Assembly (NCBI RefSeq): GCF_023276355.1
Contig: NZ_JALLPL010000001.1
Span: 558,001-622,000, forward strand
Length of the DNA stretch: 64,000 nt
Reading direction: 5' to 3'
Source: Haloplanus sp. XH21
Lineage (GTDB): Archaea > Halobacteriota > Halobacteria > Halobacteriales > Haloferacaceae
The position numbers and the translations under genes were made by a program. Below the pieces are notes generated by a model. The model made no database searches and was not told where the DNA came from. It was given only the letters and a program-made list of their open reading frames with translations. Positions 1-64,000 of the stretch are shown here, one piece after another (position 1 is the first letter of the stretch; each line of letters starts with the position of its first letter).

Positions 1-1
1 G

Positions 2-274
2 GACGACAATGTCGGGTCGAGTTCGACGGAACTGGAACTGGTCGAAGCGTCGCAATCGCTTCCCTTCTCGCCTATCATCGCACGCAGCAACTGGGAACAC
101 CCGCTGCGATCCGACATTGAAGAGGCGATCGTCTCGATCCAGGAGGGCACGCTTCGGGAACCAGATGGTGACGTGGACAACCCGATCAGTGCAGTCACAC
201 CGGGTAGTCAGGAGGATTACCAGCCGATTCTCGACGTAATCGATACGCTAGGCATCGACCTGGGAGATCTCTAG
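2..274 (+). CDS. phnD: phosphonate ABC transporter substrate-binding protein, C-terminal end (partial)
   Basis: Only the last 90 codons lie in the window; the gene enters from the left edge and ends in TAG just before phnC. The visible part contains the stretch SLPFSPIIARSNW followed by an acidic helix, which resembles the end of PhnD-type periplasmic binding proteins (a conserved proline-rich segment and a final helix). PhnD captures phosphonates or phosphate esters outside the cell and passes them to PhnE. Its position 6 nt upstream of phnC, with phnE following, supports this assignment strongly. The signal peptide and ligand pocket are outside the window, so the substrate cannot be judged. 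Confidence 0.8.
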   Translation, partial: DDNVGSSSTELELVEASQSLPFSPIIARSNWEHPLRSDIEEAIVSIQEGTLREPDGDVDNPISAVTPGSQEDYQPILDVIDTLGIDLGDL

Positions 275-280
275 CTATAC

Positions 281-1081
281 ATGGGTCTTCGCGTGCAGGA
301 TGTGACAAAAGAATACGGGGACACGACGGCCTTGTCAGACGTCTCCTTCGAAATCCCCGACGGGAGCTTTGCCGTCCTACTCGGAGAGTCCGGTGCTGGC
401 AAGTCAACGCTGTTGCGGATCCTCAACGGGTTGACCGAACCCACCTCGGGGAGCGTATATCTCGATGGTCAGAAAATCACCAACTCGAGATCGGACATCG
501 GAATGGTGTTTCAGCAGCACAATCTCGTCGACGAGCTGAGTGCCTACGATAATGCTCTGACCGGGACATTCAATCGGACTGGATTCCTTCGGAGCCTGCT
601 CAATGTACAGCCTGCCGAGGATCGAGAGCTCGCACTAGAGGCACTGGACACAGTCGGATTGCTCGACGAGGCAGGCCAGAAAGTGGACCGTATGAGCGGG
701 GGCCAGCAACAACGCGTCGGAATCGCACGCGCGCTGGTCCAACAACCTGCGCTCCTCCTCGCCGACGAACCCGTCGCCAGTCTGGACCCTGCCAGTGCTG
801 AGACGGTGATGACGTACTTTCGTGAGACTGCAAAAAAGCGCGACCTCACGACGCTGGCAAGCCTCCATCAAGTCAATATCGCCCGGGAGTTCGGCGAGCA
901 GTTTATCGGTTTGAAAGAGGGTGAGGTGATGTTCACTGGCTCACGCTCGGAACTCACATCCTCGATTCTCAAGGAGATATACGGTGAGATCCAGACGGAG
1001 GAACTCCGCGAAGGAACTGAGGCTACCGACTCGAACGAATCCACACAGAGCGAAACTGCCAGTATCGGAGTCGAATTATGA
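281..1081 (+). CDS. phnC: phosphonate ABC transporter ATP-binding protein
   Basis: This is a 266-aa ABC ATPase that powers uptake of phosphonates or phosphate esters. Walker A is GESGAGKST at residues 35-43, the signature is MSGGQQQR near residue 139, and Walker B ALLLADEP lies near residue 160, followed by the D-loop SLDP and a switch histidine in the LASLHQV segment, all intact. The combination of upstream PhnD, downstream PhnE and the length fits PhnC. The C-terminal 25 residues are a haloarchaeal acidic tail. Its stop overlaps the phnE start in an ATGA, so the two are translationally coupled. Phosphate starvation control would be expected from the family, but the promoter lies upstream of the window. 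Confidence 0.93.
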   Translation: MGLRVQDVTKEYGDTTALSDVSFEIPDGSFAVLLGESGAGKSTLLRILNGLTEPTSGSVYLDGQKITNSRSDIGMVFQQHNLVDELSAYDNALTGTFNRTGFLRSLLNVQPAEDRELALEALDTVGLLDEAGQKVDRMSGGQQQRVGIARALVQQPALLLADEPVASLDPASAETVMTYFRETAKKRDLTTLASLHQVNIAREFGEQFIGLKEGEVMFTGSRSELTSSILKEIYGEIQTEELREGTEATDSNESTQSETASIGVEL

Positions 1082-2073
1082 GTACTGATAGCGATCGCCT
1101 CGTCGAGAGGCTACGTCGACGATTCCTCGGTGGGAGTCGAGAAAATACAGCCATCAAACAACGGTACAGCGAATTGAAGCGTGCCCGACTGGTACGTCGG
1201 CTGTCTCAATCAGCGCTACTGGCTGGCATTGCGGTACTGCTGTACGTGTCATTGAACGCAGCCGGATTCTGGAGTACAGAATGGGTGGAGTACTGGCCTC
1301 AGTTCGTCGAGGCACTCGCGCTGTACTTCCCGCCGAAGCTGTATTTCGACCTACTCCCCTTCGTCGATCTCGGCCGCTACTACCAGTTCATGAAGGAAGC
1401 TGGGCTGGTAGGAGAAGCTGGAATCACGCTGGCAATTGCGCTCGCGGGTACGATTATGGGCGCGCCGCTGGCACTGCTGTTCGGTATCCTCGGAAACGAG
1501 CGGGTCACCCCGTTTCCACTCAATTTCTTCTTCCGAGGCGTGATGAGTATCATCCGGTCCATCCCGGCACTCGTCTGGGCGATAATATACGTCCCTCTGG
1601 GTGGTATCACTCCCGTAACCGCAACGCTCGCCCTCGGTACAGACACTATCGGAGAACTAGGCCGACTACTCACCGACGAGCTTGAAGAGGTCGATGACGG
1701 ACCCATCGAAGGAATCAGAAGCACTGGCGCAGGCAAGCCTCAAATAATCACGTTCGGGATGCTTCCACAGATGGTTCGACCGTTCATCGCGTGGGCAATG
1801 TTTGTTCTGGAGAATAACGTCCGGTCCGCCGTCAGTCTCGGTATCATCGGCGCGGGTGGTCTCGGAGTGACGCTAACGATCGAGCAACAAACCTTTCAGT
1901 TCACGAATATGATGGCGACGATTCTATTCATAGTGGTACTCGTCATCTCCGTTGAAATGATTAGTCAGCGAGTACGCTCTTATCTCCGTGAGGGCGACGA
2001 TGTGGAACAGCTGAGCGTCTATCAACTAGTTGTTGGGTTCCCTAAACGGATGTCTAACTCGCTACTCAAATAG
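1078..2073 (+). CDS. phnE: phosphonate ABC transporter permease
   Basis: This 331-aa membrane protein is the permease of the PhnCDE transporter. After a basic cytosolic N-terminus there is a first hydrophobic segment near residue 45, then the binding-protein-dependent permease domain with about five more segments (residues 110-310). The EAA-like cytoplasmic loop that docks on PhnC is visible around GIRSTGAGKPQIITFGMLPQMVRP. The SIGIIGAGG-like region near residue 260 (SLGIIGAGGLGVTL) is typical of PhnE. It overlaps phnC by 4 nt and is the last gene of the operon; no C-P lyase genes follow, so imported phosphonate would have to be degraded elsewhere, or the true substrate may be a phosphate ester. 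Confidence 0.93.
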   Translation: MSTDSDRLVERLRRRFLGGSRENTAIKQRYSELKRARLVRRLSQSALLAGIAVLLYVSLNAAGFWSTEWVEYWPQFVEALALYFPPKLYFDLLPFVDLGRYYQFMKEAGLVGEAGITLAIALAGTIMGAPLALLFGILGNERVTPFPLNFFFRGVMSIIRSIPALVWAIIYVPLGGITPVTATLALGTDTIGELGRLLTDELEEVDDGPIEGIRSTGAGKPQIITFGMLPQMVRPFIAWAMFVLENNVRSAVSLGIIGAGGLGVTLTIEQQTFQFTNMMATILFIVVLVISVEMISQRVRSYLREGDDVEQLSVYQLVVGFPKRMSNSLLK

Positions 2074-2193
2074 ACGGATGGCCGCGCCTTACTCCCCTCA
2101 GCAATAGCATACACATTGATATGATTGGTCTCAACGTCTGCGTCTAGTACGGTAGACAACGCGCTTTTGCCCGTCGGCGCGGTAGAGACGCTA

Positions 2194-3066
2194 ATGACAT
2201 GGAGCCTCGACGCGAAACTCGACGCTGCGCGGGCGGCGCTGGCCGAGCGCGACGGCGTGGTCGTCGCCTTCTCCGGTGGCGTCGACTCCAGCGTCGTCGC
2301 CGCCCTCGCCCACGACGCCCTCGGCGACGACGCGGTGGCGTGTACGGCCCGGAGCGAGACCCTCCCCGCCGAAGAACTCGACGACGCCGCCCGCGTCGCC
2401 GACGAAATCGGCATCCGTCACGAGACGGTCACCTTCTCCGAACTCGACAACCCCGACTTCGTCGCCAACGACGACGACCGGTGTTACCACTGCCGGACGA
2501 TGCGCCTCGGGCGGATGTACGACGTGGCCCGTGATCTGGGGTACGGGACGGTGTGCGACGGGACGAACGCCTCCGACCCCGGCGAGGGCCACCGGCCCGG
2601 CCTCCGCGCCGTCGAGGAACTCGAAGTGTTCTCGCCGTTGCTCGCCCACGACCTGACGAAAGCGGACGTGCGGGAGGCCGCCGAGCGATACGGCCTCTCG
2701 GTCGCCGACAAACCCTCGATGGCGTGTCTCTCCTCGCGCATTCCGACCGGCCTGGAGGTCACCGAGGAGCGCCTCACGCGCGTCGAGAAGGCCGAACGCC
2801 TCCTGCGGACTTGGGGCTTCTCGCAGTTCCGCGTCCGCGACCACGACGGCCTCGCCCGCATCGAAGTCGCGCCCGACGAACTCGACGCGGCGCTCGACCG
2901 GGAGTTCGTCCGCGCCGCCCGCGAGCATCTCAGCGACGTGGGCTTCGACCACGTGACCCTCGACCTGCACGGCTACGAGACGGGGAGCGTGAGCCCCGAG
3001 AGCGAGGAGTCTGAGCCAGTGGTCGAGGACGTGTTCGAGCAGGAGTATCCGGTCAACGAGGACTGA
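2194..3066 (+). CDS. larE: ATP-dependent sulfur transferase, LarE family
   Basis: LarE adenylates and then thiolates pyridinium-3,5-dicarboxylate mononucleotide during synthesis of the nickel-pincer cofactor of lactate racemase-type enzymes. The PP-loop ATP motif SGGVDSS is at residues 27-33. C177 in SMACLSSR matches the sulfur-donating Cys176 of the Lactobacillus enzyme. Two extra cysteines, C97 and C100 in RCYHC, give the three-cysteine pattern reported for LarE proteins that carry an iron-sulfur cluster. The start is placed at the ATG at 2194 because residues upstream of it are not conserved-looking and a T-rich TATA-like stretch lies about 28 nt before it; an upstream in-frame start at 2125 would add 23 residues. 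larB and larC are not in the window, so the pathway is not proven here. Confidence 0.8.
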   Translation: MTWSLDAKLDAARAALAERDGVVVAFSGGVDSSVVAALAHDALGDDAVACTARSETLPAEELDDAARVADEIGIRHETVTFSELDNPDFVANDDDRCYHCRTMRLGRMYDVARDLGYGTVCDGTNASDPGEGHRPGLRAVEELEVFSPLLAHDLTKADVREAAERYGLSVADKPSMACLSSRIPTGLEVTEERLTRVEKAERLLRTWGFSQFRVRDHDGLARIEVAPDELDAALDREFVRAAREHLSDVGFDHVTLDLHGYETGSVSPESEESEPVVEDVFEQEYPVNED

Positions 3067-3083
3067 GCGATAACTGTAGCGCG

Positions 3084-4298
3084 TTACGTCCCAGCCGGCC
3101 CGATACCGTGGAAGGCATCACGGGCACTCACGTACACGGCGCCATCGACCGGCGTGACGTGGTGGACGATCCGACCCGCCGTATCCTGTACCTGTACGTC
3201 CTCAGTTTGAATCGACCAGAGTGATTCGAGGCCAGCGGTTGCGTCAAACGCGAACACCGTCCCATCGGCTGCAGCGTACACCACGTCGCCGACGCGGCCG
3301 ACCGGCCACGCGCGTTCGGGATTCGTCACCACGACCGACCCGTCCGACGGGTCGAGTGCGGTCAGCCCATCGTCGGTGAGCGTGTAGACGACGTCGCCCG
3401 CGACGACCGGCGTCGGGTCGACGTCGGCGCTGCTCCTGTCGAGCGCCGTTCGCCACCGAACCGTCCCGTCGTCGGTCGTGACGGCCACGAGGTCGCTTCC
3501 CGCCTCGGTTTCGGAGACGACGTACGCCGTTCCGGCGTCGACCGCGGGACTGCCCCGTTCGCTCGGCGCGTCCGCCGCGACGTACGCCGCCTCGCCCGTC
3601 GCGCTGTCGACGGCGTGGAGACCGTCCACGTCCCCGACAAACACGAGACCGTCAGCAACGGCTGGCGTCAGCGTCGCCGGGTCGGCCGCGTCGTACTGCC
3701 ACACCGATTCTCCGCTCTCCGCGTCGAACGCGCGAAGTTGTGGGCGGGCGTCGTCGAAGCCGACGGTCGCGACGAAAACGAGGTCGTCGGCGACCGTCGG
3801 CTGTCCACGAATTCCGTTCATCGCGGGGCCACGCCACCGTTGCTCGCCGCTCTCCGCGTCGAAGCAGAACACCTCGATGAACGTGTTCACGAAGATGCAG
3901 CCGTCAGCGACGGTCGGCGGAGGGTTCACGCCGTATTCGACCAGCGAGCGCCGGGTGGTGACCGCTGCAGTCGTGGGGTCGCGGTACGTCAGTTTCGTGG
4001 CACCCTCACCCCTGCTCCGCGTGTTGTAGAGCGTCCCGTTCGAGACGGTCGCTGCACCGCCGGCGTCGAGTCGCCAGTACTGCTCGCCGTCCCGCACGCC
4101 GCTGCCGTCGAGGTTGGCCCCCGTGTTCGCGGCGTCGAAGCGATACGACGGCCACTCGCCGTCTGGGTCAAGCGGCGGCGACCCCGGCGGTTTCGTGTCG
4201 ACGCGCTCGTCGACCGACGAGCCGGCACAGCCGGTGGTCGCCACGCCGAGACCGAGGACCGCGTTCCGGAGGATGGAGCGGCGCGACTGCTGGAGCAT
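3084..4298 (-). CDS. Tat-exported lipoprotein with PQQ-like beta-propeller repeats
   Basis: This 404-aa protein starts with a twin-arginine motif (SRRSIL, residues 5-10), a hydrophobic stretch and a lipobox ending TTGC at about residue 24, so it is predicted to leave the cell folded through Tat and be lipid-anchored. The rest is a run of about seven blades of the form FDAESGE..W, AVDSATGE and ALDPSDGS, separated by phrases such as ADGLVFVGDVDG, typical of PQQ-binding-like (YVTN/BamB-type) propellers. No dehydrogenase catalytic residues were recognised, so this is a fold assignment only; a structural or binding role outside the membrane is likely. A second protein of the same kind lies at 48285-49595. 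It is convergent with larE, 17 nt apart. Confidence 0.85.
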   Translation of the reverse strand: MLQQSRRSILRNAVLGLGVATTGCAGSSVDERVDTKPPGSPPLDPDGEWPSYRFDAANTGANLDGSGVRDGEQYWRLDAGGAATVSNGTLYNTRSRGEGATKLTYRDPTTAAVTTRRSLVEYGVNPPPTVADGCIFVNTFIEVFCFDAESGEQRWRGPAMNGIRGQPTVADDLVFVATVGFDDARPQLRAFDAESGESVWQYDAADPATLTPAVADGLVFVGDVDGLHAVDSATGEAAYVAADAPSERGSPAVDAGTAYVVSETEAGSDLVAVTTDDGTVRWRTALDRSSADVDPTPVVAGDVVYTLTDDGLTALDPSDGSVVVTNPERAWPVGRVGDVVYAAADGTVFAFDATAGLESLWSIQTEDVQVQDTAGRIVHHVTPVDGAVYVSARDAFHGIGPAGT

Positions 4299-4362
4299 GC
4301 TCGGCCATTATCCGCTCGCGGTAAGTGTCTTGTTCGTCCCCAGTTCGTTGCCTCGCCGCCGA

Positions 4363-4992
4363 CTACGCGGTCGGGGCGTCCAGAAACCCGGTGTGATTTT
4401 CGGCGACGACGGTCGCTTCGTCGTCGGTCACGTGGAGTTCGTTCAGCGCGCAGTTGTGCTGTTCGCCCTCGGTGACGGCCGTGGCGATGTCGCGCCCGGT
4501 GACGGCGCCGAGGAGGAGATAGAGCGGGCCGCCGTGACAGACGACGGCCACCGTCTCGTCGGCGGCGCTCTCGGCGACGACTCGCTCCCAGCGGGCGAGG
4601 ACACGTTCGTTGAGGTCGCGGAGGCTCTCGCCGCTCTCCGGGCGGGCGTCGACTGCGTCCTGGCCGGCGCGCGGAATCGACAGACGGTCGTGGGTCTCGA
4701 AGACGGCCTCGCGGGGGAGTCCCTGGTAACGGCCGAAGTCGCGTTCGCGCCACGCCGACTCGAACGTCGGCTCACGGCCCACGGCGTCGGCGAGGTGGTC
4801 GGCGGTCTGTCTGGCGCGTCGGAGGTCCGACGCGAGGATGCGGTCCACGTCGTAGTCGGCGGCGACGGCGTCGGCGAGCGCCCGGGCCTGGTCGTGCCCG
4901 CGGTCGGTCAACGGCGTCGGCGCCCACCCCTGCAGGCGGCCGTCGCGGTTCCACATGGTCTCGCCGTGGCGGGCGAGCAAGAGGGTCGTCAT
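4363..4992 (-). CDS. histidine phosphatase family protein (phosphoglycerate-mutase-like)
   Basis: This 209-aa protein has the catalytic phosphohistidine motif LLARHGET at residues 4-11 and the second catalytic histidine in VVCHGG near residue 165. Conserved features in between are the LTDRGHDQA segment and DLRRARQTA, both typical of the branch that includes cofactor-dependent phosphoglycerate mutases and the alpha-ribazole phosphatases (CobC). The specific substrate cannot be read from the sequence. The start at 4992 (MTTLLLARHGE) is preferred over an upstream ATG at 5019, since the beta-strand with RHG normally begins within the first ten residues. It is transcribed in the same direction as tatC, 67 nt downstream of it. 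Confidence 0.85.
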   Translation of the reverse strand: MTTLLLARHGETMWNRDGRLQGWAPTPLTDRGHDQARALADAVAADYDVDRILASDLRRARQTADHLADAVGREPTFESAWRERDFGRYQGLPREAVFETHDRLSIPRAGQDAVDARPESGESLRDLNERVLARWERVVAESAADETVAVVCHGGPLYLLLGAVTGRDIATAVTEGEQHNCALNELHVTDDEATVVAENHTGFLDAPTA

Positions 4993-5059
4993 GGCGTCGG
5001 CTACGACGGTCGGATACAAGAGCGTTCCTCGGGACGATGGAGAGGCGACATCCCACCGG

Positions 5060-6352
5060 TCAGTTGCCGGTCCAGCGCAACAGCGCGAGCGTCCCCTCGA
5101 ACAGCGCGATCATCGTCGCCGCGACGATGATGGGCGCCATCCCCGTGGGGTCGGGGCTGATGAGGAAGGCGACGCCGAGGAACCCGCCCCAGAAGAGGAG
5201 ACGGCGACCCTCCAGCCACTCCCGGGTGGTGAGGTTCATCATGATCGCGAGCATGATGAACAGCGGAATCTGGAAGACCAGCGCCATGTAGCCCATCAAC
5301 ACGAGGATGAGGCTGAACGTCTCCTTGAGGCCGAAGGCGACGACGGCGGTGCCGGTGGTGTAGGACGTGAAGTACGCGAAGATGGCGGGGAGGACGACGA
5401 AGTGAGCGAAGGCGACGCCGATGAGCGCCAGCACCAGACTCGTCGGCACGGCGGCGAGGTAGTAGCGGCGTTCGCGGGGAAAGAGACCGGGGCGCATGAA
5501 CAGGTAGGTCTCGTAGACCGCGATGGGGAGGCCGACGACGAAGCCGGCGAGCGCGGCGACTTTGAGTTCGGTCACCAGGAGTTCGAGCGGGCCGTAGAGC
5601 CGCGGCCGGCGATCCGTGATGGTCTCCGCGCCGGGGATGTGGGAGTTCCAGAGGAAGTTGATGAGCTGGTCGGCGACGGGAAAGACCGCGAGGGCGACGA
5701 CGCCACCGACGACGAGCACGACGGCGAGTCGGCGCACCATCTCCTCGATGTGTGCCGCGAGCGGCATCTCCTCGTCCGAGGCCGGCCCCTCGCCGAGGAT
5801 GCCCTCGTCGACGCTGGCCGTCGACTCGGCCTCTGGCTGGGCGGTCGCTGCCGCGTCGGCCTCGGCGCTCGGTGGCGCGCTTCCCGGCGGTGCCGGCTCG
5901 TCTGCGGTTTCGGCCGCGGTGTCGTCGTCCTCGTCGGTCGTCTCCGGACTGTCGTCCGGCGCGTCCGTGTTCTCGTCGGATACCGAGTCCGCGTCATCGG
6001 TGTCGACGGCCGGTTCGAGGTCGAGTTCGGGGTCGTCGTCGAGTTCCTCGTCCGGAATGGGTGCGCCGACGGCCTCCGAGACGCTCCGGCGCTCGTCTCG
6101 GTCGAACGGGTCGTCCCGGCCCGTGTCGCCGGCCGGCGCGTACTCGTCGGGGTGGACGCTTTCGCCGTCGTCGAGGAACTCCTCGATCGAGCCGTCGACA
6201 TCCGACCCGTCCGGGTCGTACATCCGGTCCGTATCGGGATCGATCTGCGTCTTCTCGTCGGCGTCGGAGCCGCTGTCCGACGGGTCGCGCTCCGACGACT
6301 CGTCGTCAGCCGCCGCCTCGGACGGCGATTCCGACTCCGATTCCTCAACCAT
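5060..6352 (-). CDS. tatC: Sec-independent translocase TatC with long acidic N-terminal extension
   Basis: The C-terminal 230 residues are a complete TatC with six hydrophobic segments. They start with MPLAAHIEEMVRR, matching the conserved N-terminal cytoplasmic motif that recognises twin-arginine signals, and contain the conserved FMRPGLFPRERR loop with its proline and arginines. The first 200 residues are a low-complexity extension dominated by Asp, Glu, Ser and Thr, presumably cytosolic. Haloarchaea export most secreted proteins via Tat and usually have two TatC proteins, a single one (TatCo) and a double one (TatCt). This is the TatCo-like member, divergent from the double tatC. A TATA-like CCTATAAC on the minus strand about 26 nt upstream implies a leaderless mRNA. 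Confidence 0.93.
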   Translation of the reverse strand: MVEESESESPSEAAADDESSERDPSDSGSDADEKTQIDPDTDRMYDPDGSDVDGSIEEFLDDGESVHPDEYAPAGDTGRDDPFDRDERRSVSEAVGAPIPDEELDDDPELDLEPAVDTDDADSVSDENTDAPDDSPETTDEDDDTAAETADEPAPPGSAPPSAEADAAATAQPEAESTASVDEGILGEGPASDEEMPLAAHIEEMVRRLAVVLVVGGVVALAVFPVADQLINFLWNSHIPGAETITDRRPRLYGPLELLVTELKVAALAGFVVGLPIAVYETYLFMRPGLFPRERRYYLAAVPTSLVLALIGVAFAHFVVLPAIFAYFTSYTTGTAVVAFGLKETFSLILVLMGYMALVFQIPLFIMLAIMMNLTTREWLEGRRLLFWGGFLGVAFLISPDPTGMAPIIVAATMIALFEGTLALLRWTGN

Positions 6353-6471
6353 TCACCCGACGTATTCCCTGTGCTGTTATAGGCCTTTTTCCATCGGCGT
6401 GAGCGCTGCCGACGCGCGAACGAACGCCGGGAGAGAAAAGATTGATAGCGGCGAGACGGGTTCGATGCAGT
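6353..6471. promoter_or_regulatory. divergent promoter region between the two tatC genes
   Basis: This 119-bp spacer separates two head-to-head tatC genes and must hold both promoters. For the leftward gene, the minus strand reads CCTATAAC at about 6375-6382, a spacing that puts transcription start at or next to the ATG. For the rightward gene, the AT-rich stretch AAAAGATTGATA around 6436-6447 lies 25-35 nt before the ATG at 6472. No longer palindrome was seen. The shared spacer suggests coordinated expression of the two translocase subunits. Confidence 0.45.
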
Positions 6472-8637
6472 ATGTCGAGCGCGCTCGATGAGGAGACCCG
6501 TCAGACGCTGGACGCCGGTCGGGAGACTGCCGGGGCGATGCTCCGGTCCGCACAGAAGGATCTCCAGAAGGTGTTCATCGTCTTCCTCGTCGGGTTCATC
6601 GGCTCGTTTTACGCCCTCCGGCTCTACGTCTGGGGCTTTCTCGAAGGCATCACGCGAGCGAAGATGAACGCCGCGACGGCGAGCGAACTCCAGATCATCG
6701 CCCAGACGCCGTTCGACGTGATCCTCCTCCAGGCGAAGATCGGTCTCGTCGTCGGCATCCTCCTCGGACTGCCGCCCTTCCTCTATTTCTCCCGCGACGC
6801 CCTCAAGGAGCGGGGCCTGTGGCCGTCCGCACCGGTCCCGCGGTGGCAGCTCGTTCTCGGCGGCCTGCTGGCGACCGGCCTGTTCCTCGCGGGGCTCACC
6901 TACGGCTATCTGGTCTTCTTCCCCGTGATGTTCGCGTTCCTCGCCAACAACGCCATCTCGGCGGGGTTTACCCCGACCTACTCCATCGTGCTCTGGGCGC
7001 AGTTCATCTTCCTGCTCACGCTCTCGTTCGGCTTCGCGGCCCAGCTCCCGCTGGCGATGAGCGGCCTCGCGTACGCCGACATCGTCCCCTACGAGACGTT
7101 CCGTGACCGCTGGCGCTACGCCGTCGTCGGCGTGTTCGCTTTCGGCGCCCTGTTCACCCCGCCCGACCCCTTCACGCAGATCATGTGGGCGATCCCGATG
7201 CTCATCCTCTACGGGTTCAGCCTCTATCTCACGAAGGTCGTGGTGACGGCGAAACGCGGAAGCCAACAGATCAGCGTCGGCACCGCCGCTCGCCGCCACT
7301 GGAACGTCATCCTCGGGCTCGCGCTCGTGGGTGGGCTACTGGCGTACGCCTTCGTCACGTGGGGCGGGCTGCCGGCCGCGAACGACCTGCTAGCGCGGCT
7401 GGGGAGCGACCGACGCCTGGCGCGGCCCGGGGCGACGCTCGGCCTCTCGCGCACCGTCGGCCTCGCTCTCTGGGCGGGGATCGGCACCCTCGCCGCGGGT
7501 GCGGTGGCCTTCATGTACTACGTCTACGCCGAACTCGAAGCGGCGATGACCCCGCGCGACATCGGCGATCCGTCGGCCATCGACCTCGAAACCCTCGACG
7601 CGGAGGGCGTCCGGGCCGCGCCGCCGGAGGCGTTCGCGGATCTGAGCGAAGACGACGCCGTAGCGATGGCGAACGAGGCGATAGACGAGGGTGAGAAAGA
7701 ACGCGCGCGAGCCATCCTCGACCGGTTCGACGAAGTCGACGCGGAGCGCGAGGAGGGCGAGGGGCCGGAGGAGTCCGCCGACGGCCTGGCCGACCGGGCG
7801 AGTCGCGCCTCCGGCACGTTCCTCGACGAGTTCACCGAGGGCGAGGCCGACGAGGACGATGTCGGCGGCTACTACGCCGACATCACGTTCATCCTCGACA
7901 GCCTCACCTCGCGGGCGTTCCGTATCGCGGCGGTGTTCGGCATCGTCCTCGCGTCGACGTTCGGCTGGCTCTATACGGGCGGGATCGGACGGGTGTTCGA
8001 GCAGTTCCTCTCGCAGTTGCCGAGTCAGGTGACGCCCGAGGACATCAACGTGGTCGCGCTCCACCCGATGGAGGCACTCATCTTCGAGGTGAAGTTCTCG
8101 ACGCTGATCGCCGTGATCGTGACGCTGCCCGTCGTGATGTACTACGCCTGGCCCGCGCTCCGGGAGCGGGACTTCGTCCGCGGCAACCGAAACGTCATCT
8201 TCGGGTGGGCGGCCGCCCTCGTGGTCGGTCTGTTCGGCGGGTTCGCCCTCGGCTACACCACCGTCGCGCCCACCGTAATCTCCTATCTCGTCGCCGACGG
8301 CGTGCGGGCGAACATGATTATTGCCTACCGCATCACCAACTTCTTCTGGCTCATCTTCTTCACCACCGCCGGAATCGGTCTGCTGGCCGACGTGCCGGTG
8401 CTCATGCTCCTGCTCAACACCGCGGGCGTCTCCTACCAGTCGATGCGGGAGCGCTGGCGCGAGGTGACCGTCGGGATCATGGCCTTCGCCGCCGTCGCCA
8501 CGCCGGCCGACGTGATGACGATGTTCATGGTCACGATTCCACTGATGGTCGCCTACGGCGTCGGCGTCGCCGTGCTGTTCGTGGTGACGCTCGGGGGGCG
8601 GCGCAACCTCGCGCCGGAGCCGACGACGAAAGCGTAG
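6472..8637 (+). CDS. double-domain Sec-independent translocase TatC (TatCt type)
   Basis: This 721-aa protein has two TatC domains in one chain. The first occupies about residues 15-260 and the second about 470-710. Between them are extra hydrophobic segments and an acidic, probably cytosolic linker rich in Glu/Ala. Both halves show the TatC topology of six membrane segments and the conserved proline-containing loop after the second or third segment (FSRDALKERGLW in the first, YAWPALRERDFV in the second). The architecture matches haloarchaeal TatCt, essential in Haloferax according to the literature. The start at 6472 (MSSALDEETRQ) is chosen over 6442, which would add ten basic residues. A decayed copy of the C-terminal half of a similar gene lies at 13621-13830. 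Confidence 0.92.
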   Translation: MSSALDEETRQTLDAGRETAGAMLRSAQKDLQKVFIVFLVGFIGSFYALRLYVWGFLEGITRAKMNAATASELQIIAQTPFDVILLQAKIGLVVGILLGLPPFLYFSRDALKERGLWPSAPVPRWQLVLGGLLATGLFLAGLTYGYLVFFPVMFAFLANNAISAGFTPTYSIVLWAQFIFLLTLSFGFAAQLPLAMSGLAYADIVPYETFRDRWRYAVVGVFAFGALFTPPDPFTQIMWAIPMLILYGFSLYLTKVVVTAKRGSQQISVGTAARRHWNVILGLALVGGLLAYAFVTWGGLPAANDLLARLGSDRRLARPGATLGLSRTVGLALWAGIGTLAAGAVAFMYYVYAELEAAMTPRDIGDPSAIDLETLDAEGVRAAPPEAFADLSEDDAVAMANEAIDEGEKERARAILDRFDEVDAEREEGEGPEESADGLADRASRASGTFLDEFTEGEADEDDVGGYYADITFILDSLTSRAFRIAAVFGIVLASTFGWLYTGGIGRVFEQFLSQLPSQVTPEDINVVALHPMEALIFEVKFSTLIAVIVTLPVVMYYAWPALRERDFVRGNRNVIFGWAAALVVGLFGGFALGYTTVAPTVISYLVADGVRANMIIAYRITNFFWLIFFTTAGIGLLADVPVLMLLLNTAGVSYQSMRERWREVTVGIMAFAAVATPADVMTMFMVTIPLMVAYGVGVAVLFVVTLGGRRNLAPEPTTKA

Positions 8638-8880
8638 GCCGAGATGTTCCGCGGGGAACACCCGTCACCGAGGGCAACATCGGTCTGTCAGCGGGACCCC
8701 TGTCCGGCGTGGGTGCGCGTACGGGATCATCTCAAGAATAGAGATTGCATGTATACCTGATATTTCGAGGAGAATCGAGTCGAATCGTATCGGTACGTCC
8801 GTGTGCAGTATCCGAACTCCGCCCAGTAATTCTTATCAGCTGATGTATATCGGACGTTTTATTATCGAGGAAATGTATGA
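8638..8880. other. non-coding spacer after the double tatC
   Basis: No convincing gene was found. The first half is GC-rich like coding DNA but has no open frame with recognisable content. The second half becomes AT-rich and includes the 10-bp palindrome ATCAGCTGAT (8835-8844) and several TATA-like strings. It probably holds the upstream part of the beta-helix gene promoter. Confidence 0.5.
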
Positions 8881-8933
8881 ATCACTACTATTTAGTGATA
8901 GTATAAAAATATCCTGGCCACTTGAGTAGTGAT
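8881..8933 (+). promoter_or_regulatory. promoter and candidate operator of the beta-helix surface protein
   Basis: A 7-bp inverted repeat, ATCACTA (8881-8887) and TAGTGAT (8893-8899) with 5 nt between them, directly abuts a strong TATA box TATAAAAAT (8902-8910). A third copy of the half-site TAGTGAT lies at 8927-8933 and covers the predicted transcription start and the ATG at 8932. Three half-sites flanking a TATA box are what a repressor-type operator would look like. The TATA centre is 26 nt before the ATG, so the transcript may be leaderless. Confidence 0.55.
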
Positions 8934-11900
8934 GGCTGAAATCGCGCGAGTATCCGGAATGTCACCGGTCGATTGGACAGAGCTGAACGTGATATCCTCC
9001 CTGGTCGGAACGTATCTCCGGTCGTCGAACGGCTCGGGAGCGCGACCCGTGAGCGGGGGCCGGCGCCGGACCGGAGACGGCCCGTCACGTGCCCTCGGGG
9101 CACCCGCGTTGACGGTCGTCGTGGTGTTCGCCGTCCTCGCGGCCGGCGTCGGGCCCGCCGCGGGTGCAACGGGCAACACGAGCACCATCGTGGTCGACGA
9201 TGACCCGTCGACGGGCGAGTACGGCAGCATCGACGCCGCCGTCGCGAACGCCAGCGCCGGCGACACCATCGCCGTCCGGAACGGAACCTACGAAGAGCAG
9301 GTGACGGTCGACCGGTCGGTCACCATCGTCGCCGACGGCAACGCGACGCTCGCCGGCAGCGATACCCTCGACGTCGGTGTCGCCGTGACCGCCGACGACG
9401 TGACGGTTCGCGGACTCACCGTCCGCAACTACTCGAAGTGGGGCGTCACGGTCAGCGGGGATGCAGTACACCTGCGTCAGCTTCGAATCACAGAAAATCA
9501 CGGGGGCGTCAAGTTCGCCGACACGGCGAATTCGAGCCTTCGGACGGCGACAGTGACCGGATACGAGCGGTATCAGGCTAGCGGGGTCTACGCGGTGAAC
9601 GCCCGAAACGTGACGGTCAGGAACGCCACTCTCTCGTCGGACACGCATATCATCACGGACGACCTCACGTTCGACAACGTGACCGGCGGTACAATCGCCG
9701 AGACCAACGTCACCCGGAATCCGATTCACGCCGTCGTCTTACGCAACGGAACGACTGACGTGACCGTCGCGGACAACCACCTCCGTAGCTCCAAGCGCGA
9801 CGCGCTGTTCGTCAATCGTAGCTCCGGCAACGTCATCGACGGCAACGTCATCGTCGGCACGGGCGAGCCGGGGGATTTCTATAACGACGAGGACGGCATC
9901 CACATCCGGGCGGCACCCAACAACTCGGTCACGAACAACCGTGTCACGGGAAGCACCGGTGACGGAATCGCCATCTCGTCGTCCACCGAACTCGCTGGCA
10001 ACGTGCTGATGCACAACGCCGAGGCCGGCCTCTCCGTCTCCGGGCTGGACGACGCGGTCATCGCCAACGTAACTGCACGCGACAACGGCCACGGAGTTCG
10101 CGTCGCCAACGCCGAGAATCTCACCGTCGCCGACGCGACCCTGACGGGGAACCACGACGGCCTCACGCTGGTCAACACGACGAATGCGACCGTCCTGGGC
10201 GCACAGACGCGCGGTCACAACACCGGGTACTACATCGAGAACACCACCGGGACCCTGCTCGCCGACAGTCGCGCAGTCGACGGGGAGCAGAACAACTGGC
10301 GGACACCGCCGGGGCGCGGAGTCCAACTCGTCTCGACGAACGGGACCGACCTCCGGAACGTCACGCTCGTCGAGAACGGGAACATCGGCGTCCTGGTCAG
10401 CGGGACAGCGAACGTCACCATCGCCGACAGCAGACTCGTCAACAACCAGTACTACGGAATCCGCATCCGTAACGGCGCGAGGAACACGACCGTCACGAAC
10501 ACGACGGTCCGCGACCACTATGATGTCGGCATCGAGGTCACCGCCGACGGCGCGACGATTCGCGACAACCATATCGTCGACAACTACGACTACGGTATCG
10601 AGGTGACAAGCGGAGTAGCGCCCTCGTCGGTGACCGTCGTCGACAACGTCATCGAGGGGTCCGACGGGTGGGCGGGCCTGCGGAACCGCAACGGCTCGGC
10701 GCCCTTGGACGCGACGCACAACTGGTGGGGCGACGGGTCGGGTCCCGGCGGTGCCGCCGGCGGCGTGGGCACCAAGGTCATGGGCAACGTCACCGTCCGC
10801 CCGTTCTACGTCGACCGGGCGCTGACGACGCTCAGTACCGACGCCACGCGGGCAGAGCTCGCCGGCGTGCGCCTGGCGAATTACACCGGAGAGAGCCCGT
10901 CGACGGTGCGACCGTACAATCACACCCGAACGCTCAACGTTTCCCGGGTGACCTTCACCGGCAACGACTACTACGTGGCGCTGCACAACCGCACCAGCGA
11001 CGGGTCGCTCTCGCCGGCCATCGGTGTCTCGACGCGACTCTCACCTGGGGTCCACGACGACATCCCGATTGACATCAACGCAACCGTCTCGGCCCGCGAC
11101 GACGTCGACGCCCTCACGGAGGACGGGACCTACGTCGCCGTCGTTCACCTGGCGGACGAAGACGGACCGGGGTCGCCGCTGACGTCGAATGGCGACCCCG
11201 TGGCCGACGACGGCTACGTCGCCCTCCAGCCGATACCGAACATCACGTTCGCGAACCAGAGCGTCGTCGGCGGGACCCAGACGGTGCAGATAGACCGGCT
11301 CAACCGGACCGGAGGAGACCGGTACAAGGTCCTGATTTACGAGGACCTCTCCCCCAACGACGACACGCAAAACCTCTCGGAACCGCTCGACCGCGTGACC
11401 TGGTACGAGGAAACGAATCCGAAGACTGACGTCGAGATGGAGGTGGCCGGGTTCGGTGACGAGGTCACCGAAAACACGACGTACGTCGTCCGCCTCACGA
11501 GATGGTTCAAGTCGGAGCCCCTCGACACGCCCGTGCCCCACGCCGAGCGTGCTCGGCTGACCGTCAGACCGTACCAGAATGACATCGTCGTGGACCCCGA
11601 ACCCGGCCAGGGCGATGCGAGCACCATCTCGGGGGCGGTCGCGAACGCGAGCGAGAACGCGACGATAACCGTCCGCGAGGGCGTCTACAGGGAACAGCTG
11701 ACCGTCGAGAAGGACGTGACGATTCGCGCGACGAACGCGACGCTGAACGGAACGACGGTCGAGTCCTCCTCCGGCCCGAGTACGGCCATCGACCTCGGGT
11801 CGCGGGCCGCGCCGACCATCGATGGGCTCGACATCACCGGCTACGACCGGGCCATCGACGCGCGCGGGGCGGGCGGTGACTGGACCGTGACCAACGCCGT

Positions 11901-13533
11901 GATCACGGACACCGACGGAACGGCCATCAACGCCTATCACAGCGACCGTGACTGGCGGGTTAGCAACGTCGTCATCCGCAGTGCGAGCGGCGCAGCAGTC
12001 AACGCCACGGAAACGAGCGGTAACTGGCTCGTCCGCGACGTTCGGATCGAAGACATCCGAAACGCGACCGAGACGGCTGTCGAACCGCCGGAGCCGACCC
12101 TAAGCACCGAAGAAGAGGCACCGACAGCCCACCCCGGGCGGGGAATCGATGCCCGGCGAACCCACGGCGACTGGACGGTCGAATCCGTGACCGTGCTGAA
12201 CACCACGACCGCGGTGCGTGGCTCGGGGACGGGAGCGATGCGCGTGACCGAGAGTCGCTTCGAGACGGACGTCGGGGTCAACGGGACGGTCCGTACAACC
12301 GGTGAGTCGACCACCGCAGTCGACGCGAGACACAACTGGTGGGGCGCATGGTCTGGACCCGGTGGCGAGGTCACCGGACCGGCCGGCGTCGTCGCAGACG
12401 GGGGCGGCGCGACCGTCGTCGGAGATGTCAGGTTCGCGCCGTTCTACACGGACCGCACACGCCAGACGCTCGCGCTCGGCGATGGAACCGACGACCTCAC
12501 GAGCGACGGGAACGTATCGACGGCGACGGTGCCGGTCGACGTGGTCGACGACGGACCCCCCGTCGACCAAGTCTCGGTCCGCGTCGCTGCGGACGCCGCC
12601 GGGTCGGTCGACGTGACCGTGGTCGACCCGGCCTCGGTCCCCAGGGACGTGGCGACACATCCCGAGGTGAACGAGACGGTCTCAGTCGTCGACATCGCCG
12701 TTCCGGCCCCGGCCCGCGACACCGGCGGCCGGGTGGAGATGCGCATCGACCGGGACGACCTGAACCGCGCGCCCTCGACCCTTCGCATCGCCCACTACGA
12801 TGCGACCGCGGGTGACTGGGAAGTGCTCCCGACGACGGTCGTCGCCACGACCAACCAGTCGGTGACCGTCGCCGCCGAGACTGACGAGTTCTCGCCGTTC
12901 GCCGTCGTCACCGGGCCGCAGCGCAGGACCGACAGCTCCGGGTCCGAGGACGAGACGGATGGGGACGGCGGCTACGCATCGGGAGGTGGTGGTGGCGGCT
13001 CGGCACCGAGCGGCGGGGAAGACACCAGCGGCCCGTCGTTCAGCGTCCGTCTCGCGAACGCCCCCGCCAACCTAACCGCCGGCGAACAGGCAGCGATCAC
13101 CGCCCGCGTGACGAACGGGGGCGACGACGCGGCCACCTTCGATGCCGTCTGGTACGTCGACGACCGTCGAGTCGCACACGCGAGTCGGACCGTCGCGGCG
13201 AGCGCCACCCGGACCGTCGTCCTGAATCGCACGTTCGACGAGACCGGAACGCACACGCTCTCGCTCTCGAAGCGAGCGAACCACACCGTGACGGTGCATG
13301 AACCCGCGTCCGACGACACTGCCACGATCAACACGTCGACGGCCGCGGCGACTCGGACGGCATCACCGACCGATGTCAGAGGGGATGAGTCGTCAGCGGA
13401 TGGCGGAGAGGTCAAGGCGGACAGGCAGAGCGACTCGCCGGAACCGACCTCCTCCTCAGGCCCCGGTTTCGGCGTCGTCGTCTCCCTCGTCGCGCTGGGC
13501 GTCGTCGCGCTCCGGACCTGGCGTTCCGGCTAG
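8929..13533 (+). CDS. large surface protein with two beta-helix modules, PGF-pre-PGF, CARDB-like and PGF-CTERM domains
   Basis: This ~1530-aa secreted protein has a hydrophobic signal at about residues 57-75, preceded by a basic SGGRRR patch. Two modules follow. Each opens with a header (IVVDDDP...AAVANAS...GTYEEQVTV and again DIVVDPEPG...AVANAS...GVYREQLTV), continues as NosD/pectate-lyase-like right-handed beta-helix coils rich in NxT, and closes with HNWWG.GSGPGG-type caps near residues 600 and 1140. After these come a PGF-pre-PGF domain (around 1180-1330), a Gly/Ser spacer, a CARDB-like beta-sandwich, and a C-terminal PGFG, membrane helix and RTWRSG, the archaeosortase-processed PGF-CTERM signal. 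NxT/NxS sites are many, suggesting N-glycosylation. The start may instead be GTG 9049, which gives a normal signal peptide; the promoter fits 8932. Function is unknown; adhesion or polysaccharide binding is an inference. Confidence 0.85.
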   Translation: MMAEIARVSGMSPVDWTELNVISSLVGTYLRSSNGSGARPVSGGRRRTGDGPSRALGAPALTVVVVFAVLAAGVGPAAGATGNTSTIVVDDDPSTGEYGSIDAAVANASAGDTIAVRNGTYEEQVTVDRSVTIVADGNATLAGSDTLDVGVAVTADDVTVRGLTVRNYSKWGVTVSGDAVHLRQLRITENHGGVKFADTANSSLRTATVTGYERYQASGVYAVNARNVTVRNATLSSDTHIITDDLTFDNVTGGTIAETNVTRNPIHAVVLRNGTTDVTVADNHLRSSKRDALFVNRSSGNVIDGNVIVGTGEPGDFYNDEDGIHIRAAPNNSVTNNRVTGSTGDGIAISSSTELAGNVLMHNAEAGLSVSGLDDAVIANVTARDNGHGVRVANAENLTVADATLTGNHDGLTLVNTTNATVLGAQTRGHNTGYYIENTTGTLLADSRAVDGEQNNWRTPPGRGVQLVSTNGTDLRNVTLVENGNIGVLVSGTANVTIADSRLVNNQYYGIRIRNGARNTTVTNTTVRDHYDVGIEVTADGATIRDNHIVDNYDYGIEVTSGVAPSSVTVVDNVIEGSDGWAGLRNRNGSAPLDATHNWWGDGSGPGGAAGGVGTKVMGNVTVRPFYVDRALTTLSTDATRAELAGVRLANYTGESPSTVRPYNHTRTLNVSRVTFTGNDYYVALHNRTSDGSLSPAIGVSTRLSPGVHDDIPIDINATVSARDDVDALTEDGTYVAVVHLADEDGPGSPLTSNGDPVADDGYVALQPIPNITFANQSVVGGTQTVQIDRLNRTGGDRYKVLIYEDLSPNDDTQNLSEPLDRVTWYEETNPKTDVEMEVAGFGDEVTENTTYVVRLTRWFKSEPLDTPVPHAERARLTVRPYQNDIVVDPEPGQGDASTISGAVANASENATITVREGVYREQLTVEKDVTIRATNATLNGTTVESSSGPSTAIDLGSRAAPTIDGLDITGYDRAIDARGAGGDWTVTNAVITDTDGTAINAYHSDRDWRVSNVVIRSASGAAVNATETSGNWLVRDVRIEDIRNATETAVEPPEPTLSTEEEAPTAHPGRGIDARRTHGDWTVESVTVLNTTTAVRGSGTGAMRVTESRFETDVGVNGTVRTTGESTTAVDARHNWWGAWSGPGGEVTGPAGVVADGGGATVVGDVRFAPFYTDRTRQTLALGDGTDDLTSDGNVSTATVPVDVVDDGPPVDQVSVRVAADAAGSVDVTVVDPASVPRDVATHPEVNETVSVVDIAVPAPARDTGGRVEMRIDRDDLNRAPSTLRIAHYDATAGDWEVLPTTVVATTNQSVTVAAETDEFSPFAVVTGPQRRTDSSGSEDETDGDGGYASGGGGGGSAPSGGEDTSGPSFSVRLANAPANLTAGEQAAITARVTNGGDDAATFDAVWYVDDRRVAHASRTVAASATRTVVLNRTFDETGTHTLSLSKRANHTVTVHEPASDDTATINTSTAAATRTASPTDVRGDESSADGGEVKADRQSDSPEPTSSSGPGFGVVVSLVALGVVALRTWRSG

Positions 13534-13594
13534 CGCCGACGAACTGCGAGTGTTTACTCGACCGTTCTCGATATTCACTTGTCGATCGGTCGGG

Positions 13595-13859
13595 GCGCGA
13601 TCCTTGAGCTGTTCATCACGGCTCTCGTGGTCGTCCCGTTCGCCGGGGTCGTCCTCGGCTACACCACTGGCATCTCTTAGCTCGTCGCCGACAGCGTGCG
13701 GGCGAACACGATCATCGCCTACCGCCCCACCCTTCTTCACTACTGCGGGCGTCGGCCGCCTCGTGTGGTTCGGGGTGGCCCTCGGGGGGGCGCCGGACCC
13801 TGGCACCGAGCCGGCGCCCGGCACGGGAGACGTGATCCGAGAGCGCCTCACAGTCCGGA
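13595..13859 (+). pseudogene. decayed fragment of a double-type tatC gene
   Basis: Nucleotides 13621-13830 resemble the end of the double tatC (about 8214-8630). Matching blocks are GTCCTCGGCTACACCAC, CTCGTCGCCGACAGCGTGCG, GGCGAACACGATCATCGCCT, CTTCTTCACTACTGCGG and a final CTCGGGGGG segment. Translated, they read LGYTT, LVADSVRAN, IIAYR and FFTTAGVG against LGYTT, LVADGVRAN, IIAYR and FFTTAGIG. Between blocks there is a 12-nt deletion, a Tyr codon changed to TAG, a frameshift and a loss of about 160 nt, so it cannot encode a TatC. The 33 bases just upstream (13599-13631) look instead like the start of the VUT transporter gene at 16829-16861 (AIL.LFITALV), hinting at a mosaic. No other gene is visible in this 326-bp interval. 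Confidence 0.75.
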
Positions 13860-15209
13860 TCAGTCCTCGACGAGCGTCAACCGAAGATCCATCACGTTCG
13901 TTCCGGTCGGCCCCGTGATCACCGCGTCGTCGACCGCCCGGAGCGCCGGCGTGGCGTCGTGCCGACGGAGGTGTGCCCGGGCGTCGACGCCCGCCCGTTC
14001 CATGCGCGAGACCGTCGTCGCGTCGACGAGCCCACCGGCGACGTCGGTCGGCCCGTCGGTGCCGTCAGTGCCGATGGCGAGCGTCGTCACCGACGCCTGA
14101 TCGGCGTGAGCGAGCGCGGCGCGGAGCGCGAACTCCTGGTTCGGCCCGCCCTCGCCCGCCTCGGATCCGACCTGAACGGTGGTCTCGCCGCCCGTGATGA
14201 GCACACAGGGCGGATCGATCGGGCGGCCGTGTGTCGCCGCTTCGTTGGCGATGGCCGACAGACAGGTCGCCACCTCGCGGCTCTCGCCCTCGATCGTCGT
14301 CGAGAGGATCAGCGGCTGGTAGCCCAGTTCGGCCGCCCGGTCCCGCGCGGCTTCGGGAGCGTCCGTCGGTCCCGCCAGGACGACCGCGTGGCCGTCGACC
14401 GTGTCGGGCGTCTCGTCGATGGCCCCGTCCTGGCCACGACGGAGGTGCCGCACGACGGCCGACGGGACGGCGTCGGTGAGGTCGTGGCGTCGCAGCACGT
14501 CGAGGGCGTCGGCAAACGTCGTCGCGTCGCCGACGGTCGGTCCCCACGGCTCGCCCGCGACTTCGTCGACGACGACGAGCGTCGCGACCGTCGCCGGCGC
14601 CAGCCGCTCGGCGAGACGGCCGCCCTTGAGCGCAGAGCAGTGCTTCCGCACCGCGTTGATCTCGTCGATCGGCAAGCCCGCACGCAGGAGGACGTCGGTC
14701 GTCGTCGCGAGATCCGATAGCGAGAGGTCGTCGGCGGGGGCGGCGAGCGTGGCCGACGCGCCGCCCGTGACGAGCGCGAACACGAGGTCACCGGGACCGG
14801 CCGCGTCCACCACGGCGAGCGCTCGGCGGCCCGCAGCCAGACTCGCCTCGTCGGGGAGCGGGTGCCCGGCGTCGACGACGGACAGATTACCGAGGTCGGG
14901 GGCGCGCTGGTCAGCGGCCTTCGCCGCGACGATGCCGTCGGTGACGCGATCCTCGAGGACGGCGACCAGTTCGGCGGCGACCGCGGCAGCGCCCTTCCCA
15001 GCGCCGACGACGTACACGTCTTCGACGGCGCCGAGGTCGACGGTTCGATCGCCGACGCGGAGTCGGTCGCCGTCGCGGCGCACGGCCGCGGGAACCGTCC
15101 GGCGAGGGTGGACGGCGTCGAGGGCCGCCGTCGCCACGTCGAGGAGCGTCTCGCGGGCCTCGCGGTTGCCGTGCCCCGTGAGCGCGTCGCGGTTTCGCAC
15201 CGTCGTCAT
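13860..15209 (-). CDS. glycerate 2-kinase, MOFRL family
   Basis: This 449-aa protein fits the glycerate kinase (GckA/TtuD, MOFRL) family, which phosphorylates D-glycerate to 2-phosphoglycerate. Visible family motifs are VVGAGKGAA (about residue 70), DAGHPLPDE, FALVTGGASA with its glycine-rich phosphate-binding turn, and, in the C-terminal MOFRL domain, ITGGETTVQV, GGPNQEFALR and IGTDGTDGPTDVAGG. The length is normal for the family. The start is the ATG at 15209, sharing an ATGA with the upstream enolase-like gene, so the two are co-translated. In haloarchaea 2-phosphoglycerate would feed lower glycolysis via enolase; the neighbour is an enolase paralogue, though an atypical one. Confidence 0.9.
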   Translation of the reverse strand: MTTVRNRDALTGHGNREARETLLDVATAALDAVHPRRTVPAAVRRDGDRLRVGDRTVDLGAVEDVYVVGAGKGAAAVAAELVAVLEDRVTDGIVAAKAADQRAPDLGNLSVVDAGHPLPDEASLAAGRRALAVVDAAGPGDLVFALVTGGASATLAAPADDLSLSDLATTTDVLLRAGLPIDEINAVRKHCSALKGGRLAERLAPATVATLVVVDEVAGEPWGPTVGDATTFADALDVLRRHDLTDAVPSAVVRHLRRGQDGAIDETPDTVDGHAVVLAGPTDAPEAARDRAAELGYQPLILSTTIEGESREVATCLSAIANEAATHGRPIDPPCVLITGGETTVQVGSEAGEGGPNQEFALRAALAHADQASVTTLAIGTDGTDGPTDVAGGLVDATTVSRMERAGVDARAHLRRHDATPALRAVDDAVITGPTGTNVMDLRLTLVED

Positions 15210-16483
15210 CGGTCGAGCGGGGTGTCGCCCGGCGGGCCGAACGTGGCGGCGTCGCCGAGTGCCGCCTCGATTTCGAGGAGGCGGTTGTACTGTTCGGTGC
15301 GTTCGCCACGGGTGACGCCGGTCTTGATCTGCCCGGCGTCGAGGCCGACCGCGAGGTCCGCGAGCCACGTGTCGGGCGTCTGTCCCGAGCGCTCGGACAC
15401 CTGGACGGCGTAGCCGTTTCGAGTGGCCATTCGTGCCGCTTCGACCGCTTCCGTCACGGTGCCGACCTGGTTCACCTTCCACAGGAGGGCGTTCGCCGCA
15501 TCCCGGTCGATGCCCGTCCGGAGGCGATCGGGGTTCGTGGTGAACAGGTCGTCGCCGACGATCTGGATGTCGAGACGGTCGGTCAAGTCGGCGACGCCGG
15601 CGAAGTCGTGCTGATCCAGCGGGTCCTCCAGCGAGACGACCGGGTAGGTGTCGACGAGGTCGGCGTAGAACCCGATGAGGTCCTCGCGCGTCATCGCCTC
15701 GCCCAACAGGGCGTACGTCTCCGTCTCGGGGTCGTAGAAATGCGAGGCCGCCACGTCGGCGGCGAGGGCGAACTCCCCCTCGTAGCCACACTCCTCGATG
15801 GCGGCGAGTTCGAGTTCGAACGCCTCGCGGGGGTCGTCGATACCGATCGGGTTGTAGCCGCCCTCGGCGCCGACGTTGAGCGACGCCTCGCCGTATTCGG
15901 CGCGGACGATGTCGCCGAGTTCGTAGTACACCTCGGCGCTCCACTGCACGGCTTCCGCGACGGAGTCGGCGCCGACGGGCACCACCTGGTGCTCCTGGAA
16001 GGGGAGGTCGCCGCCGGCCAGCTCGCCGCCCTCGATCAGGTCGAAAAAGGGCAGCGGGAGGACGTGGGCGTCGGCGCCGCCGAGATAGCGATAGAGGGGG
16101 AGGCCGGTCGCGTCGGCGCCCGCGCGGAGGACGGCCAGCGAGACGCCGGTGATGGCGTTGCCGCCGAGGTTCGTCTTGGTCGGCGTCCCGTCGAGGTCGA
16201 GGAGGGTGGCGTCGATGGCGCGCTGGTCGGTCGCGTCGCGGCCGACGAGTTCGGGCGCGATGCGCTCCGTGACGTTCGCCACCGCCTGCCGAACGCCCCG
16301 CCCGCGGTATCGGTCGTCGCCGTCGCGCAGGTCGTGGGCCTCGTGTTCGCCACGGGACCGCCCGCAGGGCACGTCGGCCCGGCCGGTCCCCGTCTCGGTT
16401 TCGACGGTGACTCGCAGGGTCGGTTCCAGTCGGTTGTCAAGGATCTCTCTGGCGTGAACCGCGTCGATGGGAGCGACGGTCAT
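15206..16483 (-). CDS. enolase-like protein with altered active site
   Basis: This 425-aa protein aligns along its whole length with enolase. Retained, in yeast numbering, are E168 (FQEHQ), E211 (GAEGGYNP), metal ligands D246 (ADVAAS), E295 (SLEDP) and D320 (VGDDLFTTNP), base K345 (LWKVNQVG) and K396 (GQIKTGV). Lost are the mobile loop SGASTG, here CGRSRG, which removes the second-metal ligand S39; H159, here Leu in EGGELAGG; and H373, here Glu in VSERSGQT. The substitutions were checked on the nucleotide sequence. The fold and general acid/base chemistry look intact, but normal 2-phosphoglycerate dehydration is doubtful; a related substrate or a regulatory role is possible. A canonical enolase is presumed elsewhere in the genome. 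It is co-transcribed with glycerate kinase. Confidence 0.82.
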   Translation of the reverse strand: MTVAPIDAVHAREILDNRLEPTLRVTVETETGTGRADVPCGRSRGEHEAHDLRDGDDRYRGRGVRQAVANVTERIAPELVGRDATDQRAIDATLLDLDGTPTKTNLGGNAITGVSLAVLRAGADATGLPLYRYLGGADAHVLPLPFFDLIEGGELAGGDLPFQEHQVVPVGADSVAEAVQWSAEVYYELGDIVRAEYGEASLNVGAEGGYNPIGIDDPREAFELELAAIEECGYEGEFALAADVAASHFYDPETETYALLGEAMTREDLIGFYADLVDTYPVVSLEDPLDQHDFAGVADLTDRLDIQIVGDDLFTTNPDRLRTGIDRDAANALLWKVNQVGTVTEAVEAARMATRNGYAVQVSERSGQTPDTWLADLAVGLDAGQIKTGVTRGERTEQYNRLLEIEAALGDAATFGPPGDTPLDR

Positions 16484-16616
16484 CTGCGGCGTCTACGCCG
16501 GCCAGTAGCTAATAGTTACGACCGTCGGGCTTAAGCACCGCTCTCCGATATGATCAAGAGAGTACCATGAGCATATCATCTGCGAACGGCGATGGCTACC
16601 GAATGGAGGGTCGACC

Positions 16617-16793
16617 GTGGCCAAGATAAGCGTCGAGATCCCCGACGAGTTGCTCGCGGATCTGGACGAGCACGTGGGCGACGACGGCAAGTTCGTGAAC
16701 CGGAGCGACGCGGTCAGGGCGTCGATCCGCAAGACGCTGGACGTGCTCGACGAGATCGACTCCCGACACGGTCGCCTGGAGGCTGAGGAATGA
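16617..16793 (+). CDS. ribbon-helix-helix (CopG/MetJ-type) DNA-binding protein
   Basis: This 58-aa protein begins at a GTG and reads AKISVEIPDELLADLDEHV, then NRSDAVRASIRKTL, the classic RHH layout: an N-terminal beta-strand for DNA contact and two helices, the second starting after a Gly/Asn turn with the SDAVR motif. It overlaps the next gene, a VUT-family transporter, in an ATGA. An operator for it might lie in the short spacer to the divergent enolase-like gene. A short ORF starting at ATG 16567 runs over its start codon and stops at 16629, so it may act as a leader. The role as regulator of the transporter is an inference from operon structure. Confidence 0.85.
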   Translation: MAKISVEIPDELLADLDEHVGDDGKFVNRSDAVRASIRKTLDVLDEIDSRHGRLEAEE

Positions 16794-17521
16794 GCGCCGG
16801 GACGGGGAACGCGTCGGTCAGTCGCGTCGCGATCCTCGCGCTGTTCATCACGGCGCTCGTGACGGCGCAGTTGACGGCGGCGAAGGTGCTGGCGATTCCG
16901 CTTCCCCAGGCGCTGCCGCGGATCGGGAGCACCGTCTTCCTGCCAGGCGCGGCGCTCGCGTACGCGCTCACCTTCTTCGCGTCGGACTGTTATGCCGAGC
17001 TCTACGGCCGGCGCGACGCGCAGGTGATGGTGAACGTCGGGTTCGTGATGAACTTCATCCTCCTGGCGCTGGTGTGGACGACCATCGTCGCACCCGGGCG
17101 CGATCCCGAGTTCGGCGCGCAGTTCGCGGGCGTCCTCGCCCCCGCGACGAACATCGTCGCCGGGAGCCTCCTGGCGTATCTCGTCAGCCAGAACTGGGAC
17201 GTCCTCGTCTTTCACCGTCTGCGCGAGGCGACCGACGGCGACTCCCTCTGGCTGCGGAACATCCTCTCGACGGCGACGAGCCAGGCCATCGATACGGTCA
17301 TCTTCGTCGGTCTCGCGTTCTACCTCCTGCCGCAGTACGTGGGTATCGGGAGCGTGACGCCCTGGAACGTCGTCGTCGCGCTCATGCTTGGACAGTATCT
17401 CCTCAAACTGCTCATCGCGCTCGTGGACACGCCCTTTGTCTATCTGGTGGTCGGACTCGTTCGTTCACGGGCCGACAGCGAGGCGAAGGCCGCCGCCGCA
17501 GAGACGGTCGACGAGGCCTAG
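16790..17521 (+). CDS. queuosine/archaeosine precursor transporter, VUT (YhhQ) family
   Basis: This 243-aa integral membrane protein has about six hydrophobic segments. It contains the family hallmarks FASDCYAELYG near residue 65 and SQAIDTVIFVGLAF near residue 165. YhhQ/QueT-like proteins import preQ0 or preQ1; in archaea the likely use is archaeosine in tRNA. It is coupled to an upstream RHH regulator. The terminal TAG and the TAG of the convergent rlmE share the same palindromic CTAG (17518-17521), so the genes meet with no spacer and no independent terminator. Confidence 0.86.
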   Translation: MSAGTGNASVSRVAILALFITALVTAQLTAAKVLAIPLPQALPRIGSTVFLPGAALAYALTFFASDCYAELYGRRDAQVMVNVGFVMNFILLALVWTTIVAPGRDPEFGAQFAGVLAPATNIVAGSLLAYLVSQNWDVLVFHRLREATDGDSLWLRNILSTATSQAIDTVIFVGLAFYLLPQYVGIGSVTPWNVVVALMLGQYLLKLLIALVDTPFVYLVVGLVRSRADSEAKAAAAETVDEA

Positions 17522-18288
17522 TCCAGGCGCTCGGCGAAGCCGAACCGCGGTTTGATGTCGTCGATGCGGATATCGACGGTGTCGCCGACATCGGCCCCGG
17601 GGACGAAAATCGTGAAGCCGTCGACATCGGCGATGCCGTCGCCCTCGCTCCCCTGGTCGACGATTTCGACGGTGAGTTCGTCGCCCTCGGACACGGGGGC
17701 CGTGAGATACCCTCTGGCGACGAGGTAGAGTTCGGACGAGGAGTCACGGGAGGCGTCCGGATGGATCGCCCGCACGTATTCGAAGGACTCCTCCATCTCG
17801 GCGCGGAGGTCCGCGAGGTCCGGGCCCTCGAACACCTTCACCACGAGGTCACCGCCCGGCGCCAGCACGTCCGTGGCGACGGTGGACGCCTGGCGGGCGA
17901 GATACACCGACCGGGCGTGGTCGACGGAGTACTCGCCGGTCATGTTGGGCGCCATGTCGGAGAGCACGATGTCGACATCGGTCTTGCCGATGGTTTCGCG
18001 GAGGCGGTCGACCGTCTCCTCGTCGGTCATGTCGCCGCGGACCGTCTCGACGGCGTCGGAGTCGAGTGGGTCGATCCGCTGGAAGTCGACGCCGACGACG
18101 GTGCCGGACGGGCCGACGGCCTCGGCGGCGACCTGTAGCCAGCCACCGGGAGCCGCGCCGAGGTCGACGACCACGTCGCCCGTGTCGAACAGGGTGGCCG
18201 TCTCGTCGAGTTGCTGGAGTTTGTAGGCCGAGCGCGCGCGGTAGCCCTCCTGTTTCGCCTTGTTGTAGTATTCGTCTTTTCCCGTCAT
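17518..18288 (-). CDS. rlmE: 23S rRNA (uridine-2'-O)-methyltransferase with TRAM domain
   Basis: This 256-aa protein is the FtsJ/RrmJ family enzyme that 2'-O-methylates a uridine of the 23S rRNA A-loop. After an N-terminal segment YYNKAKQEGYRARSAYKL, typical of FtsJ with the first catalytic Lys, comes SAM motif I VVDLGAAPGGW (about residues 41-51). The catalytic Asp is in LSDMAPN and the catalytic Lys in VVKVFEG. The last 60 residues form a TRAM-like beta-barrel (EGDELTVEIVDQG...GFTIFVPGA..GD), an RNA-binding addition typical of haloarchaeal RlmE. The start is taken at 18288, the first Met before the conserved helix. It is convergent with the VUT transporter gene. Confidence 0.92.
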   Translation of the reverse strand: MTGKDEYYNKAKQEGYRARSAYKLQQLDETATLFDTGDVVVDLGAAPGGWLQVAAEAVGPSGTVVGVDFQRIDPLDSDAVETVRGDMTDEETVDRLRETIGKTDVDIVLSDMAPNMTGEYSVDHARSVYLARQASTVATDVLAPGGDLVVKVFEGPDLADLRAEMEESFEYVRAIHPDASRDSSSELYLVARGYLTAPVSEGDELTVEIVDQGSEGDGIADVDGFTIFVPGADVGDTVDIRIDDIKPRFGFAERLD

Positions 18289-18490
18289 ACGTTCATCACT
18301 GACCGGTGTCGCCCGGCGGGCGTGGTGCGTGCCGTCGCGGGCGAGATGTCCGCAGTCATACCCGGAAACACGCGGTGAGCGGGGAAAGGGTTGACGACCT
18401 GCCCTGCGGACGGGACGCTCACGGTTCCACGTCACGACGGAGACCAGAGTAAGCGCATCGCTTAAGAACGCGACCCCCGGACCGGTCCGT
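18289..18490. promoter_or_regulatory. divergent spacer between rlmE and the CoA transferase gene
   Basis: This is a 202-bp spacer between divergently transcribed genes. The sequence GCATCGCTTAAGAACG at about 18457-18472 provides a TATA-like CTTAAG about 27 nt upstream of the CoA transferase ATG at 18491, consistent with a leaderless message. No clear promoter for rlmE or long palindrome was recognised. Confidence 0.4.
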
Positions 18491-19672
18491 ATGTCTGAGC
18501 AAGCCGACGGAGCTGGGCGGACGGGGCCACTCAGTGATCTTCGGGTCCTCGAACTCGGAAACATCGTCGCGGGACCGTTCGCGAGTTCGATTCTTGCCGA
18601 CCTCGGCGCGGAGGTCGTGAAAATCGAACGGCCGGGCGTCGGCGACGCCGTCCGGTCCTCGGGCGAGTCTGGGCGACCGATGTTCGACGCGCTCAACCGG
18701 AACAAACGCTCCATCGCCCTGAACCTCAAAGACGAGGACGACCTCGACGACCTGTATCGCCTCGTCGACGCCGCGGATGTCTTCATCGAGAACCTCGGCC
18801 GCGGCACGCCGGAACGACTCGGCATCGGGTACGAGGACCTCAGCGAGCGGAACCCCGAGTTGATCTACCTCTCCATCAAGGGGTTCCAGGAGGGACCGTA
18901 CGGCACGCACGCCGGGATGGACGTCGTCGCGGAGGCGATGTCGGGGCTGATGAGCGTCACCGGCGAACCGGGGCGCCAGCCAGTCCGGGTCGGCACGTCC
19001 ATCGCGGACATGGGAGCGGGCATCTACGGCGTCCTCGGGATCATGGTCGCGCTGCGGGAGCGGGACCGCACCGGCCGCGGGCAGCGCGTCGACGGGACGC
19101 TCTTCGAATCGGCGGCCCACTGGATGGGCTACTGGCTCACGTACGCCGAGGAGTACGGCCGAGACCCCGAACCGCTCGGCGCCTCCCACCCGAGCTGGGG
19201 GCTCTACGACGTGTTCGAGACGGAGGGTGGCTGGCTGTTCATCGGCGTCACCAACGAGCGCCACTGGGACGCGTTCTGTGACGCCGCGGAGTTCCCCGCA
19301 CTCCAAGAGGACGAGCGGTTCGAGACGCCGGAGAAGCGCCGTGAGAACAAGGAGGAACTGTACGACGTGGTGCAGCGACGGCTCCGCGAGGAGGACCGGG
19401 AGGCGCTGTTCGACCGGCTGACGGACGCGAACGTGCCGGCCGCGCCGGTCAACCAGCCGTCCGACCTGCTGGACGACCCGGGGCTGGAGGCAGCCGGCTT
19501 CCTGGCGCGGTTCCAGCCGGACGAGAGCGAGACGCCGGAACTCCAGACGGTGCTCGCGCCGATCTCCGGCGAGGAGTTCGGGCCGACCCAGTACCGTGAC
19601 CCGCCATCCGTCGGTGAACACACGCAGACGGTCCTCGACGAGTGGACTGGGGACGGGCGGGGCGACGACTGA
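18491..19672 (+). CDS. CaiB/BaiF family (class III) CoA transferase
   Basis: This 393-aa enzyme belongs to the class III CoA-transferases, which move CoA between carboxylic acids through an aspartyl-CoA intermediate. The N-terminal ELGNIVAGPFASSILADLGAEVVKIE, the NKRSIALNL segment and the presumed nucleophile D144 in HAGMDVVAEAMSG are family signatures. GTSIADMGAGIYG and QRVDGTLFESA follow as expected. The normal family length is about 390-430 residues. The acyl substrate is not evident. The next gene is a LeuA-like acyl-CoA condensing enzyme on the same strand, 76 nt downstream, so a joint role in acyl-CoA metabolism is conceivable, but the second gene appears to have its own promoter. Confidence 0.9.
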   Translation: MSEQADGAGRTGPLSDLRVLELGNIVAGPFASSILADLGAEVVKIERPGVGDAVRSSGESGRPMFDALNRNKRSIALNLKDEDDLDDLYRLVDAADVFIENLGRGTPERLGIGYEDLSERNPELIYLSIKGFQEGPYGTHAGMDVVAEAMSGLMSVTGEPGRQPVRVGTSIADMGAGIYGVLGIMVALRERDRTGRGQRVDGTLFESAAHWMGYWLTYAEEYGRDPEPLGASHPSWGLYDVFETEGGWLFIGVTNERHWDAFCDAAEFPALQEDERFETPEKRRENKEELYDVVQRRLREEDREALFDRLTDANVPAAPVNQPSDLLDDPGLEAAGFLARFQPDESETPELQTVLAPISGEEFGPTQYRDPPSVGEHTQTVLDEWTGDGRGDD

Positions 19673-19748
19673 GACGGGCTGGTGGGAGTCAGTCCCACCG
19701 GAAATCGCGTGTGACTACATTCTTAACCGTGATGCGACTTGTACGGGC

Positions 19749-20849
19749 ATGGTCGGGTTCAAGGATCTCACGCTTCGCGAAGGCTCGCAAGTGCCCGGAC
19801 TCCACATCGCCGAGGACGCGGGCACGCAGGTGCTTGACCACCTGTCGTCGCTCGGCGTCGGCCGCGTGGAAGTGTCCTTCCCCCGCGCCCACGCCCGGGA
19901 GTCCTGGTACCGGCACGCCGACGACCTGGGGCTCAGGACGGCCGCCCTCGCCCGCGCGGTGCCGGGCGATATCGACGCGGCGCTCGAGGTTGCTCCCGAC
20001 GAAATCGAGGTCATCGTGACCAGTTCCGACGTGCAACTCGAACACGCCATCGGGAAATCGCGGGACGAGGCCCGCGACCTGCTCGCCGAGAACGTCGAGC
20101 GGGCGGTCGACGGCGGCGTGGACGCGGGCGCGACGCTCATGGACGCGATGCGCGCCGACAACGACTTCCTCGCGGCGACGGCCCGTGCCGCCGTCGACGC
20201 CGGCGCAAAACACGTCACGCTCGCGGACACGACGGGCGCCGGAACCCCGGAGATGGTCACCGAGACGGTCGAGGCGGTGGCGGCGGAACTCGACGACGAC
20301 GCGGTTATCGCGATCCACACCCACGACGACATGGGGGTCGCGACGGCGAACGCGGCGGCCGGCGTCGACGCGGGGGCGACGGAAATCGACGCCACCGTGG
20401 GCGGTATCGGCGAACGCTCCGGCAACGCACCGCTGGAGGAGGTGGCGGTGCTGCTGACGGAGCGCGGCGACGAGGTCGGAATCGACCGCGACGAACTGGT
20501 GCCCGTCTGCCGAGCGGTCCACGAGACGCTCGGCGTCGACATCTCCCCGTCGAAGCCCGTCATCGGCGAGCGCGCGTACCGCCACGAGAGCGGGATGCAC
20601 ACCGCCGCGATGCTCGAAGAGCCAGCGACCTACGAACCGTTCACGCCGGATCGATACGGGGCCGAGCGGGCGCTCCTCTTTGGCGGCGATACGGGCCGGG
20701 GGGCGGCCCGGGCGCTCCTGACGGACGTGGGCGTCGAACCGACCGACGAGCGGGTGGCCGCGGCACTGGACGCACTCGAAACCGCGGCCGCGGAGCGGGG
20801 GGAGCCCCTCGACGAATCCCAGGCACGGCGGGTCGTACAGGAGCGCTGA
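19749..20849 (+). CDS. LeuA/homocitrate-synthase-like (HMGL-fold) enzyme
   Basis: This 366-aa TIM-barrel protein is in the family of isopropylmalate, citramalate and homocitrate synthases. It has LREGSQVPG (catalytic Arg retained; the usual Asp after it is Glu), the metal-binding HTHDDMGVATANA, GIGERSGNAPLEE and, in the linker subdomain, HESGMHTAAML. It lacks the C-terminal regulatory LeuA dimer domain. Which 2-oxo acid it condenses with acetyl-CoA is not readable from the sequence. The start is the ATG at 19749; TTCTTAACC some 20 nt upstream could be its TATA element. A long in-frame upstream extension overlapping the CoA transferase was rejected because it is not family-like. A 67-bp repeat element follows the gene. 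Confidence 0.82.
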   Translation: MVGFKDLTLREGSQVPGLHIAEDAGTQVLDHLSSLGVGRVEVSFPRAHARESWYRHADDLGLRTAALARAVPGDIDAALEVAPDEIEVIVTSSDVQLEHAIGKSRDEARDLLAENVERAVDGGVDAGATLMDAMRADNDFLAATARAAVDAGAKHVTLADTTGAGTPEMVTETVEAVAAELDDDAVIAIHTHDDMGVATANAAAGVDAGATEIDATVGGIGERSGNAPLEEVAVLLTERGDEVGIDRDELVPVCRAVHETLGVDISPSKPVIGERAYRHESGMHTAAMLEEPATYEPFTPDRYGAERALLFGGDTGRGAARALLTDVGVEPTDERVAAALDALETAAAERGEPLDESQARRVVQER

Positions 20850-20891
20850 GACGGACTGCCGTGTGTCGGGTGTGGCGGATCCCCGTTCAGA

Positions 20892-20975
20892 TATAGTAGC
20901 CTTTGTCAGTCATCGCAGACCTGATCACCAGACGGCGTGCGATCAGGTATGCACACAGTTCCAAACGCTACTATA
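20892..20975. repeat. nested inverted-repeat element, copy 1 of 2
   Basis: An outer perfect 9-bp inverted repeat, TATAGTAGC (20892-20900) and GCTACTATA (20967-20975), encloses an inner hairpin with arms ACCTGATC (20919-20926) and GATCAGGT (20941-20948). Positions 20901-20967 match the reverse complement of 32394-32460 at about 54 of 67 positions, with the 12-nt tail CAGTTCCAAACG and the 11-nt TGCGATCAGGT identical. It lies between the LeuA-like gene and pcn. It could be a small mobile (MITE-like) element, a processed RNA or a terminator. Confidence 0.7.
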
Positions 20976-21085
20976 GCTCGGGGGCGGCTCGCTGTGCCCG
21001 CAGGGTCGCCGCCCGTCGTCGGGAGAGTCGCGGCGGCGCTCATTCCGATACGCGCGCCCGGCGCGCGCTCGCGTCAAACAGGGGG

Positions 21086-21094
21086 TATTTTTAA
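21086..21094 (+). promoter_or_regulatory. TATA box of pcn
   Basis: TATTTTTAA lies with its centre 29 nt upstream of the pcn ATG at 21119, in an otherwise GC-rich stretch. It follows the archaeal pattern and implies little or no 5' leader. There is no Shine-Dalgarno sequence before the ATG, which supports leaderless translation. Confidence 0.65.
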
Positions 21095-21118
21095 CGCCCC
21101 GGGCGTACCACTCAATAC

Positions 21119-21862
21119 ATGTTCAAGGCCATCGTGAGCGCGTCGACGCTCCGGGATGCCCTCGACTCCGTGAGCGTGTTGGTCGACGAATGCAAGGTAC
21201 GGCTCAACGAAGACGGCCTGGCGATCCGAGCGGTCGATCCGGCCAACGTCGGGATGGTCGATCTCTCGCTCGACGCGGCGGCGTTCGAATCCTACGAGGC
21301 CGACGGTGGCGTCATCGGCGTCAACCTCTCGCGGCTCGAAGACATCGCCGGGATGGGGAACGCCGGCGACCTCGTCCACCTCGAACTCGACGAGGAGACC
21401 CGGAAGCTCCACATCCGAATCGACGGGCTCTCGTACACGCTCGCGCTCATCGATCCCGACTCGATTCGGCAGGAGCCGGACATTCCCGATCTCGACCTCC
21501 CGGCTGAGATCGTCGTCGAGGGGAACCAGCTCGGCCGCGGGATTACGGCCGCGGATATGGTGTCCGATCACATCAACCTCCGCGTCGACGAGGAGACGGA
21601 GACGTTTCACATCGAGGCCGAGGGCGACACCGACGACGTCGACCTCAAGCTCGGCGAGGACGACCTCATCGCCCTCGAAGCCGGCCCGGCCGACTCGCTG
21701 TTCTCGCTCGACTATCTGAAGGACATGAACCGCGCCATCCCCGGCGACGCCGAAGTCACGATCGAACTCGGCGAGGAGTTCCCGGTGAAACTCCACTACG
21801 AGTTCGCCGAAGGACTGGGACAGGTGACGTTCATGCTCGCCCCGCGCATCCAGAGCGAGTAG
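21119..21862 (+). CDS. pcn: DNA polymerase sliding clamp PCNA
   Basis: This 247-aa protein is the homotrimeric sliding clamp that tethers PolD/PolB, FEN1 and ligase to DNA. It has the two-fold repeated PCNA fold. Segments such as [21 protein letters not shown] at the N-terminus, [15 protein letters not shown] and, near the end, [20 protein letters not shown] with a C-terminal LAPRIQSE match archaeal PCNA. The length is typical. Like other halophile clamps it is very acidic, with fewer lysines on the inner helices. It stands as a single gene with its own TATA box; tfb follows in the same orientation after about 275 bp. Confidence 0.96.
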
Positions 21863-22048
21863 TCGACCCGCCGCTCACGGTTCCTTCTCTCGACATTCCG
21901 CCCGCGAGCAGCCGCCACGAGAGCGCGGTCGGTGCCACCATCACACCGCAACGATTATATTCTATTCCTCTTTCTCGTTCGCTAACTGTCAGCAATAATC
22001 ACAAAATATACGTAACTGTTATCCCCTCAGGCCGAAATTTGCGAAGGG

Positions 22049-22137
22049 TTTATACGTATACCTCACTTACTAATGTTCAAGGAAGGTTACTGGGTCCGGT
22101 TCCCTCGCGCCGGACACCCGTGACACCGTTAATCATC
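22049..22137 (+). promoter_or_regulatory. tfb promoter and 5' leader with a 16-codon ORF
   Basis: TTTATACG (22049-22056), part of the palindromic TATACGTATA, is the best TATA box. The predicted transcription start is near 22073-22080, leaving a leader of about 60 nt before the tfb ATG at 22138, unlike the leaderless genes nearby. Within it an ORF of 16 codons plus stop (22073-22123, beginning MFKEGYW) starts at or next to the predicted transcription start. Whether it is translated is unknown. Confidence 0.4.
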
Positions 22138-23136
22138 ATGACTGAAACACGCACCTGGACGAGCAACGAGACGGATATTAGCACGACGGAAACCGAACAC
22201 GCCGACGAGAGCACTGAAGAGACGCGCAAACACCGCTGTCCCGAATGTGGCGGCTCACTCGTCAGCGACGAGGAACACGGCGAGACGGCCTGTGCCGACT
22301 GTGGCCTCATCGTCGAGGCCGACGAGGTCGACCGCGGCCCCGAATGGCGCGCCTTCGATTCGAGCGAACGCGACGAGAAGGCCCGCGTCGGATCGCCGAC
22401 GACGAAGATGATGCACGACAAGGGTCTGTCGACCACCATCGACTGGCAGGACAAGGACGCCTACGGCAACACGCTGAACTCGAATCAGCGCGAGAAGATG
22501 CAGCGGCTCCGCACCTGGAACCGCCGGTTCCAGACCCAGAACCACAAGGAGCGAAACCTCCGACAGGCGCTCGGTGAAATCGACCGCATGGCCTCCGCGC
22601 TCGGCCTCCCGGACAACGTCCGCGAGACCGCCAGCGTGATCTACCGCCGGGCGCTCGAAGACGACCTGCTCCCCGGCCGCTCCATCGAGGGCGTCGCCAC
22701 GAGTTCGCTCTACGCTGCTGCCCGACAGATGGGCGTCCCGCGAACCATCGACGAGATGGCCCGCGTCAGCCGCGTCGACGAGGAAGAGTTCAAGCGCACC
22801 TACCGCTACGTGGTGCGGGAACTCAACCTCGAAGTCGCCCCTGCGGACCCCGTGAGCTACGTCACCCGGTTCGCCTCGGACCTCGACCTCTCGGACGAGG
22901 CCGAACACCTGGCTCGAGAGATGCTCGAGGCCGCGAAGGACCGCGCCGTCCACAGCGGGAAGAACCCGGTCGGCCTCGCGGCGGCCGCCGTCTACGCGGC
23001 CCCCCTGCTCACCAACGAGCAGGTCACCCAGCAGGACGTGAGCGAGGTGGCCGACATCTCGGAGGTCACCATCCGTAACCGCTACCGCGAACTCCTCGAA
23101 GCCTACGAGGACGAATCGCAGGCCGTCCCGGCCTGA
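22138..23136 (+). CDS. tfb: transcription initiation factor TFB (TFIIB homologue)
   Basis: This 332-aa general transcription factor bridges TBP-bound TATA DNA and RNA polymerase. An N-terminal zinc ribbon (CPEC near residue 36 and CADCG near residue 55) is followed by the B-finger region with EWRAF and the linker GSPTTKMMHDKGLSTTIDW. Two cyclin-like core repeats follow (about 125-210 and 220-315); the second contains an HTH with the ending TEVTIRNRYREL-like sequence that contacts the BRE. Haloarchaea usually have several TFBs; this one has standard length and all parts. It has an apparent leader of 60 nt rather than being leaderless. Confidence 0.96.
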   Translation: MTETRTWTSNETDISTTETEHADESTEETRKHRCPECGGSLVSDEEHGETACADCGLIVEADEVDRGPEWRAFDSSERDEKARVGSPTTKMMHDKGLSTTIDWQDKDAYGNTLNSNQREKMQRLRTWNRRFQTQNHKERNLRQALGEIDRMASALGLPDNVRETASVIYRRALEDDLLPGRSIEGVATSSLYAAARQMGVPRTIDEMARVSRVDEEEFKRTYRYVVRELNLEVAPADPVSYVTRFASDLDLSDEAEHLAREMLEAAKDRAVHSGKNPVGLAAAAVYAAPLLTNEQVTQQDVSEVADISEVTIRNRYRELLEAYEDESQAVPA

Positions 23137-23190
23137 CGACGGCGCTGCCCGGAATCCTTTTACGCGAAAGCGCCCTATCAAAACGCAGTT

Positions 23191-23610
23191 ATGGGAATGG
23201 GTTCGGATATGTACCGACAGCAGATCCTCGACCACTACAAGAACCCCCGCAACCACGGGGAACTCGAGGATCCAACGTTCTCACACGTCGGCGAGAACCC
23301 GTCGTGTGGCGACACGATCAAGATGGACGTCCGTCTGGCCGACGACGGCGAAACCATCGACTACGTGAGTTTCTCCGGTGACGGCTGTGCCATCAGTCAG
23401 GCGAGCGCGAGCATGCTGACTCAGCAACTGCCAGGAACCACGCTCGACGAACTGGCCGAGATGGACCGCGACGACATCGTCGAGATGCTCGGCGTCGACA
23501 TCAGCCCCATGCGGATCAAATGCGCCGTTCTCGCCGAGAAGGTGGTCCAGGACGGCGCGAAGATCCACGAGGGCGAACTCGAAATCGACGAAACGACGAC
23601 CGAAGACTAG
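23191..23610 (+). CDS. sufU: iron-sulfur cluster assembly scaffold, SufU/IscU family
   Basis: This 139-aa protein is a U-type scaffold or sulfur acceptor in Fe-S cluster assembly. The three conserved cysteines are present: NPSCGD at about residue 35, GDGCAIS at about residue 66, and RIKCAVLA at about residue 111. The spacing is that of SufU/IscU proteins. An in-frame Met at 23197 or 23209 could also be the start. The gene sits between tfb and the convergent radA; the stop codons are directly adjacent. A NifU-C-like protein at 42272 may act in the same process. Confidence 0.9.
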   Translation: MGMGSDMYRQQILDHYKNPRNHGELEDPTFSHVGENPSCGDTIKMDVRLADDGETIDYVSFSGDGCAISQASASMLTQQLPGTTLDELAEMDRDDIVEMLGVDISPMRIKCAVLAEKVVQDGAKIHEGELEIDETTTED

Positions 23611-24642
23611 TTACTCGGGGACGAGACCCGCGTCCTGCACGCGCATCACGGCTTCACCGTCGGCCAGGTTCGGCGCGTCGACCAGACGGACGATCCGCTT
23701 GTCACCCTTGGATTTCCGCAGGTACATCCGGAACGTCGAGGTGTGGCCGAGGATGTTGCCACCGATCGGCTGGGTCGGATCGCCGAAGTAGGAGTCGGGG
23801 TTGGAGGCGACCTGGTTGGTGACCAGCACGGCGGCGTTGTAGAGGTCACCGATGCGCATCAGGTCGTGGAGATGCTTGTTGAGTTTCTGCTGACGGTCGG
23901 CGAGTTCGCCACGGCCGACGTATTCGGCGCGGAAGTGGGCCGTCAGGGAGTCGACGCTGAGCAGGCGAACGGGCCACTCGCTGTCCTCGTGTTCGCTCGC
24001 GAGTTCCTTGGCCTTCTCCGCGAGCAGGATCTGGTGGTTGGAGTTGAACGCCTTCGCGACGTGGATCTTGTCGAGAACGTCGGTGACGAGTGCCTCCATC
24101 GCCTCCTCGTCGCCGGGCGAGCCCTCAATGCCGCGGTCGTCCATCGTCGCCTGGATGATCTCGTCGTCCAGCCCCCGAACCATGTCGTCGATGCGCTCGG
24201 GGCGGAACGTGTCCTCGCTGTCGACGAAGATGGCGCTGCCACGGAGGCCGCCGTACTCGGTCGGGAGCTGGACGTTGACCGAGAGCTGGTGGGTGACCTG
24301 GGACTTCCCGGCGCCGAACTCGCCGTACACCTCGGTGATGGACTGGGTCTCGACACCGCCACCGAGGAGTTCGTCGACCGCGGGGACGTTCCAGGTGAGT
24401 TTGCCGATCTGTTCGCGGCGTTCGAGCACGGCCGCTCCGCTCTCGAACCCGCCGATATCCGCCGCATCGCGGGCCGCGTTGATGATGTCGCTCGCCGTCG
24501 ACTCACCGATGTCGGCCGTGTTGGAGAGTTCGGCCGGACTGGCGACGGCGATGCTCTGATAGCTTTCGAAGCCCGATTCGACGAGTTTGTCCGCCGTCGC
24601 TGGCCCCACACCCGGAAGGTTCTCGAGGTCGTCTTCTGCCAT
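23611..24642 (-). CDS. radA: DNA repair and recombination protein RadA
   Basis: This 343-aa protein is the archaeal RecA/Rad51 recombinase that forms filaments on single-stranded DNA. The N-terminal helix-hairpin-helix domain (residues 1-60, [12 protein letters not shown]) is followed by the ATPase core with Walker [10 protein letters not shown] at residues 107-115 and Walker [13 protein letters not shown]2-region sequence [22 protein letters not shown] and the C-terminal APNLADGEA are well conserved. No intein is present. The start is [11 protein letters not shown] at 24642, since upstream residues are not family-like. It is convergent with sufU with no gap. Confidence 0.97.
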
Positions 24643-24758
24643 GGACTCCGCTTGTGCCCCTCCGCACATAAAGCCTCGTTAACACCACGGTGGAAGTGAA
24701 ACACGCCGACAGCGTGGCTACCGATGACACACTGGGCCGAGGTTCAAACGGAGTGGCG

Positions 24759-25367
24759 CTACCCCCAGGGGTGGCCGTCGCCGTCGGGCCACAGCGGATA
24801 CCAGTAGCGTTCGTCGCTCTCGACGTCGAGTTCGCCGTCGAGGACGGACTGGAGTTTGAACTCGACGCCGTTGTCCCGTTCGCGATCCCCCTTCGGGGCG
24901 AAGGGGTAGTACGCGCCGCGGCGGAAGGAGTAGATCCAGTAGGCGCGGGTGTCGTCGCGTGGGCGGACGAAGCCGAACACGGCCGCCAGGAGGCGCGAGC
25001 CATATCCCCGTTCGACGAACGTGTCCGCCGCGAAGTGGATGCTCGTCACCAGGTCCTCGGGGTCGTCGTCTTCGAGGACGACCCAGTGGTAGCCGTGGTC
25101 GTCCTCGTGGCGCCGGAACGTCGTGCCCGTATCCTCCTCGCCCGCGTGGAGGATGGTCTCCACCTCGTCGACGGCGTCGGCGAAGTCGGTGCTGTCGACC
25201 GCGGAGAAACAGAGCGCCGCGGCGTCGACGGGGGCGAAGTCGAGTTCCGCCTCCATCGTGAGATACGCCGTGCTCATGCCGAACAGATCCTCGGGATCGG
25301 CCTCGCGGGTCGCGTCGGATTCGGCGCGCAGACCGAGCGCCGAGCGGAGCGAGTCGAACAGCCCCAT
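24759..25367 (-). CDS. pspAB: PspA-associated protein PspAB-like
   Basis: This 202-aa acidic protein has the haloarchaeal family start MGLFDSLRSALGLRAE and the segment EDLFGMSTAYLTMEAEL. I recognise it as the PspAB type, proteins annotated as associated with the phage-shock/PspA membrane-stress system. It has no signal peptide or membrane segment and no catalytic motif that I can name; the C-terminal half is rich in aromatic residues. Its ATG directly follows the htpX TAG (TAGATG), so translation is coupled. Together with the membrane protease HtpX this suggests a membrane protein quality-control pair; that role is inferred from the pairing. Confidence 0.75.
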   Translation of the reverse strand: MGLFDSLRSALGLRAESDATREADPEDLFGMSTAYLTMEAELDFAPVDAAALCFSAVDSTDFADAVDEVETILHAGEEDTGTTFRRHEDDHGYHWVVLEDDDPEDLVTSIHFAADTFVERGYGSRLLAAVFGFVRPRDDTRAYWIYSFRRGAYYPFAPKGDRERDNGVEFKLQSVLDGELDVESDERYWYPLWPDGDGHPWG

Positions 25368-26243
25368 CTATCGCCGCTCCAGTTCCCCCTCGAGGTCGCG
25401 GAGGCGGTCGACGCGCTTCTCGGTCGGCGGATGCGTCGAGAACAGTTTGCCGACGACGCCGCTCCGGAGCGGGATGACGAAGAACGCGTTCATCTCGGAC
25501 TGTTCGCGCAGGTCCTCGCTGGGCACGTCGTCCATCCGTCCCGATATCTTCAGGAGCGCGGAGGCGAGCGCCGATGGCTGGCCCGTGATGGCCGCGGCGC
25601 CGCGGTCGGCGGCGTACTCGCGGTACCGCGAGAGCGCCCGGATGAGCAGGAAGGAGATGATCCAGACGACCAGCGAGACGAGGACGGCGACGACGACGCC
25701 GCCCCCGCCCTGTCGGTTACGACCGCCGCCGAACAGCCATCCCCAGCGGACGACCATGAAGGCGAGCGTCGAGAGGAAGGAGGCGATGGTCATCACCATC
25801 ACGTCCCGGTTTTTCACGTGGGCGAGTTCGTGGGCCACGACGCCTTCGAGTTCCTCCTCGTCGAGGGTTCGCAACAGCCCGTCGGTGACACAGACCGTCG
25901 AGTGTTTCTGTGATCGCCCGGCTGCGAAGGCGTTCGGCATCTGCGTATCCGCGACGGCGACGTCCGGTTTCGGGAGGTCGGCCTGCTGGGACAGTCGACC
26001 GACCATCGCGTGCAGACGCGGGTACTCGTCCTCGTCGACGCGACGGGCGCCCATGCTGTACAGCGCCAGACGGTCGCTGAAGAAGAACTGCCCGAGCGAG
26101 AACAGCCCCATCACGAGGACGATGCCGAGAAGCCCGATCCCCATCTGCGAGAGGACGGCGATGAAGACGATGTAGAGGAGAAAGAGGAGAAACATGGTCA
26201 GGACCATGCGGCCCCGCAGTCCCCAGTCCGGTTTCCACTGCAT
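25368..26243 (-). CDS. htpX: membrane zinc metalloprotease HtpX (M48)
   Basis: This 291-aa protease degrades misfolded membrane proteins. Two hydrophobic segments near residues 12-55 precede the HELAH zinc motif at residues 138-142, which is followed by two more membrane segments and the third zinc ligand glutamate in the YREYAADR motif near residue 205. The end has the FSTHPPTEKRVDRL motif of the family. The start at 26243 (MQWKPDWGLRG) fits the family; a 47-residue upstream extension is basic and shadowed by the divergent gene's promoter. It is upstream of pspAB in a two-gene operon. Confidence 0.95.
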   Translation of the reverse strand: MQWKPDWGLRGRMVLTMFLLFLLYIVFIAVLSQMGIGLLGIVLVMGLFSLGQFFFSDRLALYSMGARRVDEDEYPRLHAMVGRLSQQADLPKPDVAVADTQMPNAFAAGRSQKHSTVCVTDGLLRTLDEEELEGVVAHELAHVKNRDVMVMTIASFLSTLAFMVVRWGWLFGGGRNRQGGGGVVVAVLVSLVVWIISFLLIRALSRYREYAADRGAAAITGQPSALASALLKISGRMDDVPSEDLREQSEMNAFFVIPLRSGVVGKLFSTHPPTEKRVDRLRDLEGELERR

Positions 26244-26365
26244 ACCCGAAGGTACGCGCCGCCGCAGGTAAACATATCGTCGCCGGGGGCGAGCGGCGCG
26301 CTCGAAGTCGCTCAACCGCGGGCGCTTCGCGGGGCTTAACCACGCCGAGCGCCTACCACGCGGTA
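26244..26365. promoter_or_regulatory. divergent promoter region htpX / nmd3-like gene
   Basis: This is a 122-bp spacer between divergently transcribed genes. CGGGGCTTAACCACG at about 26331-26345 gives a TATA-like CTTAAC about 28 nt upstream of the nmd3-like ATG at 26366. For htpX the AT-rich GTAAACATATCG at 26269-26280 lies about 26-35 nt upstream of its start on the other strand. Both genes therefore look leaderless. Confidence 0.45.
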
Positions 26366-27469
26366 ATGAGCGATTCCGAGTCACGGGAGTTCTGTCCCCG
26401 CTGTGGCGATCCGAGACCGGTTCGCGACGAACCGCTTCCGGGTGCGCCCCGCGACCGGGACCGACTGCTCTGTGACGCCTGCTACTTCGAGGACTTCGAT
26501 ATGGTCGACGCCCCCGACCGGATCGAGGTACTGGTCTGTTCGGGGTGTGGCGCCATCCAGCGGGGCAACCGCTGGGTCGACGTCGGCGCCCGCGACTACA
26601 CCGATGTCGCCATCGACGAGGTGAGCGAAGCGCTCGGCATCCACCTCGACGCCGAGGACGTCACCTGGGCGGTCGACCCCGAACAGGTCGACGAGACGAC
26701 GATCCGGATGCACTGCCAGTTCACGGGCGTCGTGCGCGAGACACCGCTGGAGGAGTCGGTCGTCGTCCCCGTCAAGATCGGTCGCGGGACCTGCGACCGC
26801 TGTGGCCGCATCGCCGGCGGCTACTACGCGAGCACCGTCCAGGTGCGAGCGACCGACCGCACGCCCACGCCCGAGGAGCGCAAGCGGGCCGTCGAAATCG
26901 CGGAGAGCCACGTCGCGGACCGCGAGGGCGACGGCGACCGCGAGGCGTTCGTCACCGAGGTCAAAGAAACCGACGAGGGACCGAACGTGAAACTGTCGAC
27001 CAACGGCCTCGGCGAGGAGGTGGCCCGCCGCATCACCCGCGAACTCGGCGGCACTCACGAGAGCTACCCCACCCTCGTCACCGAGGACGGCGACGGCAAC
27101 GAAGTGTACCGCGTCACCTACGCAGTGCGTCTGCCGAAGTTCGCGCCCGGCGACGTGATCGCCCCCAACGACGAAGACGGTCCCGTTCTCGTCCGGAGCG
27201 TGAGCGGGAACCTGAAAGGCGTCCGTCTCGACTCGGGCGACCCCTATGAAGCGCGCTTCGAGGAGGAGATCGCCGCCCGGCGCCTCGCCACCAGCGACGA
27301 CGCCACCGAAACGACGGTCGTGACCGTCGAGGACGACCACGCCGTCCAGGTGCTCGACCCCGAAACCTACGCGGCGAAGACGATCCCGCGCCCCGATTTC
27401 TTCGATCCCGACGCGGAGACCGTGCCCGTCGTCAAGACGCGGGCCGGCCTGCACGTCCTGCCCGAGTAA
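26366..27469 (+). CDS. NMD3-like 60S/50S ribosome-associated protein
   Basis: This 367-aa protein matches archaeal homologues of NMD3, the adaptor that in eukaryotes binds the large ribosomal subunit for export; archaeal versions are thought to act in 50S maturation or eviction. The N-terminal zinc modules are visible: CPRCGDP near residue 9, CDACYFE near 35, CSGCGAIQRGNRW near 58, and CDRCGR near 145. The middle includes the GGYYASTVQVRA segment. The C-terminal part, with FAPGDVIA..D.GPVLV, is an OB/SH3-like domain. It lies divergent from htpX and convergent with the XPD-like helicase. Confidence 0.88.
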   Translation: MSDSESREFCPRCGDPRPVRDEPLPGAPRDRDRLLCDACYFEDFDMVDAPDRIEVLVCSGCGAIQRGNRWVDVGARDYTDVAIDEVSEALGIHLDAEDVTWAVDPEQVDETTIRMHCQFTGVVRETPLEESVVVPVKIGRGTCDRCGRIAGGYYASTVQVRATDRTPTPEERKRAVEIAESHVADREGDGDREAFVTEVKETDEGPNVKLSTNGLGEEVARRITRELGGTHESYPTLVTEDGDGNEVYRVTYAVRLPKFAPGDVIAPNDEDGPVLVRSVSGNLKGVRLDSGDPYEARFEEEIAARRLATSDDATETTVVTVEDDHAVQVLDPETYAAKTIPRPDFFDPDAETVPVVKTRAGLHVLPE

Positions 27470-27490
27470 TCGGCCGGCGCCGTCGCGGCG

Positions 27491-29314
27491 TTACCACACG
27501 TCCGACAGCGGGTGATCGTCACCGGCGTCGGCGTCGGTGTTGTCATCGCCGGTGTCGTCGTCAGCGTAATCGTAATCACGAGCCTTGCTCTGCGACGCCG
27601 CGCTACCGCCCGACTGTCGCCGACGGGTGCGGCCCGACCGTCCGTTCGGCGTCGCCGCCATCCCGTCCAGCGCGGCGGCCGGATCAAAGGTCGGCAGGTC
27701 CGGCCGCGAACACCGGTCGACGGCGTCGGCGAACCAGTCCGGCATGTCGCCGCGGGCGCGGTCGAACAGGTCGAGCAGGCTCGCATCCGCGAGATACGTG
27801 GCGCCGTGGTCGTCCGGCGCGCGGACGATCCGTCCCGCGGCCTGGATCACCGTCTGTAGCGCGGTGCGGTAGTACCAGGCCCACTGGCCGTCTTCGAGGC
27901 GGCGGGCCACCCGCGAATCGGACGTGTTGAGATACGGCGCCTTACAGAGGACCTGCCAGCGCGCGAGGTCACCGCGCAGATCGAGGGCCTCCTCCATTTT
28001 CACCGAGAGGAAGAGCGTGGGGTCGCCGCTCGCCTTCCACGATTCGAGCGCCTGGTCCCGGTCCTCCCGGTCGTGAGTGCGCACGCGGGCGCCGACGCCG
28101 AAGTCGTCGAGGCGGTCGGCGAGTCGGTCCTGAATCGCGTAGGAGTGGCAGTGAACGAGACCTTTCTCGTTCGGATGCTGGGCCATCAGACGGACGAGGA
28201 GGCGCGCCACGTCGGGCAGCGTCTCGTCGCGGTGTTCGTAGGTCATCTTCCCCTGGGTCACGTCGTAGAGCAGGCGGTTGTCGAGGGGGAAGGTGTGAGG
28301 CACGTCGACGAGGGCGACGTTCGCGGGGTCGAGACCGACGCCCCGGCAGAACGACGCCTTATCGAGGATGGTCGCCGAGAGCAGCGCGAACGCGTTGCCG
28401 CGGTCCCAGACGGTGTGGTGTAGGTATCGCTCGGGGTCGAGCGGTTTGATCGTGATGGGCGTCCCCTCGCCGTCGGGTTGGTCGACGACCCACGTCGTCG
28501 TGCTCGTCGGGTCGCGGTAGTCCGAGACGAACCACTTGAGCTCCGAGCGGAGGTCCTGCAGGCGGTCCCGGCGCGCGGCCTCGGCGGGCGTGAGCTCCGC
28601 GCTGGCGGCGAGATCCGACGCGGCCCGTTCACAGACGCCGGCGAGCGTCTCGGCGAAGCGCGCCGTCCGGTCCACCGGATCGTCGGCCCCGGCCACGTCG
28701 GGAACGCCCACGTCGTCCCAGACGGGCACCGTCGCCGGACGCAGGTCGACGGTGGCGTACATCTCGGCCCACTCCGCGAGGCCGTGAGCCTCGTCGATGA
28801 CCACCACGTCGCGCTTGCCGAACACCTCGGAGCCAGCGGTCTGCATGAAGTAGGCGAGCGTCATCGCCGCGATGGATCGGTTCGAGGCGATGGCGCGGTC
28901 GGCGTAGTACGGACAGCGGTGTTGGATCGAGCAGTCGTAGCCCGACTGGCGGGCACAGGGAGCGCGGTCGACCGGCGTCGTCGACTCGTCGGGAAGAATA
29001 CAGGTGTAGTTGCTCTTGCCTCGGATCACGTTGAGGTCGTCGAGCAGATCGTCTTCGGCCACGTCGTCGAGCTGTGACACCTGGGGCGTGGTGTAGTAGG
29101 CGTCCGTCGCGTCGGCGGGGTCGGCCTCGTCGGGCGTGCGGGCGGCGCCCGCGATGGCCCTCGCGAGGAGGGACTTGCCGCTCCCGGTCGGCGCGCGCAC
29201 GAGCACCACGTCGTTGTCCGCGGCGAAGGCGTCGCGGATGGCTTCGAGGGCCTCGCGCTGGTTACCGCGGAACGAGGGGGCGGGAAACGCAGACGGAATG
29301 CGGTCGGGGTCCAC
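27491..29314 (-). CDS. XPD/Rad3/DinG-type ATP-dependent DNA helicase
   Basis: This 607-aa SF2 helicase has Walker A APTGSGKSLLA near residue 42 and a DEAH box VVIDEAHGL near residue 175. Four cysteines between them (in YTCILPDE, RAPCARQ, YDCSIQHRCPYY) match the iron-sulfur cluster domain of XPD-type helicases. The C-terminal half has the VHCHSYAIQDRL segment, FLSVKMEEALDLRGDLARW (motif V) and QAAGRIVRAPDDHGATYLAD (motif VI). XPD-type enzymes unwind 5' to 3' in repair. The C-terminal 70 residues are a low-complexity Ser/Arg/Asp tail. Haloarchaea carry more than one such helicase, so orthology with nucleotide-excision XPD is not certain. Confidence 0.9.
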   Translation of the reverse strand: MDPDRIPSAFPAPSFRGNQREALEAIRDAFAADNDVVLVRAPTGSGKSLLARAIAGAARTPDEADPADATDAYYTTPQVSQLDDVAEDDLLDDLNVIRGKSNYTCILPDESTTPVDRAPCARQSGYDCSIQHRCPYYADRAIASNRSIAAMTLAYFMQTAGSEVFGKRDVVVIDEAHGLAEWAEMYATVDLRPATVPVWDDVGVPDVAGADDPVDRTARFAETLAGVCERAASDLAASAELTPAEAARRDRLQDLRSELKWFVSDYRDPTSTTTWVVDQPDGEGTPITIKPLDPERYLHHTVWDRGNAFALLSATILDKASFCRGVGLDPANVALVDVPHTFPLDNRLLYDVTQGKMTYEHRDETLPDVARLLVRLMAQHPNEKGLVHCHSYAIQDRLADRLDDFGVGARVRTHDREDRDQALESWKASGDPTLFLSVKMEEALDLRGDLARWQVLCKAPYLNTSDSRVARRLEDGQWAWYYRTALQTVIQAAGRIVRAPDDHGATYLADASLLDLFDRARGDMPDWFADAVDRCSRPDLPTFDPAAALDGMAATPNGRSGRTRRRQSGGSAASQSKARDYDYADDDTGDDNTDADAGDDHPLSDVW

Positions 29315-29342
29315 GGTGGTGACTGCTGGTGGGAGAACTAAA

Positions 29343-29555
29343 CTATTCGGACAGCGCCGCCACGTCGTCGGCGGTCACCTCGCGGTCGTCGGGCAGTTGC
29401 TCGATGCAGTCGAAACAGAGGAAATACTCGGTGCCGTCGGCGAGTTCGAGCGTCATGCCGCCAGTCGTCTGGGCGTCGAACGTCCAGAGGTTGGCGATCC
29501 CCCCCGCGACGGGGACCTCCTTCCCACAGCCGCCACAGGGGTCGGTGCTCATCAC
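29343..29555 (-). CDS. small zinc-binding haloarchaeal protein
   Basis: This 70-aa protein has CGGCGKEVP at residues 7-15 and CFDCIEQLPDDRE at about 48-60, a pair of CxxC knuckles suited to one zinc ion. The middle, LWTFDAQTTGGMTLELADGTEYFL, would form the beta-sheet of a zinc ribbon. I recall similar conserved haloarchaeal proteins (a DUF7561-type family) but cannot confirm the number. A second Met one residue in (29552) may be the start. It is 28 nt downstream of the helicase start, on the same strand, and may be in one transcript with the helicase. Function is unknown. Confidence 0.75.
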   Translation of the reverse strand: MMSTDPCGGCGKEVPVAGGIANLWTFDAQTTGGMTLELADGTEYFLCFDCIEQLPDDREVTADDVAALSE

Positions 29556-29611
29556 CGGATGGAGGTGGGCGAAGCGGGAAAGTCCTGTGGCTGCCAGTCT
29601 GGCGGCGCGGG

Positions 29612-29785
29612 CTACTCGTCCCGAAGCCGTTCGAACTGATCGAGGAGGGCGTCGGTGGAGTCGCCAGCGTCGTACGAGAGGGTCCCTCTGAACTGCGACC
29701 GGTCGTCGTCGGACTGGACGTCGACCTGTCCCGTTTTCTGTGCGCGACGTTCGTGTTCGGCCTCGTCATAGGCACCCATTGACAT
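29612..29785 (-). CDS. small conserved haloarchaeal protein (DUF5786-like)
   Basis: This 57-aa protein begins MSMGAYDEAEHERR and ends DALLDQFERLRDE. This pattern, a fixed N-terminal MGAYDEAEHERR, a Thr/Tyr-containing centre and an amphipathic C-terminal helix following GDST, is one I recognise from a very widespread haloarchaeal family (DUF5786). No cysteines, signal or membrane segment are present, and the charge is strongly acidic. A TATA-like GTATAATC-type stretch on the minus strand just upstream (around 29810-29818) supports leaderless transcription. Function unknown. Confidence 0.8.
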   Translation of the reverse strand: MSMGAYDEAEHERRAQKTGQVDVQSDDDRSQFRGTLSYDAGDSTDALLDQFERLRDE

Positions 29786-29868
29786 GGTACGCTTTGCCTT
29801 GGACAGGGGAGATTATATAGCTACCGGGGGGACGGAACGCGTAAATCATCCGACCGCCTACAGCCGAC

Positions 29869-30870
29869 GTGGCACGACCCCTTCGTTTCAGACACGCCCC
29901 CGGACGCTGGACGGACGGCCGCGTGCGCTCCGAGGTGTTCGATCCGCTGGACGACAACCTCGGCGCGACCAGCCGTCAGCCCTGGTTCAAGCCGCCCGAG
30001 GGGTACGCCGCCCGCCGGTTCGACGTCGACAACGGCGATACGGCCCTGTTTTGCTGGAGTGACGACGGCGCCTACTGGCTCGGCAACACGGAGACCCCCT
30101 CGAGCCTCTGGCGCACCGAGAAGTACGGCTTCGACGAGGTGCCGAACCCCGTCGCCGACTGGGCGGAGCGCGAACTGCTCGCGGAGCTGCACGACCAGTC
30201 GCCGTGGCTCGAACCGTACCCCCATCTCTCGTGGTTCTTCCTCCCCGTCTTCCTCTCGAAGGACGGCCGGTGGACGACCCGGGAGTTCTTCGAGGAGCAC
30301 GCGGCGGGGTTCCCCGACGCCGACCGCGGGGCCGTTCTCGACTTTTACGAGGCGTTTCTCTCGACGGGTGTCTTCGACGACGAGCGCGAGACGATGGCGG
30401 GAAAACTCGGCACGTCCGAACGACTCGACCTGACGCGGATGGCGGCGACGATGGGGGAGTTTCACGCGGCGAAACTCCTCGTCGACGCCGGCTACGAAGC
30501 GGTGCCCGAGATCGAGGTGACGACGGGTCACTCCATCGACTTCCAGGCGCGAACGGACGACGAGAGCGAGCAACCGCTCGTGGAAGTGACGCGCCCGCTT
30601 CCGCCGAACCGGCGGTCGGCAGGAACGCCGAGCGCCGCCGTGCGGGATACGGCCCAGACGAAGACGGACGGCCAACTCGCGGCCCACGCCGGCGGCGTCG
30701 TGCTGTTCGTCGACTGTTCGTCCTTCCCCGACGACGACTGGTTTGCGGTGAAAGACGGGCAACCCGACGTAGGGCACCGACCGGCGGTGGTCTACCGGAT
30801 GCGTCCCGACGGGAGTGTGACTGGATACACGAAAGGGACGGTTCCGCTGGAACTAGACACGCTTCGTTAG
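29869..30870 (+). CDS. haloarchaeal protein of unknown function (DUF5784-like)
   Basis: This 333-aa protein begins at a GTG and opens ARPLRFRHAPGRWTDGRVRSEVFDPLDDNLGA. It shows no signal peptide or membrane segment. The centre has a helical stretch ending in MGEFHAAKLLVDAGYEAVPEIEVTTGHSIDF, followed by LVEVTRPLPPNRR and a later VVLFVDCSS. The D...VEVTR arrangement after a helix recalls the E/D-xV core of restriction-endonuclease-like folds, but this is only suggestive. I recall this as a haloarchaea-specific family (DUF5784). Its stop overlaps that of the convergent small gene by 3 nt. Confidence 0.7.
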   Translation: MARPLRFRHAPGRWTDGRVRSEVFDPLDDNLGATSRQPWFKPPEGYAARRFDVDNGDTALFCWSDDGAYWLGNTETPSSLWRTEKYGFDEVPNPVADWAERELLAELHDQSPWLEPYPHLSWFFLPVFLSKDGRWTTREFFEEHAAGFPDADRGAVLDFYEAFLSTGVFDDERETMAGKLGTSERLDLTRMAATMGEFHAAKLLVDAGYEAVPEIEVTTGHSIDFQARTDDESEQPLVEVTRPLPPNRRSAGTPSAAVRDTAQTKTDGQLAAHAGGVVLFVDCSSFPDDDWFAVKDGQPDVGHRPAVVYRMRPDGSVTGYTKGTVPLELDTLR

Positions 30871-31151
30871 AGCGACAGCGGCGTCGGCCCGGATTCGCCG
30901 AGCGCGGTCGGATCACGGTCGCTGTAGAATCGGCGGCCGATGGCCTTGTGACCGACGGCGGAGCGAATCGAGAGGCGGACGTCCTCGGGCGCGTCGAACT
31001 CCTCGGCGCCCAGGCGGGAGAGCACGTCGCCGAGCTCTTCGGTCCCACGCTGAAGTTCGAGTTCACAGTCGCCGCACTCGTCGATGATCTCGTCCGTCGT
31101 TGCGGGGTAGTCGAGGGCGTCGATCTGATCGACAGTGCCGTTGAATATCAT
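30867..31151 (-). CDS. small conserved haloarchaeal protein (DUF5789-like)
   Basis: This 94-aa protein reads IFNGTVDQIDALDYPATTDEIIDECGDCELELQRG from its start. It contains a DALDYPATTDEII segment and one CGDC motif; the C-terminal half has IRSAVGHKAIGRRFYSDRDP. It resembles short haloarchaeal DUF5789 proteins, where the first half may be a winged-helix-like element. The start at 31151 is preferred over 31166 because an AT-rich TATA (ATTATAGTT, minus strand, around 31173-31181) is then the right 26 nt upstream. Function unknown. Confidence 0.7.
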   Translation of the reverse strand: MIFNGTVDQIDALDYPATTDEIIDECGDCELELQRGTEELGDVLSRLGAEEFDAPEDVRLSIRSAVGHKAIGRRFYSDRDPTALGESGPTPLSL

Positions 31152-31377
31152 CACTGTATTCCACATGGTCGATAACTATAATGGTTTTCCATGCGCATCC
31201 TTAGACCGATAGTAGTCTTTAATCATCCTTAATTGAGGATTCGTCCCTCGGTAGCTCACACCAATCATGGGCACGGAGAACACGTCGAATCCCCGGGCTG
31301 CGTGCGCTCAGGGATGCTGACAGTCCCGACCCCTACCGGAGCACAAGGTCTATCGGCGATGACGGGGAGGGACACGT

Positions 31378-32169
31378 ATGGACGTGGTCGCCGACCTGCA
31401 CGTACACACGACGGCGTCGGACGGTCAGTTGTCGCTGTCCACGCTGCCGGGGGCGGCCCGGCGCGGCGGCGTCGACGTCGTCGCCGTGACGGACCACGAC
31501 CGACTCCATCCGGGACTGGATGCGCCCGTGACGACCCGCGAGGGAGTGACCGTGATCCGCGGGATCGAACTCCGGGTCGAGACGCCGACCCAGCGAGTCG
31601 ACCTCCTCGGCTACGGCGTCCGGGAGACGGAGGCGCTCCGGACGGAACTGAACCACATCCAGACCGACCGCGTGCGGCGCGCGCGGCGCATGACCGAACG
31701 GGTGGAAGCGCGGCTCGATGTCGACCTCGCGGTGGCGTTCGAGGACGGCGTCGGCCGACCGCATATCGCCCGAGCGATCGCGGAGAGCGACGCCGACTGC
31801 GGTTACCAGGAGGCGTTCGACCGCCTCATCGGGAACGACGGGCCGTGTTACGTTCCACGCGACGTGCCGCCCGCCGAACGGGGAGTGCGGCTTCTCAGGG
31901 CGGCGTGTGCCGTAGTGAGTCTCGCGCACCCGTTCCGCTACGACGAGACGGACGCCGCGCTCGAACTCGCGGCCGATCTCGACGCCGTCGAGCGGTACTA
32001 CCCGTACGATCGGGAGGTCGACGAGACGCGTCTGGACCGGGTGATCGACCGGCACGACCTGCTGGCGACGGGAGGGAGCGACGCCCACGACGAACGGCTC
32101 GGCGTCGCCGGCCTGTCGGCGGACGCGTACGCCCGGTTCGCGTCGCGTCTGCCGGATGCGCAGGGTTAA
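31378..32169 (+). CDS. PHP-domain metal-dependent phosphoesterase
   Basis: This 263-aa protein has the PHP motifs DLHVHTTASDG (residues 6-16), VTDHD (about 38-42), the GIELRVET segment (about 62), SLAHPFRY (about 181) and a final GGSDAHD (about 238), providing the trinuclear metal site. The family includes 3',5'-nucleoside bisphosphate and nano-RNA 5' exonucleases (RnaAM/YciV) and polymerase-associated PHP domains; the free-standing form suggests an RNA or nucleotide phosphatase. A good Shine-Dalgarno stretch GGGGAGGGA lies about 8 nt before the ATG. The 175-bp spacer before it is AT-rich in its first half and shows nothing else. Confidence 0.88.
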   Translation: MDVVADLHVHTTASDGQLSLSTLPGAARRGGVDVVAVTDHDRLHPGLDAPVTTREGVTVIRGIELRVETPTQRVDLLGYGVRETEALRTELNHIQTDRVRRARRMTERVEARLDVDLAVAFEDGVGRPHIARAIAESDADCGYQEAFDRLIGNDGPCYVPRDVPPAERGVRLLRAACAVVSLAHPFRYDETDAALELAADLDAVERYYPYDREVDETRLDRVIDRHDLLATGGSDAHDERLGVAGLSADAYARFASRLPDAQG

Positions 32170-32195
32170 ACCGGAGGGAGTCCCTACCGAGAGCC

Positions 32196-32360
32196 ATGAA
32201 CTGCCATTACTGCGAACGCGAGGCCGCCTACGCGGCGGAGAAGGAAGGCGTTCGCGTCGGCCTCTGCGAGGACCACTTCCGCGAGCGACTGGAGGAGCTC
32301 GCGGAGTCCGACGATCTCGCTGCCCTCCGCGAGAGGATCGACATCGACCGCACGGAGTAG
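32196..32360 (+). CDS. small zinc-finger-like haloarchaeal protein (DUF6757-like)
   Basis: This 54-aa protein opens MNCHYCEREA and has VGLCEDHFRERLEELAESD, so CxxC followed by CxxH, the typical treble-clef or zinc-ribbon knuckles, and then an acidic helix. I recognise the pattern as a common haloarchaeal family (DUF6757). It starts 26 nt after the PHP gene and is probably in the same transcript. The GGAGGGAG upstream is 16 nt from the ATG. A run of six T follows the stop codon immediately. Confidence 0.8.
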   Translation: MNCHYCEREAAYAAEKEGVRVGLCEDHFRERLEELAESDDLAALRERIDIDRTE

Positions 32361-32366
32361 TTTTTT
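32361..32366 (+). terminator. oligo-T terminator after the PHP/DUF6757 operon
   Basis: Six consecutive T follow directly after the TAG at 32360. Archaeal RNA polymerase terminates at such U-runs without a required hairpin. A 13-bp perfect hairpin 45 nt further on (32411-32444) may help from the other strand for dedA. Confidence 0.6.
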
Positions 32367-32393
32367 CGCGGTATCTCGTTCGTTTCCCTCGTC

Positions 32394-32460
32394 GTTTGGA
32401 ACTGTTTGGACACCTGATCGCACGCAGCCCTGCGATCAGGTGTGCACTGACTTACGAAGC
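32394..32460. repeat. inverted-repeat element, copy 2 of 2
   Basis: This is the reverse-complement counterpart of 20901-20967, with about 54 of 67 positions identical by hand alignment. Here the core hairpin is longer: 13-bp perfect arms at 32411-32423 and 32432-32444 (ACACCTGATCGCA and its complement) with an 8-nt loop. Imperfect outer arms CTCGTCGTTT and AAGCAACGAG extend the stem. It lies between convergent genes (the DUF6757-like gene and dedA). Confidence 0.7.
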
Positions 32461-32468
32461 AACGAGCG

Positions 32469-32990
32469 CTACAGCACGGTGTCGAACCAGAGATACAGTC
32501 CGGCGAGAATGACTTCGAAGGAGAGCGTCCCGAGCGCCGACAGGATCACGAATCGCCGGTCGTCCATCCCCGCGAGACCGGCCGGCACCGTCACCATCCC
32601 GCGCGTGAACAGGAGCGTGTTGCTCACGGGGACGACGACCGGTCCCCACCGATCGAACCAGCCCTCGAAGCGGGCGAGGGCGTCGTCGCTGACGCGGAAC
32701 CACCGCGCCTGCAACAGGCGCTCGCGCCCCGCGCGCTTGGCCAGCGTGAACAGCGCGAACTGCCCGACGGTGGCGCCGGCGACGGCGACGGCGATGACGA
32801 CGATGGCGTCCGTGGCCGAGCCGCCGAGGAGGGCAAGCGCCCCCGGGACGACGAGTTCGCTCGGGACGATGTACAGCAACATCGCGCCCTCGAGGACGAA
32901 CACGCCGAGGAGGACGAGCAGCCCGTAGTCGGCCGTGAGCAACTCGCGGAGGGTGTCCGGCAACTGGACGATCTGCAGCGGCGAGAGCAC
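32469..32990 (-). CDS. DedA/SNARE-associated (VTT) family membrane protein
   Basis: This 173-aa protein has four or five hydrophobic segments. It carries the family's reentrant-loop hallmark, the acidic residue and proline in [25 protein letters not shown], and the second motif [11 protein letters not shown]..., then [36 protein letters not shown], which matches the DedA pattern F.R..P..R...SxxAGxxxM in degenerate form. DedA proteins act in lipid flipping (undecaprenyl or polyprenyl phosphate) and membrane homeostasis. It is shorter than the 200-residue norm at the C-terminus. It is divergent from hemB. Confidence 0.85.
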
Positions 32991-33087
32991 ACCCGCCTCT
33001 GGAGCGCGGAGAACTATATCGGTTGCGTCGTCGCGTCGAACGGGCGGGAACGACGGGGTTTTGGGCGCTCCGACCGACGGGTGCGGT

Positions 33088-34068
33088 ATGAATCAGCCCG
33101 ACCGACCGCGGCGACTCCGCCGGGACGGCGTGCGGTCGCTGGTCAGCGAGACCGACCTCGACGCGGCCGACCTCGTCGCGCCGGTGTTCGTCGACGCGAC
33201 GACCGACGAACGGGTCCCCATCGAGTCGATGCCGGGACACGAACGCGTGCCCGTCGATCAGGCGGTCGACCGCGTCGAGGAGGTGCTGGCGACGGGCGTC
33301 GAGGCGATCATCCTCTTCGGCATCCCCGAATCGAAGGACGCCGAGGGCTCCCGCGCCTGGGCGACCGACGGCGTCGTGCAGCGGGCGACGCGCGCCATCA
33401 CCGACGAGACCGACGCGACGGTCATCACGGACGTCTGTCTCTGTGAGTACACCGATCACGGGCACTGCGGCGTGTTGGAACCGGACGCCCGAACGGAGCC
33501 GACCCTGACCGTCGACAACGACGCGACCCTGGATCTGCTCGCGCGGACGGCCGTCTCCCATGCGGAGGCGGGCGCGGAGATGGTCGCCCCCTCCAGCATG
33601 ACCGACGGGATGGTGGGCGCGGTCCGGCAGGGGCTCGACGACGCGGGCTTCACCGACGTCGCGATCATGTCCTACGCCGCGAAATACGAGAGCGCCTTCT
33701 ACGGCCCCTTCCGCGACGCCGCCGACGGCGCGCCCGCCTTCGGCGACCGACGACACTACCAGATGGACCCCGCGAACGGCCGGGAGGCGCTCCGGGAAGT
33801 CCGGCTCGATGTCGAACAGGGCGCCGACGTGTTGATGGTCAAACCCGGCCTCCCCTATCTCGACGTGGTGAGTACGATCCGCCGGGAGTTCGACCGGCCC
33901 GTCGCGGCCTACAACGTCAGCGGCGAGTACGCGATGCTCCACGCCGCCGCGGAGAAGGGGTGGCTCGACCTCGAAGCGGTGGCGCAGGAGTCGCTCCTCT
34001 CGCTCAAGCGCGCCGGCGCCGATCTCATCGTGACGTACTTCGCCGAGGACGTCGCTCCGCACTGCTGA
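33088..34068 (+). CDS. hemB: delta-aminolevulinic acid dehydratase (porphobilinogen synthase)
   Basis: This 326-aa enzyme condenses two 5-aminolevulinates into porphobilinogen. The zinc-binding triple-Cys loop [14 protein letters not shown] (residues 115-128) marks the zinc-dependent type. The two Schiff-base lysines are K199 in SYAAKYES and K252 in VLMVKPG. The remaining family segments ([33 protein letters not shown]) are present. The start at 33088 follows the normal N-terminus. It is upstream of the Amt-PII gene but separated by 326 bp; the other haem genes hemL, hemC and hemD follow after amt. Confidence 0.97.
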
Positions 34069-34320
34069 CGGGGCGTTCGGCCTCGTCAGGGCGCGGCGCT
34101 GCTGGCAGGCGGCGGAGAACTATAAGTTACCTTACACTACGTTCGTCGGGTTTTGATACGTTGTCCACCCATCGAACAGGAATTTTACAACCTTATACAA
34201 CATGTATCCACTATTAAATCGGACGAACATCCACCAGTCGCATCTAATATAGACATTTGTAAACGCTAAATCTTATATTATGCCGTAACAGTACCTTCTA
34301 TCGCAACTTGGAGAACGAAC
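34069..34320. promoter_or_regulatory. AT-rich intergenic region upstream of the amt-PII leader
   Basis: No gene is seen here. The last 200 bp are AT-rich compared with the coding DNA. It holds a 7-bp inverted repeat, GTTCGTC (34141-34147) and GACGAAC (34222-34228), 74 nt apart, and the promoter at its end. TTTGTAAACG at 34256-34265 is followed by CTTATA at 34272-34277, the same element and spacing as upstream of nirA (57249-57270). The predicted transcription start is near 34301. Confidence 0.65.
34256..34277 (+). promoter_or_regulatory. shared nitrogen-promoter element plus TATA box (amt copy)
   Basis: TTTGTAAACG, six variable bases and CTTATA. The identical ten bases and CTTATA occur upstream of nirA at exactly the same spacing (16 nt from start to start). 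The ten-mer lies where a BRE-proximal activator or repressor would touch the pre-initiation complex. Common control of ammonium uptake and nitrite reduction is the obvious inference. Confidence 0.65.
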
Positions 34321-34401
34321 ATGGAAGAAGAAATCGGAAACACTGACGACTGTCCAAGTATCGATAGCGAAATAGCGCGGGTGGAGGTGACGGAATGGTA
34401 G
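34321..34401 (+). CDS. 26-codon leader ORF overlapping the amt start
   Basis: This ORF of 26 codons plus stop begins [11 protein letters not shown] and ends VEVTEW. It has its own Shine-Dalgarno GGAG (34310-34313), 7 nt before the ATG, and lies downstream of the predicted transcription start. Its TAG (34399-34401) overlaps the amt ATG (34395) in another frame, and the amt Shine-Dalgarno GGAGGTGA (34383-34390) lies inside it. Translation through it would control access to the amt start site. Whether the peptide itself has a role is unknown. Confidence 0.5.
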
Positions 34402-36023
34402 CGCCGCTGCAGGTCGACCCCTCGGCGCTCGCCTCCGGGGTCAACAACGCGTGGATCCTGACGGTCAGCTTCCTGATCTTCTTCATGCACGCCGGCTTCG
34501 CCATGCTCGAGGCGGGGCAGGTGCGCTCGAAGAACGTGGCGAACCAGCTCACGAAGAACATGCTGACCTGGAGCGTGGGCGTCATCGTCTACTTCCTGAT
34601 CGGCGCTGGGATTTCGACGATGGTCGGCGGCGGTGCCGATCCGTTCAGCTACATCATGGGCGACGCCGCCGGCTGGGTCGGCTGGCTCTACGGCGCCGTC
34701 TTCGCCATGACGGCGGCGACCATCGTGAGTGGGGCCGTCGCCGGCCGCGCGAAACTCCGCGCGTACGTTACGTACACCATCCTGCTCTCGGCGGTCATCT
34801 ACCCGGTCGTCACCGGCCTCACCTGGGCCGGTGGCTTCCTGACGACCATCGGACCGGGCTTCCAGGACTTCGCCGGCGGCATGATCGTCCACGGCATGGG
34901 CGGCATCGCCGGCCTCACGGCCGCGTGGGTCCTCGGACCCCGGATGGACCGCTACGAGGAGGACGGCAGCGTGAACATCATCCCCGGGCACTCGCTCACC
35001 TTCGCGGTGCTCGGAACGCTCATCCTCTGTTTCGGCTGGTACGGCTTCAACGTGGGCACGTCGGCCATCTTCAGTGACGGCGGCCTGCTCGGTGACCAGC
35101 TGGGCCGTGTCGCGCTCACCACGACGCTCGGCATGGCCGCGGGTGCCATCGGCGCCGGAACGGCGGCGCTGGCCAAGACCGGCAAGGTCGACACGCTGTA
35201 CGTCGCCAACGGCATGCTCGCCGGCCTGGTCGGCATCACGAGCAACACGAACGCGATCACGTGGATCGGCGCGCTCGTCATCGGCGGCCTCGCCGGTGCA
35301 CAGCTGCCGGTCGTCTTCGAATTCGTCGAGAAACGGCTCAAGATCGACGACGTCTGTGCGGTGTTCCCGGTCCACGGGAGCGCGGGCGTCCTCGGCGCGG
35401 TGCTGTTCCCGCTGTTCGCGATCCCCGGCTACTCGGTGAGCTTCGTCGGCCAGATCGTCGGCGTCGCGGTGATCGCCGCGTGGACCATCGCCGCGACGGC
35501 CATCGTCTTCGGCGTCCTCAAGGCGATCGGTCAGGCACGCGTCTCGCCCGAACACGAGCGTGAGGGCCTCGACGTGGCCGAACACGGCGTCAACACCTAC
35601 CCCGAATTCGGCGAACCCGACGTCGTCGCCGACGGCGGCGAAGACCAGATCATCCGCACCGACGGCGGCACCGACGACCGCGACATCAAGATGGTCGTCG
35701 CGATGCTCCGTCCGGAGAAACTCGGCGACGTAAAACAGGCCATCGCCGAAGTCGGCGCCCCCTCGATCACGGTGACGAACGTCTCCGGTCGCGGTTCACA
35801 GCCCGCGAAGAAGGGACAGTGGCGCGGCGAGGAGTACACCGTCGACCTGCACCAGAAGGTGAAAGTCGAATGCGTGGTCGCCGATGTGCCTGCCCGCGAC
35901 GTGGCGGAGGCGATCCGTAAAAGCGCCAATACGGGCGAACCAGGCGACGGCAAGATCTTCATCATGCCCGTCGACAACGCCGTTCAGGTCCGGACCGGCA
36001 AGGAGGGGCCCGACGCGGTCTGA
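34395..36023 (+). CDS. amt: ammonium transporter fused to a C-terminal PII (GlnK) domain
   Basis: This 542-aa protein combines two normally separate proteins. Residues 1-400 are an Amt channel with about eleven membrane segments; the pore histidine pair is in [10 protein letters not shown] (about residue 164) and [11 protein letters not shown] (about residue 325). After a 30-residue acidic linker, residues 430-542 form a PII domain: [20 protein letters not shown], a T-loop ending [14 protein letters not shown] with the conserved tyrosine, and the B-loop [14 protein letters not shown] binds ATP/ADP and 2-oxoglutarate and normally blocks Amt through the T-loop; here the regulator is tethered. 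Translation starts 4 nt after a perfect GGAGGTGA. No separate glnK is seen nearby. Confidence 0.95.
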
Positions 36024-36062
36024 TCGGCGGAGAGACGACGCGAGCACCACCGACGGCGCGAC

Positions 36063-36069
36063 TTTTTTT
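36063..36069 (+). terminator. oligo-T terminator after amt-PII
   Basis: Seven T (36063-36069) in GACTTTTTTTGCGG lie 40 nt after the amt-PII stop codon and before hemL. Such U-runs terminate archaeal transcription. It could partly serve as the hemL upstream element, but hemL starts at 36128, too far away for a TATA box. Confidence 0.5.
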
Positions 36070-36127
36070 GCGGCAGTCACCGACGCAACCCAGTACATTC
36101 TTTCCGCCGTGGCACACAGCGCTAGCC

Positions 36128-37462
36128 ATGAACCACGACGAATCACGGGCCCTGTACGACCGTGCGCTGTCGGTGCTCGCCGGCGGCGTCAACTCGTCGG
36201 TGCGCGCGTCGATGCCGTACCCGTTCTTCGCCGAACGCGGCGACGGTGCGCACCTCATCGACGCCGACGGCAACCGCTACATCGACTACGTGATGGGCTA
36301 CGGCCCGCTGCTGTACGGTCACGACCTCCCCGATTCGGTGGAGGCGGCCATCCAGTCACACGCGAGCGCCGGGCCGATGTACGGCGCGCCGACGGAAGTC
36401 GAAGTCGACCTCGCGGAGTTCGTGGCGCGACACGTCCCCTCCGTCGAGATGCTCCGCTTCGTCAACTCGGGGACCGAGGCAACCGTCTCCGCGGTCCGGC
36501 TCGCGCGCGCCTACACTGGCCGTGACAAGATCGTCGTGATGCAGGGCGGCTACCACGGCGCCCAGGAGTCGACGCTCGTCGAGGGCGGTCCCGAGAGCGC
36601 CCAGCCCTCCTCGCCCGGCATCCCCGACTCCTTCGCCGACCACACCATCCCCGTCCCCTTCAACGACACCGAGACCGTGGAGGACGTGTTCGAGGCACAC
36701 GGCGACGAGATCGCAGCAGTCCTGACCGAACCCATCCTGGGTAACATGGGCGTCGTGATGCCCGTCGACGGCTACCACGAGACGCTGCGTGATCTCTGTG
36801 ACGAGCACGGGTCGCTTCTCATCTTCGACGAGGTCATCACGGGCTTTCGCGTCGGCGGCCTGGGCTGTGCCCAGAGCGAATTCGGCATCACGCCCGACCT
36901 GACGACGCTCGGCAAAATCGTCGGCGGCGGCTTCCCCGTCGGCGCCGTCGGCGGGCGGGCGGAGATCGTCGAGCAGTTCACCCCCGGCGGCGACGTGTTC
37001 CAGTCGGGCACCTTCTCGGGCCACCCCGTGACGATGGCGGCCGGCCTGGAGACACTCCGCTACGCCGCCGAGAACGACGTGTACGACCACGTGAACGAAC
37101 TCGGCGAGCGGCTGCGCGCCGGCATCACGGACATCCTGGAGGAGCGCGCGCCGGAGTACACCGTCGTCGGCACCGGGAGCATCTTCAAGACCATCTTCAC
37201 CCGCGACGGAACCGGCGGCGATGGGCGCTGTGAAGCCGGCTGCCGCCAGCGCGAGGACTGCCCGCAGTACGACGCCTGTCCCAAGACCGGCGCCGACGTG
37301 GCGGCCGCCGAAACCAACCGCTGGGAGCGGGTGTTCTGGCAGGAGATGAAAGACCAGGGCGTGTTCCTCACCGCCAACCAGTTCGAGGCGCAGTTCGTGA
37401 GCTACGCCCACACCGAAGACGACATCCAGCGGACGCTCGACGCGTATCAGGACGCACTATAG
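36128..37462 (+). CDS. hemL: glutamate-1-semialdehyde 2,1-aminomutase
   Basis: This 444-aa PLP enzyme makes 5-aminolevulinate from glutamate-1-semialdehyde. The PLP lysine is in [15 protein letters not shown] (about residue 265). [25 protein letters not shown] and [11 protein letters not shown] are all in place. A cysteine-rich insertion at about residues 368-388 ([17 protein letters not shown]) is not found in bacterial enzymes but is a feature I associate with haloarchaeal HemL; it may bind metal. The start at 36128 gives the normal N-terminus [14 protein letters not shown]. It is first in the order hemL-hemC-hemD. Confidence 0.96.
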
Positions 37463-37507
37463 CCGCGAAGAGGCGGGCTTTTCACCCTCCGGAGCGACGG
37501 TTTGGGT

Positions 37508-38593
37508 ATGAACACGCGCGGAACGGTACGACTGGCGACGCGCGGATCCGATCTCGCTTTGCGACAGACGGCGAGCGTCCGCGACGCGCTTTCGGGGCGG
37601 CACCGCACCATCGAGGTCGTCGAGGTGTCGACCGAGGGCGACCGGATCCGAGACGAACTCATCCATCGCCTCGGGAAGACCGGGGCCTTCGTCCGCGCAC
37701 TCGACGAGAAGGTGCTCGACGGCGACGTCGACGCCGCGGTCCACTCGATGAAGGACATGCCCACGGAGTCGCCGGACGACCTCGTCGTCGCCGGCGTGCC
37801 CGACCGCGCGCCGGCGGGTGACGTGCTGGTGACGCCCGACGGGACCGACCTCGACGACCTCCCCGCGGGCGCCGTCGTCGGCACGTCCTCCCTCCGCCGC
37901 GGCGCGCAGTTGCGCCGCGAACGCGACGACCTGCAGATCGAACCGCTCCGCGGGAACGTCGACACGCGCCTGGAGAAACTGCTCGCGCCGCCCCTCCAGC
38001 GCGAACACCAGCGTCGACTGGACGCCGAAGACGAGGACGAGGGCGAGCATCCGGACGCCTTCGACCGGACGGCTGCGGAGTGGTTCGACGCGCTGAACGA
38101 ACTGGAGCGCCAGGCGCTGGAGCGCGATTTCGAGACCGAATACGACGGCATCGTGCTGGCTGAGGCCGGCATCCGCCGGAGCGGCCTGTTCGACGCCGTC
38201 GAGACGGTGCGCCTCCCGAAGCAGTCGTTCGTACCCGCGCCGGGCCAGGGCGCCATCGCGGTGACGGCGAAGGCGGGCACCGACGCGGTGGAGACGATCC
38301 ACAACCTCGTCGACGACCCCGTGACGCGCGTCGAGACGACGGTCGAGCGAACGATCCTCGCCGAACTCGGCGGTGGCTGTATCGCCCCCATCGGCGTCCA
38401 CGCCCTCGTCCAGGGCGAGTACGTCCAGGTGACGGTACAGGTGCTGTCGCTCGACGGCTCGGAAGCGATCGAACGCAGCGTCGACCTGCCCATCGCCGAC
38501 CACGCGGACGCCGCGGCGTCGATCGCGGCCGACCTCCGCGAGGCAGGCGCGGCCGACCTCATCGACCGCGCACGCGAGGAGGCCGACGAGTGA
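37508..38593 (+). CDS. hemC: porphobilinogen deaminase (hydroxymethylbilane synthase)
   Basis: This 361-aa enzyme polymerises four porphobilinogens. Motifs are RLATRGSDLALRQT, then KDMPTE after AAVHSMKDM, GTSSLRRGAQLRRERDDL with the substrate-binding arginines, and LAELGGGCIAPIGVHA, where the cysteine binds the dipyrromethane cofactor. An insertion of about 30 acidic residues (about 165-195, LDAEDEDEGEHPDAF) is a halophile addition. The start is the ATG at 37508; a TTG two codons upstream is unlikely. It overlaps hemD by 4 nt (GTGA), so the two are coupled. Confidence 0.96.
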   Translation: MNTRGTVRLATRGSDLALRQTASVRDALSGRHRTIEVVEVSTEGDRIRDELIHRLGKTGAFVRALDEKVLDGDVDAAVHSMKDMPTESPDDLVVAGVPDRAPAGDVLVTPDGTDLDDLPAGAVVGTSSLRRGAQLRRERDDLQIEPLRGNVDTRLEKLLAPPLQREHQRRLDAEDEDEGEHPDAFDRTAAEWFDALNELERQALERDFETEYDGIVLAEAGIRRSGLFDAVETVRLPKQSFVPAPGQGAIAVTAKAGTDAVETIHNLVDDPVTRVETTVERTILAELGGGCIAPIGVHALVQGEYVQVTVQVLSLDGSEAIERSVDLPIADHADAAASIAADLREAGAADLIDRAREEADE

Positions 38594-39357
38594 GCGAGTC
38601 CGCGTCGGGCGATGACCGCCTCCGCGTCGCCGTCTTCCGCCCGAACGACGACCGACTGGCCGAGGCGCGGGCGCTCCTCGACGAACTCGGCGTCGATCCC
38701 GTCTCCGATCCGATGCTCGCCGTCGAGCCGACGGACGCGACGCCGCGCGGCGCCGACTACGTCGTGTTCACGAGCAAGACGGGCGCGGAACTCGTCGCGG
38801 CAGCAGGCTGGACCCCCGGCGCGGCGACGGTGGTCGCCATCGGCCCCAAGACCGCCGCGGCGCTCGAAGCCGCGGGCTACGCCGTGGATCTGCTCCCCGA
38901 CGACTACTCCTCGTCGGGGCTGGTCGACCTGCTCGCCGACCGCGCGGCCGGCGCGAGCGTCGAGGTGGCGCGCAGCGACCACGGGAGCGCCGTCCTCCTC
39001 GACGGCCTGCGCGAGGCAGGGGCCGACGTACGCGAGACGGTGCTCTATCGACTGGTCCGTCCCGAGGGTGCGGGGAACTCGACCACTCTCGCTGCCGAGG
39101 GGCGCCTCGACGCCGCCTGTTTCACGTCGTCGCTGACGGTCGAACACTTCCGTGACGCCGCGGCGGAGCGGGGCGTCCGTGAAGCCGCCATCGCCGGCCT
39201 GAACGACGCCGTCGTGGGCGTGATCGGTGAGCCGACCCGCGAAACGGCCGAGAGCCACGGAATCACCGTGGACGTAGTCCCCGCGGAGGCGACGTTCGAG
39301 GCGCTGGCCCGGGAGACAGTGGCTCGACTACGGACCGTCGACGACGCCAGCCGATGA
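38590..39357 (+). CDS. hemD: uroporphyrinogen-III synthase
   Basis: This 255-aa protein closes hydroxymethylbilane into uroporphyrinogen III. Family sequence is weakly conserved, as is usual for HemD: DYVVFTSKTGAEL (about residues 56-68), AIGPKTAAALEAAGYAVDLLPDDYSSSGLVDLL (about 87-120) and FTSSLTVEHF near residue 178 are recognisable. The GTG start overlaps the hemC stop. Two alternating Rossmann-like domains fit the length. Downstream lie 10 nt and then the possible earlier start of a DHH phosphoesterase. Confidence 0.9.
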   Translation: MSESASGDDRLRVAVFRPNDDRLAEARALLDELGVDPVSDPMLAVEPTDATPRGADYVVFTSKTGAELVAAAGWTPGAATVVAIGPKTAAALEAAGYAVDLLPDDYSSSGLVDLLADRAAGASVEVARSDHGSAVLLDGLREAGADVRETVLYRLVRPEGAGNSTTLAAEGRLDAACFTSSLTVEHFRDAAAERGVREAAIAGLNDAVVGVIGEPTRETAESHGITVDVVPAEATFEALARETVARLRTVDDASR

Positions 39358-39388
39358 TTTATCCCCGATGACGGCCGAGAGAGGGACA

Positions 39389-40822
39389 ATGGGTCCCGTT
39401 CCCGAACTCGCGGAGCGCGCGACGGCGTGTGCGGACCGCCTGCGCCAGGCCGACACCGTCCTCCTGGCGTCGCACATCGACGCCGACGGCTTGACGAGCG
39501 CCGCCATCGCCACGACGGCGCTCGAACGCGCCGGGATCCCCGTCGAGACCATCTTCGAGAAACAACTCGACGAGGCCGCAGTCGCGCGCATCGCTGAGAC
39601 GGACCACGAGACGGCGCTGTTCACCGACTTCGGGAGCGGGCAACTCGACATCATCACCGAGTACGCCGACGCCTTCACGCCCGTCGTCGTCGACCACCAC
39701 CAGCCCGCGGACGCCGAGACCGCGTACCACTGCAACCCCCTGCTCGTCGGCCTCGACGGCGCGAGCGAACTCTCCGGGGCGGGGGCGGCGTACACGCTCG
39801 CCCGGGCACTGGAACCCGAGGGAGGCGACAACCGCGACCTGGCGGCGCTGGCGGTCGTCGGCGCCGTCGGCGACATGCAGGGCGGCGTGGACGGCCTCAC
39901 CGGCGCGAACGAGGGAATCGTCGAGGAAGGACAGGCGGCCGGCGTCCTGACCGAGGGGACCGACCTCGCGATGTACGGCCGGCAGACTCGCCCGCTCCCG
40001 AAACTGCTGGAGTACGCGAGCGACGTGCGCATCCCCGGCATCACGGGAAACGAGGCCGGAGCGATCGGCTTTCTCGCGGAGCTGGACGCCGACCTGCGCG
40101 CCGACGGCGAGTGGAAGCGGTGGGTCGACCTCACCGATTCCGAGCGCCAGACCGTCGCGAGCGCACTGCTCAAGCGCGCCGTCGCGAGCGGCGTCTCCGC
40201 CGACCAGGTGGACAGCCTGATCGGGACGACGTACACCCTCGTCGACGAACCCGTCGGCAGCGAACTGCGCGACGTGAGCGAGTTCTCCACCCTGCTGAAC
40301 GCGACGGCGCGGTACGACCGCGCCGACGTCGGCCTCGCGGTGTGCCTTGGCGAGCGGGACGAACCCCTCGATCAGGCCCGGACGCTCCTCCGCAACCATC
40401 GCAAGAACCTCTCGGAGGGGATCGAACTGGTGACCTCGGAGGGCGTCACGGTCGAGGAGCACGTGCAGTGGTTCGACGCCGGCACCCGGATCCGGGAGAC
40501 CATCGTCGGCATCGTCGCCGGGATGGCGCTGGGGTCGTCGGGCGTTCGTCGCGACCGGCCGATCATCGCGTTCGCGGCCGTCGAGGATGCGGACGACAGG
40601 GATGGGGACGACGACGAGAGCGAGCTGAAGGTGTCGGCCCGGAGTCCACACAGCCTGGTCCGGCAGGGTCTCGACCTCTCGGCCGTGATGCGGGAGGCGG
40701 CGCAGTCGGTCGGTGGCGACGGCGGCGGGCACGACGTGGCCGCGGGGGCGACGATTCCCGCGGCCGAACGGGACGCGTTCGTCGCGGCGGTCGACGAGCT
40801 GGTCGCGGACCAACTCGGGTGA
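39389..40822 (+). CDS. DHH-family phosphoesterase (RecJ-like single-strand exonuclease)
   Basis: This ~477-aa protein is a DHH superfamily phosphoesterase with SHIDADGLTSAA (about residue 28), LFTDFGSGQ (about 75), VVVDHHQPA (the DHH motif, about 98) and a distal DHHA1-like domain with VASGVSADQVDS and GMALGSSG. Archaeal homologues act as 5'-3' or 3'-5' single-strand nucleases and include the CMG-associated GAN. The start at 39389 is preferred; TGATTTATC about 30 nt upstream would be the TATA box. An ATG at 39368 would add seven residues. Which of the haloarchaeal RecJ paralogues this is cannot be decided here. Confidence 0.88.
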   Translation: MGPVPELAERATACADRLRQADTVLLASHIDADGLTSAAIATTALERAGIPVETIFEKQLDEAAVARIAETDHETALFTDFGSGQLDIITEYADAFTPVVVDHHQPADAETAYHCNPLLVGLDGASELSGAGAAYTLARALEPEGGDNRDLAALAVVGAVGDMQGGVDGLTGANEGIVEEGQAAGVLTEGTDLAMYGRQTRPLPKLLEYASDVRIPGITGNEAGAIGFLAELDADLRADGEWKRWVDLTDSERQTVASALLKRAVASGVSADQVDSLIGTTYTLVDEPVGSELRDVSEFSTLLNATARYDRADVGLAVCLGERDEPLDQARTLLRNHRKNLSEGIELVTSEGVTVEEHVQWFDAGTRIRETIVGIVAGMALGSSGVRRDRPIIAFAAVEDADDRDGDDDESELKVSARSPHSLVRQGLDLSAVMREAAQSVGGDGGGHDVAAGATIPAAERDAFVAAVDELVADQLG

Positions 40823-40910
40823 GGCGAGAACCCGAGCGACCGCCCGTCGAACGTCGACGGCGCATATGTTCGCGTCAAGCCTTACGCGTTGCTCCCCGGT
40901 AGAGCCACTG

Positions 40911-41849
40911 ATGAGCGAACTCTCCACGGCCGAACGGGAGGAGCGACGCGTCGCCGGCTCGATCGAGGAGCTGATCGGCGACACGCCGTTGCTCCGCCTC
41001 GACGGCTTCGCCCCGAACCTCCTCGCGAAGGTGGAGGCGGCCAACCCCTACTCGGTCAAGGATCGGATCGCGCGGGAGATGCTCGACGCCGCCGAGGCGG
41101 CGGGCGACCTGCCGCCGGGCGGGACCGTCGTGGAGGCGACGAGCGGGAACACGGGCATCGGCCTCGCGGCGGTGTCGGCGACGCGGGGTTACGACTGCGT
41201 GCTGACGATGCCCGAGTCGATGTCCGAGGAGCGGCGGACGATGCTCGCCGCTCTCGGTGCGGACCTGGAGTTGACCCCGGCGTCGGAGGGGATGACGGGG
41301 GCGAACCGCCGGGCCGAGGAGTTGGCGGCGGCCGACGACGCCGTCCTGGCGAGCCAGTTCGAGAACGACGCCAACCCGCGGGCCCACCGGCGGACGACCG
41401 GGCCGGAAATCTGGCGCGACACCGGCGGCGACGTGGACGCCGTCGTCGCGGGCGTGGGCACGGGCGGAACGATCACCGGTGTTGCGGCGTATTTCGAGGC
41501 GGAGGGACGGTCCGTCCGGACCGTCGCCGTCGAACCCGACGCCTCGCCGACCATCTCGGCGCAGTCCAGCGACGGCCACGACATCCAGGGTATCGGCCCC
41601 GGCTTCGTCCCCGACGTGTTGCGCACGGAGTTGCTCGACGAGGTGCGGGCGGTGACGGCCGAAGACGCGCGGGAAACAGCCCGGCGTCTCGGGCGCGAGG
41701 CCGGGTTGCTCGTCGGCATCTCCTCCGGGGCGGCGCTTGCCGCGGCCGAAGCGTACGCCACGGCCAACCCCGACGGGACGACGGTGGTCGTCCTCCCGGA
41801 CACGGGCGAGCGGTATCTGTCCACGGACCTGTTCACGGCCGAGGCGTGA
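40911..41849 (+). CDS. cysK: cysteine synthase (O-acetylserine sulfhydrylase family)
   Basis: This 312-aa PLP enzyme has the family start SIEELIGDTPLLRL, the PLP lysine in NPYSVKDRIA (about residue 49; canonical NPGGSVKDR), the substrate loop EATSGNTGIGLA (about 75) and the phosphate-binding GVGTGGTITG (about 178). GISSGAALAAA near the end carries the PLP pyridine-nitrogen serine. It makes cysteine from O-acetylserine or O-phosphoserine with sulfide; the variant Pro-Tyr for Pro-Gly-Gly in the lysine loop may reflect a different acceptor. It stands alone, with 88 bp before it and a DUF5783-like gene after it. Confidence 0.92.
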   Translation: MSELSTAEREERRVAGSIEELIGDTPLLRLDGFAPNLLAKVEAANPYSVKDRIAREMLDAAEAAGDLPPGGTVVEATSGNTGIGLAAVSATRGYDCVLTMPESMSEERRTMLAALGADLELTPASEGMTGANRRAEELAAADDAVLASQFENDANPRAHRRTTGPEIWRDTGGDVDAVVAGVGTGGTITGVAAYFEAEGRSVRTVAVEPDASPTISAQSSDGHDIQGIGPGFVPDVLRTELLDEVRAVTAEDARETARRLGREAGLLVGISSGAALAAAEAYATANPDGTTVVVLPDTGERYLSTDLFTAEA

Positions 41850-41910
41850 GCTGTTGGATCGCCGACGGCCGGACCGTCCGACTTTTGCCCACGCCGGGGA
41901 AAGAGCAGGT

Positions 41911-42246
41911 ATGACCGACTTCGACCCCGAGAAGTTCGAGGACAAGTACGCCAACTACTTCACCGAACTCCAGCGGGCGTACAAGAACGCCTTCGAGACG
42001 ATGAACGACCGGTTCGACTCGGAACTCGTCCACGCCATCGACCAGCAGGTGCTCAACGAGTCCGAACCGTTCTACGAGGACGGCGAGTTCCGAATCGAAC
42101 TGCCCGAGAACCCGACGGATCGAGTGACCGCCGTCGTCGTCGCCGATGAGAAGGTAGAGGCGACGCTGGAGCGGTACGTCGAGGAAATCGAGGCGGAGCT
42201 GCGGAACGTGTTCGGCCTCGAGGACCGAGACGAACCAAAGGCCTAA
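41911..42246 (+). CDS. haloarchaeal protein of unknown function (DUF5783-like)
   Basis: This 111-aa protein opens MTDFDPEKFEDKYANYFTEL and is mostly alpha-helical, with QRAYKNAFETMNDRFDSELVHAIDQQVLNESEPFYEDGEF followed by a short beta segment RVTAVVVADEKVE and a last acidic helix. It has no cysteines, signal or membrane segment. I recognise it as a conserved haloarchaeal family (DUF5783) of unknown function. It is followed 25 nt later by a NifU-C protein and may share its transcript. Confidence 0.78.
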   Translation: MTDFDPEKFEDKYANYFTELQRAYKNAFETMNDRFDSELVHAIDQQVLNESEPFYEDGEFRIELPENPTDRVTAVVVADEKVEATLERYVEEIEAELRNVFGLEDRDEPKA

Positions 42247-42271
42247 GCCCGTTGGAACCCAACTCACGTCT

Positions 42272-42643
42272 ATGAGTACAGACGCCCAGGAGACGGACGA
42301 CGACGACCTGCGCGAGCGCATCACGAACTTCCTGCGCCGGAACTTCCCGCAGATTCAGATGCACGGCGGGAGCGCAGCGATCCAGAACATCGACCAGGAG
42401 ACGGGCGAGGTCAGCATCCAGCTCGGCGGCGCCTGTTCCGGCTGTGGCATCTCTCCGATGACGATCCAGGCGATCAAAAGCCGGATGGTCAAGGAGATCC
42501 CCGAGATCACGAAAGTCCACGCCGACACCGGCATGGAAGGCATGGGCGGCGAGGGTGCCCAGGAGGGCATGGAGCCGTCGTTCCCCGGCGAGACGACCGA
42601 CGAATCCGAGGGTCGAGACGAAGGACCGCAGGCGCCGTTCTAA
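42272..42643 (+). CDS. NifU C-terminal-domain (Nfu-like) protein
   Basis: This 123-aa protein contains the Nfu domain, including LRRNFPQIQMHGGSAAIQNID, LGGACSGCGISPMTIQAIKSRM and VKEIPEITKVHAD. The CSGC motif (about residues 52-55) ligates a bridging 4Fe-4S cluster in a dimer, so the protein is an Fe-S carrier. The C-terminal 30 residues are low-complexity Gly/Glu. It pairs functionally with SufU (23191). It is followed by two T5 runs. Confidence 0.9.
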   Translation: MSTDAQETDDDDLRERITNFLRRNFPQIQMHGGSAAIQNIDQETGEVSIQLGGACSGCGISPMTIQAIKSRMVKEIPEITKVHADTGMEGMGGEGAQEGMEPSFPGETTDESEGRDEGPQAPF

Positions 42644-42656
42644 CGCCGGATCTCAG

Positions 42657-42678
42657 TTTTTCAGTTTGCCCCGTTTTT
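42657..42678 (+). terminator. tandem oligo-T terminator after the Nfu-like gene
   Basis: Two TTTTTCAG units (T5 at 42657-42661 and 42674-42678) follow the Nfu-like stop at 42643. Duplicate U-runs are typical efficient terminators in archaea. The next gene begins at 42759 with a TATA-like GGTTTAGTC about 30 nt upstream. Confidence 0.55.
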
Positions 42679-42758
42679 CAGGCCGGCCAGCGACTGCGCC
42701 GTCCGCGGGATCGGCGCCGGTGCGGTAAGGTTTAGTCCGGGCCGTCCGTCTCGCGTCT

Positions 42759-43169
42759 ATGGACGCTCGTGAACTCACCGTCAGTGCGGAGTATCTCGTC
42801 GCCATCGAGGACGGCGACGACTGGCGGGCGGCGATCGAGGACTTCGCAGACGCCGAAGACATCACTGCGGCGTGGTTCACCGGCACGGGAACGGTGCGGG
42901 ACGCGGACGTGTGGCACTACGATCCGGCGGCCGAGGAGCACCGCTCGGTTCGGTTCGACGAACCGCTGTCGGTGGCCGCCTGCGTCGGCGCCGTTTCGGC
43001 GCCCGACGACGGCGACGCCGCCGCCCGGCCACACGCCGTGCTCACCCGGCCGAGCGGGCAGGCGGTCGGCGGCTATCTCAACGCCGCCACCGCCGTCGGG
43101 GGCAGGGTCGCGCTGCGGGCTTTCGAGGAACCGTTCGACTGGATACTCGACGATCGGACCCCCAGATGA
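42759..43169 (+). CDS. PPC/DUF296 domain protein
   Basis: This 136-aa protein fits the PPC (plant and prokaryote conserved, DUF296) domain: DYLVAIEDGDDW-like start, ITAAWFTGTGTVRDADVWHYD (the conserved G-x-G beta-hairpin), RPHAVLTRPSGQAVGGYLNAATAVGG and a final LRAFEEPFDWILDD. Canonical prokaryotic members are trimers of unknown role; in plants the domain is joined to AT-hooks. Its stop overlaps the polC start in ATGA, so it is coupled to DNA polymerase D large subunit. A replication-linked role is only a contextual guess. Confidence 0.82.
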   Translation: MDARELTVSAEYLVAIEDGDDWRAAIEDFADAEDITAAWFTGTGTVRDADVWHYDPAAEEHRSVRFDEPLSVAACVGAVSAPDDGDAAARPHAVLTRPSGQAVGGYLNAATAVGGRVALRAFEEPFDWILDDRTPR

Positions 43170-46100
43170 CGCCGGAAGACGAGCGGTATTTCGAGGGGAT
43201 CGAAGCCCGCTTAGAGGAGGCGTTCGACCGCGCGGAGCGCGCTCGATCGCAGGGCGCCGACCCCCAGACCGAGGTGGAGATTCCGGTCGCCCGCGACATG
43301 GCCGACCGGGTTGAGAACATCCTCGGCATCGACGGGGTCGCCGAGCGCGTCCGCGAACTCGACGGGCAGATGAGCCGCGAGGAGGCGGCGCTGGCGCTCG
43401 TGACGGACTTCGTCGACGGCGCGGTGGGCGACTACGACACCCCGGCGGGCAAAATCGAGGGGGCGGTGCGCACCGCAGTCGCCCTCCTGACCGAGGGCGT
43501 CGTCGCCGCGCCCATCGAGGGCATCGACCGGGTGGAGCTGCTAGAGAACGACGACGGCACCGAGTTCGTCAACGTCTACTACGCCGGGCCGATTCGCTCG
43601 GCGGGCGGGACGGCCCAGGCGCTGTCGGTCCTCGTCGCCGACTACGCCCGGTCGCTGCTCGGTATCGACGAGTTCAAACCCCGAGACGGCGAGATCGAGC
43701 GCTACGCCGAGGAGATCGGTCTGTACGACTCCGAGACGGGACTCCAGTACACGCCGAAGGACAAGGAGACGAAGTTCATCGCCGAGCACATGCCGATCAT
43801 GCTCGACGGCGAGGCGACGGGCGACGAGGAGGTGTCGGGCTTCCGCGACCTCGAACGCGTCGACACCAACGCCGCCCGCGGCGGGATGTGTCTCGTCCTC
43901 GCGGAGGGGATCGCGCTGAAGGCGCCCAAGATCCAGCGGTACACGCGCGACCTGGACGAGGTGGAGTGGCCGTGGCTACAGGACCTCATCGACGGCACCA
44001 TCGGCGGCGACGAGGCGGACGACGCGGACGACGACGACGCGGCGGACGCTGACGACGACGAGGGCGACGCCGACGGCGACACCGACGCGACGGGACCGAA
44101 GCGGGTCGACCCCTCCGAGAAATACCTGCGCGACCTCATCGCCGGGCGACCGGTGTTCGGCCACCCCTCCGAATCGGGGGGCTTTCGCCTGCGCTACGGT
44201 CGCTCGCGCAATCACGGCTTCGCGACGGCCGGCGTGCATCCCGCGACGATGCATCTCGTCGACGACTTCCTCGCGACGGGGACCCAGATCAAGACCGAGC
44301 GACCGGGGAAGGCCGCCGGCGTCGTTCCCGTCGACACCATCGAGGGGCCGACGGTCCGCCTGGCCAACGGCGAGGTGCGACGCATCGACGACCCGGCCGA
44401 GGCGCTCGCCGTCCGCAACGGCGTCGAGGAAATCCTCGATCTGGGCGAGTATCTCGTCAACTACGGCGAGTTCGTCGAGAACAACCATCCGCTCGCGCCG
44501 TCCTCGTACACCGTCGAATGGTGGCGCCAGGAGTTCGCCGAGACCGACGCGGACGTGCAGGCGCTCCGTGACGACCCCCGGACCGACCTCGCGAACCCGA
44601 CCGCGAGCGAGGCGCTCCGGTGGGCCACCGAGTTCGACTGCCCGCTTCATCCCGCCTACACCTTCCTCTGGCACGACGTGAGCGTCGACGACGCGGCGGC
44701 GCTCGCGAACGCCGTCGACGACGGCGCCGTCGTCCCCGTCGAGAGCGACGGCGGCGTCCAGGAGGCGGCGCCTGATTCCGGAGACGCCGAAGAGACCGTC
44801 CTCGTCGTCGAGGCGACGGACACGGTCCGACGGGTCCTCGAACGCCTCCTGGTCGAACACGTCGCGACCGACGGGGAGGTGCGAATCGCCGACTGGCGGC
44901 CGCTGGTCCGGTCGCTCGGTCTCACGGCGGAGCTGGACGGCGCGTGGACGGTCGACGACCTCTCGGCGGCGGCCCGGGAGTGGGCGGACGGCGAGAACGC
45001 GGTCCGGGCGATCAACGAAGTCGCGCCGTTCACCGTCCGGGAACGCGCACCGACCCGGATCGGCAACCGGATGGGCCGCCCGGAGAAATCGGAGCGCCGC
45101 GACCTCTCGCCGGCCGTCCACACCCTCACCCCCATCGCGGAGGCGGGCGGGAGTCAGCGCGACATCGGCGCGGCGGCCCGCGAACGCACCGACGAGGGCC
45201 AGGGCGTCGTGAGCGTCGAGGTGGGCCGACGGGCGTGTGACGACTGCGGCGAAACGACCTACCGGACGCAGTGCCCGGACTGCGGGAGCCACACCGAACC
45301 CGTCTACGAATGTGGCTCCTGCGAACAGGTCGTCGACCCCGACGAGTCGGGGCGCGTCCACTGTGACCGGTGTGACCGCGACGTGACCAGCGCCGAACGC
45401 CGGCAGCTCGACATCGGGGCGCGGTATCACGAGGCCCTCGACGCCGTGGGCGAACGCGAGGCGGCGTTCGAGATGCTCAAAGGCGTCAAGGGACTCACGT
45501 CGGCGAACAAGACGCCCGAACCGATGGAGAAGGGCGTCCTCCGGGCCAAACACGACGTGAGCGCGTTCAAGGACGGCACCGTCCGCTACGACATGACGGA
45601 CCTGCCGGTCACGGCCGTCCGTCCCGAGGAACTCGACGTGACCGCCGAGGACTTCCGCGAACTCGGCTACGAGACGGACATCGACGGCGAGCCGCTCCGG
45701 TTCGACGACCAGTTGGTCGAACTCAAGGTGCAGGACATCGTGCTCTCGGACGGCGCGGCCGAACACCTGCTGCAGACGGCCGATTTCGTCGACGACCTGC
45801 TGACGGAGTTCTACGATCTGCCGGCGTTCTACGACGTCGAGGAGCGGTCCGACCTCGTGGGCGAACTCGTCTTCGGGATGGCGCCGCACACGTCCGCGGC
45901 GGTGGTGGGTCGCGTCGTCGGGTTCACGTCGGCGTCGGTGGGCTATGCGCATCCGTATTTCCACGCGGCGAAGCGGCGGAACTGCTTCCACCCGGCGACG
46001 AAGGTGTGGTATCGGGACGAAGACGGCGCGTGGCACCACGAGCGGATCGAGACGCTCGTGGAGGAACGGCTGTCGGATCCGGAAACCGACGATTTCGGGA

Positions 46101-48238
46101 CGCTGGTGCAGGAACTCGACGGCGACGTGCACGTTCCGAGTATCGACGACGAGGGCGAGCAGGTGCTGAAGCCGGTCGACGCGGTGTCGAAACACCGGGC
46201 GCCCGATCATCTGGTCGAGATCGAAACACGCGGAGGCAGAGAACTCACCGTAACACCGGACCACGAAATCCACGTCTTCGATGGCGGGCTAACGTCGAGA
46301 CGAGCCTGTGAAGTCACGGAATCGGACTCACTCGTGGTCCCGGCTCAGCTGGACGTATCCGGCTCTGCAACTCGCTTCGACCTCCTCGAAGAGTTCCTCG
46401 AAAGCGACGACGTTCCGAACGAGTCGCTGATGTTGAAGGGATTGGACAAAGGCGAACTCTACGACCTCTTTACGGAGACGCTCGAAGACGACTGGGACGG
46501 ACAGTTCTATCCGTTGAAGAGCACGGCAGAGCACCTCGGACTGACGAAGCAAGCGTTGAGCAACTATATCTATCGCGATAGCGTGCCAGCGTCCCTCCTC
46601 GTCGAGTTGCTCGGCTCGGCCGATGCCGTCGTCGAACGAGTTCCCGATGACATCACTCTCGGGATGAAGCGGAACACCGTCGAAATCGACCGATTCGTCG
46701 ACCTGGACACGGACTTCGCTACCTTCCTCGGATACTACGCTGCCGAAGGCTTCGCCCGCGAACAGCCCACGCCAAAGGGAACGATTCACCAGACGACCAT
46801 CTCGGGTGTCGAAACGGAAGCACGCGACTTCTTCGTCGACGCGTTCGATACCGCACTCGGCGTCGATGCGTACCGAGAGAACGACAAGAAGGTCACCGCT
46901 TCGGGCCGGTTGCCACGTGTCTTCATCGAGTCCGTACTCGACGGTGGTGTCAGCTCCGAAGACAAGCGTGTCCCCGGCTGTATCTTCGACGCTCCGGACG
47001 ACATCGTCGCAGCGTATCTCGGTGGCTACTTCAGTGGGGATGGAACGGTAGACAAGACGGCGTTGGAAGTGTCGGCGACCACGGTCAGCCGGGAGTTGAA
47101 AGAAGACCTGTTGGCGCTGCTCACTCGCCTCGGTATCACGGCACGTGTCGATACAGTCGACCCCGTTCCGCTCGTCGAGAAGTTCCCCGAGTTCTACGAC
47201 GAAGGGGACGCGATGTCGGAAAAATCGTTCGTCATTCGAATCACGTCCTCGGACGCAGTCCGGTTCCACGAGAACGTCGACCTGCATCTGACTCGAAAGC
47301 GAGATCGACTGGACGCACGGATCGAGGAAATCGAACCACGGACGCGACGCGTCTTCGACGGGGGGAGCGGAGCGTATGCCCCCGACGAGGTCGTGGGCGT
47401 GTCGCACACGGCTGCTGATGTGGATCACACGTACTGTCTCACCGTCGCGGACACGCACTCACTGATCGCGAACAACACGTCTCAAAAGCAATGCGATGGC
47501 GACGAAGATTGCGTGATGCTCCTCATGGACGGCCTGCTCAACTTCAGTCAGGAGTTCCTGCCAAACCAAAGAGGTGGCAGAATGGACGCACCCCTCGTCA
47601 TGTCCTCGCGCATCGATCCGACCGAAATCGACGACGAGGCCCACAACATGGACACGGTGCGGGAGTATCCGCTGGAGTTCTACGAGGCGACACAGGAGAT
47701 GGCCGACCCCGAGGACGTGGACATCGAAATCGCGGAGGACTCGCTGGAGACGAAAGGGGCGTACCACGGCTTCGATCACACCCACGACACGTCGGACATC
47801 GCCCTGGGACCGGACCTGTCGGCGTACAAGACGCTCGGGTCGATGATGGACAAGATGGACGCCCAGCTGGAGCTGGCGCGGAAGCTCCGGGCGGTGGACG
47901 AGACGGACGTGGCCGAACGCGTCATCGAATACCACTTCCTGCCGGATTTGATCGGCAACCTCCGGGCGTTCTCCCGGCAGGAGACGCGGTGTCTAGACTG
48001 CGGGAAGACCTACCGCCGGGTGCCGCTGTCGGGCGACTGCCGGGAGTGTGGCGGACGGGTCAACCTGACTGTCCACGAGGGGTCGGTGAACAAGTACATG
48101 GACACCGCCATCCGCGTGGCCGAGGAGTTCGGCTGTCGGCCGTACACCAAACAGCGCCTCGAAGTGCTGGAAAAGAGTCTCGAGAGCGTCTTCCAGAACG
48201 ACCAGAACAAGCCGTCGCGGCTCGACGACTTCATGTAG
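43166..48238 (+). CDS. polC: DNA polymerase II (PolD) large subunit DP2, with intein
   Basis: This is a 1690-codon gene for the catalytic subunit of archaeal PolD; after removal of a 503-residue intein the mature DP2 would be 1187 residues. N-terminal conserved segments include NVYYAGPIRSAGGTAQALSVL. A Cys-rich stretch (about residues 690-745, CDDCG, CPDCG, CGSCE, CDRCDRD) and a second zinc site near the C-terminus (about residue 1609, CLDCG, CRECGG) are present. The catalytic-core motif around HPYFHAAKRRN, then CDGDEDCVMLLMDGLLNFS after the intein, is intact. An acidic low-complexity insert (about residues 280-310) is halophile-specific. The ATG at 43166 overlaps the upstream PPC gene. Confidence 0.95.
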   Translation: MTPEDERYFEGIEARLEEAFDRAERARSQGADPQTEVEIPVARDMADRVENILGIDGVAERVRELDGQMSREEAALALVTDFVDGAVGDYDTPAGKIEGAVRTAVALLTEGVVAAPIEGIDRVELLENDDGTEFVNVYYAGPIRSAGGTAQALSVLVADYARSLLGIDEFKPRDGEIERYAEEIGLYDSETGLQYTPKDKETKFIAEHMPIMLDGEATGDEEVSGFRDLERVDTNAARGGMCLVLAEGIALKAPKIQRYTRDLDEVEWPWLQDLIDGTIGGDEADDADDDDAADADDDEGDADGDTDATGPKRVDPSEKYLRDLIAGRPVFGHPSESGGFRLRYGRSRNHGFATAGVHPATMHLVDDFLATGTQIKTERPGKAAGVVPVDTIEGPTVRLANGEVRRIDDPAEALAVRNGVEEILDLGEYLVNYGEFVENNHPLAPSSYTVEWWRQEFAETDADVQALRDDPRTDLANPTASEALRWATEFDCPLHPAYTFLWHDVSVDDAAALANAVDDGAVVPVESDGGVQEAAPDSGDAEETVLVVEATDTVRRVLERLLVEHVATDGEVRIADWRPLVRSLGLTAELDGAWTVDDLSAAAREWADGENAVRAINEVAPFTVRERAPTRIGNRMGRPEKSERRDLSPAVHTLTPIAEAGGSQRDIGAAARERTDEGQGVVSVEVGRRACDDCGETTYRTQCPDCGSHTEPVYECGSCEQVVDPDESGRVHCDRCDRDVTSAERRQLDIGARYHEALDAVGEREAAFEMLKGVKGLTSANKTPEPMEKGVLRAKHDVSAFKDGTVRYDMTDLPVTAVRPEELDVTAEDFRELGYETDIDGEPLRFDDQLVELKVQDIVLSDGAAEHLLQTADFVDDLLTEFYDLPAFYDVEERSDLVGELVFGMAPHTSAAVVGRVVGFTSASVGYAHPYFHAAKRRNCFHPATKVWYRDEDGAWHHERIETLVEERLSDPETDDFGTLVQELDGDVHVPSIDDEGEQVLKPVDAVSKHRAPDHLVEIETRGGRELTVTPDHEIHVFDGGLTSRRACEVTESDSLVVPAQLDVSGSATRFDLLEEFLESDDVPNESLMLKGLDKGELYDLFTETLEDDWDGQFYPLKSTAEHLGLTKQALSNYIYRDSVPASLLVELLGSADAVVERVPDDITLGMKRNTVEIDRFVDLDTDFATFLGYYAAEGFAREQPTPKGTIHQTTISGVETEARDFFVDAFDTALGVDAYRENDKKVTASGRLPRVFIESVLDGGVSSEDKRVPGCIFDAPDDIVAAYLGGYFSGDGTVDKTALEVSATTVSRELKEDLLALLTRLGITARVDTVDPVPLVEKFPEFYDEGDAMSEKSFVIRITSSDAVRFHENVDLHLTRKRDRLDARIEEIEPRTRRVFDGGSGAYAPDEVVGVSHTAADVDHTYCLTVADTHSLIANNTSQKQCDGDEDCVMLLMDGLLNFSQEFLPNQRGGRMDAPLVMSSRIDPTEIDDEAHNMDTVREYPLEFYEATQEMADPEDVDIEIAEDSLETKGAYHGFDHTHDTSDIALGPDLSAYKTLGSMMDKMDAQLELARKLRAVDETDVAERVIEYHFLPDLIGNLRAFSRQETRCLDCGKTYRRVPLSGDCRECGGRVNLTVHEGSVNKYMDTAIRVAEEFGCRPYTKQRLEVLEKSLESVFQNDQNKPSRLDDFM
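45983..47491 (+). mobile_element. PolC intein with LAGLIDADG homing endonuclease
   Basis: It is inserted in the DP2 active-site motif between AKRRN and CDGDED. It begins with Cys (CFHPATKVW) and ends THSLIANNTSQKQ before the +1 Cys, so the last residue is Gln instead of Asn, as described for Pyrococcus PolII inteins. The TPDHEIHV segment provides the B-block TxxH. LAGLIDADG motifs FLGYYAAEG (intein residue ~248) and YLGGYFSGDG (~345) indicate a homing endonuclease. Before them lies a helix-turn-helix-like stretch, STAEHLGLTKQALSNYI. The endonuclease part is visibly lower in GC than the flanking DP2 sequence. Both catalytic acidic residues appear retained, so it may be active. Confidence 0.93.
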
Positions 48239-48284
48239 CGGCGAGCGAAGCACACATACCGAGGGGGGCCGTCATCGATGGACG

Positions 48285-49595
48285 ATGCCCTCCAGACGAG
48301 CGTACCTCGCCGCGCTGGCGGCGATGGCCGGCTGTACGAACCGATCGCCCGATGCGACTCCCACCGCGACGCCGAGCGAAACGGCGCGCGGGTCGCCAAC
48401 ACCGACATCGACGCCCACGAACGGATCGGTCCCCGTCCGCTGGCGACACGAGACGCCACACGAGGCGCTCGACATCGTGTCGCTCGCGCCCGGCGCCGAC
48501 GGGCCGGCGGTGTACGTCGGCAGCGACGGCGGGAGCGAGGGCGCGGACGGCCACGCCATCCACGCCATCGGGTTGGCGGACGGCACCGAGCAGTGGCGCG
48601 TGTCGCTCCCGACGCCGGCAGTGACCAGCCCGGTGTACGCCGAGGGCGAGGCGGGGCCGCGCGTCTACGTCGCCACGCGGGTGTCGAGTGAGACGGCGGA
48701 ACTGTACGCGCTCGACCCCTCGCGCGGGACGCGCGTCTGGGGGTTTGACGCCCCCGCTCGACGGCGCGTCTACCCGATGGGTGCGACGGGCGACACTGTG
48801 TTCGTCGGGACGCGGGACGACGACGTGGCGCGGAGCGGCGAGGCCATCCACGCGCTGGCCGCCGAGGACGGACGCGAGCGGTGGCGCGTAGAGAGCGGTG
48901 ACGCGCTCGCGACCGGCCACGCGGTTCGCCGGAACACGCTTCTCGCGCGGACGCCGGCACGCCTCCGGGCACTCGACGTCGAGACGGGTGCAGAGCGCTG
49001 GCGGATCGACAGTCCGACCGTGATGTACGGGCCGGCCGTCCGGGACGAACGGGTGTTCGTCGGCTACGACGGTACGGTACGAGCGGTGGGACTCGCCGAC
49101 GGGCGGGAACGCTGGCGTCGCGACGTCGACTTCTCGATATCGGGGGTGCTGACGCCGCACGCGGCCGCGAGCACGACAGTGTTCGTCGCCGATCGCGCCG
49201 GGCGACTGCTGGCCCTGAGCCCGTTGGACGGGAGCACGCGGTGGACGCTGTCGGTCGACACCGACGCGTTTCGACCGCACGTCGTCCGGACGAGCGAACG
49301 CCTGTTCGTCGGCGGACAGGGCGTCTACGCCCTCGATCCGGTCTCCGGCGAGCGCGCGTGGTCGTTCACGCCCGGAGCAGTCGACGTGACCGTCCACGCC
49401 TCGACCACGGTCTTCGCCGCCGTCGGCCGCGACCGAATGCACGCCCTCGACCCCGCGAGCGGCACGGAGCGCTGGCGGTTCGCGCCCGGACCGCTTCTCG
49501 CCGGCCCGGCCACCGCCGGTGATCTCGCGTTCGTCGGCGTCGAGGGGACGGTGTACGCCCTCGACGGGAGCCGAACCGCGTCGGGCGATTCGTGA
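48285..49595 (+). CDS. Tat-exported lipoprotein with PQQ-like beta-propeller repeats (second)
   Basis: This 436-aa protein starts MPSRRAYLAALAAMAGC: a twin-arginine motif (SRRAYL) and a lipobox with Cys at residue 17. A Thr/Pro/Ser-rich linker (about 20-45) follows, then seven or so propeller blades with recurring ALD..TG...W signatures (AIGLADGTEQWR, ALDPSRGTRVWG, ALAAEDGRERWR, ALDVETGAERWR, ALSPLDGSTRWT, ALDPVSGERAWS, ALDPASGTERWR). It resembles the protein at 3084-4298 in architecture. It is likely a surface-anchored protein; no enzymatic residues are evident. It stands 46 nt after polC but probably has its own promoter. Confidence 0.87.
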   Translation: MPSRRAYLAALAAMAGCTNRSPDATPTATPSETARGSPTPTSTPTNGSVPVRWRHETPHEALDIVSLAPGADGPAVYVGSDGGSEGADGHAIHAIGLADGTEQWRVSLPTPAVTSPVYAEGEAGPRVYVATRVSSETAELYALDPSRGTRVWGFDAPARRRVYPMGATGDTVFVGTRDDDVARSGEAIHALAAEDGRERWRVESGDALATGHAVRRNTLLARTPARLRALDVETGAERWRIDSPTVMYGPAVRDERVFVGYDGTVRAVGLADGRERWRRDVDFSISGVLTPHAAASTTVFVADRAGRLLALSPLDGSTRWTLSVDTDAFRPHVVRTSERLFVGGQGVYALDPVSGERAWSFTPGAVDVTVHASTTVFAAVGRDRMHALDPASGTERWRFAPGPLLAGPATAGDLAFVGVEGTVYALDGSRTASGDS

Positions 49596-49637
49596 CCGCT
49601 CGCACACACTTAAGCGGCGCGAACGCGAAGGTGGGGT

Positions 49638-49925
49638 ATGACCGAGGAGACACGACTCGGGGTCGGACAGACGGTGTACGACGCCGACGGGACGAAACTA
49701 GGTGTCGTCCGCGGCTTCGACGAGGACGGCTTCTTCGTCACGACGCGGGACGGCATCGCGGCGCTGTCGGTCGAACACGAGCGCGCGGGCCACGAGTTCG
49801 GCGAGGCCGAACTGGTGTGGCGGTGTTCGCAGTGTGGCGCGGTCGGCGACATCGACGAGATGCCGGACGAATGCCCGGACTGCGGAGCGCCGCGCGAGGA
49901 ACTCTACTACTGGACGGAGGACTAG
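49638..49925 (+). CDS. rubredoxin-like zinc protein (DUF7130-like)
   Basis: This 95-aa protein has two parts. Residues 1-55 look like a PRC-barrel-type beta domain (LGVGQTVYDADGTKLGVVRGFDEDGFFV). Residues 62-90 are a rubredoxin-like knuckle pair, WRCSQCGAVGD and DECPDCGAPREELYYWTED. Four cysteines would hold iron or zinc. I recall this architecture as a haloarchaeal family (DUF7130, rubredoxin-like). An AT-rich CACTTAAGCG stretch about 28 nt upstream is a reasonable TATA box. Function unknown; an electron-transfer or nucleic-acid role is possible. Confidence 0.78.
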   Translation: MTEETRLGVGQTVYDADGTKLGVVRGFDEDGFFVTTRDGIAALSVEHERAGHEFGEAELVWRCSQCGAVGDIDEMPDECPDCGAPREELYYWTED

Positions 49926-49946
49926 CGCCCGGCGGAAAACAGCCCA

Positions 49947-51491
49947 CTACTCCAGATAGCCGAGGTCACGGAGGCGTTCTTGCGCCTCGTCGTCCATCTC
50001 GTTGACGGCGTCGTCGGTCACGTCGGCCGCCTCGGCGCTGGTCCACGCCCCGCCGACGCCGGTTTCGAAGGCCGCGAGGGTGCGTTCGGTCTCCCGAATC
50101 GCCTCGTCGTCGCCGACGCGGTTCGTGGTTTCGTCGGGGTCGATGTCGAGGCGATACGCCTCGTCCTCGATGCGGTCGATGCGGACGTATTTCGCGTCGG
50201 GGCGGCGCGCGGCGCGCATCCGAGCGTAGAACCGTGACTCTTCCGGGATGTCGATGCCCGCGTCGGCGGCTTTCTCCTCCAGTTGTTTGAGTTCGACCAC
50301 CGGGCGGGAGTATTCGACGAACCCGTACTCACCGCTCGGAGCGGCCTCCTGACCGGGGTCGGGGTCCGTCGCGGCGTCGAACGCACGGTAGTCCGAGGAG
50401 AGCAGCGAGCGAGTCGGGTCGCGGGCGACCGCTTCATCGCCGGGTTCGGCAGGGTCGCCGCCGTCGACGTCGAGAGCGTCGAGGACGGTGTGATAGAGAT
50501 CGAGCAGTTCGACGGTGTCGGTGCGGCGGTCGGCGTCGAGGGCGGGATGTTTGACCATGAGCGGCACGTTCACCAGCGGATCGTAGAGACAGAACTCGTG
50601 GCCGTAGAGGTCGTGTTCGCCGTGGAGTTCGCCGTGGTCGGCACAGACCACGACCATCGTGTCGTCCCACTCGCCTTCGGCTTTCAGCCAGTCGAACAGA
50701 CGGGTGAGTTGGGCGTCGATGTGGGCGATTTCGGCGTCGTACAGGCCGCGGATGGCGTCCCACTCGTCGTCGGCGATGTCGCGGGCGCCCGAGTTGTACT
50801 CCTTGGAGTTCTGGCAGACATCGGCAGGGTCGACGCCGGGAGCGAACTCCTCGGCGAGCTCCTCGGGCGGGTGGTAGGGTAGGTGGGCGTCCATCAGGTT
50901 GATGAACGCGAACCAGTCGTCGGCGTCCTCGACGAACGACTGGGTGCGGTCGATGACGGCGGGCGTCTTGGAGGCGGCGCCCTCGCCGCCGGCGAAGTAC
51001 TCGTGGGCGACGTTGCCGAGGCTGACGAGCTTGTCGGCGATAGCCCGGAGGCGGTCGTTGTCGTTCATCGTCTTCCACGCGCGGGCGAGGGGGCCGGAGA
51101 GCAGGTCGCCGGGCATCACCTCGAAGAAGTTGTCCTGGTCGTCGAAGCCGTCGGTGAGATGGGTGTAGGGCGTGATCCAGGCGTTCGATGAGTAACACGC
51201 GGTGTCGTAGCCGGCGCCGGAGAGCGTCTCGGCGAGCGTGGTCGCGCCTTCGAGATACGGGTTCTCCTGGTCGGCGCGGTGTTGGCTGGGGTACAGCCCC
51301 GTGAAAAGCGAGGCGTGGACGGGGAGCGTCCAGGGCGCGGGGGCGACGGCCGCCTCGAAGACGGTTGCGTCGGCGGCGAAGTCGGCGAGGCCGGGCGTCG
51401 TCGGCCGGGCGTAGCCGTAGGGCGTCAGGTGGTCCGCCCGAACCGTGTCCATGACGACGAAGAGGACGTTGCTGGGGGCGTCGCTAGCCAT
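49947..51491 (-). CDS. sulfatase-superfamily hydrolase lacking the formylglycine cysteine
   Basis: This 514-aa protein is in the alkaline phosphatase/sulfatase superfamily. Metal ligands are visible: VVMDTVRADH (Asp15, Asp20 region), and later VVVCADHGELHGEH (Asp-His pair). At the nucleophile position the sequence is APWTLPVHASLFTG, so the sulfatase motif C/S-x-P-x-R is replaced by T55-L-P-V-H59. It cannot carry formylglycine; Thr can act as nucleophile in related phosphotransferases (phosphoglycerol or phosphoethanolamine transferases, phosphonate hydrolases). No signal peptide or membrane segment is seen, so it is probably cytoplasmic. The true substrate is open. Confidence 0.82.
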   Translation of the reverse strand: MASDAPSNVLFVVMDTVRADHLTPYGYARPTTPGLADFAADATVFEAAVAPAPWTLPVHASLFTGLYPSQHRADQENPYLEGATTLAETLSGAGYDTACYSSNAWITPYTHLTDGFDDQDNFFEVMPGDLLSGPLARAWKTMNDNDRLRAIADKLVSLGNVAHEYFAGGEGAASKTPAVIDRTQSFVEDADDWFAFINLMDAHLPYHPPEELAEEFAPGVDPADVCQNSKEYNSGARDIADDEWDAIRGLYDAEIAHIDAQLTRLFDWLKAEGEWDDTMVVVCADHGELHGEHDLYGHEFCLYDPLVNVPLMVKHPALDADRRTDTVELLDLYHTVLDALDVDGGDPAEPGDEAVARDPTRSLLSSDYRAFDAATDPDPGQEAAPSGEYGFVEYSRPVVELKQLEEKAADAGIDIPEESRFYARMRAARRPDAKYVRIDRIEDEAYRLDIDPDETTNRVGDDEAIRETERTLAAFETGVGGAWTSAEAADVTDDAVNEMDDEAQERLRDLGYLE

Positions 51492-51533
51492 GTCTCACCC
51501 TGAGACAGTCGCGCGAATAAAGCTCGCGGAACG

Positions 51534-51698
51534 CTATCGCCAGTCGTCGAGGCCTGTCGCGTCCGTGAGGTGGATCGAGACCCAGGCGTCGTCACGGGAT
51601 ACGTCCGCGATGACGAACTCCGGGGCATCCCTCGCGTCGTCCACGGAAGCCATGACATCCGATTCCGTCCCCCCTGCGGCCGTCACGTCGGGCGTCAT
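51534..51698 (-). CDS. small conserved haloarchaeal protein (DUF7556-like)
   Basis: This 54-aa protein ends with EFVIADVSRDDAWVSIHLTD and DDWR, a pattern I recognise from a short haloarchaeal family (DUF7556). It has no Cys, signal or membrane segment. The start at 51698 is supported by a TATA box on the minus strand (TTATATGAG, about 51718-51726) with its centre 25 nt upstream, which makes it leaderless; an in-frame internal Met (MASVDD) is an alternative. Between the two lies the near-palindrome GTGACTATCTATCAC. The stop codon lies 43 nt before the sulfatase-like start. Confidence 0.75.
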   Translation of the reverse strand: MTPDVTAAGGTESDVMASVDDARDAPEFVIADVSRDDAWVSIHLTDATGLDDWR

Positions 51699-51825
51699 GT
51701 GTGATAGATAGTCACAACCTCATATAAAAACATCGATACGACGCCCCTGGAACCGTCGTGAGTCAGCGCAGACGCTACTCGAGATGTTCGCAGAGTATTA
51801 GAGGGTGGGCGGCGGAACGGGTGAC

Positions 51826-52671
51826 ATGCACGTAGCCGACGCGATGACGCCCCGCGCGGACGTCGTGACGGTCGAACTCCCGGGCACCCGGGACGACGCC
51901 CTCGAATATCTGCAGGAGCGGGGCTTCTCGTCGATCCCCGTCGTCAAACGGACGGAGAGCGGCGAAACGTATCGCGGCCTCATCTCACGGGACGATCTGA
52001 TCGAGAACCCTGACGAGGACCAGCTGGCGCTGTTGATGCGCGATGTCCCGACGACGACGGCGGACGCGGACCTCATCGACGTGGCGCGAACGATGACCGC
52101 GGAGGGGGCGCGCCGGATGCCCGTCGTCGACGGCGAACTCGAAGGCATCCTCACCGTCACCGACGTGGTGCGGGCCATCGCTCGCGGCGACATCGACGGC
52201 GAAACGCGCGTCGATTCCCTGGCGACGCGTGATGTCAACACCACGTATCGCGAGACGCCGCTACCGGTCGCGGAACGCGAGATCAACTACGCGAACGTCC
52301 CGTACGCGGTCGTCCTCGACGCCGAGGGCGAGATGACGGGGATGCTCACCGAAGTCGACATCATCGATGTCGCGCGCGTCGTCGAAGGCGAGGACGACAC
52401 CGGCGAGAGCCTCGCCAACGAGGACGACGAGTGGATGTGGGAAGGGATCAAGGCGGTCGGTAACCGCTACTACCCGACCCGGAACGTGGAGATTCCGCGG
52501 GAACCGGTCGCCACGTTCATGAGCGACGACCTGGTGACGGTGTCGGGGAGCAAGACCGCCAAGGAGGTGGCCAAACTCCTGCTCACGAACGACATCGAAC
52601 AGGTGCCGCTGACCGACGGCGGAGCGCTCGCGGGCATCGTCCGTGACATCGACCTCCTCGAGGGGCTATGA
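51826..52671 (+). CDS. protein with four CBS domains
   Basis: This 281-aa protein has four CBS units in two pairs, each with the G.I...D pattern: GFSSIPVVKR...YRGLISRDDL (1), GARRMPVVDGELEGILTVTDVVRAI (2), PYAVVLDAEGEMTGMLTEVDII (3) and DIEQVPLTDGGALAGIVRDIDLL (4). CBS pairs bind adenine nucleotides or SAM and sense energy status. It carries no catalytic domain. The start is the ATG at 51826. Its stop overlaps the glyS start (ATGA), an arrangement suggesting they are expressed together, although a regulatory link to glycyl-tRNA synthetase is unproven. Confidence 0.92.
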   Translation: MHVADAMTPRADVVTVELPGTRDDALEYLQERGFSSIPVVKRTESGETYRGLISRDDLIENPDEDQLALLMRDVPTTTADADLIDVARTMTAEGARRMPVVDGELEGILTVTDVVRAIARGDIDGETRVDSLATRDVNTTYRETPLPVAEREINYANVPYAVVLDAEGEMTGMLTEVDIIDVARVVEGEDDTGESLANEDDEWMWEGIKAVGNRYYPTRNVEIPREPVATFMSDDLVTVSGSKTAKEVAKLLLTNDIEQVPLTDGGALAGIVRDIDLLEGL

Positions 52672-54488
52672 GCGACGCGCGCGCCATCACCGAACTCGCG
52701 AAGCGCCGGGGCTTTTTCTTCGGGGCGAACGAGAGTTACGGCGGCGTCGCCGGATTCTACACGTTCGGCCCCGAGGGGGCCGCACTCAAGCGCAACGTCG
52801 AGAGCGCGTGGCGCAACCGGTTCACCGTCCGCGAGGGCAACGAGGAGATCGAAGCGCCGACCATCGCGCCCGAATCCGTCTTCGAGGCGTCGGGCCATCT
52901 GGAGGGGTTCGACGACATGCTCGTCGAATGCGGGGAGTGTGGCGAGAGCCACCGCGCCGACCACCTGATCGAGGACGCGACGGCCATCGAGGAGGCCGAG
53001 AGCCTGCCGATCCCCGAGGTCGAGGACCTCGTCGCCGAGTATCGGATCGCCTGTCCCTCCTGTGGAGCGCCCCTGGCCGGCCGGTCGGTCGAGGCGTTCA
53101 ACCTCATGTTCGAGACGACGATCGGCCCCGGTTCGGGACAGGCAGGCTATCTCCGCCCCGAAACCGCGCAGGGCATCTTCGTCGAGTTCCCCCGGCTCAA
53201 GGAGTACGCGCGCAACAAACTCCCCTTCGGCGTCACCCAGATCGGCCGCGCCTACCGCAACGAAATCAGTCCCCGGAAGGGCATCGTCCGCACGCGGGAG
53301 TTCACGCAGGCGGAACTGGAGCAGTTCATCGATCCCGAGGACGACGATCCGCCCCTGCACCGCGTCGCCGACGTCTCGGTGCGCCTCTATCCGGCCGACG
53401 AGCAGGACGCCGACGATGGTGGCTACGTCGAGACGACGGTCGGCGACGCCGTTGCCGAGGGCATTATCGCCAGCGAGTGGGTCGCCTACTATCTGGGCGT
53501 CGCGCGCGAGTGGTACGACCGGATCGGCGTCGACGGCGACCGGTTCCGCTTCCGGCAGCATCTCCCGGGCGAGCGCGCCCACTACGCCGCGGACTGCTGG
53601 GACGCCGAAAGCGAAGTGAGCGGTGCGGCCGACGGCCTCGCCGATCCGACGGCGGGCGACTGGATCGAAATCGCGGGCTTTGCCTACCGCGGCGACTACG
53701 ACCTCTCGAAACACGCCGCCCACAGCGACGACGACTTCACCGTCTTCCAGCAGTACGACGAACCCCGAACCATCGAGCGCGCGGTCGTCGATCCCGACAT
53801 GAGCGTCCTCGGCCCGAAGTTCGAGGGGCAGGCGGGCGACGTGGCCGACGCCCTCCGGTCGCTCGCGGAGCGTGATCCCGACGCGTTCGACGCCGACGCC
53901 GTGACCGTCGAGGTGGACGGCGAACGGGTCACCGTCGACACCGACGTGGCGAACTTCCGGATCGAGGAGCAGACCGAAGCCGGCGAACACGTCACGCCGC
54001 ACGTCGTCGAACCGTCGTTCGGCGTCGACCGCACGGTGTATACGCTCATCGCGCACGCCTACGACCGGGACCGGATCGACGGCGAGGAGCGGACCTACCT
54101 CTCGCTGTCGCCGGAGGTGGCGCCGACGGACGTGGCGGTGTTCCCGCTGGTGAGCGACGAGACGCTGGAGACGCTGGCCGACGACGTGGTCGCCGACCTG
54201 CGCGACGCCGGCCTCTCGGTTGCCCACGACGACTCGGGCAACATCGGGCGGCGCTACCGCCGACAGGACGAGGTTGGGACGCCACTCTCGGTGACGGTCG
54301 ACCACGAGGGCGTCGAGGGCGAGGGCCCGCCGACGGCGACGGTCCGTGACCGGGATACGACCGCGCAGGTTCGGGTGCCGGTTGCCGACCTGCCGGCGCG
54401 CCTGGGCGCCATCCTCGACGGCCAGGAGACGGTCGACGACCTGCTGGCCGACTACGAGCAGGTGGACACCGACGTGACGCGCACATAA
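52668..54488 (+). CDS. glyS: glycyl-tRNA synthetase
   Basis: This 606-aa class II synthetase is of the archaeal/eukaryotic alpha2 type. Motif 1 lies in the LKRNVESAWRNRFT region. The insertion with CGECGE and CPSCGAPL holds four cysteines that may bind zinc. Motif 2 is in GRAYRNEISPRKGIVRTREFTQAELE, and motif 3 is near the FGVDRTVYTLI segment (about residue 445). Typical glycine recognition residues FNLMFETTIGP and LRPETAQGIFVEF are present. The C-terminal anticodon-binding domain has VAPTDVAVFPLV and GNIGRRYRRQDEVGTPLSVTVD. It overlaps both neighbouring genes: CBS upstream (ATGA) and a dolichol-kinase-like gene downstream (TAATG). Confidence 0.97.
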   Translation: MSDARAITELAKRRGFFFGANESYGGVAGFYTFGPEGAALKRNVESAWRNRFTVREGNEEIEAPTIAPESVFEASGHLEGFDDMLVECGECGESHRADHLIEDATAIEEAESLPIPEVEDLVAEYRIACPSCGAPLAGRSVEAFNLMFETTIGPGSGQAGYLRPETAQGIFVEFPRLKEYARNKLPFGVTQIGRAYRNEISPRKGIVRTREFTQAELEQFIDPEDDDPPLHRVADVSVRLYPADEQDADDGGYVETTVGDAVAEGIIASEWVAYYLGVAREWYDRIGVDGDRFRFRQHLPGERAHYAADCWDAESEVSGAADGLADPTAGDWIEIAGFAYRGDYDLSKHAAHSDDDFTVFQQYDEPRTIERAVVDPDMSVLGPKFEGQAGDVADALRSLAERDPDAFDADAVTVEVDGERVTVDTDVANFRIEEQTEAGEHVTPHVVEPSFGVDRTVYTLIAHAYDRDRIDGEERTYLSLSPEVAPTDVAVFPLVSDETLETLADDVVADLRDAGLSVAHDDSGNIGRRYRRQDEVGTPLSVTVDHEGVEGEGPPTATVRDRDTTAQVRVPVADLPARLGAILDGQETVDDLLADYEQVDTDVTRT

Positions 54489-55078
54489 TGGGCGACGAAC
54501 TCCGGCGGCGGGCGGTCCACGCCAGCGGCGTCGGCTTTCCGGCGCTGCATCTGCTCGACATCGTGGACTGGGTGACGCTCGGCTATCTCCTCGTCGTTGC
54601 CTCGGTGGTCGCCGCCGGTCTCGAAGCCATCAGACTCGGTGTCGGTCTCGACTGGACCGTCTACGAGACGCTGACTCGTGAGTACGAGGCGGACAACGTC
54701 GCCGGCTACGCGCTCTACATGTTCAGCATGACGGCCGTCGCGTGGGTGTTCGACCCGCGAGTCGCGGTGCCTGGAATGCTCATGCTGACGCTCGGTGATC
54801 CCGTGAGCGGGCTGCTCGGATCGAACGAGGCGGGCCGGGCCAAACGGGCGGGCGTCGTCGCCACGATGTTCGTCGTCTGCTTTACGCTCGCGTTCGTCGT
54901 GCTCGTCCGGAGCGTCCCGCTGCCGACGGCCGCCGTCGCCGCCGCCGTCGGCGGGGCGGGAGCGACGGCCGCCGACGGCTTCACGCCCGTCGTTCGGGGC
55001 TACGTCATCGACGACAACCTCACCATCCCCCCGGTGGCGAGCCTGGGCATCTGGCTCGTCCTGTTCCTGAGCGGGTAG
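54488..55078 (+). CDS. dolichol kinase/phosphatidate cytidylyltransferase-like membrane protein
   Basis: This 196-aa integral membrane protein begins GDELRRRAVHASGVGFPALHLL, typical of the SEC59/VTE5 dolichol/phytol kinase family: a short cytosolic RR..H motif and then hydrophobic helices. A conserved loop TLGDPVSGLLG (about residues 98-108) near the middle, and TAADGFTPVVRGYVIDDNLTIPPVAS near the end (the family pattern E-x-(4)-DN-x-x-(I/V)P) support the assignment. It would phosphorylate a polyprenol using CTP, relevant to N-glycosylation lipid carriers. The ATG overlaps the glyS stop. It is shorter than eukaryotic members but normal for archaea. Confidence 0.82.
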   Translation: MGDELRRRAVHASGVGFPALHLLDIVDWVTLGYLLVVASVVAAGLEAIRLGVGLDWTVYETLTREYEADNVAGYALYMFSMTAVAWVFDPRVAVPGMLMLTLGDPVSGLLGSNEAGRAKRAGVVATMFVVCFTLAFVVLVRSVPLPTAAVAAAVGGAGATAADGFTPVVRGYVIDDNLTIPPVASLGIWLVLFLSG

Positions 55079-55137
55079 AAGCGGGGCGAACTGGGTCGCC
55101 GTGGTTCAGGCGCGGGGTGCTACCCGGCTGTGACGCC

Positions 55138-55611
55138 TCACCAGCGTTTGTACGGCAGGAACTTGCCGTCGTAGGTGATGACGACGTGGTCGCCGTCGGG
55201 GTGTTCCTCCCGCTGGACATCGACCTCGAAGTCGATGGCGCTCATAATGCCGTCGCCGAACTCCTCGTGAATGACCGCCTTCATCGCGCGACCGTACACC
55301 TGCGGGACCTCGTAGAACCGGTAAATACAGGGATCGGACGGGATCGACGGATCTTCCATTCCTTTCATCGGTGCCTCCTGGAGCGCCTCGGCGACCGGGG
55401 CACCGAGATCCAGGCCACCAGTGAGCGCTTCAGCATCCTCGGGCGTCATGCTCGCGGCGTCGAAGATCGCGGACGCGACGAACATCTTGCTGCGTCCGGG
55501 GACGAGTTCGGCCAGTTCCTCGTAGGAGAGCCCCCGCTCCTCCTTCTCGGTCAGAATTCGCTTTCGCATCTCGGACTTCGTCAACTTGTTCTCGCGTTCT
55601 GGGATGTTCAT
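55138..55611 (-). CDS. cynS: cyanate hydratase (cyanase)
   Basis: This 157-aa enzyme converts cyanate and bicarbonate into ammonia and carbon dioxide. The N-terminal half is a POU-like helical domain (SEMRKRILTEKEERGLSYEELAEL). The C-terminal catalytic domain has DPCIYRFYEVPQVYGRAMKAVIHEEFGDGIMSAIDF with catalytic R98, E101 and S124, and ends VVITYDGKFLPYKRW, close to the bacterial signature. The minus-strand TATA element TTTTATACG (about 55641-55649) precedes the start by about 30 nt. Cyanase is unusual in haloarchaea. It lies about 550 bp from FNT/nirA on the opposite strand, so it shares the nitrogen neighbourhood but not their transcripts. Confidence 0.94.
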   Translation of the reverse strand: MNIPERENKLTKSEMRKRILTEKEERGLSYEELAELVPGRSKMFVASAIFDAASMTPEDAEALTGGLDLGAPVAEALQEAPMKGMEDPSIPSDPCIYRFYEVPQVYGRAMKAVIHEEFGDGIMSAIDFEVDVQREEHPDGDHVVITYDGKFLPYKRW

Positions 55612-56022
55612 CTATCGAACCCATCCGCAGCGAGAGAGTAGACGTATAAAATCCTTCTCCCACAGATATACTCATTCATGTGAATTATTGAGAGAATATT
55701 AGGTATTTTCAAAGATATCTCCGAGATATAGCCATGATTAGCCAAATTAGTTCGTGGAAACCAAACAATCGGATGTCGGTGACCTATCCCTGTAAAGCAC
55801 CGAACGGCCGCCACGAGGGTACGACAAGTCGGAGGTGAACCGTGGTCGCTGGCTCTCCCCGCTCGTGGTGGACGCCGCCGACACCGAATATCGACCTTAT
55901 ATTCTAACGTATGTTCTAGAGATAGACGGAGATCTTGAAACTCATGTTCATACCTTGGAAAAAATAAGAAGTTCGATGAACAAAGTTATATGGGGACGAT
56001 TGGATCGATCAATCGAAGATAC
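55612..56022. other. AT-rich intergenic region between cynS and the FNT leader
   Basis: Much of this 411-bp interval is AT-rich compared with the flanks. It holds the divergent promoters of cynS (left) and FNT (right; GTTATATGG at about 55985-55993). An open frame of 63 codons (55835-56026, ending DRSIEDT) overlaps the FNT leader start, and a GGAGGTGA at 55831-55838 precedes a 21-codon frame at 55842. Neither resembles any family I know. It may be degenerate sequence; no transposase motif was found. Confidence 0.5.
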
Positions 56023-56166
56023 ATGAAGAGAAGTGTGCCAAATTCGGATGAGAGCAAACAAACGTCTAACAAAATGCGGTCGAAGACGGTGGTACGGCCG
56101 AGTCTTGGAACCACCGCGGCGAACGCGCCGCGGGCGCGGAAGACGGTAGAGACGGAGGGGCAGTAA
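56023..56166 (+). CDS. 47-codon basic leader ORF ending one base before FNT
   Basis: This ORF begins MKRSVPNSDESKQTSNK and ends KTVETEGQ; it is rich in Lys/Arg/Ser/Thr, unlike typical acidic haloarchaeal proteins. Its ATG lies about 35 nt after a TATA-like GTTATATGG, so it is the first start codon of the FNT mRNA. The TAA (56164-56166) ends one nucleotide before the FNT ATG, and the FNT Shine-Dalgarno GGAGGGG (56154-56160) lies inside it. It may act as a leader or coupling ORF; as a protein it is unrecognised. Confidence 0.4.
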   Translation: MKRSVPNSDESKQTSNKMRSKTVVRPSLGTTAANAPRARKTVETEGQ

Positions 56167-56167
56167 G

Positions 56168-57013
56168 ATGTACGACAACACGCTCGATGGGATTTCCGAA
56201 GCGGCAGCGGCACAGATCGAACTGATCGACAAGCGGCTTCCGGCGTATCTCATCCATGCTGCGATGGCGGGGGCGTACATCGGCCTCGCGATCCTCCTCA
56301 TCTTCGCGCTCGGCACGCCGATGGTCGGGACGGAGCTGGAACCGCTTCGGGGCGTCGTGATGGCCGCGATGTTCGGGATCGCACTGAGTCTCGTGCTCAT
56401 CGCTGGCTCCGAACTGTTCACCGGGAACGCGATGATCATGGGCGTGGGCGCGCTCGAAGGACGCACTGGCTGGGGCGCCCTCGGCAAGGTGTGGGTCTGG
56501 TCGTGGGTCGGCAACCTCTTCGGCTCCGTGCTGGTGGCCGCCATGGCCGCCTGGGGTGGGGTCTTCTCCGATCCGACGCTGGTGTACGCCGTGGCCGAGA
56601 CGAAGATGACGCTCTCGCCGCTGGAACTGTTCATCCAGGGCGTGTTCTGTAACTGGCTGGTCGTGCTCGCGGTCTGGAGCAACTTCCGGCTGGAGAACAC
56701 GGTCGCGAAACTCGTGATGGTCTGGTGGTGCCTGCTGGCGTTCATCGGCACCGGCTTCGAACACAGCGTCGCCAACATGACCGTCCTCTCGCTCGCGAAC
56801 TTCCTGTCGATCACGAGCGGTCAGGCCGCACCGGCGGCCATCAACTGGGGTAACTGGATCTACAACATCTCCATCGTCACGGTCGGCAACACCTTCGCCG
56901 GCGTGGTCATGATGGGCGCCGCCTACTGGTACATCAACGAGTCGTACAAGATCGACCTCTCCACCGACGAACCGTTCGGCGGCGAGGGGAGCGTCAGCAG
57001 CGCGGACGACTGA
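56168..57013 (+). CDS. formate/nitrite transporter (FNT) family protein, NirC-like
   Basis: This 281-aa membrane protein has six hydrophobic segments and the FNT signatures: AGAYIGLAILLIFA (first), GSELFTGNAMI (second, with the omega-loop Phe/Thr/Gly/Asn), a distal GVFCNWLVVLAVW, and GTGFEHSVANMT, with the conserved pore histidine in FEHSVANM. Such pentamers transport nitrite, formate or hydrosulfide. The next gene is nirA, so nitrite uptake is the likely job. A strong GGAGGGG is 7 nt before the ATG, inside the leader ORF. It is separated from nirA by 356 bp that carry a separate promoter. Confidence 0.93.
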   Translation: MYDNTLDGISEAAAAQIELIDKRLPAYLIHAAMAGAYIGLAILLIFALGTPMVGTELEPLRGVVMAAMFGIALSLVLIAGSELFTGNAMIMGVGALEGRTGWGALGKVWVWSWVGNLFGSVLVAAMAAWGGVFSDPTLVYAVAETKMTLSPLELFIQGVFCNWLVVLAVWSNFRLENTVAKLVMVWWCLLAFIGTGFEHSVANMTVLSLANFLSITSGQAAPAAINWGNWIYNISIVTVGNTFAGVVMMGAAYWYINESYKIDLSTDEPFGGEGSVSSADD

Positions 57014-57302
57014 TACGGATCCCCGTAACGGGTTCCAGCGACCGGCGGAACTGACATCGTCGACTCGTCTGCAGCGCGCGCCTCGCTCGATTGCGACCGC
57101 TCTGCGCGATACGCTCGTCGGCCTTCGTTCCATTTTTGGTGAACATTCGTCCACAGATAATCGAATATCTGAACGGAATACATCCTTAAACAGGGAATAT
57201 CTCATAATAAATCGTACAGTCATCGATCAGAGAGGCCATAATACGATGTTTGTAAACGGTTATGCTTATACGGTGCTGTCAACAGATATTGTATCACGAG
57301 AA
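57014..57302. promoter_or_regulatory. nirA promoter region
   Basis: This intergenic stretch becomes AT-rich from 57130 on. It contains the element TTTGTAAACG at 57249-57258 and CTTATA at 57265-57270, identical in sequence and spacing to the amt-PII promoter (34256-34277). The predicted transcription start is about 57294-57296. No other gene is visible; an ORF of 43 codons from 57246 would begin upstream of the transcription start, so its downstream Met at 57303 is the likelier leader start. Confidence 0.65.
57249..57270 (+). promoter_or_regulatory. shared nitrogen-promoter element plus TATA box (nirA copy)
   Basis: TTTGTAAACG, six variable bases, then CTTATA. The ten-mer and TATA are identical to those before amt-PII, with the same 16-nt offset. 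It is a strong candidate binding site for a nitrogen regulator acting next to the BRE/TATA complex. Confidence 0.65.
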
Positions 57303-57377
57303 ATGTTGAACGTACTGGCCCAATCACTCGGAAAGTTGGACGGATACGGTTCGTCAGAGGTGAGTGACGATGAGTAA
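57303..57377 (+). CDS. 24-codon leader ORF overlapping the nirA start
   Basis: This ORF, MLNVLAQSLGKLDGYGSSEVSDDE, begins within about 10 nt of the predicted transcription start, so it would be translated from an almost leaderless end. Its TAA (57375-57377) lies inside the nirA coding sequence, overlapping the nirA ATG (57370) in a different frame. The nirA Shine-Dalgarno GAGGTGA (57357-57363) is within the ORF. The arrangement repeats that of the amt leader: nearly the same length and overlap, but no sequence similarity. Confidence 0.45.
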   Translation: MLNVLAQSLGKLDGYGSSEVSDDE

Positions 57378-59136
57378 CAAGAAGGAGACCTGGAAAGAGG
57401 GGATGTACGGCGACGAGGTTCGCGAGAAGATCATCGAGTTCGCGGAGAAGGGGTGGGAGTCCATCCCCGAGGACGAGCGAGACATGTGGTTCTCGCGGTT
57501 CAAGTTCTGGGGCGTCTTCCACCAGCGCGACGGGCAGGAGAGCTACTTCATGATGCGGTTGACGAACGCAAACGGCCAGATGACCGCGGAGCAGCTCCGC
57601 GCCATCGGTGAGGTGGCCCGCGACTACGCCACCGGCCCCGTCGACAACCCCGAGTTCGGCGACGCCTGGATCGACCTCACGACCCGCCAGTCGGTCCAAC
57701 TCCACTGGATCAACCTGGAGGACGTGCCCGCCATCTGGGAGAAGTTGGAGTCGGTCGGCGTGACGACGCGGTCGTCGGGTGGCGACACCATGCGCAATAT
57801 CGTCGGCTGTCCCGTCGCGGGCAAGGATAAACACGAACTGGTCGAGACCCAGCCCCTGCTCGACCGGCTGCAGGAGGACCTGCGGGGCGACGACAATCTC
57901 GCGAACATGCCCCGGAAGTTCAACATCAGCGTCACGGGCTGTCGCGAGGGCTGTGCGCAGGACGCCATCAACGGCATCGGGCTCGAACCGGCCGAGAAGG
58001 AGATCGACGGCGAGACGGTCACCGGATTCAACGTCCGCGTCGGCGGTGGCACCGGCAGCCGCGAACCGCGGAAGGCGCGAAGCCTCGACGTGTTCGTCAC
58101 GCCAGAGAACGCATACGACGTGACCCGTGGGTTCGTCGAACTGTACCACGACCACGGCCGTCGGGACAACCGACAGAAAAACCGGAGTCGCTTCTTCGTC
58201 GACGACGAAGGGACGGAGTCGATCCGCGAACTGCTGCAGGCGGAGTACGTCGACACCGACCTCCACCGCGAGGGCCGGAGCGTCCGCGACGAATACACCT
58301 ACAACGCGGGTCGACCGCCCGAGGAGGGGAAGACGGACCACGTCGGCGTCCACGAGCAGCCGGACGGTCGCCACTACGTCGGCCTGAACGTCCCGGTCGG
58401 GCGGATGACTGCTCGGGAAACCATCGCGCTGGCGGACATCGCAGAGGCGTACGGCTCCGGTGACATCCGACTCACCCGGCGCCAGAACCCGCTCATCATG
58501 GATGTCGAGGAGTCGGCACTCGACGCGCTGCTCGACGAACCGTTGCTGGAGACCCACCGCCCGGAGCCGACGCCGTTCGAGCGTGGCGGCATGGCGTGTA
58601 CCGGCACCGAGTTCTGTGGCATCGCGCTCACGGAGACGAAACTGCGGCTGACGCGGATGCTCCGCTGGCTCAACACGAACGTCGACGTGCCGGACGACGT
58701 GGACACGATCAAGATCCACTACTCGGGCTGTACCGCCGACTGTGGCCACGCGTACACGGCCGACATCGGGCTTCAGGGGATGCGCGCCCAGAAGGGCGGC
58801 GAGATCGTCGAAGCCCTCGACATCGGCGTCGGCGGCGGCATGGGTCCCCACCCCGAGTTCGTCGAGTGGGTCAGCCAGCGCGTGCCCGCCGACGAGGTGC
58901 CCGGTGCGATCCGGAGTCTGGTCGGCGCGTTCTCGGCTCACCGCGAGGCGGGACAGACGTTCCGCGAGTGGGTCGAAGACGTGGGTACGGAGTCCGTCGT
59001 CGACCTCTGTGACCCCGAGGAGACCGACTACGAGGACCCCTACATGTACGACGCCAAGCAGTCGTGGTACCCGTTCGAGGACGGCGAGAGTCCAGCACCG
59101 ACGACCGTCAACGACGCCCCCATCTCGTCGGACTGA
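57370..59136 (+). CDS. nirA: ferredoxin-nitrite reductase (assimilatory, sirohaem)
   Basis: This 588-aa enzyme reduces nitrite to ammonium with six electrons from ferredoxin. The two-fold repeated sulfite/nitrite reductase fold is clear. The 4Fe-4S/sirohaem cysteines are in MACTGTEFCGIA (C..C with five residues between) and HYSGCTADCGHAYTADIG (CxxxC). The parallel half has FNISVTGCREGCAQDAIN. Sirohaem-binding arginines and TTRQSVQLHWI are present. The C-terminal part (about 530-588) carries an extra acidic tail. A sulfite reductase activity is the alternative, but the FNT, DUF6360-like and cobA context favours nitrite. The start is the ATG at 57370. Confidence 0.93.
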   Translation: MSNKKETWKEGMYGDEVREKIIEFAEKGWESIPEDERDMWFSRFKFWGVFHQRDGQESYFMMRLTNANGQMTAEQLRAIGEVARDYATGPVDNPEFGDAWIDLTTRQSVQLHWINLEDVPAIWEKLESVGVTTRSSGGDTMRNIVGCPVAGKDKHELVETQPLLDRLQEDLRGDDNLANMPRKFNISVTGCREGCAQDAINGIGLEPAEKEIDGETVTGFNVRVGGGTGSREPRKARSLDVFVTPENAYDVTRGFVELYHDHGRRDNRQKNRSRFFVDDEGTESIRELLQAEYVDTDLHREGRSVRDEYTYNAGRPPEEGKTDHVGVHEQPDGRHYVGLNVPVGRMTARETIALADIAEAYGSGDIRLTRRQNPLIMDVEESALDALLDEPLLETHRPEPTPFERGGMACTGTEFCGIALTETKLRLTRMLRWLNTNVDVPDDVDTIKIHYSGCTADCGHAYTADIGLQGMRAQKGGEIVEALDIGVGGGMGPHPEFVEWVSQRVPADEVPGAIRSLVGAFSAHREAGQTFREWVEDVGTESVVDLCDPEETDYEDPYMYDAKQSWYPFEDGESPAPTTVNDAPISSD

Positions 59137-59438
59137 TGCCGATCCGCCTACTCGACGTCAACGCGTACACGACGCTCGATTTCGTCGCCGGACGGGCCGT
59201 CGGCCCCGATTGGAGCGACGAGTCGGCCGCCGTCGTCGACGTCGACCGGCCGAAAGACGCGCCGGGCACGGTCCGTCTGCGGATCGAACTCGACGGCGAG
59301 GATCTGGACCACGTCCCGGCACACATCGATAGCCTGTCGCTATCGCCCGACCAGGCGCGAGGGCTTGCGGCAGACCTGGAGCGGCAAGCCGCGAACGCCG
59401 AGTCCAGCGACGATGTCCCGACTGGGAGGGGGCGATGA
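59136..59438 (+). CDS. small haloarchaeal protein (DUF6360-like) in the nirA operon
   Basis: This 100-aa protein reads MPIRLLDVNAYTTLDFVAGRAVG, then DHVPAHIDSLSLSPDQARGLAADLE. I recognise the NAYTTLDF and HVPAH..L.LS.DQA pattern as a conserved haloarchaeal family (DUF6360) that I associate with nitrite reductase genes. It overlaps the nirA stop (TGATG) and so is co-translated. No cofactor motif or membrane segment is seen. The role may be assembly or regulation of NirA, inferred from position only. Confidence 0.75.
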   Translation: MPIRLLDVNAYTTLDFVAGRAVGPDWSDESAAVVDVDRPKDAPGTVRLRIELDGEDLDHVPAHIDSLSLSPDQARGLAADLERQAANAESSDDVPTGRGR

Positions 59439-59488
59439 GGGATCGGTCGGCATCGTCGGCGGACGGACGGGCCTACGAGGGCCGATAG
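59435..59488 (+). CDS. 17-codon mini-ORF bridging to cobA
   Basis: This ORF (MRDRSASSADGRAYEGR plus stop) starts in an ATGA with the stop of the DUF6360-like gene and ends with TAG directly followed by the cobA ATG (TAGATG). It fills the gap exactly, so ribosomes could pass from one gene to the next by stop-start coupling. Its sequence is not recognised and it may simply be a coupling device or chance. Confidence 0.3.
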   Translation: MRDRSASSADGRAYEGR

Positions 59489-60307
59489 ATGCGACCCGGA
59501 ACGGTCTCCCTCGTCGGCGCGGGGCCGGGCGACCCCGAACTCCTGACGGTGAAGGCCCGGCGACTGCTCGACGACGCCGATGTCGTGCTGTACGACTCGC
59601 TGGTGAGCGAGGCCGTCCGCGACTGCGTGCCGTCGTCTGTCGAGCGGATCGACGTCGGTAAACGCGGCGACGGCGAGCGCACGCCACAGGCCGAGACGAA
59701 CGCGCTCATGGTCCGGCGCGCCCGGGCAGGCGACGAGGTGGTCCGCCTCAAGAGCGGCGATCCCTGCGTGTTCGGCCGGGGCGGGGAAGAGGCCGAACAT
59801 CTCGCCGCGGCGGGCGTGCCGTTCGAGGTGGTGCCGGGCGTCACGAGCGCCATCGCCGGCCCGAGTCTGGCCGGCGTGCCGGCGACCCACCGCGACCACG
59901 CCTCCAGTCTGACGGTGGTGACGGGCCACCAGGATCCGACCAAAGCCGAAAGCGCTCTCGACTGGACGGCGCTGGCGCGGTCGGTCACCGCTGGCGGGAC
60001 GCTGGTGATCCTGATGGGCGTGGGTCGGCTCCCCGACAACGTGGCCGCGCTCCGCGAGGGCGGTGTCGACCCCGAGACGCCCGTCGCGATGGTCGAACGC
60101 GCGTCACACCCCGACGAGTTCGCGGTCACGGGGACGCTCGACACCATCGTCGACCGCGCCGAAGACGTGGGCATCGATCCGCCCGCCGTCACCGTCGTCG
60201 GCGACGTGGTGTCGGTCCGGGCTCGGGTGTCCGACTATCTGCGCGCGGCCGGGTCGGCGCGGTCGGCGGGCGGCCCGGACGAAGATTCGCCGGTGTCGAC
60301 GGAGTGA
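59489..60307 (+). CDS. cobA: uroporphyrinogen-III C-methyltransferase (SUMT)
   Basis: This 272-aa enzyme methylates uroporphyrinogen III at C2 and C7 to precorrin-2, the first step to sirohaem and cobalamin. The family motifs are VSLVGAGPGDPELLTVKA (residues 6-23), YDSLVSEAV, VRLKSGDPCVFGRGGEEAEHL (about 86-106), VVPGVTSAIAGPSLAGVPATHRD and MGVGRLP. It has no siroheme-synthase (CysG) domain. Placement after nirA implies supply of sirohaem. Uroporphyrinogen III itself comes from hemB, hemL, hemC and hemD elsewhere in the window. It has a short acidic C-terminal tail. Confidence 0.95.
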   Translation: MRPGTVSLVGAGPGDPELLTVKARRLLDDADVVLYDSLVSEAVRDCVPSSVERIDVGKRGDGERTPQAETNALMVRRARAGDEVVRLKSGDPCVFGRGGEEAEHLAAAGVPFEVVPGVTSAIAGPSLAGVPATHRDHASSLTVVTGHQDPTKAESALDWTALARSVTAGGTLVILMGVGRLPDNVAALREGGVDPETPVAMVERASHPDEFAVTGTLDTIVDRAEDVGIDPPAVTVVGDVVSVRARVSDYLRAAGSARSAGGPDEDSPVSTE

Positions 60308-60383
60308 TACTGTCGGCTGGAAGTCAATACAGCGATTCTTCGCCCGGGGCGCGAATCGCTCGAAACAGTTACAGCCGACAGTA
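60308..60383. repeat. two-tier inverted repeat (possible structured RNA, terminator or MITE-like element)
   Basis: Outer perfect 12-bp arms TACTGTCGGCTG (60308-60319) and its complement (60372-60383) enclose an inner perfect 8-bp stem AGCGATTC (60331-60338) and GAATCGCT (60353-60360), closed by a GC-rich 4-bp stem (CGCC/GGCG) around 60341-60351. The first base of the left arm follows the cobA stop codon directly. The element is 76 bp long and far too regular for chance. A transcript would fold into a stable branched hairpin. Confidence 0.7.
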
Positions 60384-60648
60384 CGAGCCGCCGGCCGTTC
60401 GCAAGATATTAGTACGGAGCGGCGGTTTATTCCGGCAATGGACCGGACGTCGGCACTCTCGTCCGAACTCGTCCGCCCCTCGACCGCGGTCCGACGACCG
60501 CGACGACCGGGCCGTTAGGCCCACCTATCTCTCATCCCTCGTCCCGTGTGCTGCCCCGCTAGCAACCGTCGTCGAGCGGCCCGTTTCTCATTTAATTTCA
60601 ATAACAAAAACGTAGAATTTAAGTCGCTAAGGGGTGGAGAAGTCGGTA
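60384..60648. promoter_or_regulatory. region upstream of argG
   Basis: No recognisable gene is seen. A TATA-like AGATATTAG (60404-60412) lies about 26 nt before an ATG at 60438 that opens a 26-codon basic ORF (60438-60518); its translation is uncertain. The last 65 bp are AT-rich (ATTTAATTTCAATAACAAAAAC and AGAATTTAAG, about 60590-60622) and contain the probable TATA box of argG, AATTTAAG, 27-33 nt before its ATG at 60649. Confidence 0.5.
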
Positions 60649-61848
60649 ATGACACGTGTGGCACTCGCGTTCTCCGGCGGTCTCGACACGACAGTATGCG
60701 TCCCGCTGCTCGAAGAGGAGTGGGGGTACGACGAAGTGATCGGCGTCACCGTCGACGTCGGTCAGCCCGAAGCGGAGTTCGCCGAGGCCGAGGAGACGGC
60801 CGAAGCGCTCGGGATGGATCATTACGTCGTGGACGCGCGAGCCGAATTCGCGGAGCAGTGTCTCGAATCGGTGCGCGCAAACGCCACGTATCAGGGCTAT
60901 CCGCTGGGAACCGCCCTCGCGCGGCCCGTCATCGCGGAGGCCATCCTCGACGTGGCCAAAGAACAGGGCTGTGACGCCGTCGCCCACGGCTGTACCGGCA
61001 AGGGCAACGACCAGTTGCGCTTCGAGGCCGTCTGGCGCGCCTCCGACCTCGAAGTCATCGCGCCCGTGCGCGAACTCGGCCTGACCCGCGAGTGGGAGAT
61101 CGAGTACGCCGACGAGAAGAACCTCCCAGTGGAGGGCGGCAACGAGGGCGTCTGGAGCATCGACACGAACCTCTGGAGTCGGTCCATCGAGGGCGGCGAC
61201 CTCGAGAAGCCCGGCCACGTCCCGGGCGAGGAAATCTACGACTGGACGCGCTCGCCCGCCGGCGACACCGAAGAGATCGAGATCGCGTTCGAGAACGGCT
61301 ACCCCGTCGCCGTCGACGGCGAGGAGATGAGCCCCATCGCGCTCATCGCACACCTCAACGAGGTGGCCGGCGAGTACGGGGTCGGCCGCACGGACATGAT
61401 GGAAGACCGGATGCTCGGCCTGAAGGTGCGCGAGAACTACGAGCATCCCGCGGCGACGACGCTGCTGAACGCCCACGAGACCCTCGAGAGTCTGGTGCTC
61501 ACGAAGGAGGAACGTGACTTCAAGCGCCTCGTCGACGACGAATGGTCCCAGAAGGGCTACGAGGGCCTGGTCGACGCGCCGCTGATGGGCGCGCTGGAGG
61601 GCTTCATCGACGCCACCCAGACCCGCGTGACCGGCACGGTGACGATTCGGTTCGAGGGCGGGCAGGCCCGTCCGGTCGGCCGCGACAGCGAGTACGCCGT
61701 CTACGACGAGGCCTTCGCCTCCTTCAACACGGAGGACGTGGGCGATATCACGCAGGCCGACGCGACGGGCGTCGCGAAATACCACGGCTTCCAGGAGCGC
61801 CTCGCCGCGAAGGTGCTCGCCGAAGCCAAAGGCGACGAGGAGGAGTGA
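60649..61848 (+). CDS. argG: argininosuccinate synthase
   Basis: This 399-aa enzyme joins citrulline and aspartate using ATP. The P-loop AFSGGLDTTVCV (residues 6-17) opens the ATP-pyrophosphatase domain. Other family parts are VDVGQPEAEF, ATYQGYPLGTALARPV, AHGCTGKGNDQLRFE with the citrulline/aspartate site, and REWEIEYADEKNLPV. The length matches archaeal ArgG. The start at 60649 is chosen over a codon at 60634. argX follows after 2 nt with no argH or carrier-protein gene between them, although in other haloarchaea these usually stand there. Confidence 0.96.
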   Translation: MTRVALAFSGGLDTTVCVPLLEEEWGYDEVIGVTVDVGQPEAEFAEAEETAEALGMDHYVVDARAEFAEQCLESVRANATYQGYPLGTALARPVIAEAILDVAKEQGCDAVAHGCTGKGNDQLRFEAVWRASDLEVIAPVRELGLTREWEIEYADEKNLPVEGGNEGVWSIDTNLWSRSIEGGDLEKPGHVPGEEIYDWTRSPAGDTEEIEIAFENGYPVAVDGEEMSPIALIAHLNEVAGEYGVGRTDMMEDRMLGLKVRENYEHPAATTLLNAHETLESLVLTKEERDFKRLVDDEWSQKGYEGLVDAPLMGALEGFIDATQTRVTGTVTIRFEGGQARPVGRDSEYAVYDEAFASFNTEDVGDITQADATGVAKYHGFQERLAAKVLAEAKGDEEE

Positions 61849-61850
61849 GC

Positions 61851-62717
61851 ATGCACGTCGGACTGCTGTACTCCCGGATCCGTCGGGACGAAAAGCTCCT
61901 GCTGTCCGAACTGCGCGAGCGCGACCACGAGGTGACGAAAATCGACGTGCGGAAAGAGCAGTTCAACATCAGCGAGCAGCCCGAAGCGTTCGACGACATC
62001 GACATCGCCGTCGACCGCTGCCTGGCGACGAGTCGGAGCCGCTACGTCACCCGCTTCCTCGACGCCTACGGCGTCCCCGTCGTCAACGAGGCCGACACCG
62101 CGGAGCTGTGCGCCGACAAGGTGAAAAACAGTCTCGCGCTGGAGGCGGCGGGCGTGCCGACGCCGAACACCGACGTCGCCTTCACCACCGACAGCGCCCT
62201 CGAATCCATCGAGGAGTTCGGGTATCCATGTGTCCTGAAACCCGTCATCGGCTCGTGGGGTCGCCTGATGGCGAAAGTCGACAGCCGGAGCGCCGCCGAG
62301 GCGATTCTGGAGCACAAGGCGACGCTCGGCCACTACGAACACAAGGTGTTCTACATCCAGGAGTTCGTCGAGAAACCGGGGCGTGACATCCGCGTCGTCG
62401 CCACCGACGGCGAACCCGTCGCCGCGATGACCCGGAGTTCGGACCACTGGCTCACCAACGCCGCCAAGGGCGGCGAAGTCGACGAGTTCGACATCGACGA
62501 CGAGGTGGCCGATCTGGTGCAACGCGCCTCCGACGCCGTCGGCGGCGGCCTGCTCGGCGTCGACCTGATGGAGACGGGCGACTCCTACACCGTTCACGAG
62601 GTGAACCACACGGTGGAGTTCAAGGCGCTCGACTCCTGTGTCGACTTCGACGTGCCCGCGACCATCGTCGACTGGCTCGAAACGAAGGCCGATCAGGCCG
62701 TGGAGGCGGGCGCGTGA
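61851..62717 (+). CDS. argX: glutamate--LysW/ArgW ligase (ArgX/LysX family)
   Basis: This 288-aa ATP-grasp enzyme attaches glutamate (or 2-aminoadipate) to the C-terminal glutamate of a small carrier protein, protecting its amino group during arginine or lysine synthesis. The GRLxxxVDSRSAAEAIL segment with KPVIGSWGRLMAKV (about residues 132-145) and IQEFVEKPGRDIRVV identify the RimK/LysX subfamily; VNHTVEFKAL is the metal/ATP loop. Haloarchaea make lysine by the diaminopimelate route, so arginine is the more likely product. The carrier (lysW/argW) is not in this window. It overlaps argC. Confidence 0.93.
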   Translation: MHVGLLYSRIRRDEKLLLSELRERDHEVTKIDVRKEQFNISEQPEAFDDIDIAVDRCLATSRSRYVTRFLDAYGVPVVNEADTAELCADKVKNSLALEAAGVPTPNTDVAFTTDSALESIEEFGYPCVLKPVIGSWGRLMAKVDSRSAAEAILEHKATLGHYEHKVFYIQEFVEKPGRDIRVVATDGEPVAAMTRSSDHWLTNAAKGGEVDEFDIDDEVADLVQRASDAVGGGLLGVDLMETGDSYTVHEVNHTVEFKALDSCVDFDVPATIVDWLETKADQAVEAGA

Positions 62718-63751
62718 CGTACACCGCGAGCGTCGTCGGCGCCAGCGGCTTCGCCGGTGGCGAACTCCTCCGCCTGCTCGACGGCCACCCCGAGTTCGAG
62801 GTGGCCCAGGCGACGAGTCGGAGTTACGAACGCAAGACCATCGGCCACCAGCACCCCAACCTGCGTGGGATGGACCTCCGCTTTTCGTCGCCGCAGGATC
62901 TGGAATCGGTGGACGTGCTCTTCGCGGCGACGCCACACGGCGTCTCGATGGAGCGCATCGACGACTTCCAGGACGCCGCGGACACGGTGGTCGACCTGAG
63001 CGCGGACTTCCGCCTCGACAGCGAGGACCAGTACGACGAGTGGTACGACGGCCACGAACGGCCCGAACTGCTCGCCGACGCCGAGTACGCCCTGCCGGAA
63101 CTCAACCGCGACGGCCTCGCGGGCGCGGACCTCATCGCGTCGGGTGGCTGTAACGCGACGGCGACGATACTGGGGCTGAAACCCCTGTTCGACGCCGGCA
63201 TCCTCGCCGGCGACGAGCAGGTGGTCGTCGACGTGAAAGTCGGGTCCTCGGAGGGCGGCGCCGGCGGCGGCGCGGCCTCCTCCCATCCCGAGCGCTCGGG
63301 CATCGTCCGCCCCTACGCGCCGACGGGCCACCGCCACGAGGCCGAAATCGAGCAGTTCCTCGGCCTCTCGGTGTCGTTTACGGTCCACGCCGTCGATATG
63401 ATTCGCGGCGCGAGCGCGACCTGTCACGTCTTCCCTGACGGCCCGGTGAAGAAGAAGGACCTCTGGAGCGCCTACCGCGACTCCTACGACGACGAACCAT
63501 TCATGCGCACCGTCGCTGGCGGGGGCGGCGTCTACCGCTACCCCGAACCGAAGGCCGTCGCCGGCACCAACCACGGCGAAGTGGGCTTCGAGGTCGACCC
63601 CGGGAACAAGCGCGTGGTGGTCTTCTCCGCTATCGACAATATGATGAAAGGATCGGCGGGACAGGCGGTTCACGCCGCCAACGTCGCGCTCGGCATCGAC
63701 GAGACGGCGGGCCTGACGTTCCAGGGCCTGCATCCCGTGGGGGCGCCGTAG
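62714..63751 (+). CDS. argC: N-acyl-gamma-glutamyl-phosphate reductase, carrier-protein type
   Basis: This 345-aa NADPH-dependent reductase turns the glutamyl-phosphate on the carrier protein into the semialdehyde. It has the Rossmann motif GASGFAGGELLRLL (about residues 9-22), the catalytic cysteine in SGGCNATATILGL (about residue 145), and a distal H..EV region (GTNHGEVGFEVDP). The GTG start overlaps the argX stop. LysY/ArgC distinctions rest on substrate loops that I cannot resolve. The typical family length is 345-350. Confidence 0.95.
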   Translation: MTYTASVVGASGFAGGELLRLLDGHPEFEVAQATSRSYERKTIGHQHPNLRGMDLRFSSPQDLESVDVLFAATPHGVSMERIDDFQDAADTVVDLSADFRLDSEDQYDEWYDGHERPELLADAEYALPELNRDGLAGADLIASGGCNATATILGLKPLFDAGILAGDEQVVVDVKVGSSEGGAGGGAASSHPERSGIVRPYAPTGHRHEAEIEQFLGLSVSFTVHAVDMIRGASATCHVFPDGPVKKKDLWSAYRDSYDDEPFMRTVAGGGGVYRYPEPKAVAGTNHGEVGFEVDPGNKRVVVFSAIDNMMKGSAGQAVHAANVALGIDETAGLTFQGLHPVGAP

Positions 63752-63766
63752 GATGCTGGCAAAGAG

Positions 63767-64000
63767 GTGGCTCGCGTGACCGTCGTCGTCAAAATCGGCG
63801 GCGCGAAGGCCGTCGACCCCGCGGGTGCCGTTTCGGATATTGCCGATCTGGTCGACGATGGCGAACCCGTCGCCGTCGTTCACGGCGGCTCGACCGCCGT
63901 CGACGACCTGCTGGACCGCCTCGGCATCGACCCCACGTACGTCGAGACGCCCGACGGCGTCGTCGGCCGGTTCACCGACGAGACGACGATGGAGGCGTTC
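63767..64000 (+). CDS. argB: acetylglutamate/LysW-glutamate kinase, N-terminal part (partial)
   Basis: The first 78 codons of an amino-acid kinase run off the right edge. Visible are VTVVVKIGGAKAVDPAG with the nucleotide-binding K-x-GG motif, and VAVVHGGSTAVDDLLDRLGIDP with the GG(S/G) substrate loop, then VVGRFTDETTMEAF. It phosphorylates the glutamate side chain on the carrier and would feed ArgC. The start could be GTG 63767 (giving ARVTVVV) or GTG 63776; both are in frame. An ATG at 63751 opens a frame with an early stop and is not used. Confidence 0.9.
   Translation, partial: MARVTVVVKIGGAKAVDPAGAVSDIADLVDDGEPVAVVHGGSTAVDDLLDRLGIDPTYVETPDGVVGRFTDETTMEAF

Follow-up and report, generated by a model that had tools for sequence, protein, structure and literature searches.

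A two-part promoter element upstream of nitrogen-assimilation genes in Haloplanus and other haloarchaea

The amt-PII and nirA loci

The window analyzed here, a 64-kb stretch of the 2.94-Mb genome of Haloplanus sp. XH21, includes the two nitrogen genes considered here, both on the forward strand. The gene amt-PII (34395..36023) encodes an ammonium transporter with a fused PII domain (PF00909 and PF00543), and nirA (57370..59136, with an alternative start at 57364) encodes a ferredoxin-type nitrite reductase of the nitrite/sulphite reductase family. The amt-PII gene is a single frame of 542 amino acids with the PII domain at the C-terminus; several relatives have the same Amt-PII fusion, and others match the Amt part only or contain one in-frame stop inside the match.

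A sequence-only reading of the window had named both genes and reported an identical element upstream of them. The gene names are confirmed by Pfam, which finds Amt and PII behind one site and nitrite/sulphite reductase behind the other, and the element itself is real: TTTGTAAACG-N6-CTTATA occurs at 34256-34277 and 57249-57270 with no mismatches and with the reported 16-nt offset. Its distance to the start codon is 139 nt for amt-PII and 121 nt for nirA. Pattern searches of the 2.94-Mb genome, on which all genome-wide statements below are based, yield these two occurrences and a sole additional match carrying three mismatches. The 64-kb window has no third site even at three mismatches, the number expected from shuffles being 0.00.

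The reported element is, however, incomplete, being one half (M1) of a larger module. A second common element, M2 (TACRWCCTTAWA-N7-TAT), overlooked in the earlier reading, begins 69 bp upstream of M1 at both amt-PII and nirA. The promoter elements and leader open reading frames (ORFs) described here lie on the same strand as the genes. In the amt-PII promoter, M2 (34186..34211, TACAACCTTATACAACATGTATCCAC) starts exactly 69 bp before M1 (34255..34280), which comprises the core TTTGTAAA(CG), BRE-like bases, and the TATA box CTTATA at 34272-34277. Between M2 and M1 lies a dyad-like element of the M3 type (34221..34232, GGACGAACATCC, consensus TGGACGNNCGTCCA), for which the evidence is weaker. Transcription is expected to start near 34300. 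The leader ORF of 26 amino acids (34321..34401) contains an M3-like, GGAC/GTCC dyad-like stretch, GACGACTGTCC (34345-34355), and its stop overlaps the amt-PII start. The nirA locus has the same layout, with M2 at 57179..57204 (TACATCCTTAAACAGGGAATATCTCA), again exactly 69 bp before M1 (57248..57273, GTTTGTAAACGGTTATGCTTATACGG), a TATA box at 57265-57270, a transcription start expected near 57293, and a leader ORF of 24 amino acids (57303..57377, MLNVLAQSLGKLDGYGSSEVSDDE) whose stop overlaps the nirA start. An M3-type element, also with weaker evidence, is found further upstream (57140..57153, TGAACATTCGTCCA), and a GGAC/GTCC dyad-like element is situated at 57337-57349.

Conservation and distribution of the module

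Upstream regions of amt and nirA orthologs were collected from 119 genomes of the family (49 amt and 50 nirA regions), and each set was analyzed separately with a de novo EM motif finder. In the amt set, the top-scoring motif was M2 (TACgtCCTTATAcaacct.TATtc) and the next one was M1 (gttTgTCAACtC.AA.ctTTATaT). In the nirA set, M1 was recovered (atTTttTaAAcGa.tA...TTaTa) and M2 was absent from the top motifs listed, so that M1 is the only motif common to the two separate runs. After joint training, an M2-M1 spacing of 67-70 bp was observed in 46 of the 49 amt promoters (tallied at 69 bp) and in 24 of the 50 nirA promoters, both promoters of the window being among them. The joint matrices detect neither M1 nor M2 in the control promoters, that is, those of the amt2 paralog and of sulphite-reductase-like genes. 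Several tallies, namely those of spacing and of site-to-gene assignment, were counted by eye from coordinate tables and not by script.

Approximately half of the nirA promoters in the family, for instance those of Halorubrum and Haloquadratum, have the M1-like part alone or neither element. A group of nirA loci that includes Halorubrum and Haloquadratum (L042-L045, L047, L049, L051, L052, L054, L116-L118, and L121) retains the M1-like part without M2; close to where M2 would lie, these promoters have a GAAATATA-like stretch.

The whole 64 kb was scanned on both strands with matrices whose training set consisted solely of 37 amt promoters from other genera. The two window sites rank first and second for each of the two elements and for their composite, with composite scores of 44.7 and 32.2, the next best score in the 64 kb being -15.7. 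With the same held-out matrices, 14 of the 50 family nirA promoters score above 25, and the best score among 20 control promoters (amt2 and sulphite-reductase-like genes) is -32.5.

The distribution of the module was assessed by searching for the M2-69-M1 pattern with at most three mismatches, the reversed pattern serving as a control. In this genome the only sites are those before amt and nirA. The 119 family genomes contain 108 sites, the reversed pattern being found in none of them. Nearly all of these sites are upstream of amt, amt paralogs, or nirA, as judged by comparing coordinates by eye; among the remaining ones, one fetched site each is found before nasA and before narK, three are at the Haloferax nasA position known from named loci, and two with three mismatches look like chance. 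In a sample of the order that shares some genomes with the family set, 51 of 146 genomes are positive, and the reversed pattern gave two matches, both in small AT-rich genomes. At 33 of the 36 places fetched from this sample, tblastn identifies amt, nirA, nasA, or narK, and three places encode none of those. Among the named loci, the module precedes nirA in Haloplanus, Haloferax, Halegenticoccus, Natrinema, Natrialba, Halostagnicola, and Haloarcula; among the named nirA loci it also occurs before nasA in Haloferax and Natrialbaceae, and before narK in Halosimplex. A spacing of 70 bp is common at nirA in Natrinema and its relatives. In locus L226, nirA and amt are divergent, and two back-to-back modules occupy their intergenic region.

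The earlier proposal of a shared regulatory element before nitrogen genes was to fall if the motif occurred at random positions genome-wide or was not conserved before orthologous amt and nirA genes. Scans of the genome, the family, and the order reveal no such random placement, and the element is conserved before both kinds of orthologs across genera; the proposal is therefore supported. As expected for a co-regulated regulon, the element precedes several genes of one pathway and is absent from unrelated genes, and both the element and its spacing are conserved before orthologs in different genera. Hence it is well supported by sequence comparison that M1 forms one end of a bipartite control sequence marking the haloarchaeal nitrogen-assimilation regulon (amt or amt-PII, nirA, nasA, and narK). 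Since the module stands almost solely before nitrogen-uptake genes, it probably is a switch turning them on when ammonium is short. The expectation that glnA and urease genes would also be targets finds no support, as the only two composite sites of this genome belong to amt and nirA; with the composite matrices, the glnA and lrp loci do not rise above background.

Promoter anatomy and leader ORFs

Alignment of the promoters on M1 reveals conserved blocks from about -100 to +75. The CTTATA box and the preceding C-G-N-N-A bases fit the haloarchaeal TATA box and BRE (TTWT and CGAAA), and since they occupy the positions expected for these elements, the specific part of M1 is mainly TTTGTMAA. Palindromic readings of M1 made by eye (TYAAC-N7-GTTA over the TATA box, or GTT-N4-AAC) are not upheld by the joint matrix, in which position 17 is not rich in G; M1 is thus a degenerate dyad at most.

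In the amt, nirA, and nasA sets, the A+T content over -120..0 has a period of 10.5-10.75 bp (block-permutation p <= 0.001), and in the narK set of six sequences the phasing is not significant. Less certain are the GGAC/GTCC dyad-like stretches, which occur upstream, between M2 and M1, and in the leader. We take those around the amt-PII and nirA promoters to resemble Lrp-type sites.

Of 88 promoters, 87 have a leader ORF whose end lies close to the main start; mononucleotide-shuffled leaders give about 22. A 4-base overlap is the most frequent offset and is an arrangement known for termination-reinitiation (PMC6728339). Whereas the ORF retains its overlap with the main start, the encoded peptide varies freely in sequence, and the possibility of a conserved leader peptide was dropped. 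With the end of the leader ORF overlapping or abutting the main start, termination-reinitiation is the probable mode of translation for amt and nirA.

Ammonium control and candidate regulators

In Haloferax mediterranei, the amtB-glnK, nasABC, and nasD genes are switched off during growth on ammonium and are expressed with nitrate or under starvation (PMC8143581, PMC3831643), and GlnK is dispensable for the repression of glnK-amtB (PMC3831643). Ammonium control of these gene types is thus already published; the switch mechanism is called unknown in the literature (PMC8143581, PMC3831643), and Lrp/AsnC is a candidate for the regulator. Palindromic and "consensus" regions, one of them essential, were noted upstream of these ammonium-repressed promoters (PMC8143581, PMC3831643, PMC2483277). 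However, these reports deal with single promoters, and the M1/M2 pair, the 69-bp lock, and the regulon-wide spread were not found there. Our literature search, which covered open-access papers, found no earlier description of the M1/M2 module. With a 5-bp change in "region 2", the Haloferax nasABC promoter loses all activity on nitrate, and an Lrp/AsnC protein is pulled down on this promoter (PMC8143581). The expression of Lrp, on the other hand, does not track the nitrogen source.

We suggest, as a reasonably probable interpretation, that M1 is the proximal site of a two-part nitrogen-regulon module, where an activator binds TTTGTMAA within a larger wrapped complex, Lrp/AsnC being the leading candidate. 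When ammonium is short, the regulator would bind the TTTGTMAA core directly upstream of the BRE and TATA box and recruit TBP and TFB. It would belong to, or contact, a larger complex that is anchored at M2 and held on the phased DNA upstream. Such an arrangement would account for the fixed M2-M1 spacing, and for the wrapped part the foremost candidate is an Lrp/AsnC-type oligomer. The transcript would start with the short ORF, and its end, overlapping or abutting the main start, would allow reinitiation at amt or nirA. The activating role, to which we attach moderate confidence, is suggested by the position of TTTGTMAA beside the BRE and by the loss of activity in the published region-2 mutant.

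Several observations are consistent with an Lrp/AsnC regulator. AsnC-domain proteins are encoded in four places of the genome, one of which (511326-511532) is divergent from glnA at 512217, and helically phased multi-site DNA is present at amt, nirA, and nasA. The glnA/lrp region itself is without the module, as judged by the held-out matrices. The earlier remark that no regulator is visible in the window agrees with the ORF list, in which, with a subset of the window ORFs family-searched, no DNA-binding protein was recognized near amt-PII or nirA. The archaeal Lrp/AsnC operators of Ptr2, LysM, and Ss-LrpB likewise consist of helically phased site clusters on wrapped DNA, with activation from a promoter-proximal, tightly constrained site, and some members of the family respond to glutamine (PMC2995911); in contrast to these operators, the present module is a candidate binding site, and a DNA specificity for haloarchaeal Lrp was not found.

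A related but less favored possibility is a rigid enhanceosome-like complex, in which regulators at M2 and M1, or a single large oligomer, would impose a fixed geometry on approximately 120-180 bp of phased DNA, with even a one-base change of spacing rarely tolerated; nitrogen assimilation in haloarchaea would then be under the control of a regulator not yet named.

An unlikely alternative is that M1 is the operator of an ammonium-responsive repressor blocking TFB and TBP, with M2 as a second operator joined to it by looping. The core indeed abuts the BRE, the regulon is off on ammonium, and both the fixed spacing and the dyad-like GGAC/GTCC stretches on either side of the promoter would suit multi-operator repression. 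There is also a precedent in methanogens, where NrpR represses nitrogen promoters through the operator GGAA-N6-TTCC. Yet the core sits beside the TATA box and not over it, and the operator of NrpR, similarly an archaeal regulator acting on a nitrogen regulon at the promoter, differs from M1 and M2. A search for the NrpR domain (PF01995) gave no matches in this genome, which is 96% complete, while the control search finds the domain in two methanogens; an NrpR-controlled regulon was rejected on this ground. Finally, the region-2 mutant, as described in PMC8143581, loses activity and gains none on ammonium.

A tandem promoter seems quite improbable. M2 would then be an upstream core promoter, with CCTTATA as its TATA box and M1 as the downstream one, and a conserved GGACG block does follow about 29 bp downstream. 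However, M2 also has conserved TAC and TAT parts and an 11-bp internal repeat, the upstream CGTCC half-sites are in 11-bp register with it, and base-exact spacing would be needless between two independent promoters. A generic haloarchaeal promoter or chance similarity can be dismissed: although the BRE and TATA box, common to all promoters, form part of the pattern, the scans found two sites only in 2.94 Mb, none in the amt2 and sulphite-reductase-like controls, no reversed-pattern matches in the family, and specificity for nitrogen genes across genera.

Two other haloarchaeal motifs invite comparison with the module. The nitrogen-shift motif AAAGACTAART of Haloferax volcanii (PMC6801745) is likewise AT-rich, and the upstream regions of amt1 and amt2 were in its input, but it is unlike M1 and M2 in sequence and lies upstream of 492 genes, whereas the module is nearly confined to four gene types. 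The denitrification motif CGAAYATDKTYG (PMC11218638), considered together with NarO, is also a nitrogen-related promoter motif, but it has another sequence and belongs to respiratory genes, in contrast to the assimilatory genes described here.

It is unusual among archaeal promoters for two elements 69 bp apart to keep base-exact spacing in so many genera. The module defines the bases and the spacing exactly and names the target genes in many genera, which makes it possible to design bait DNA, reporter mutants, and helical-phase tests straight away.
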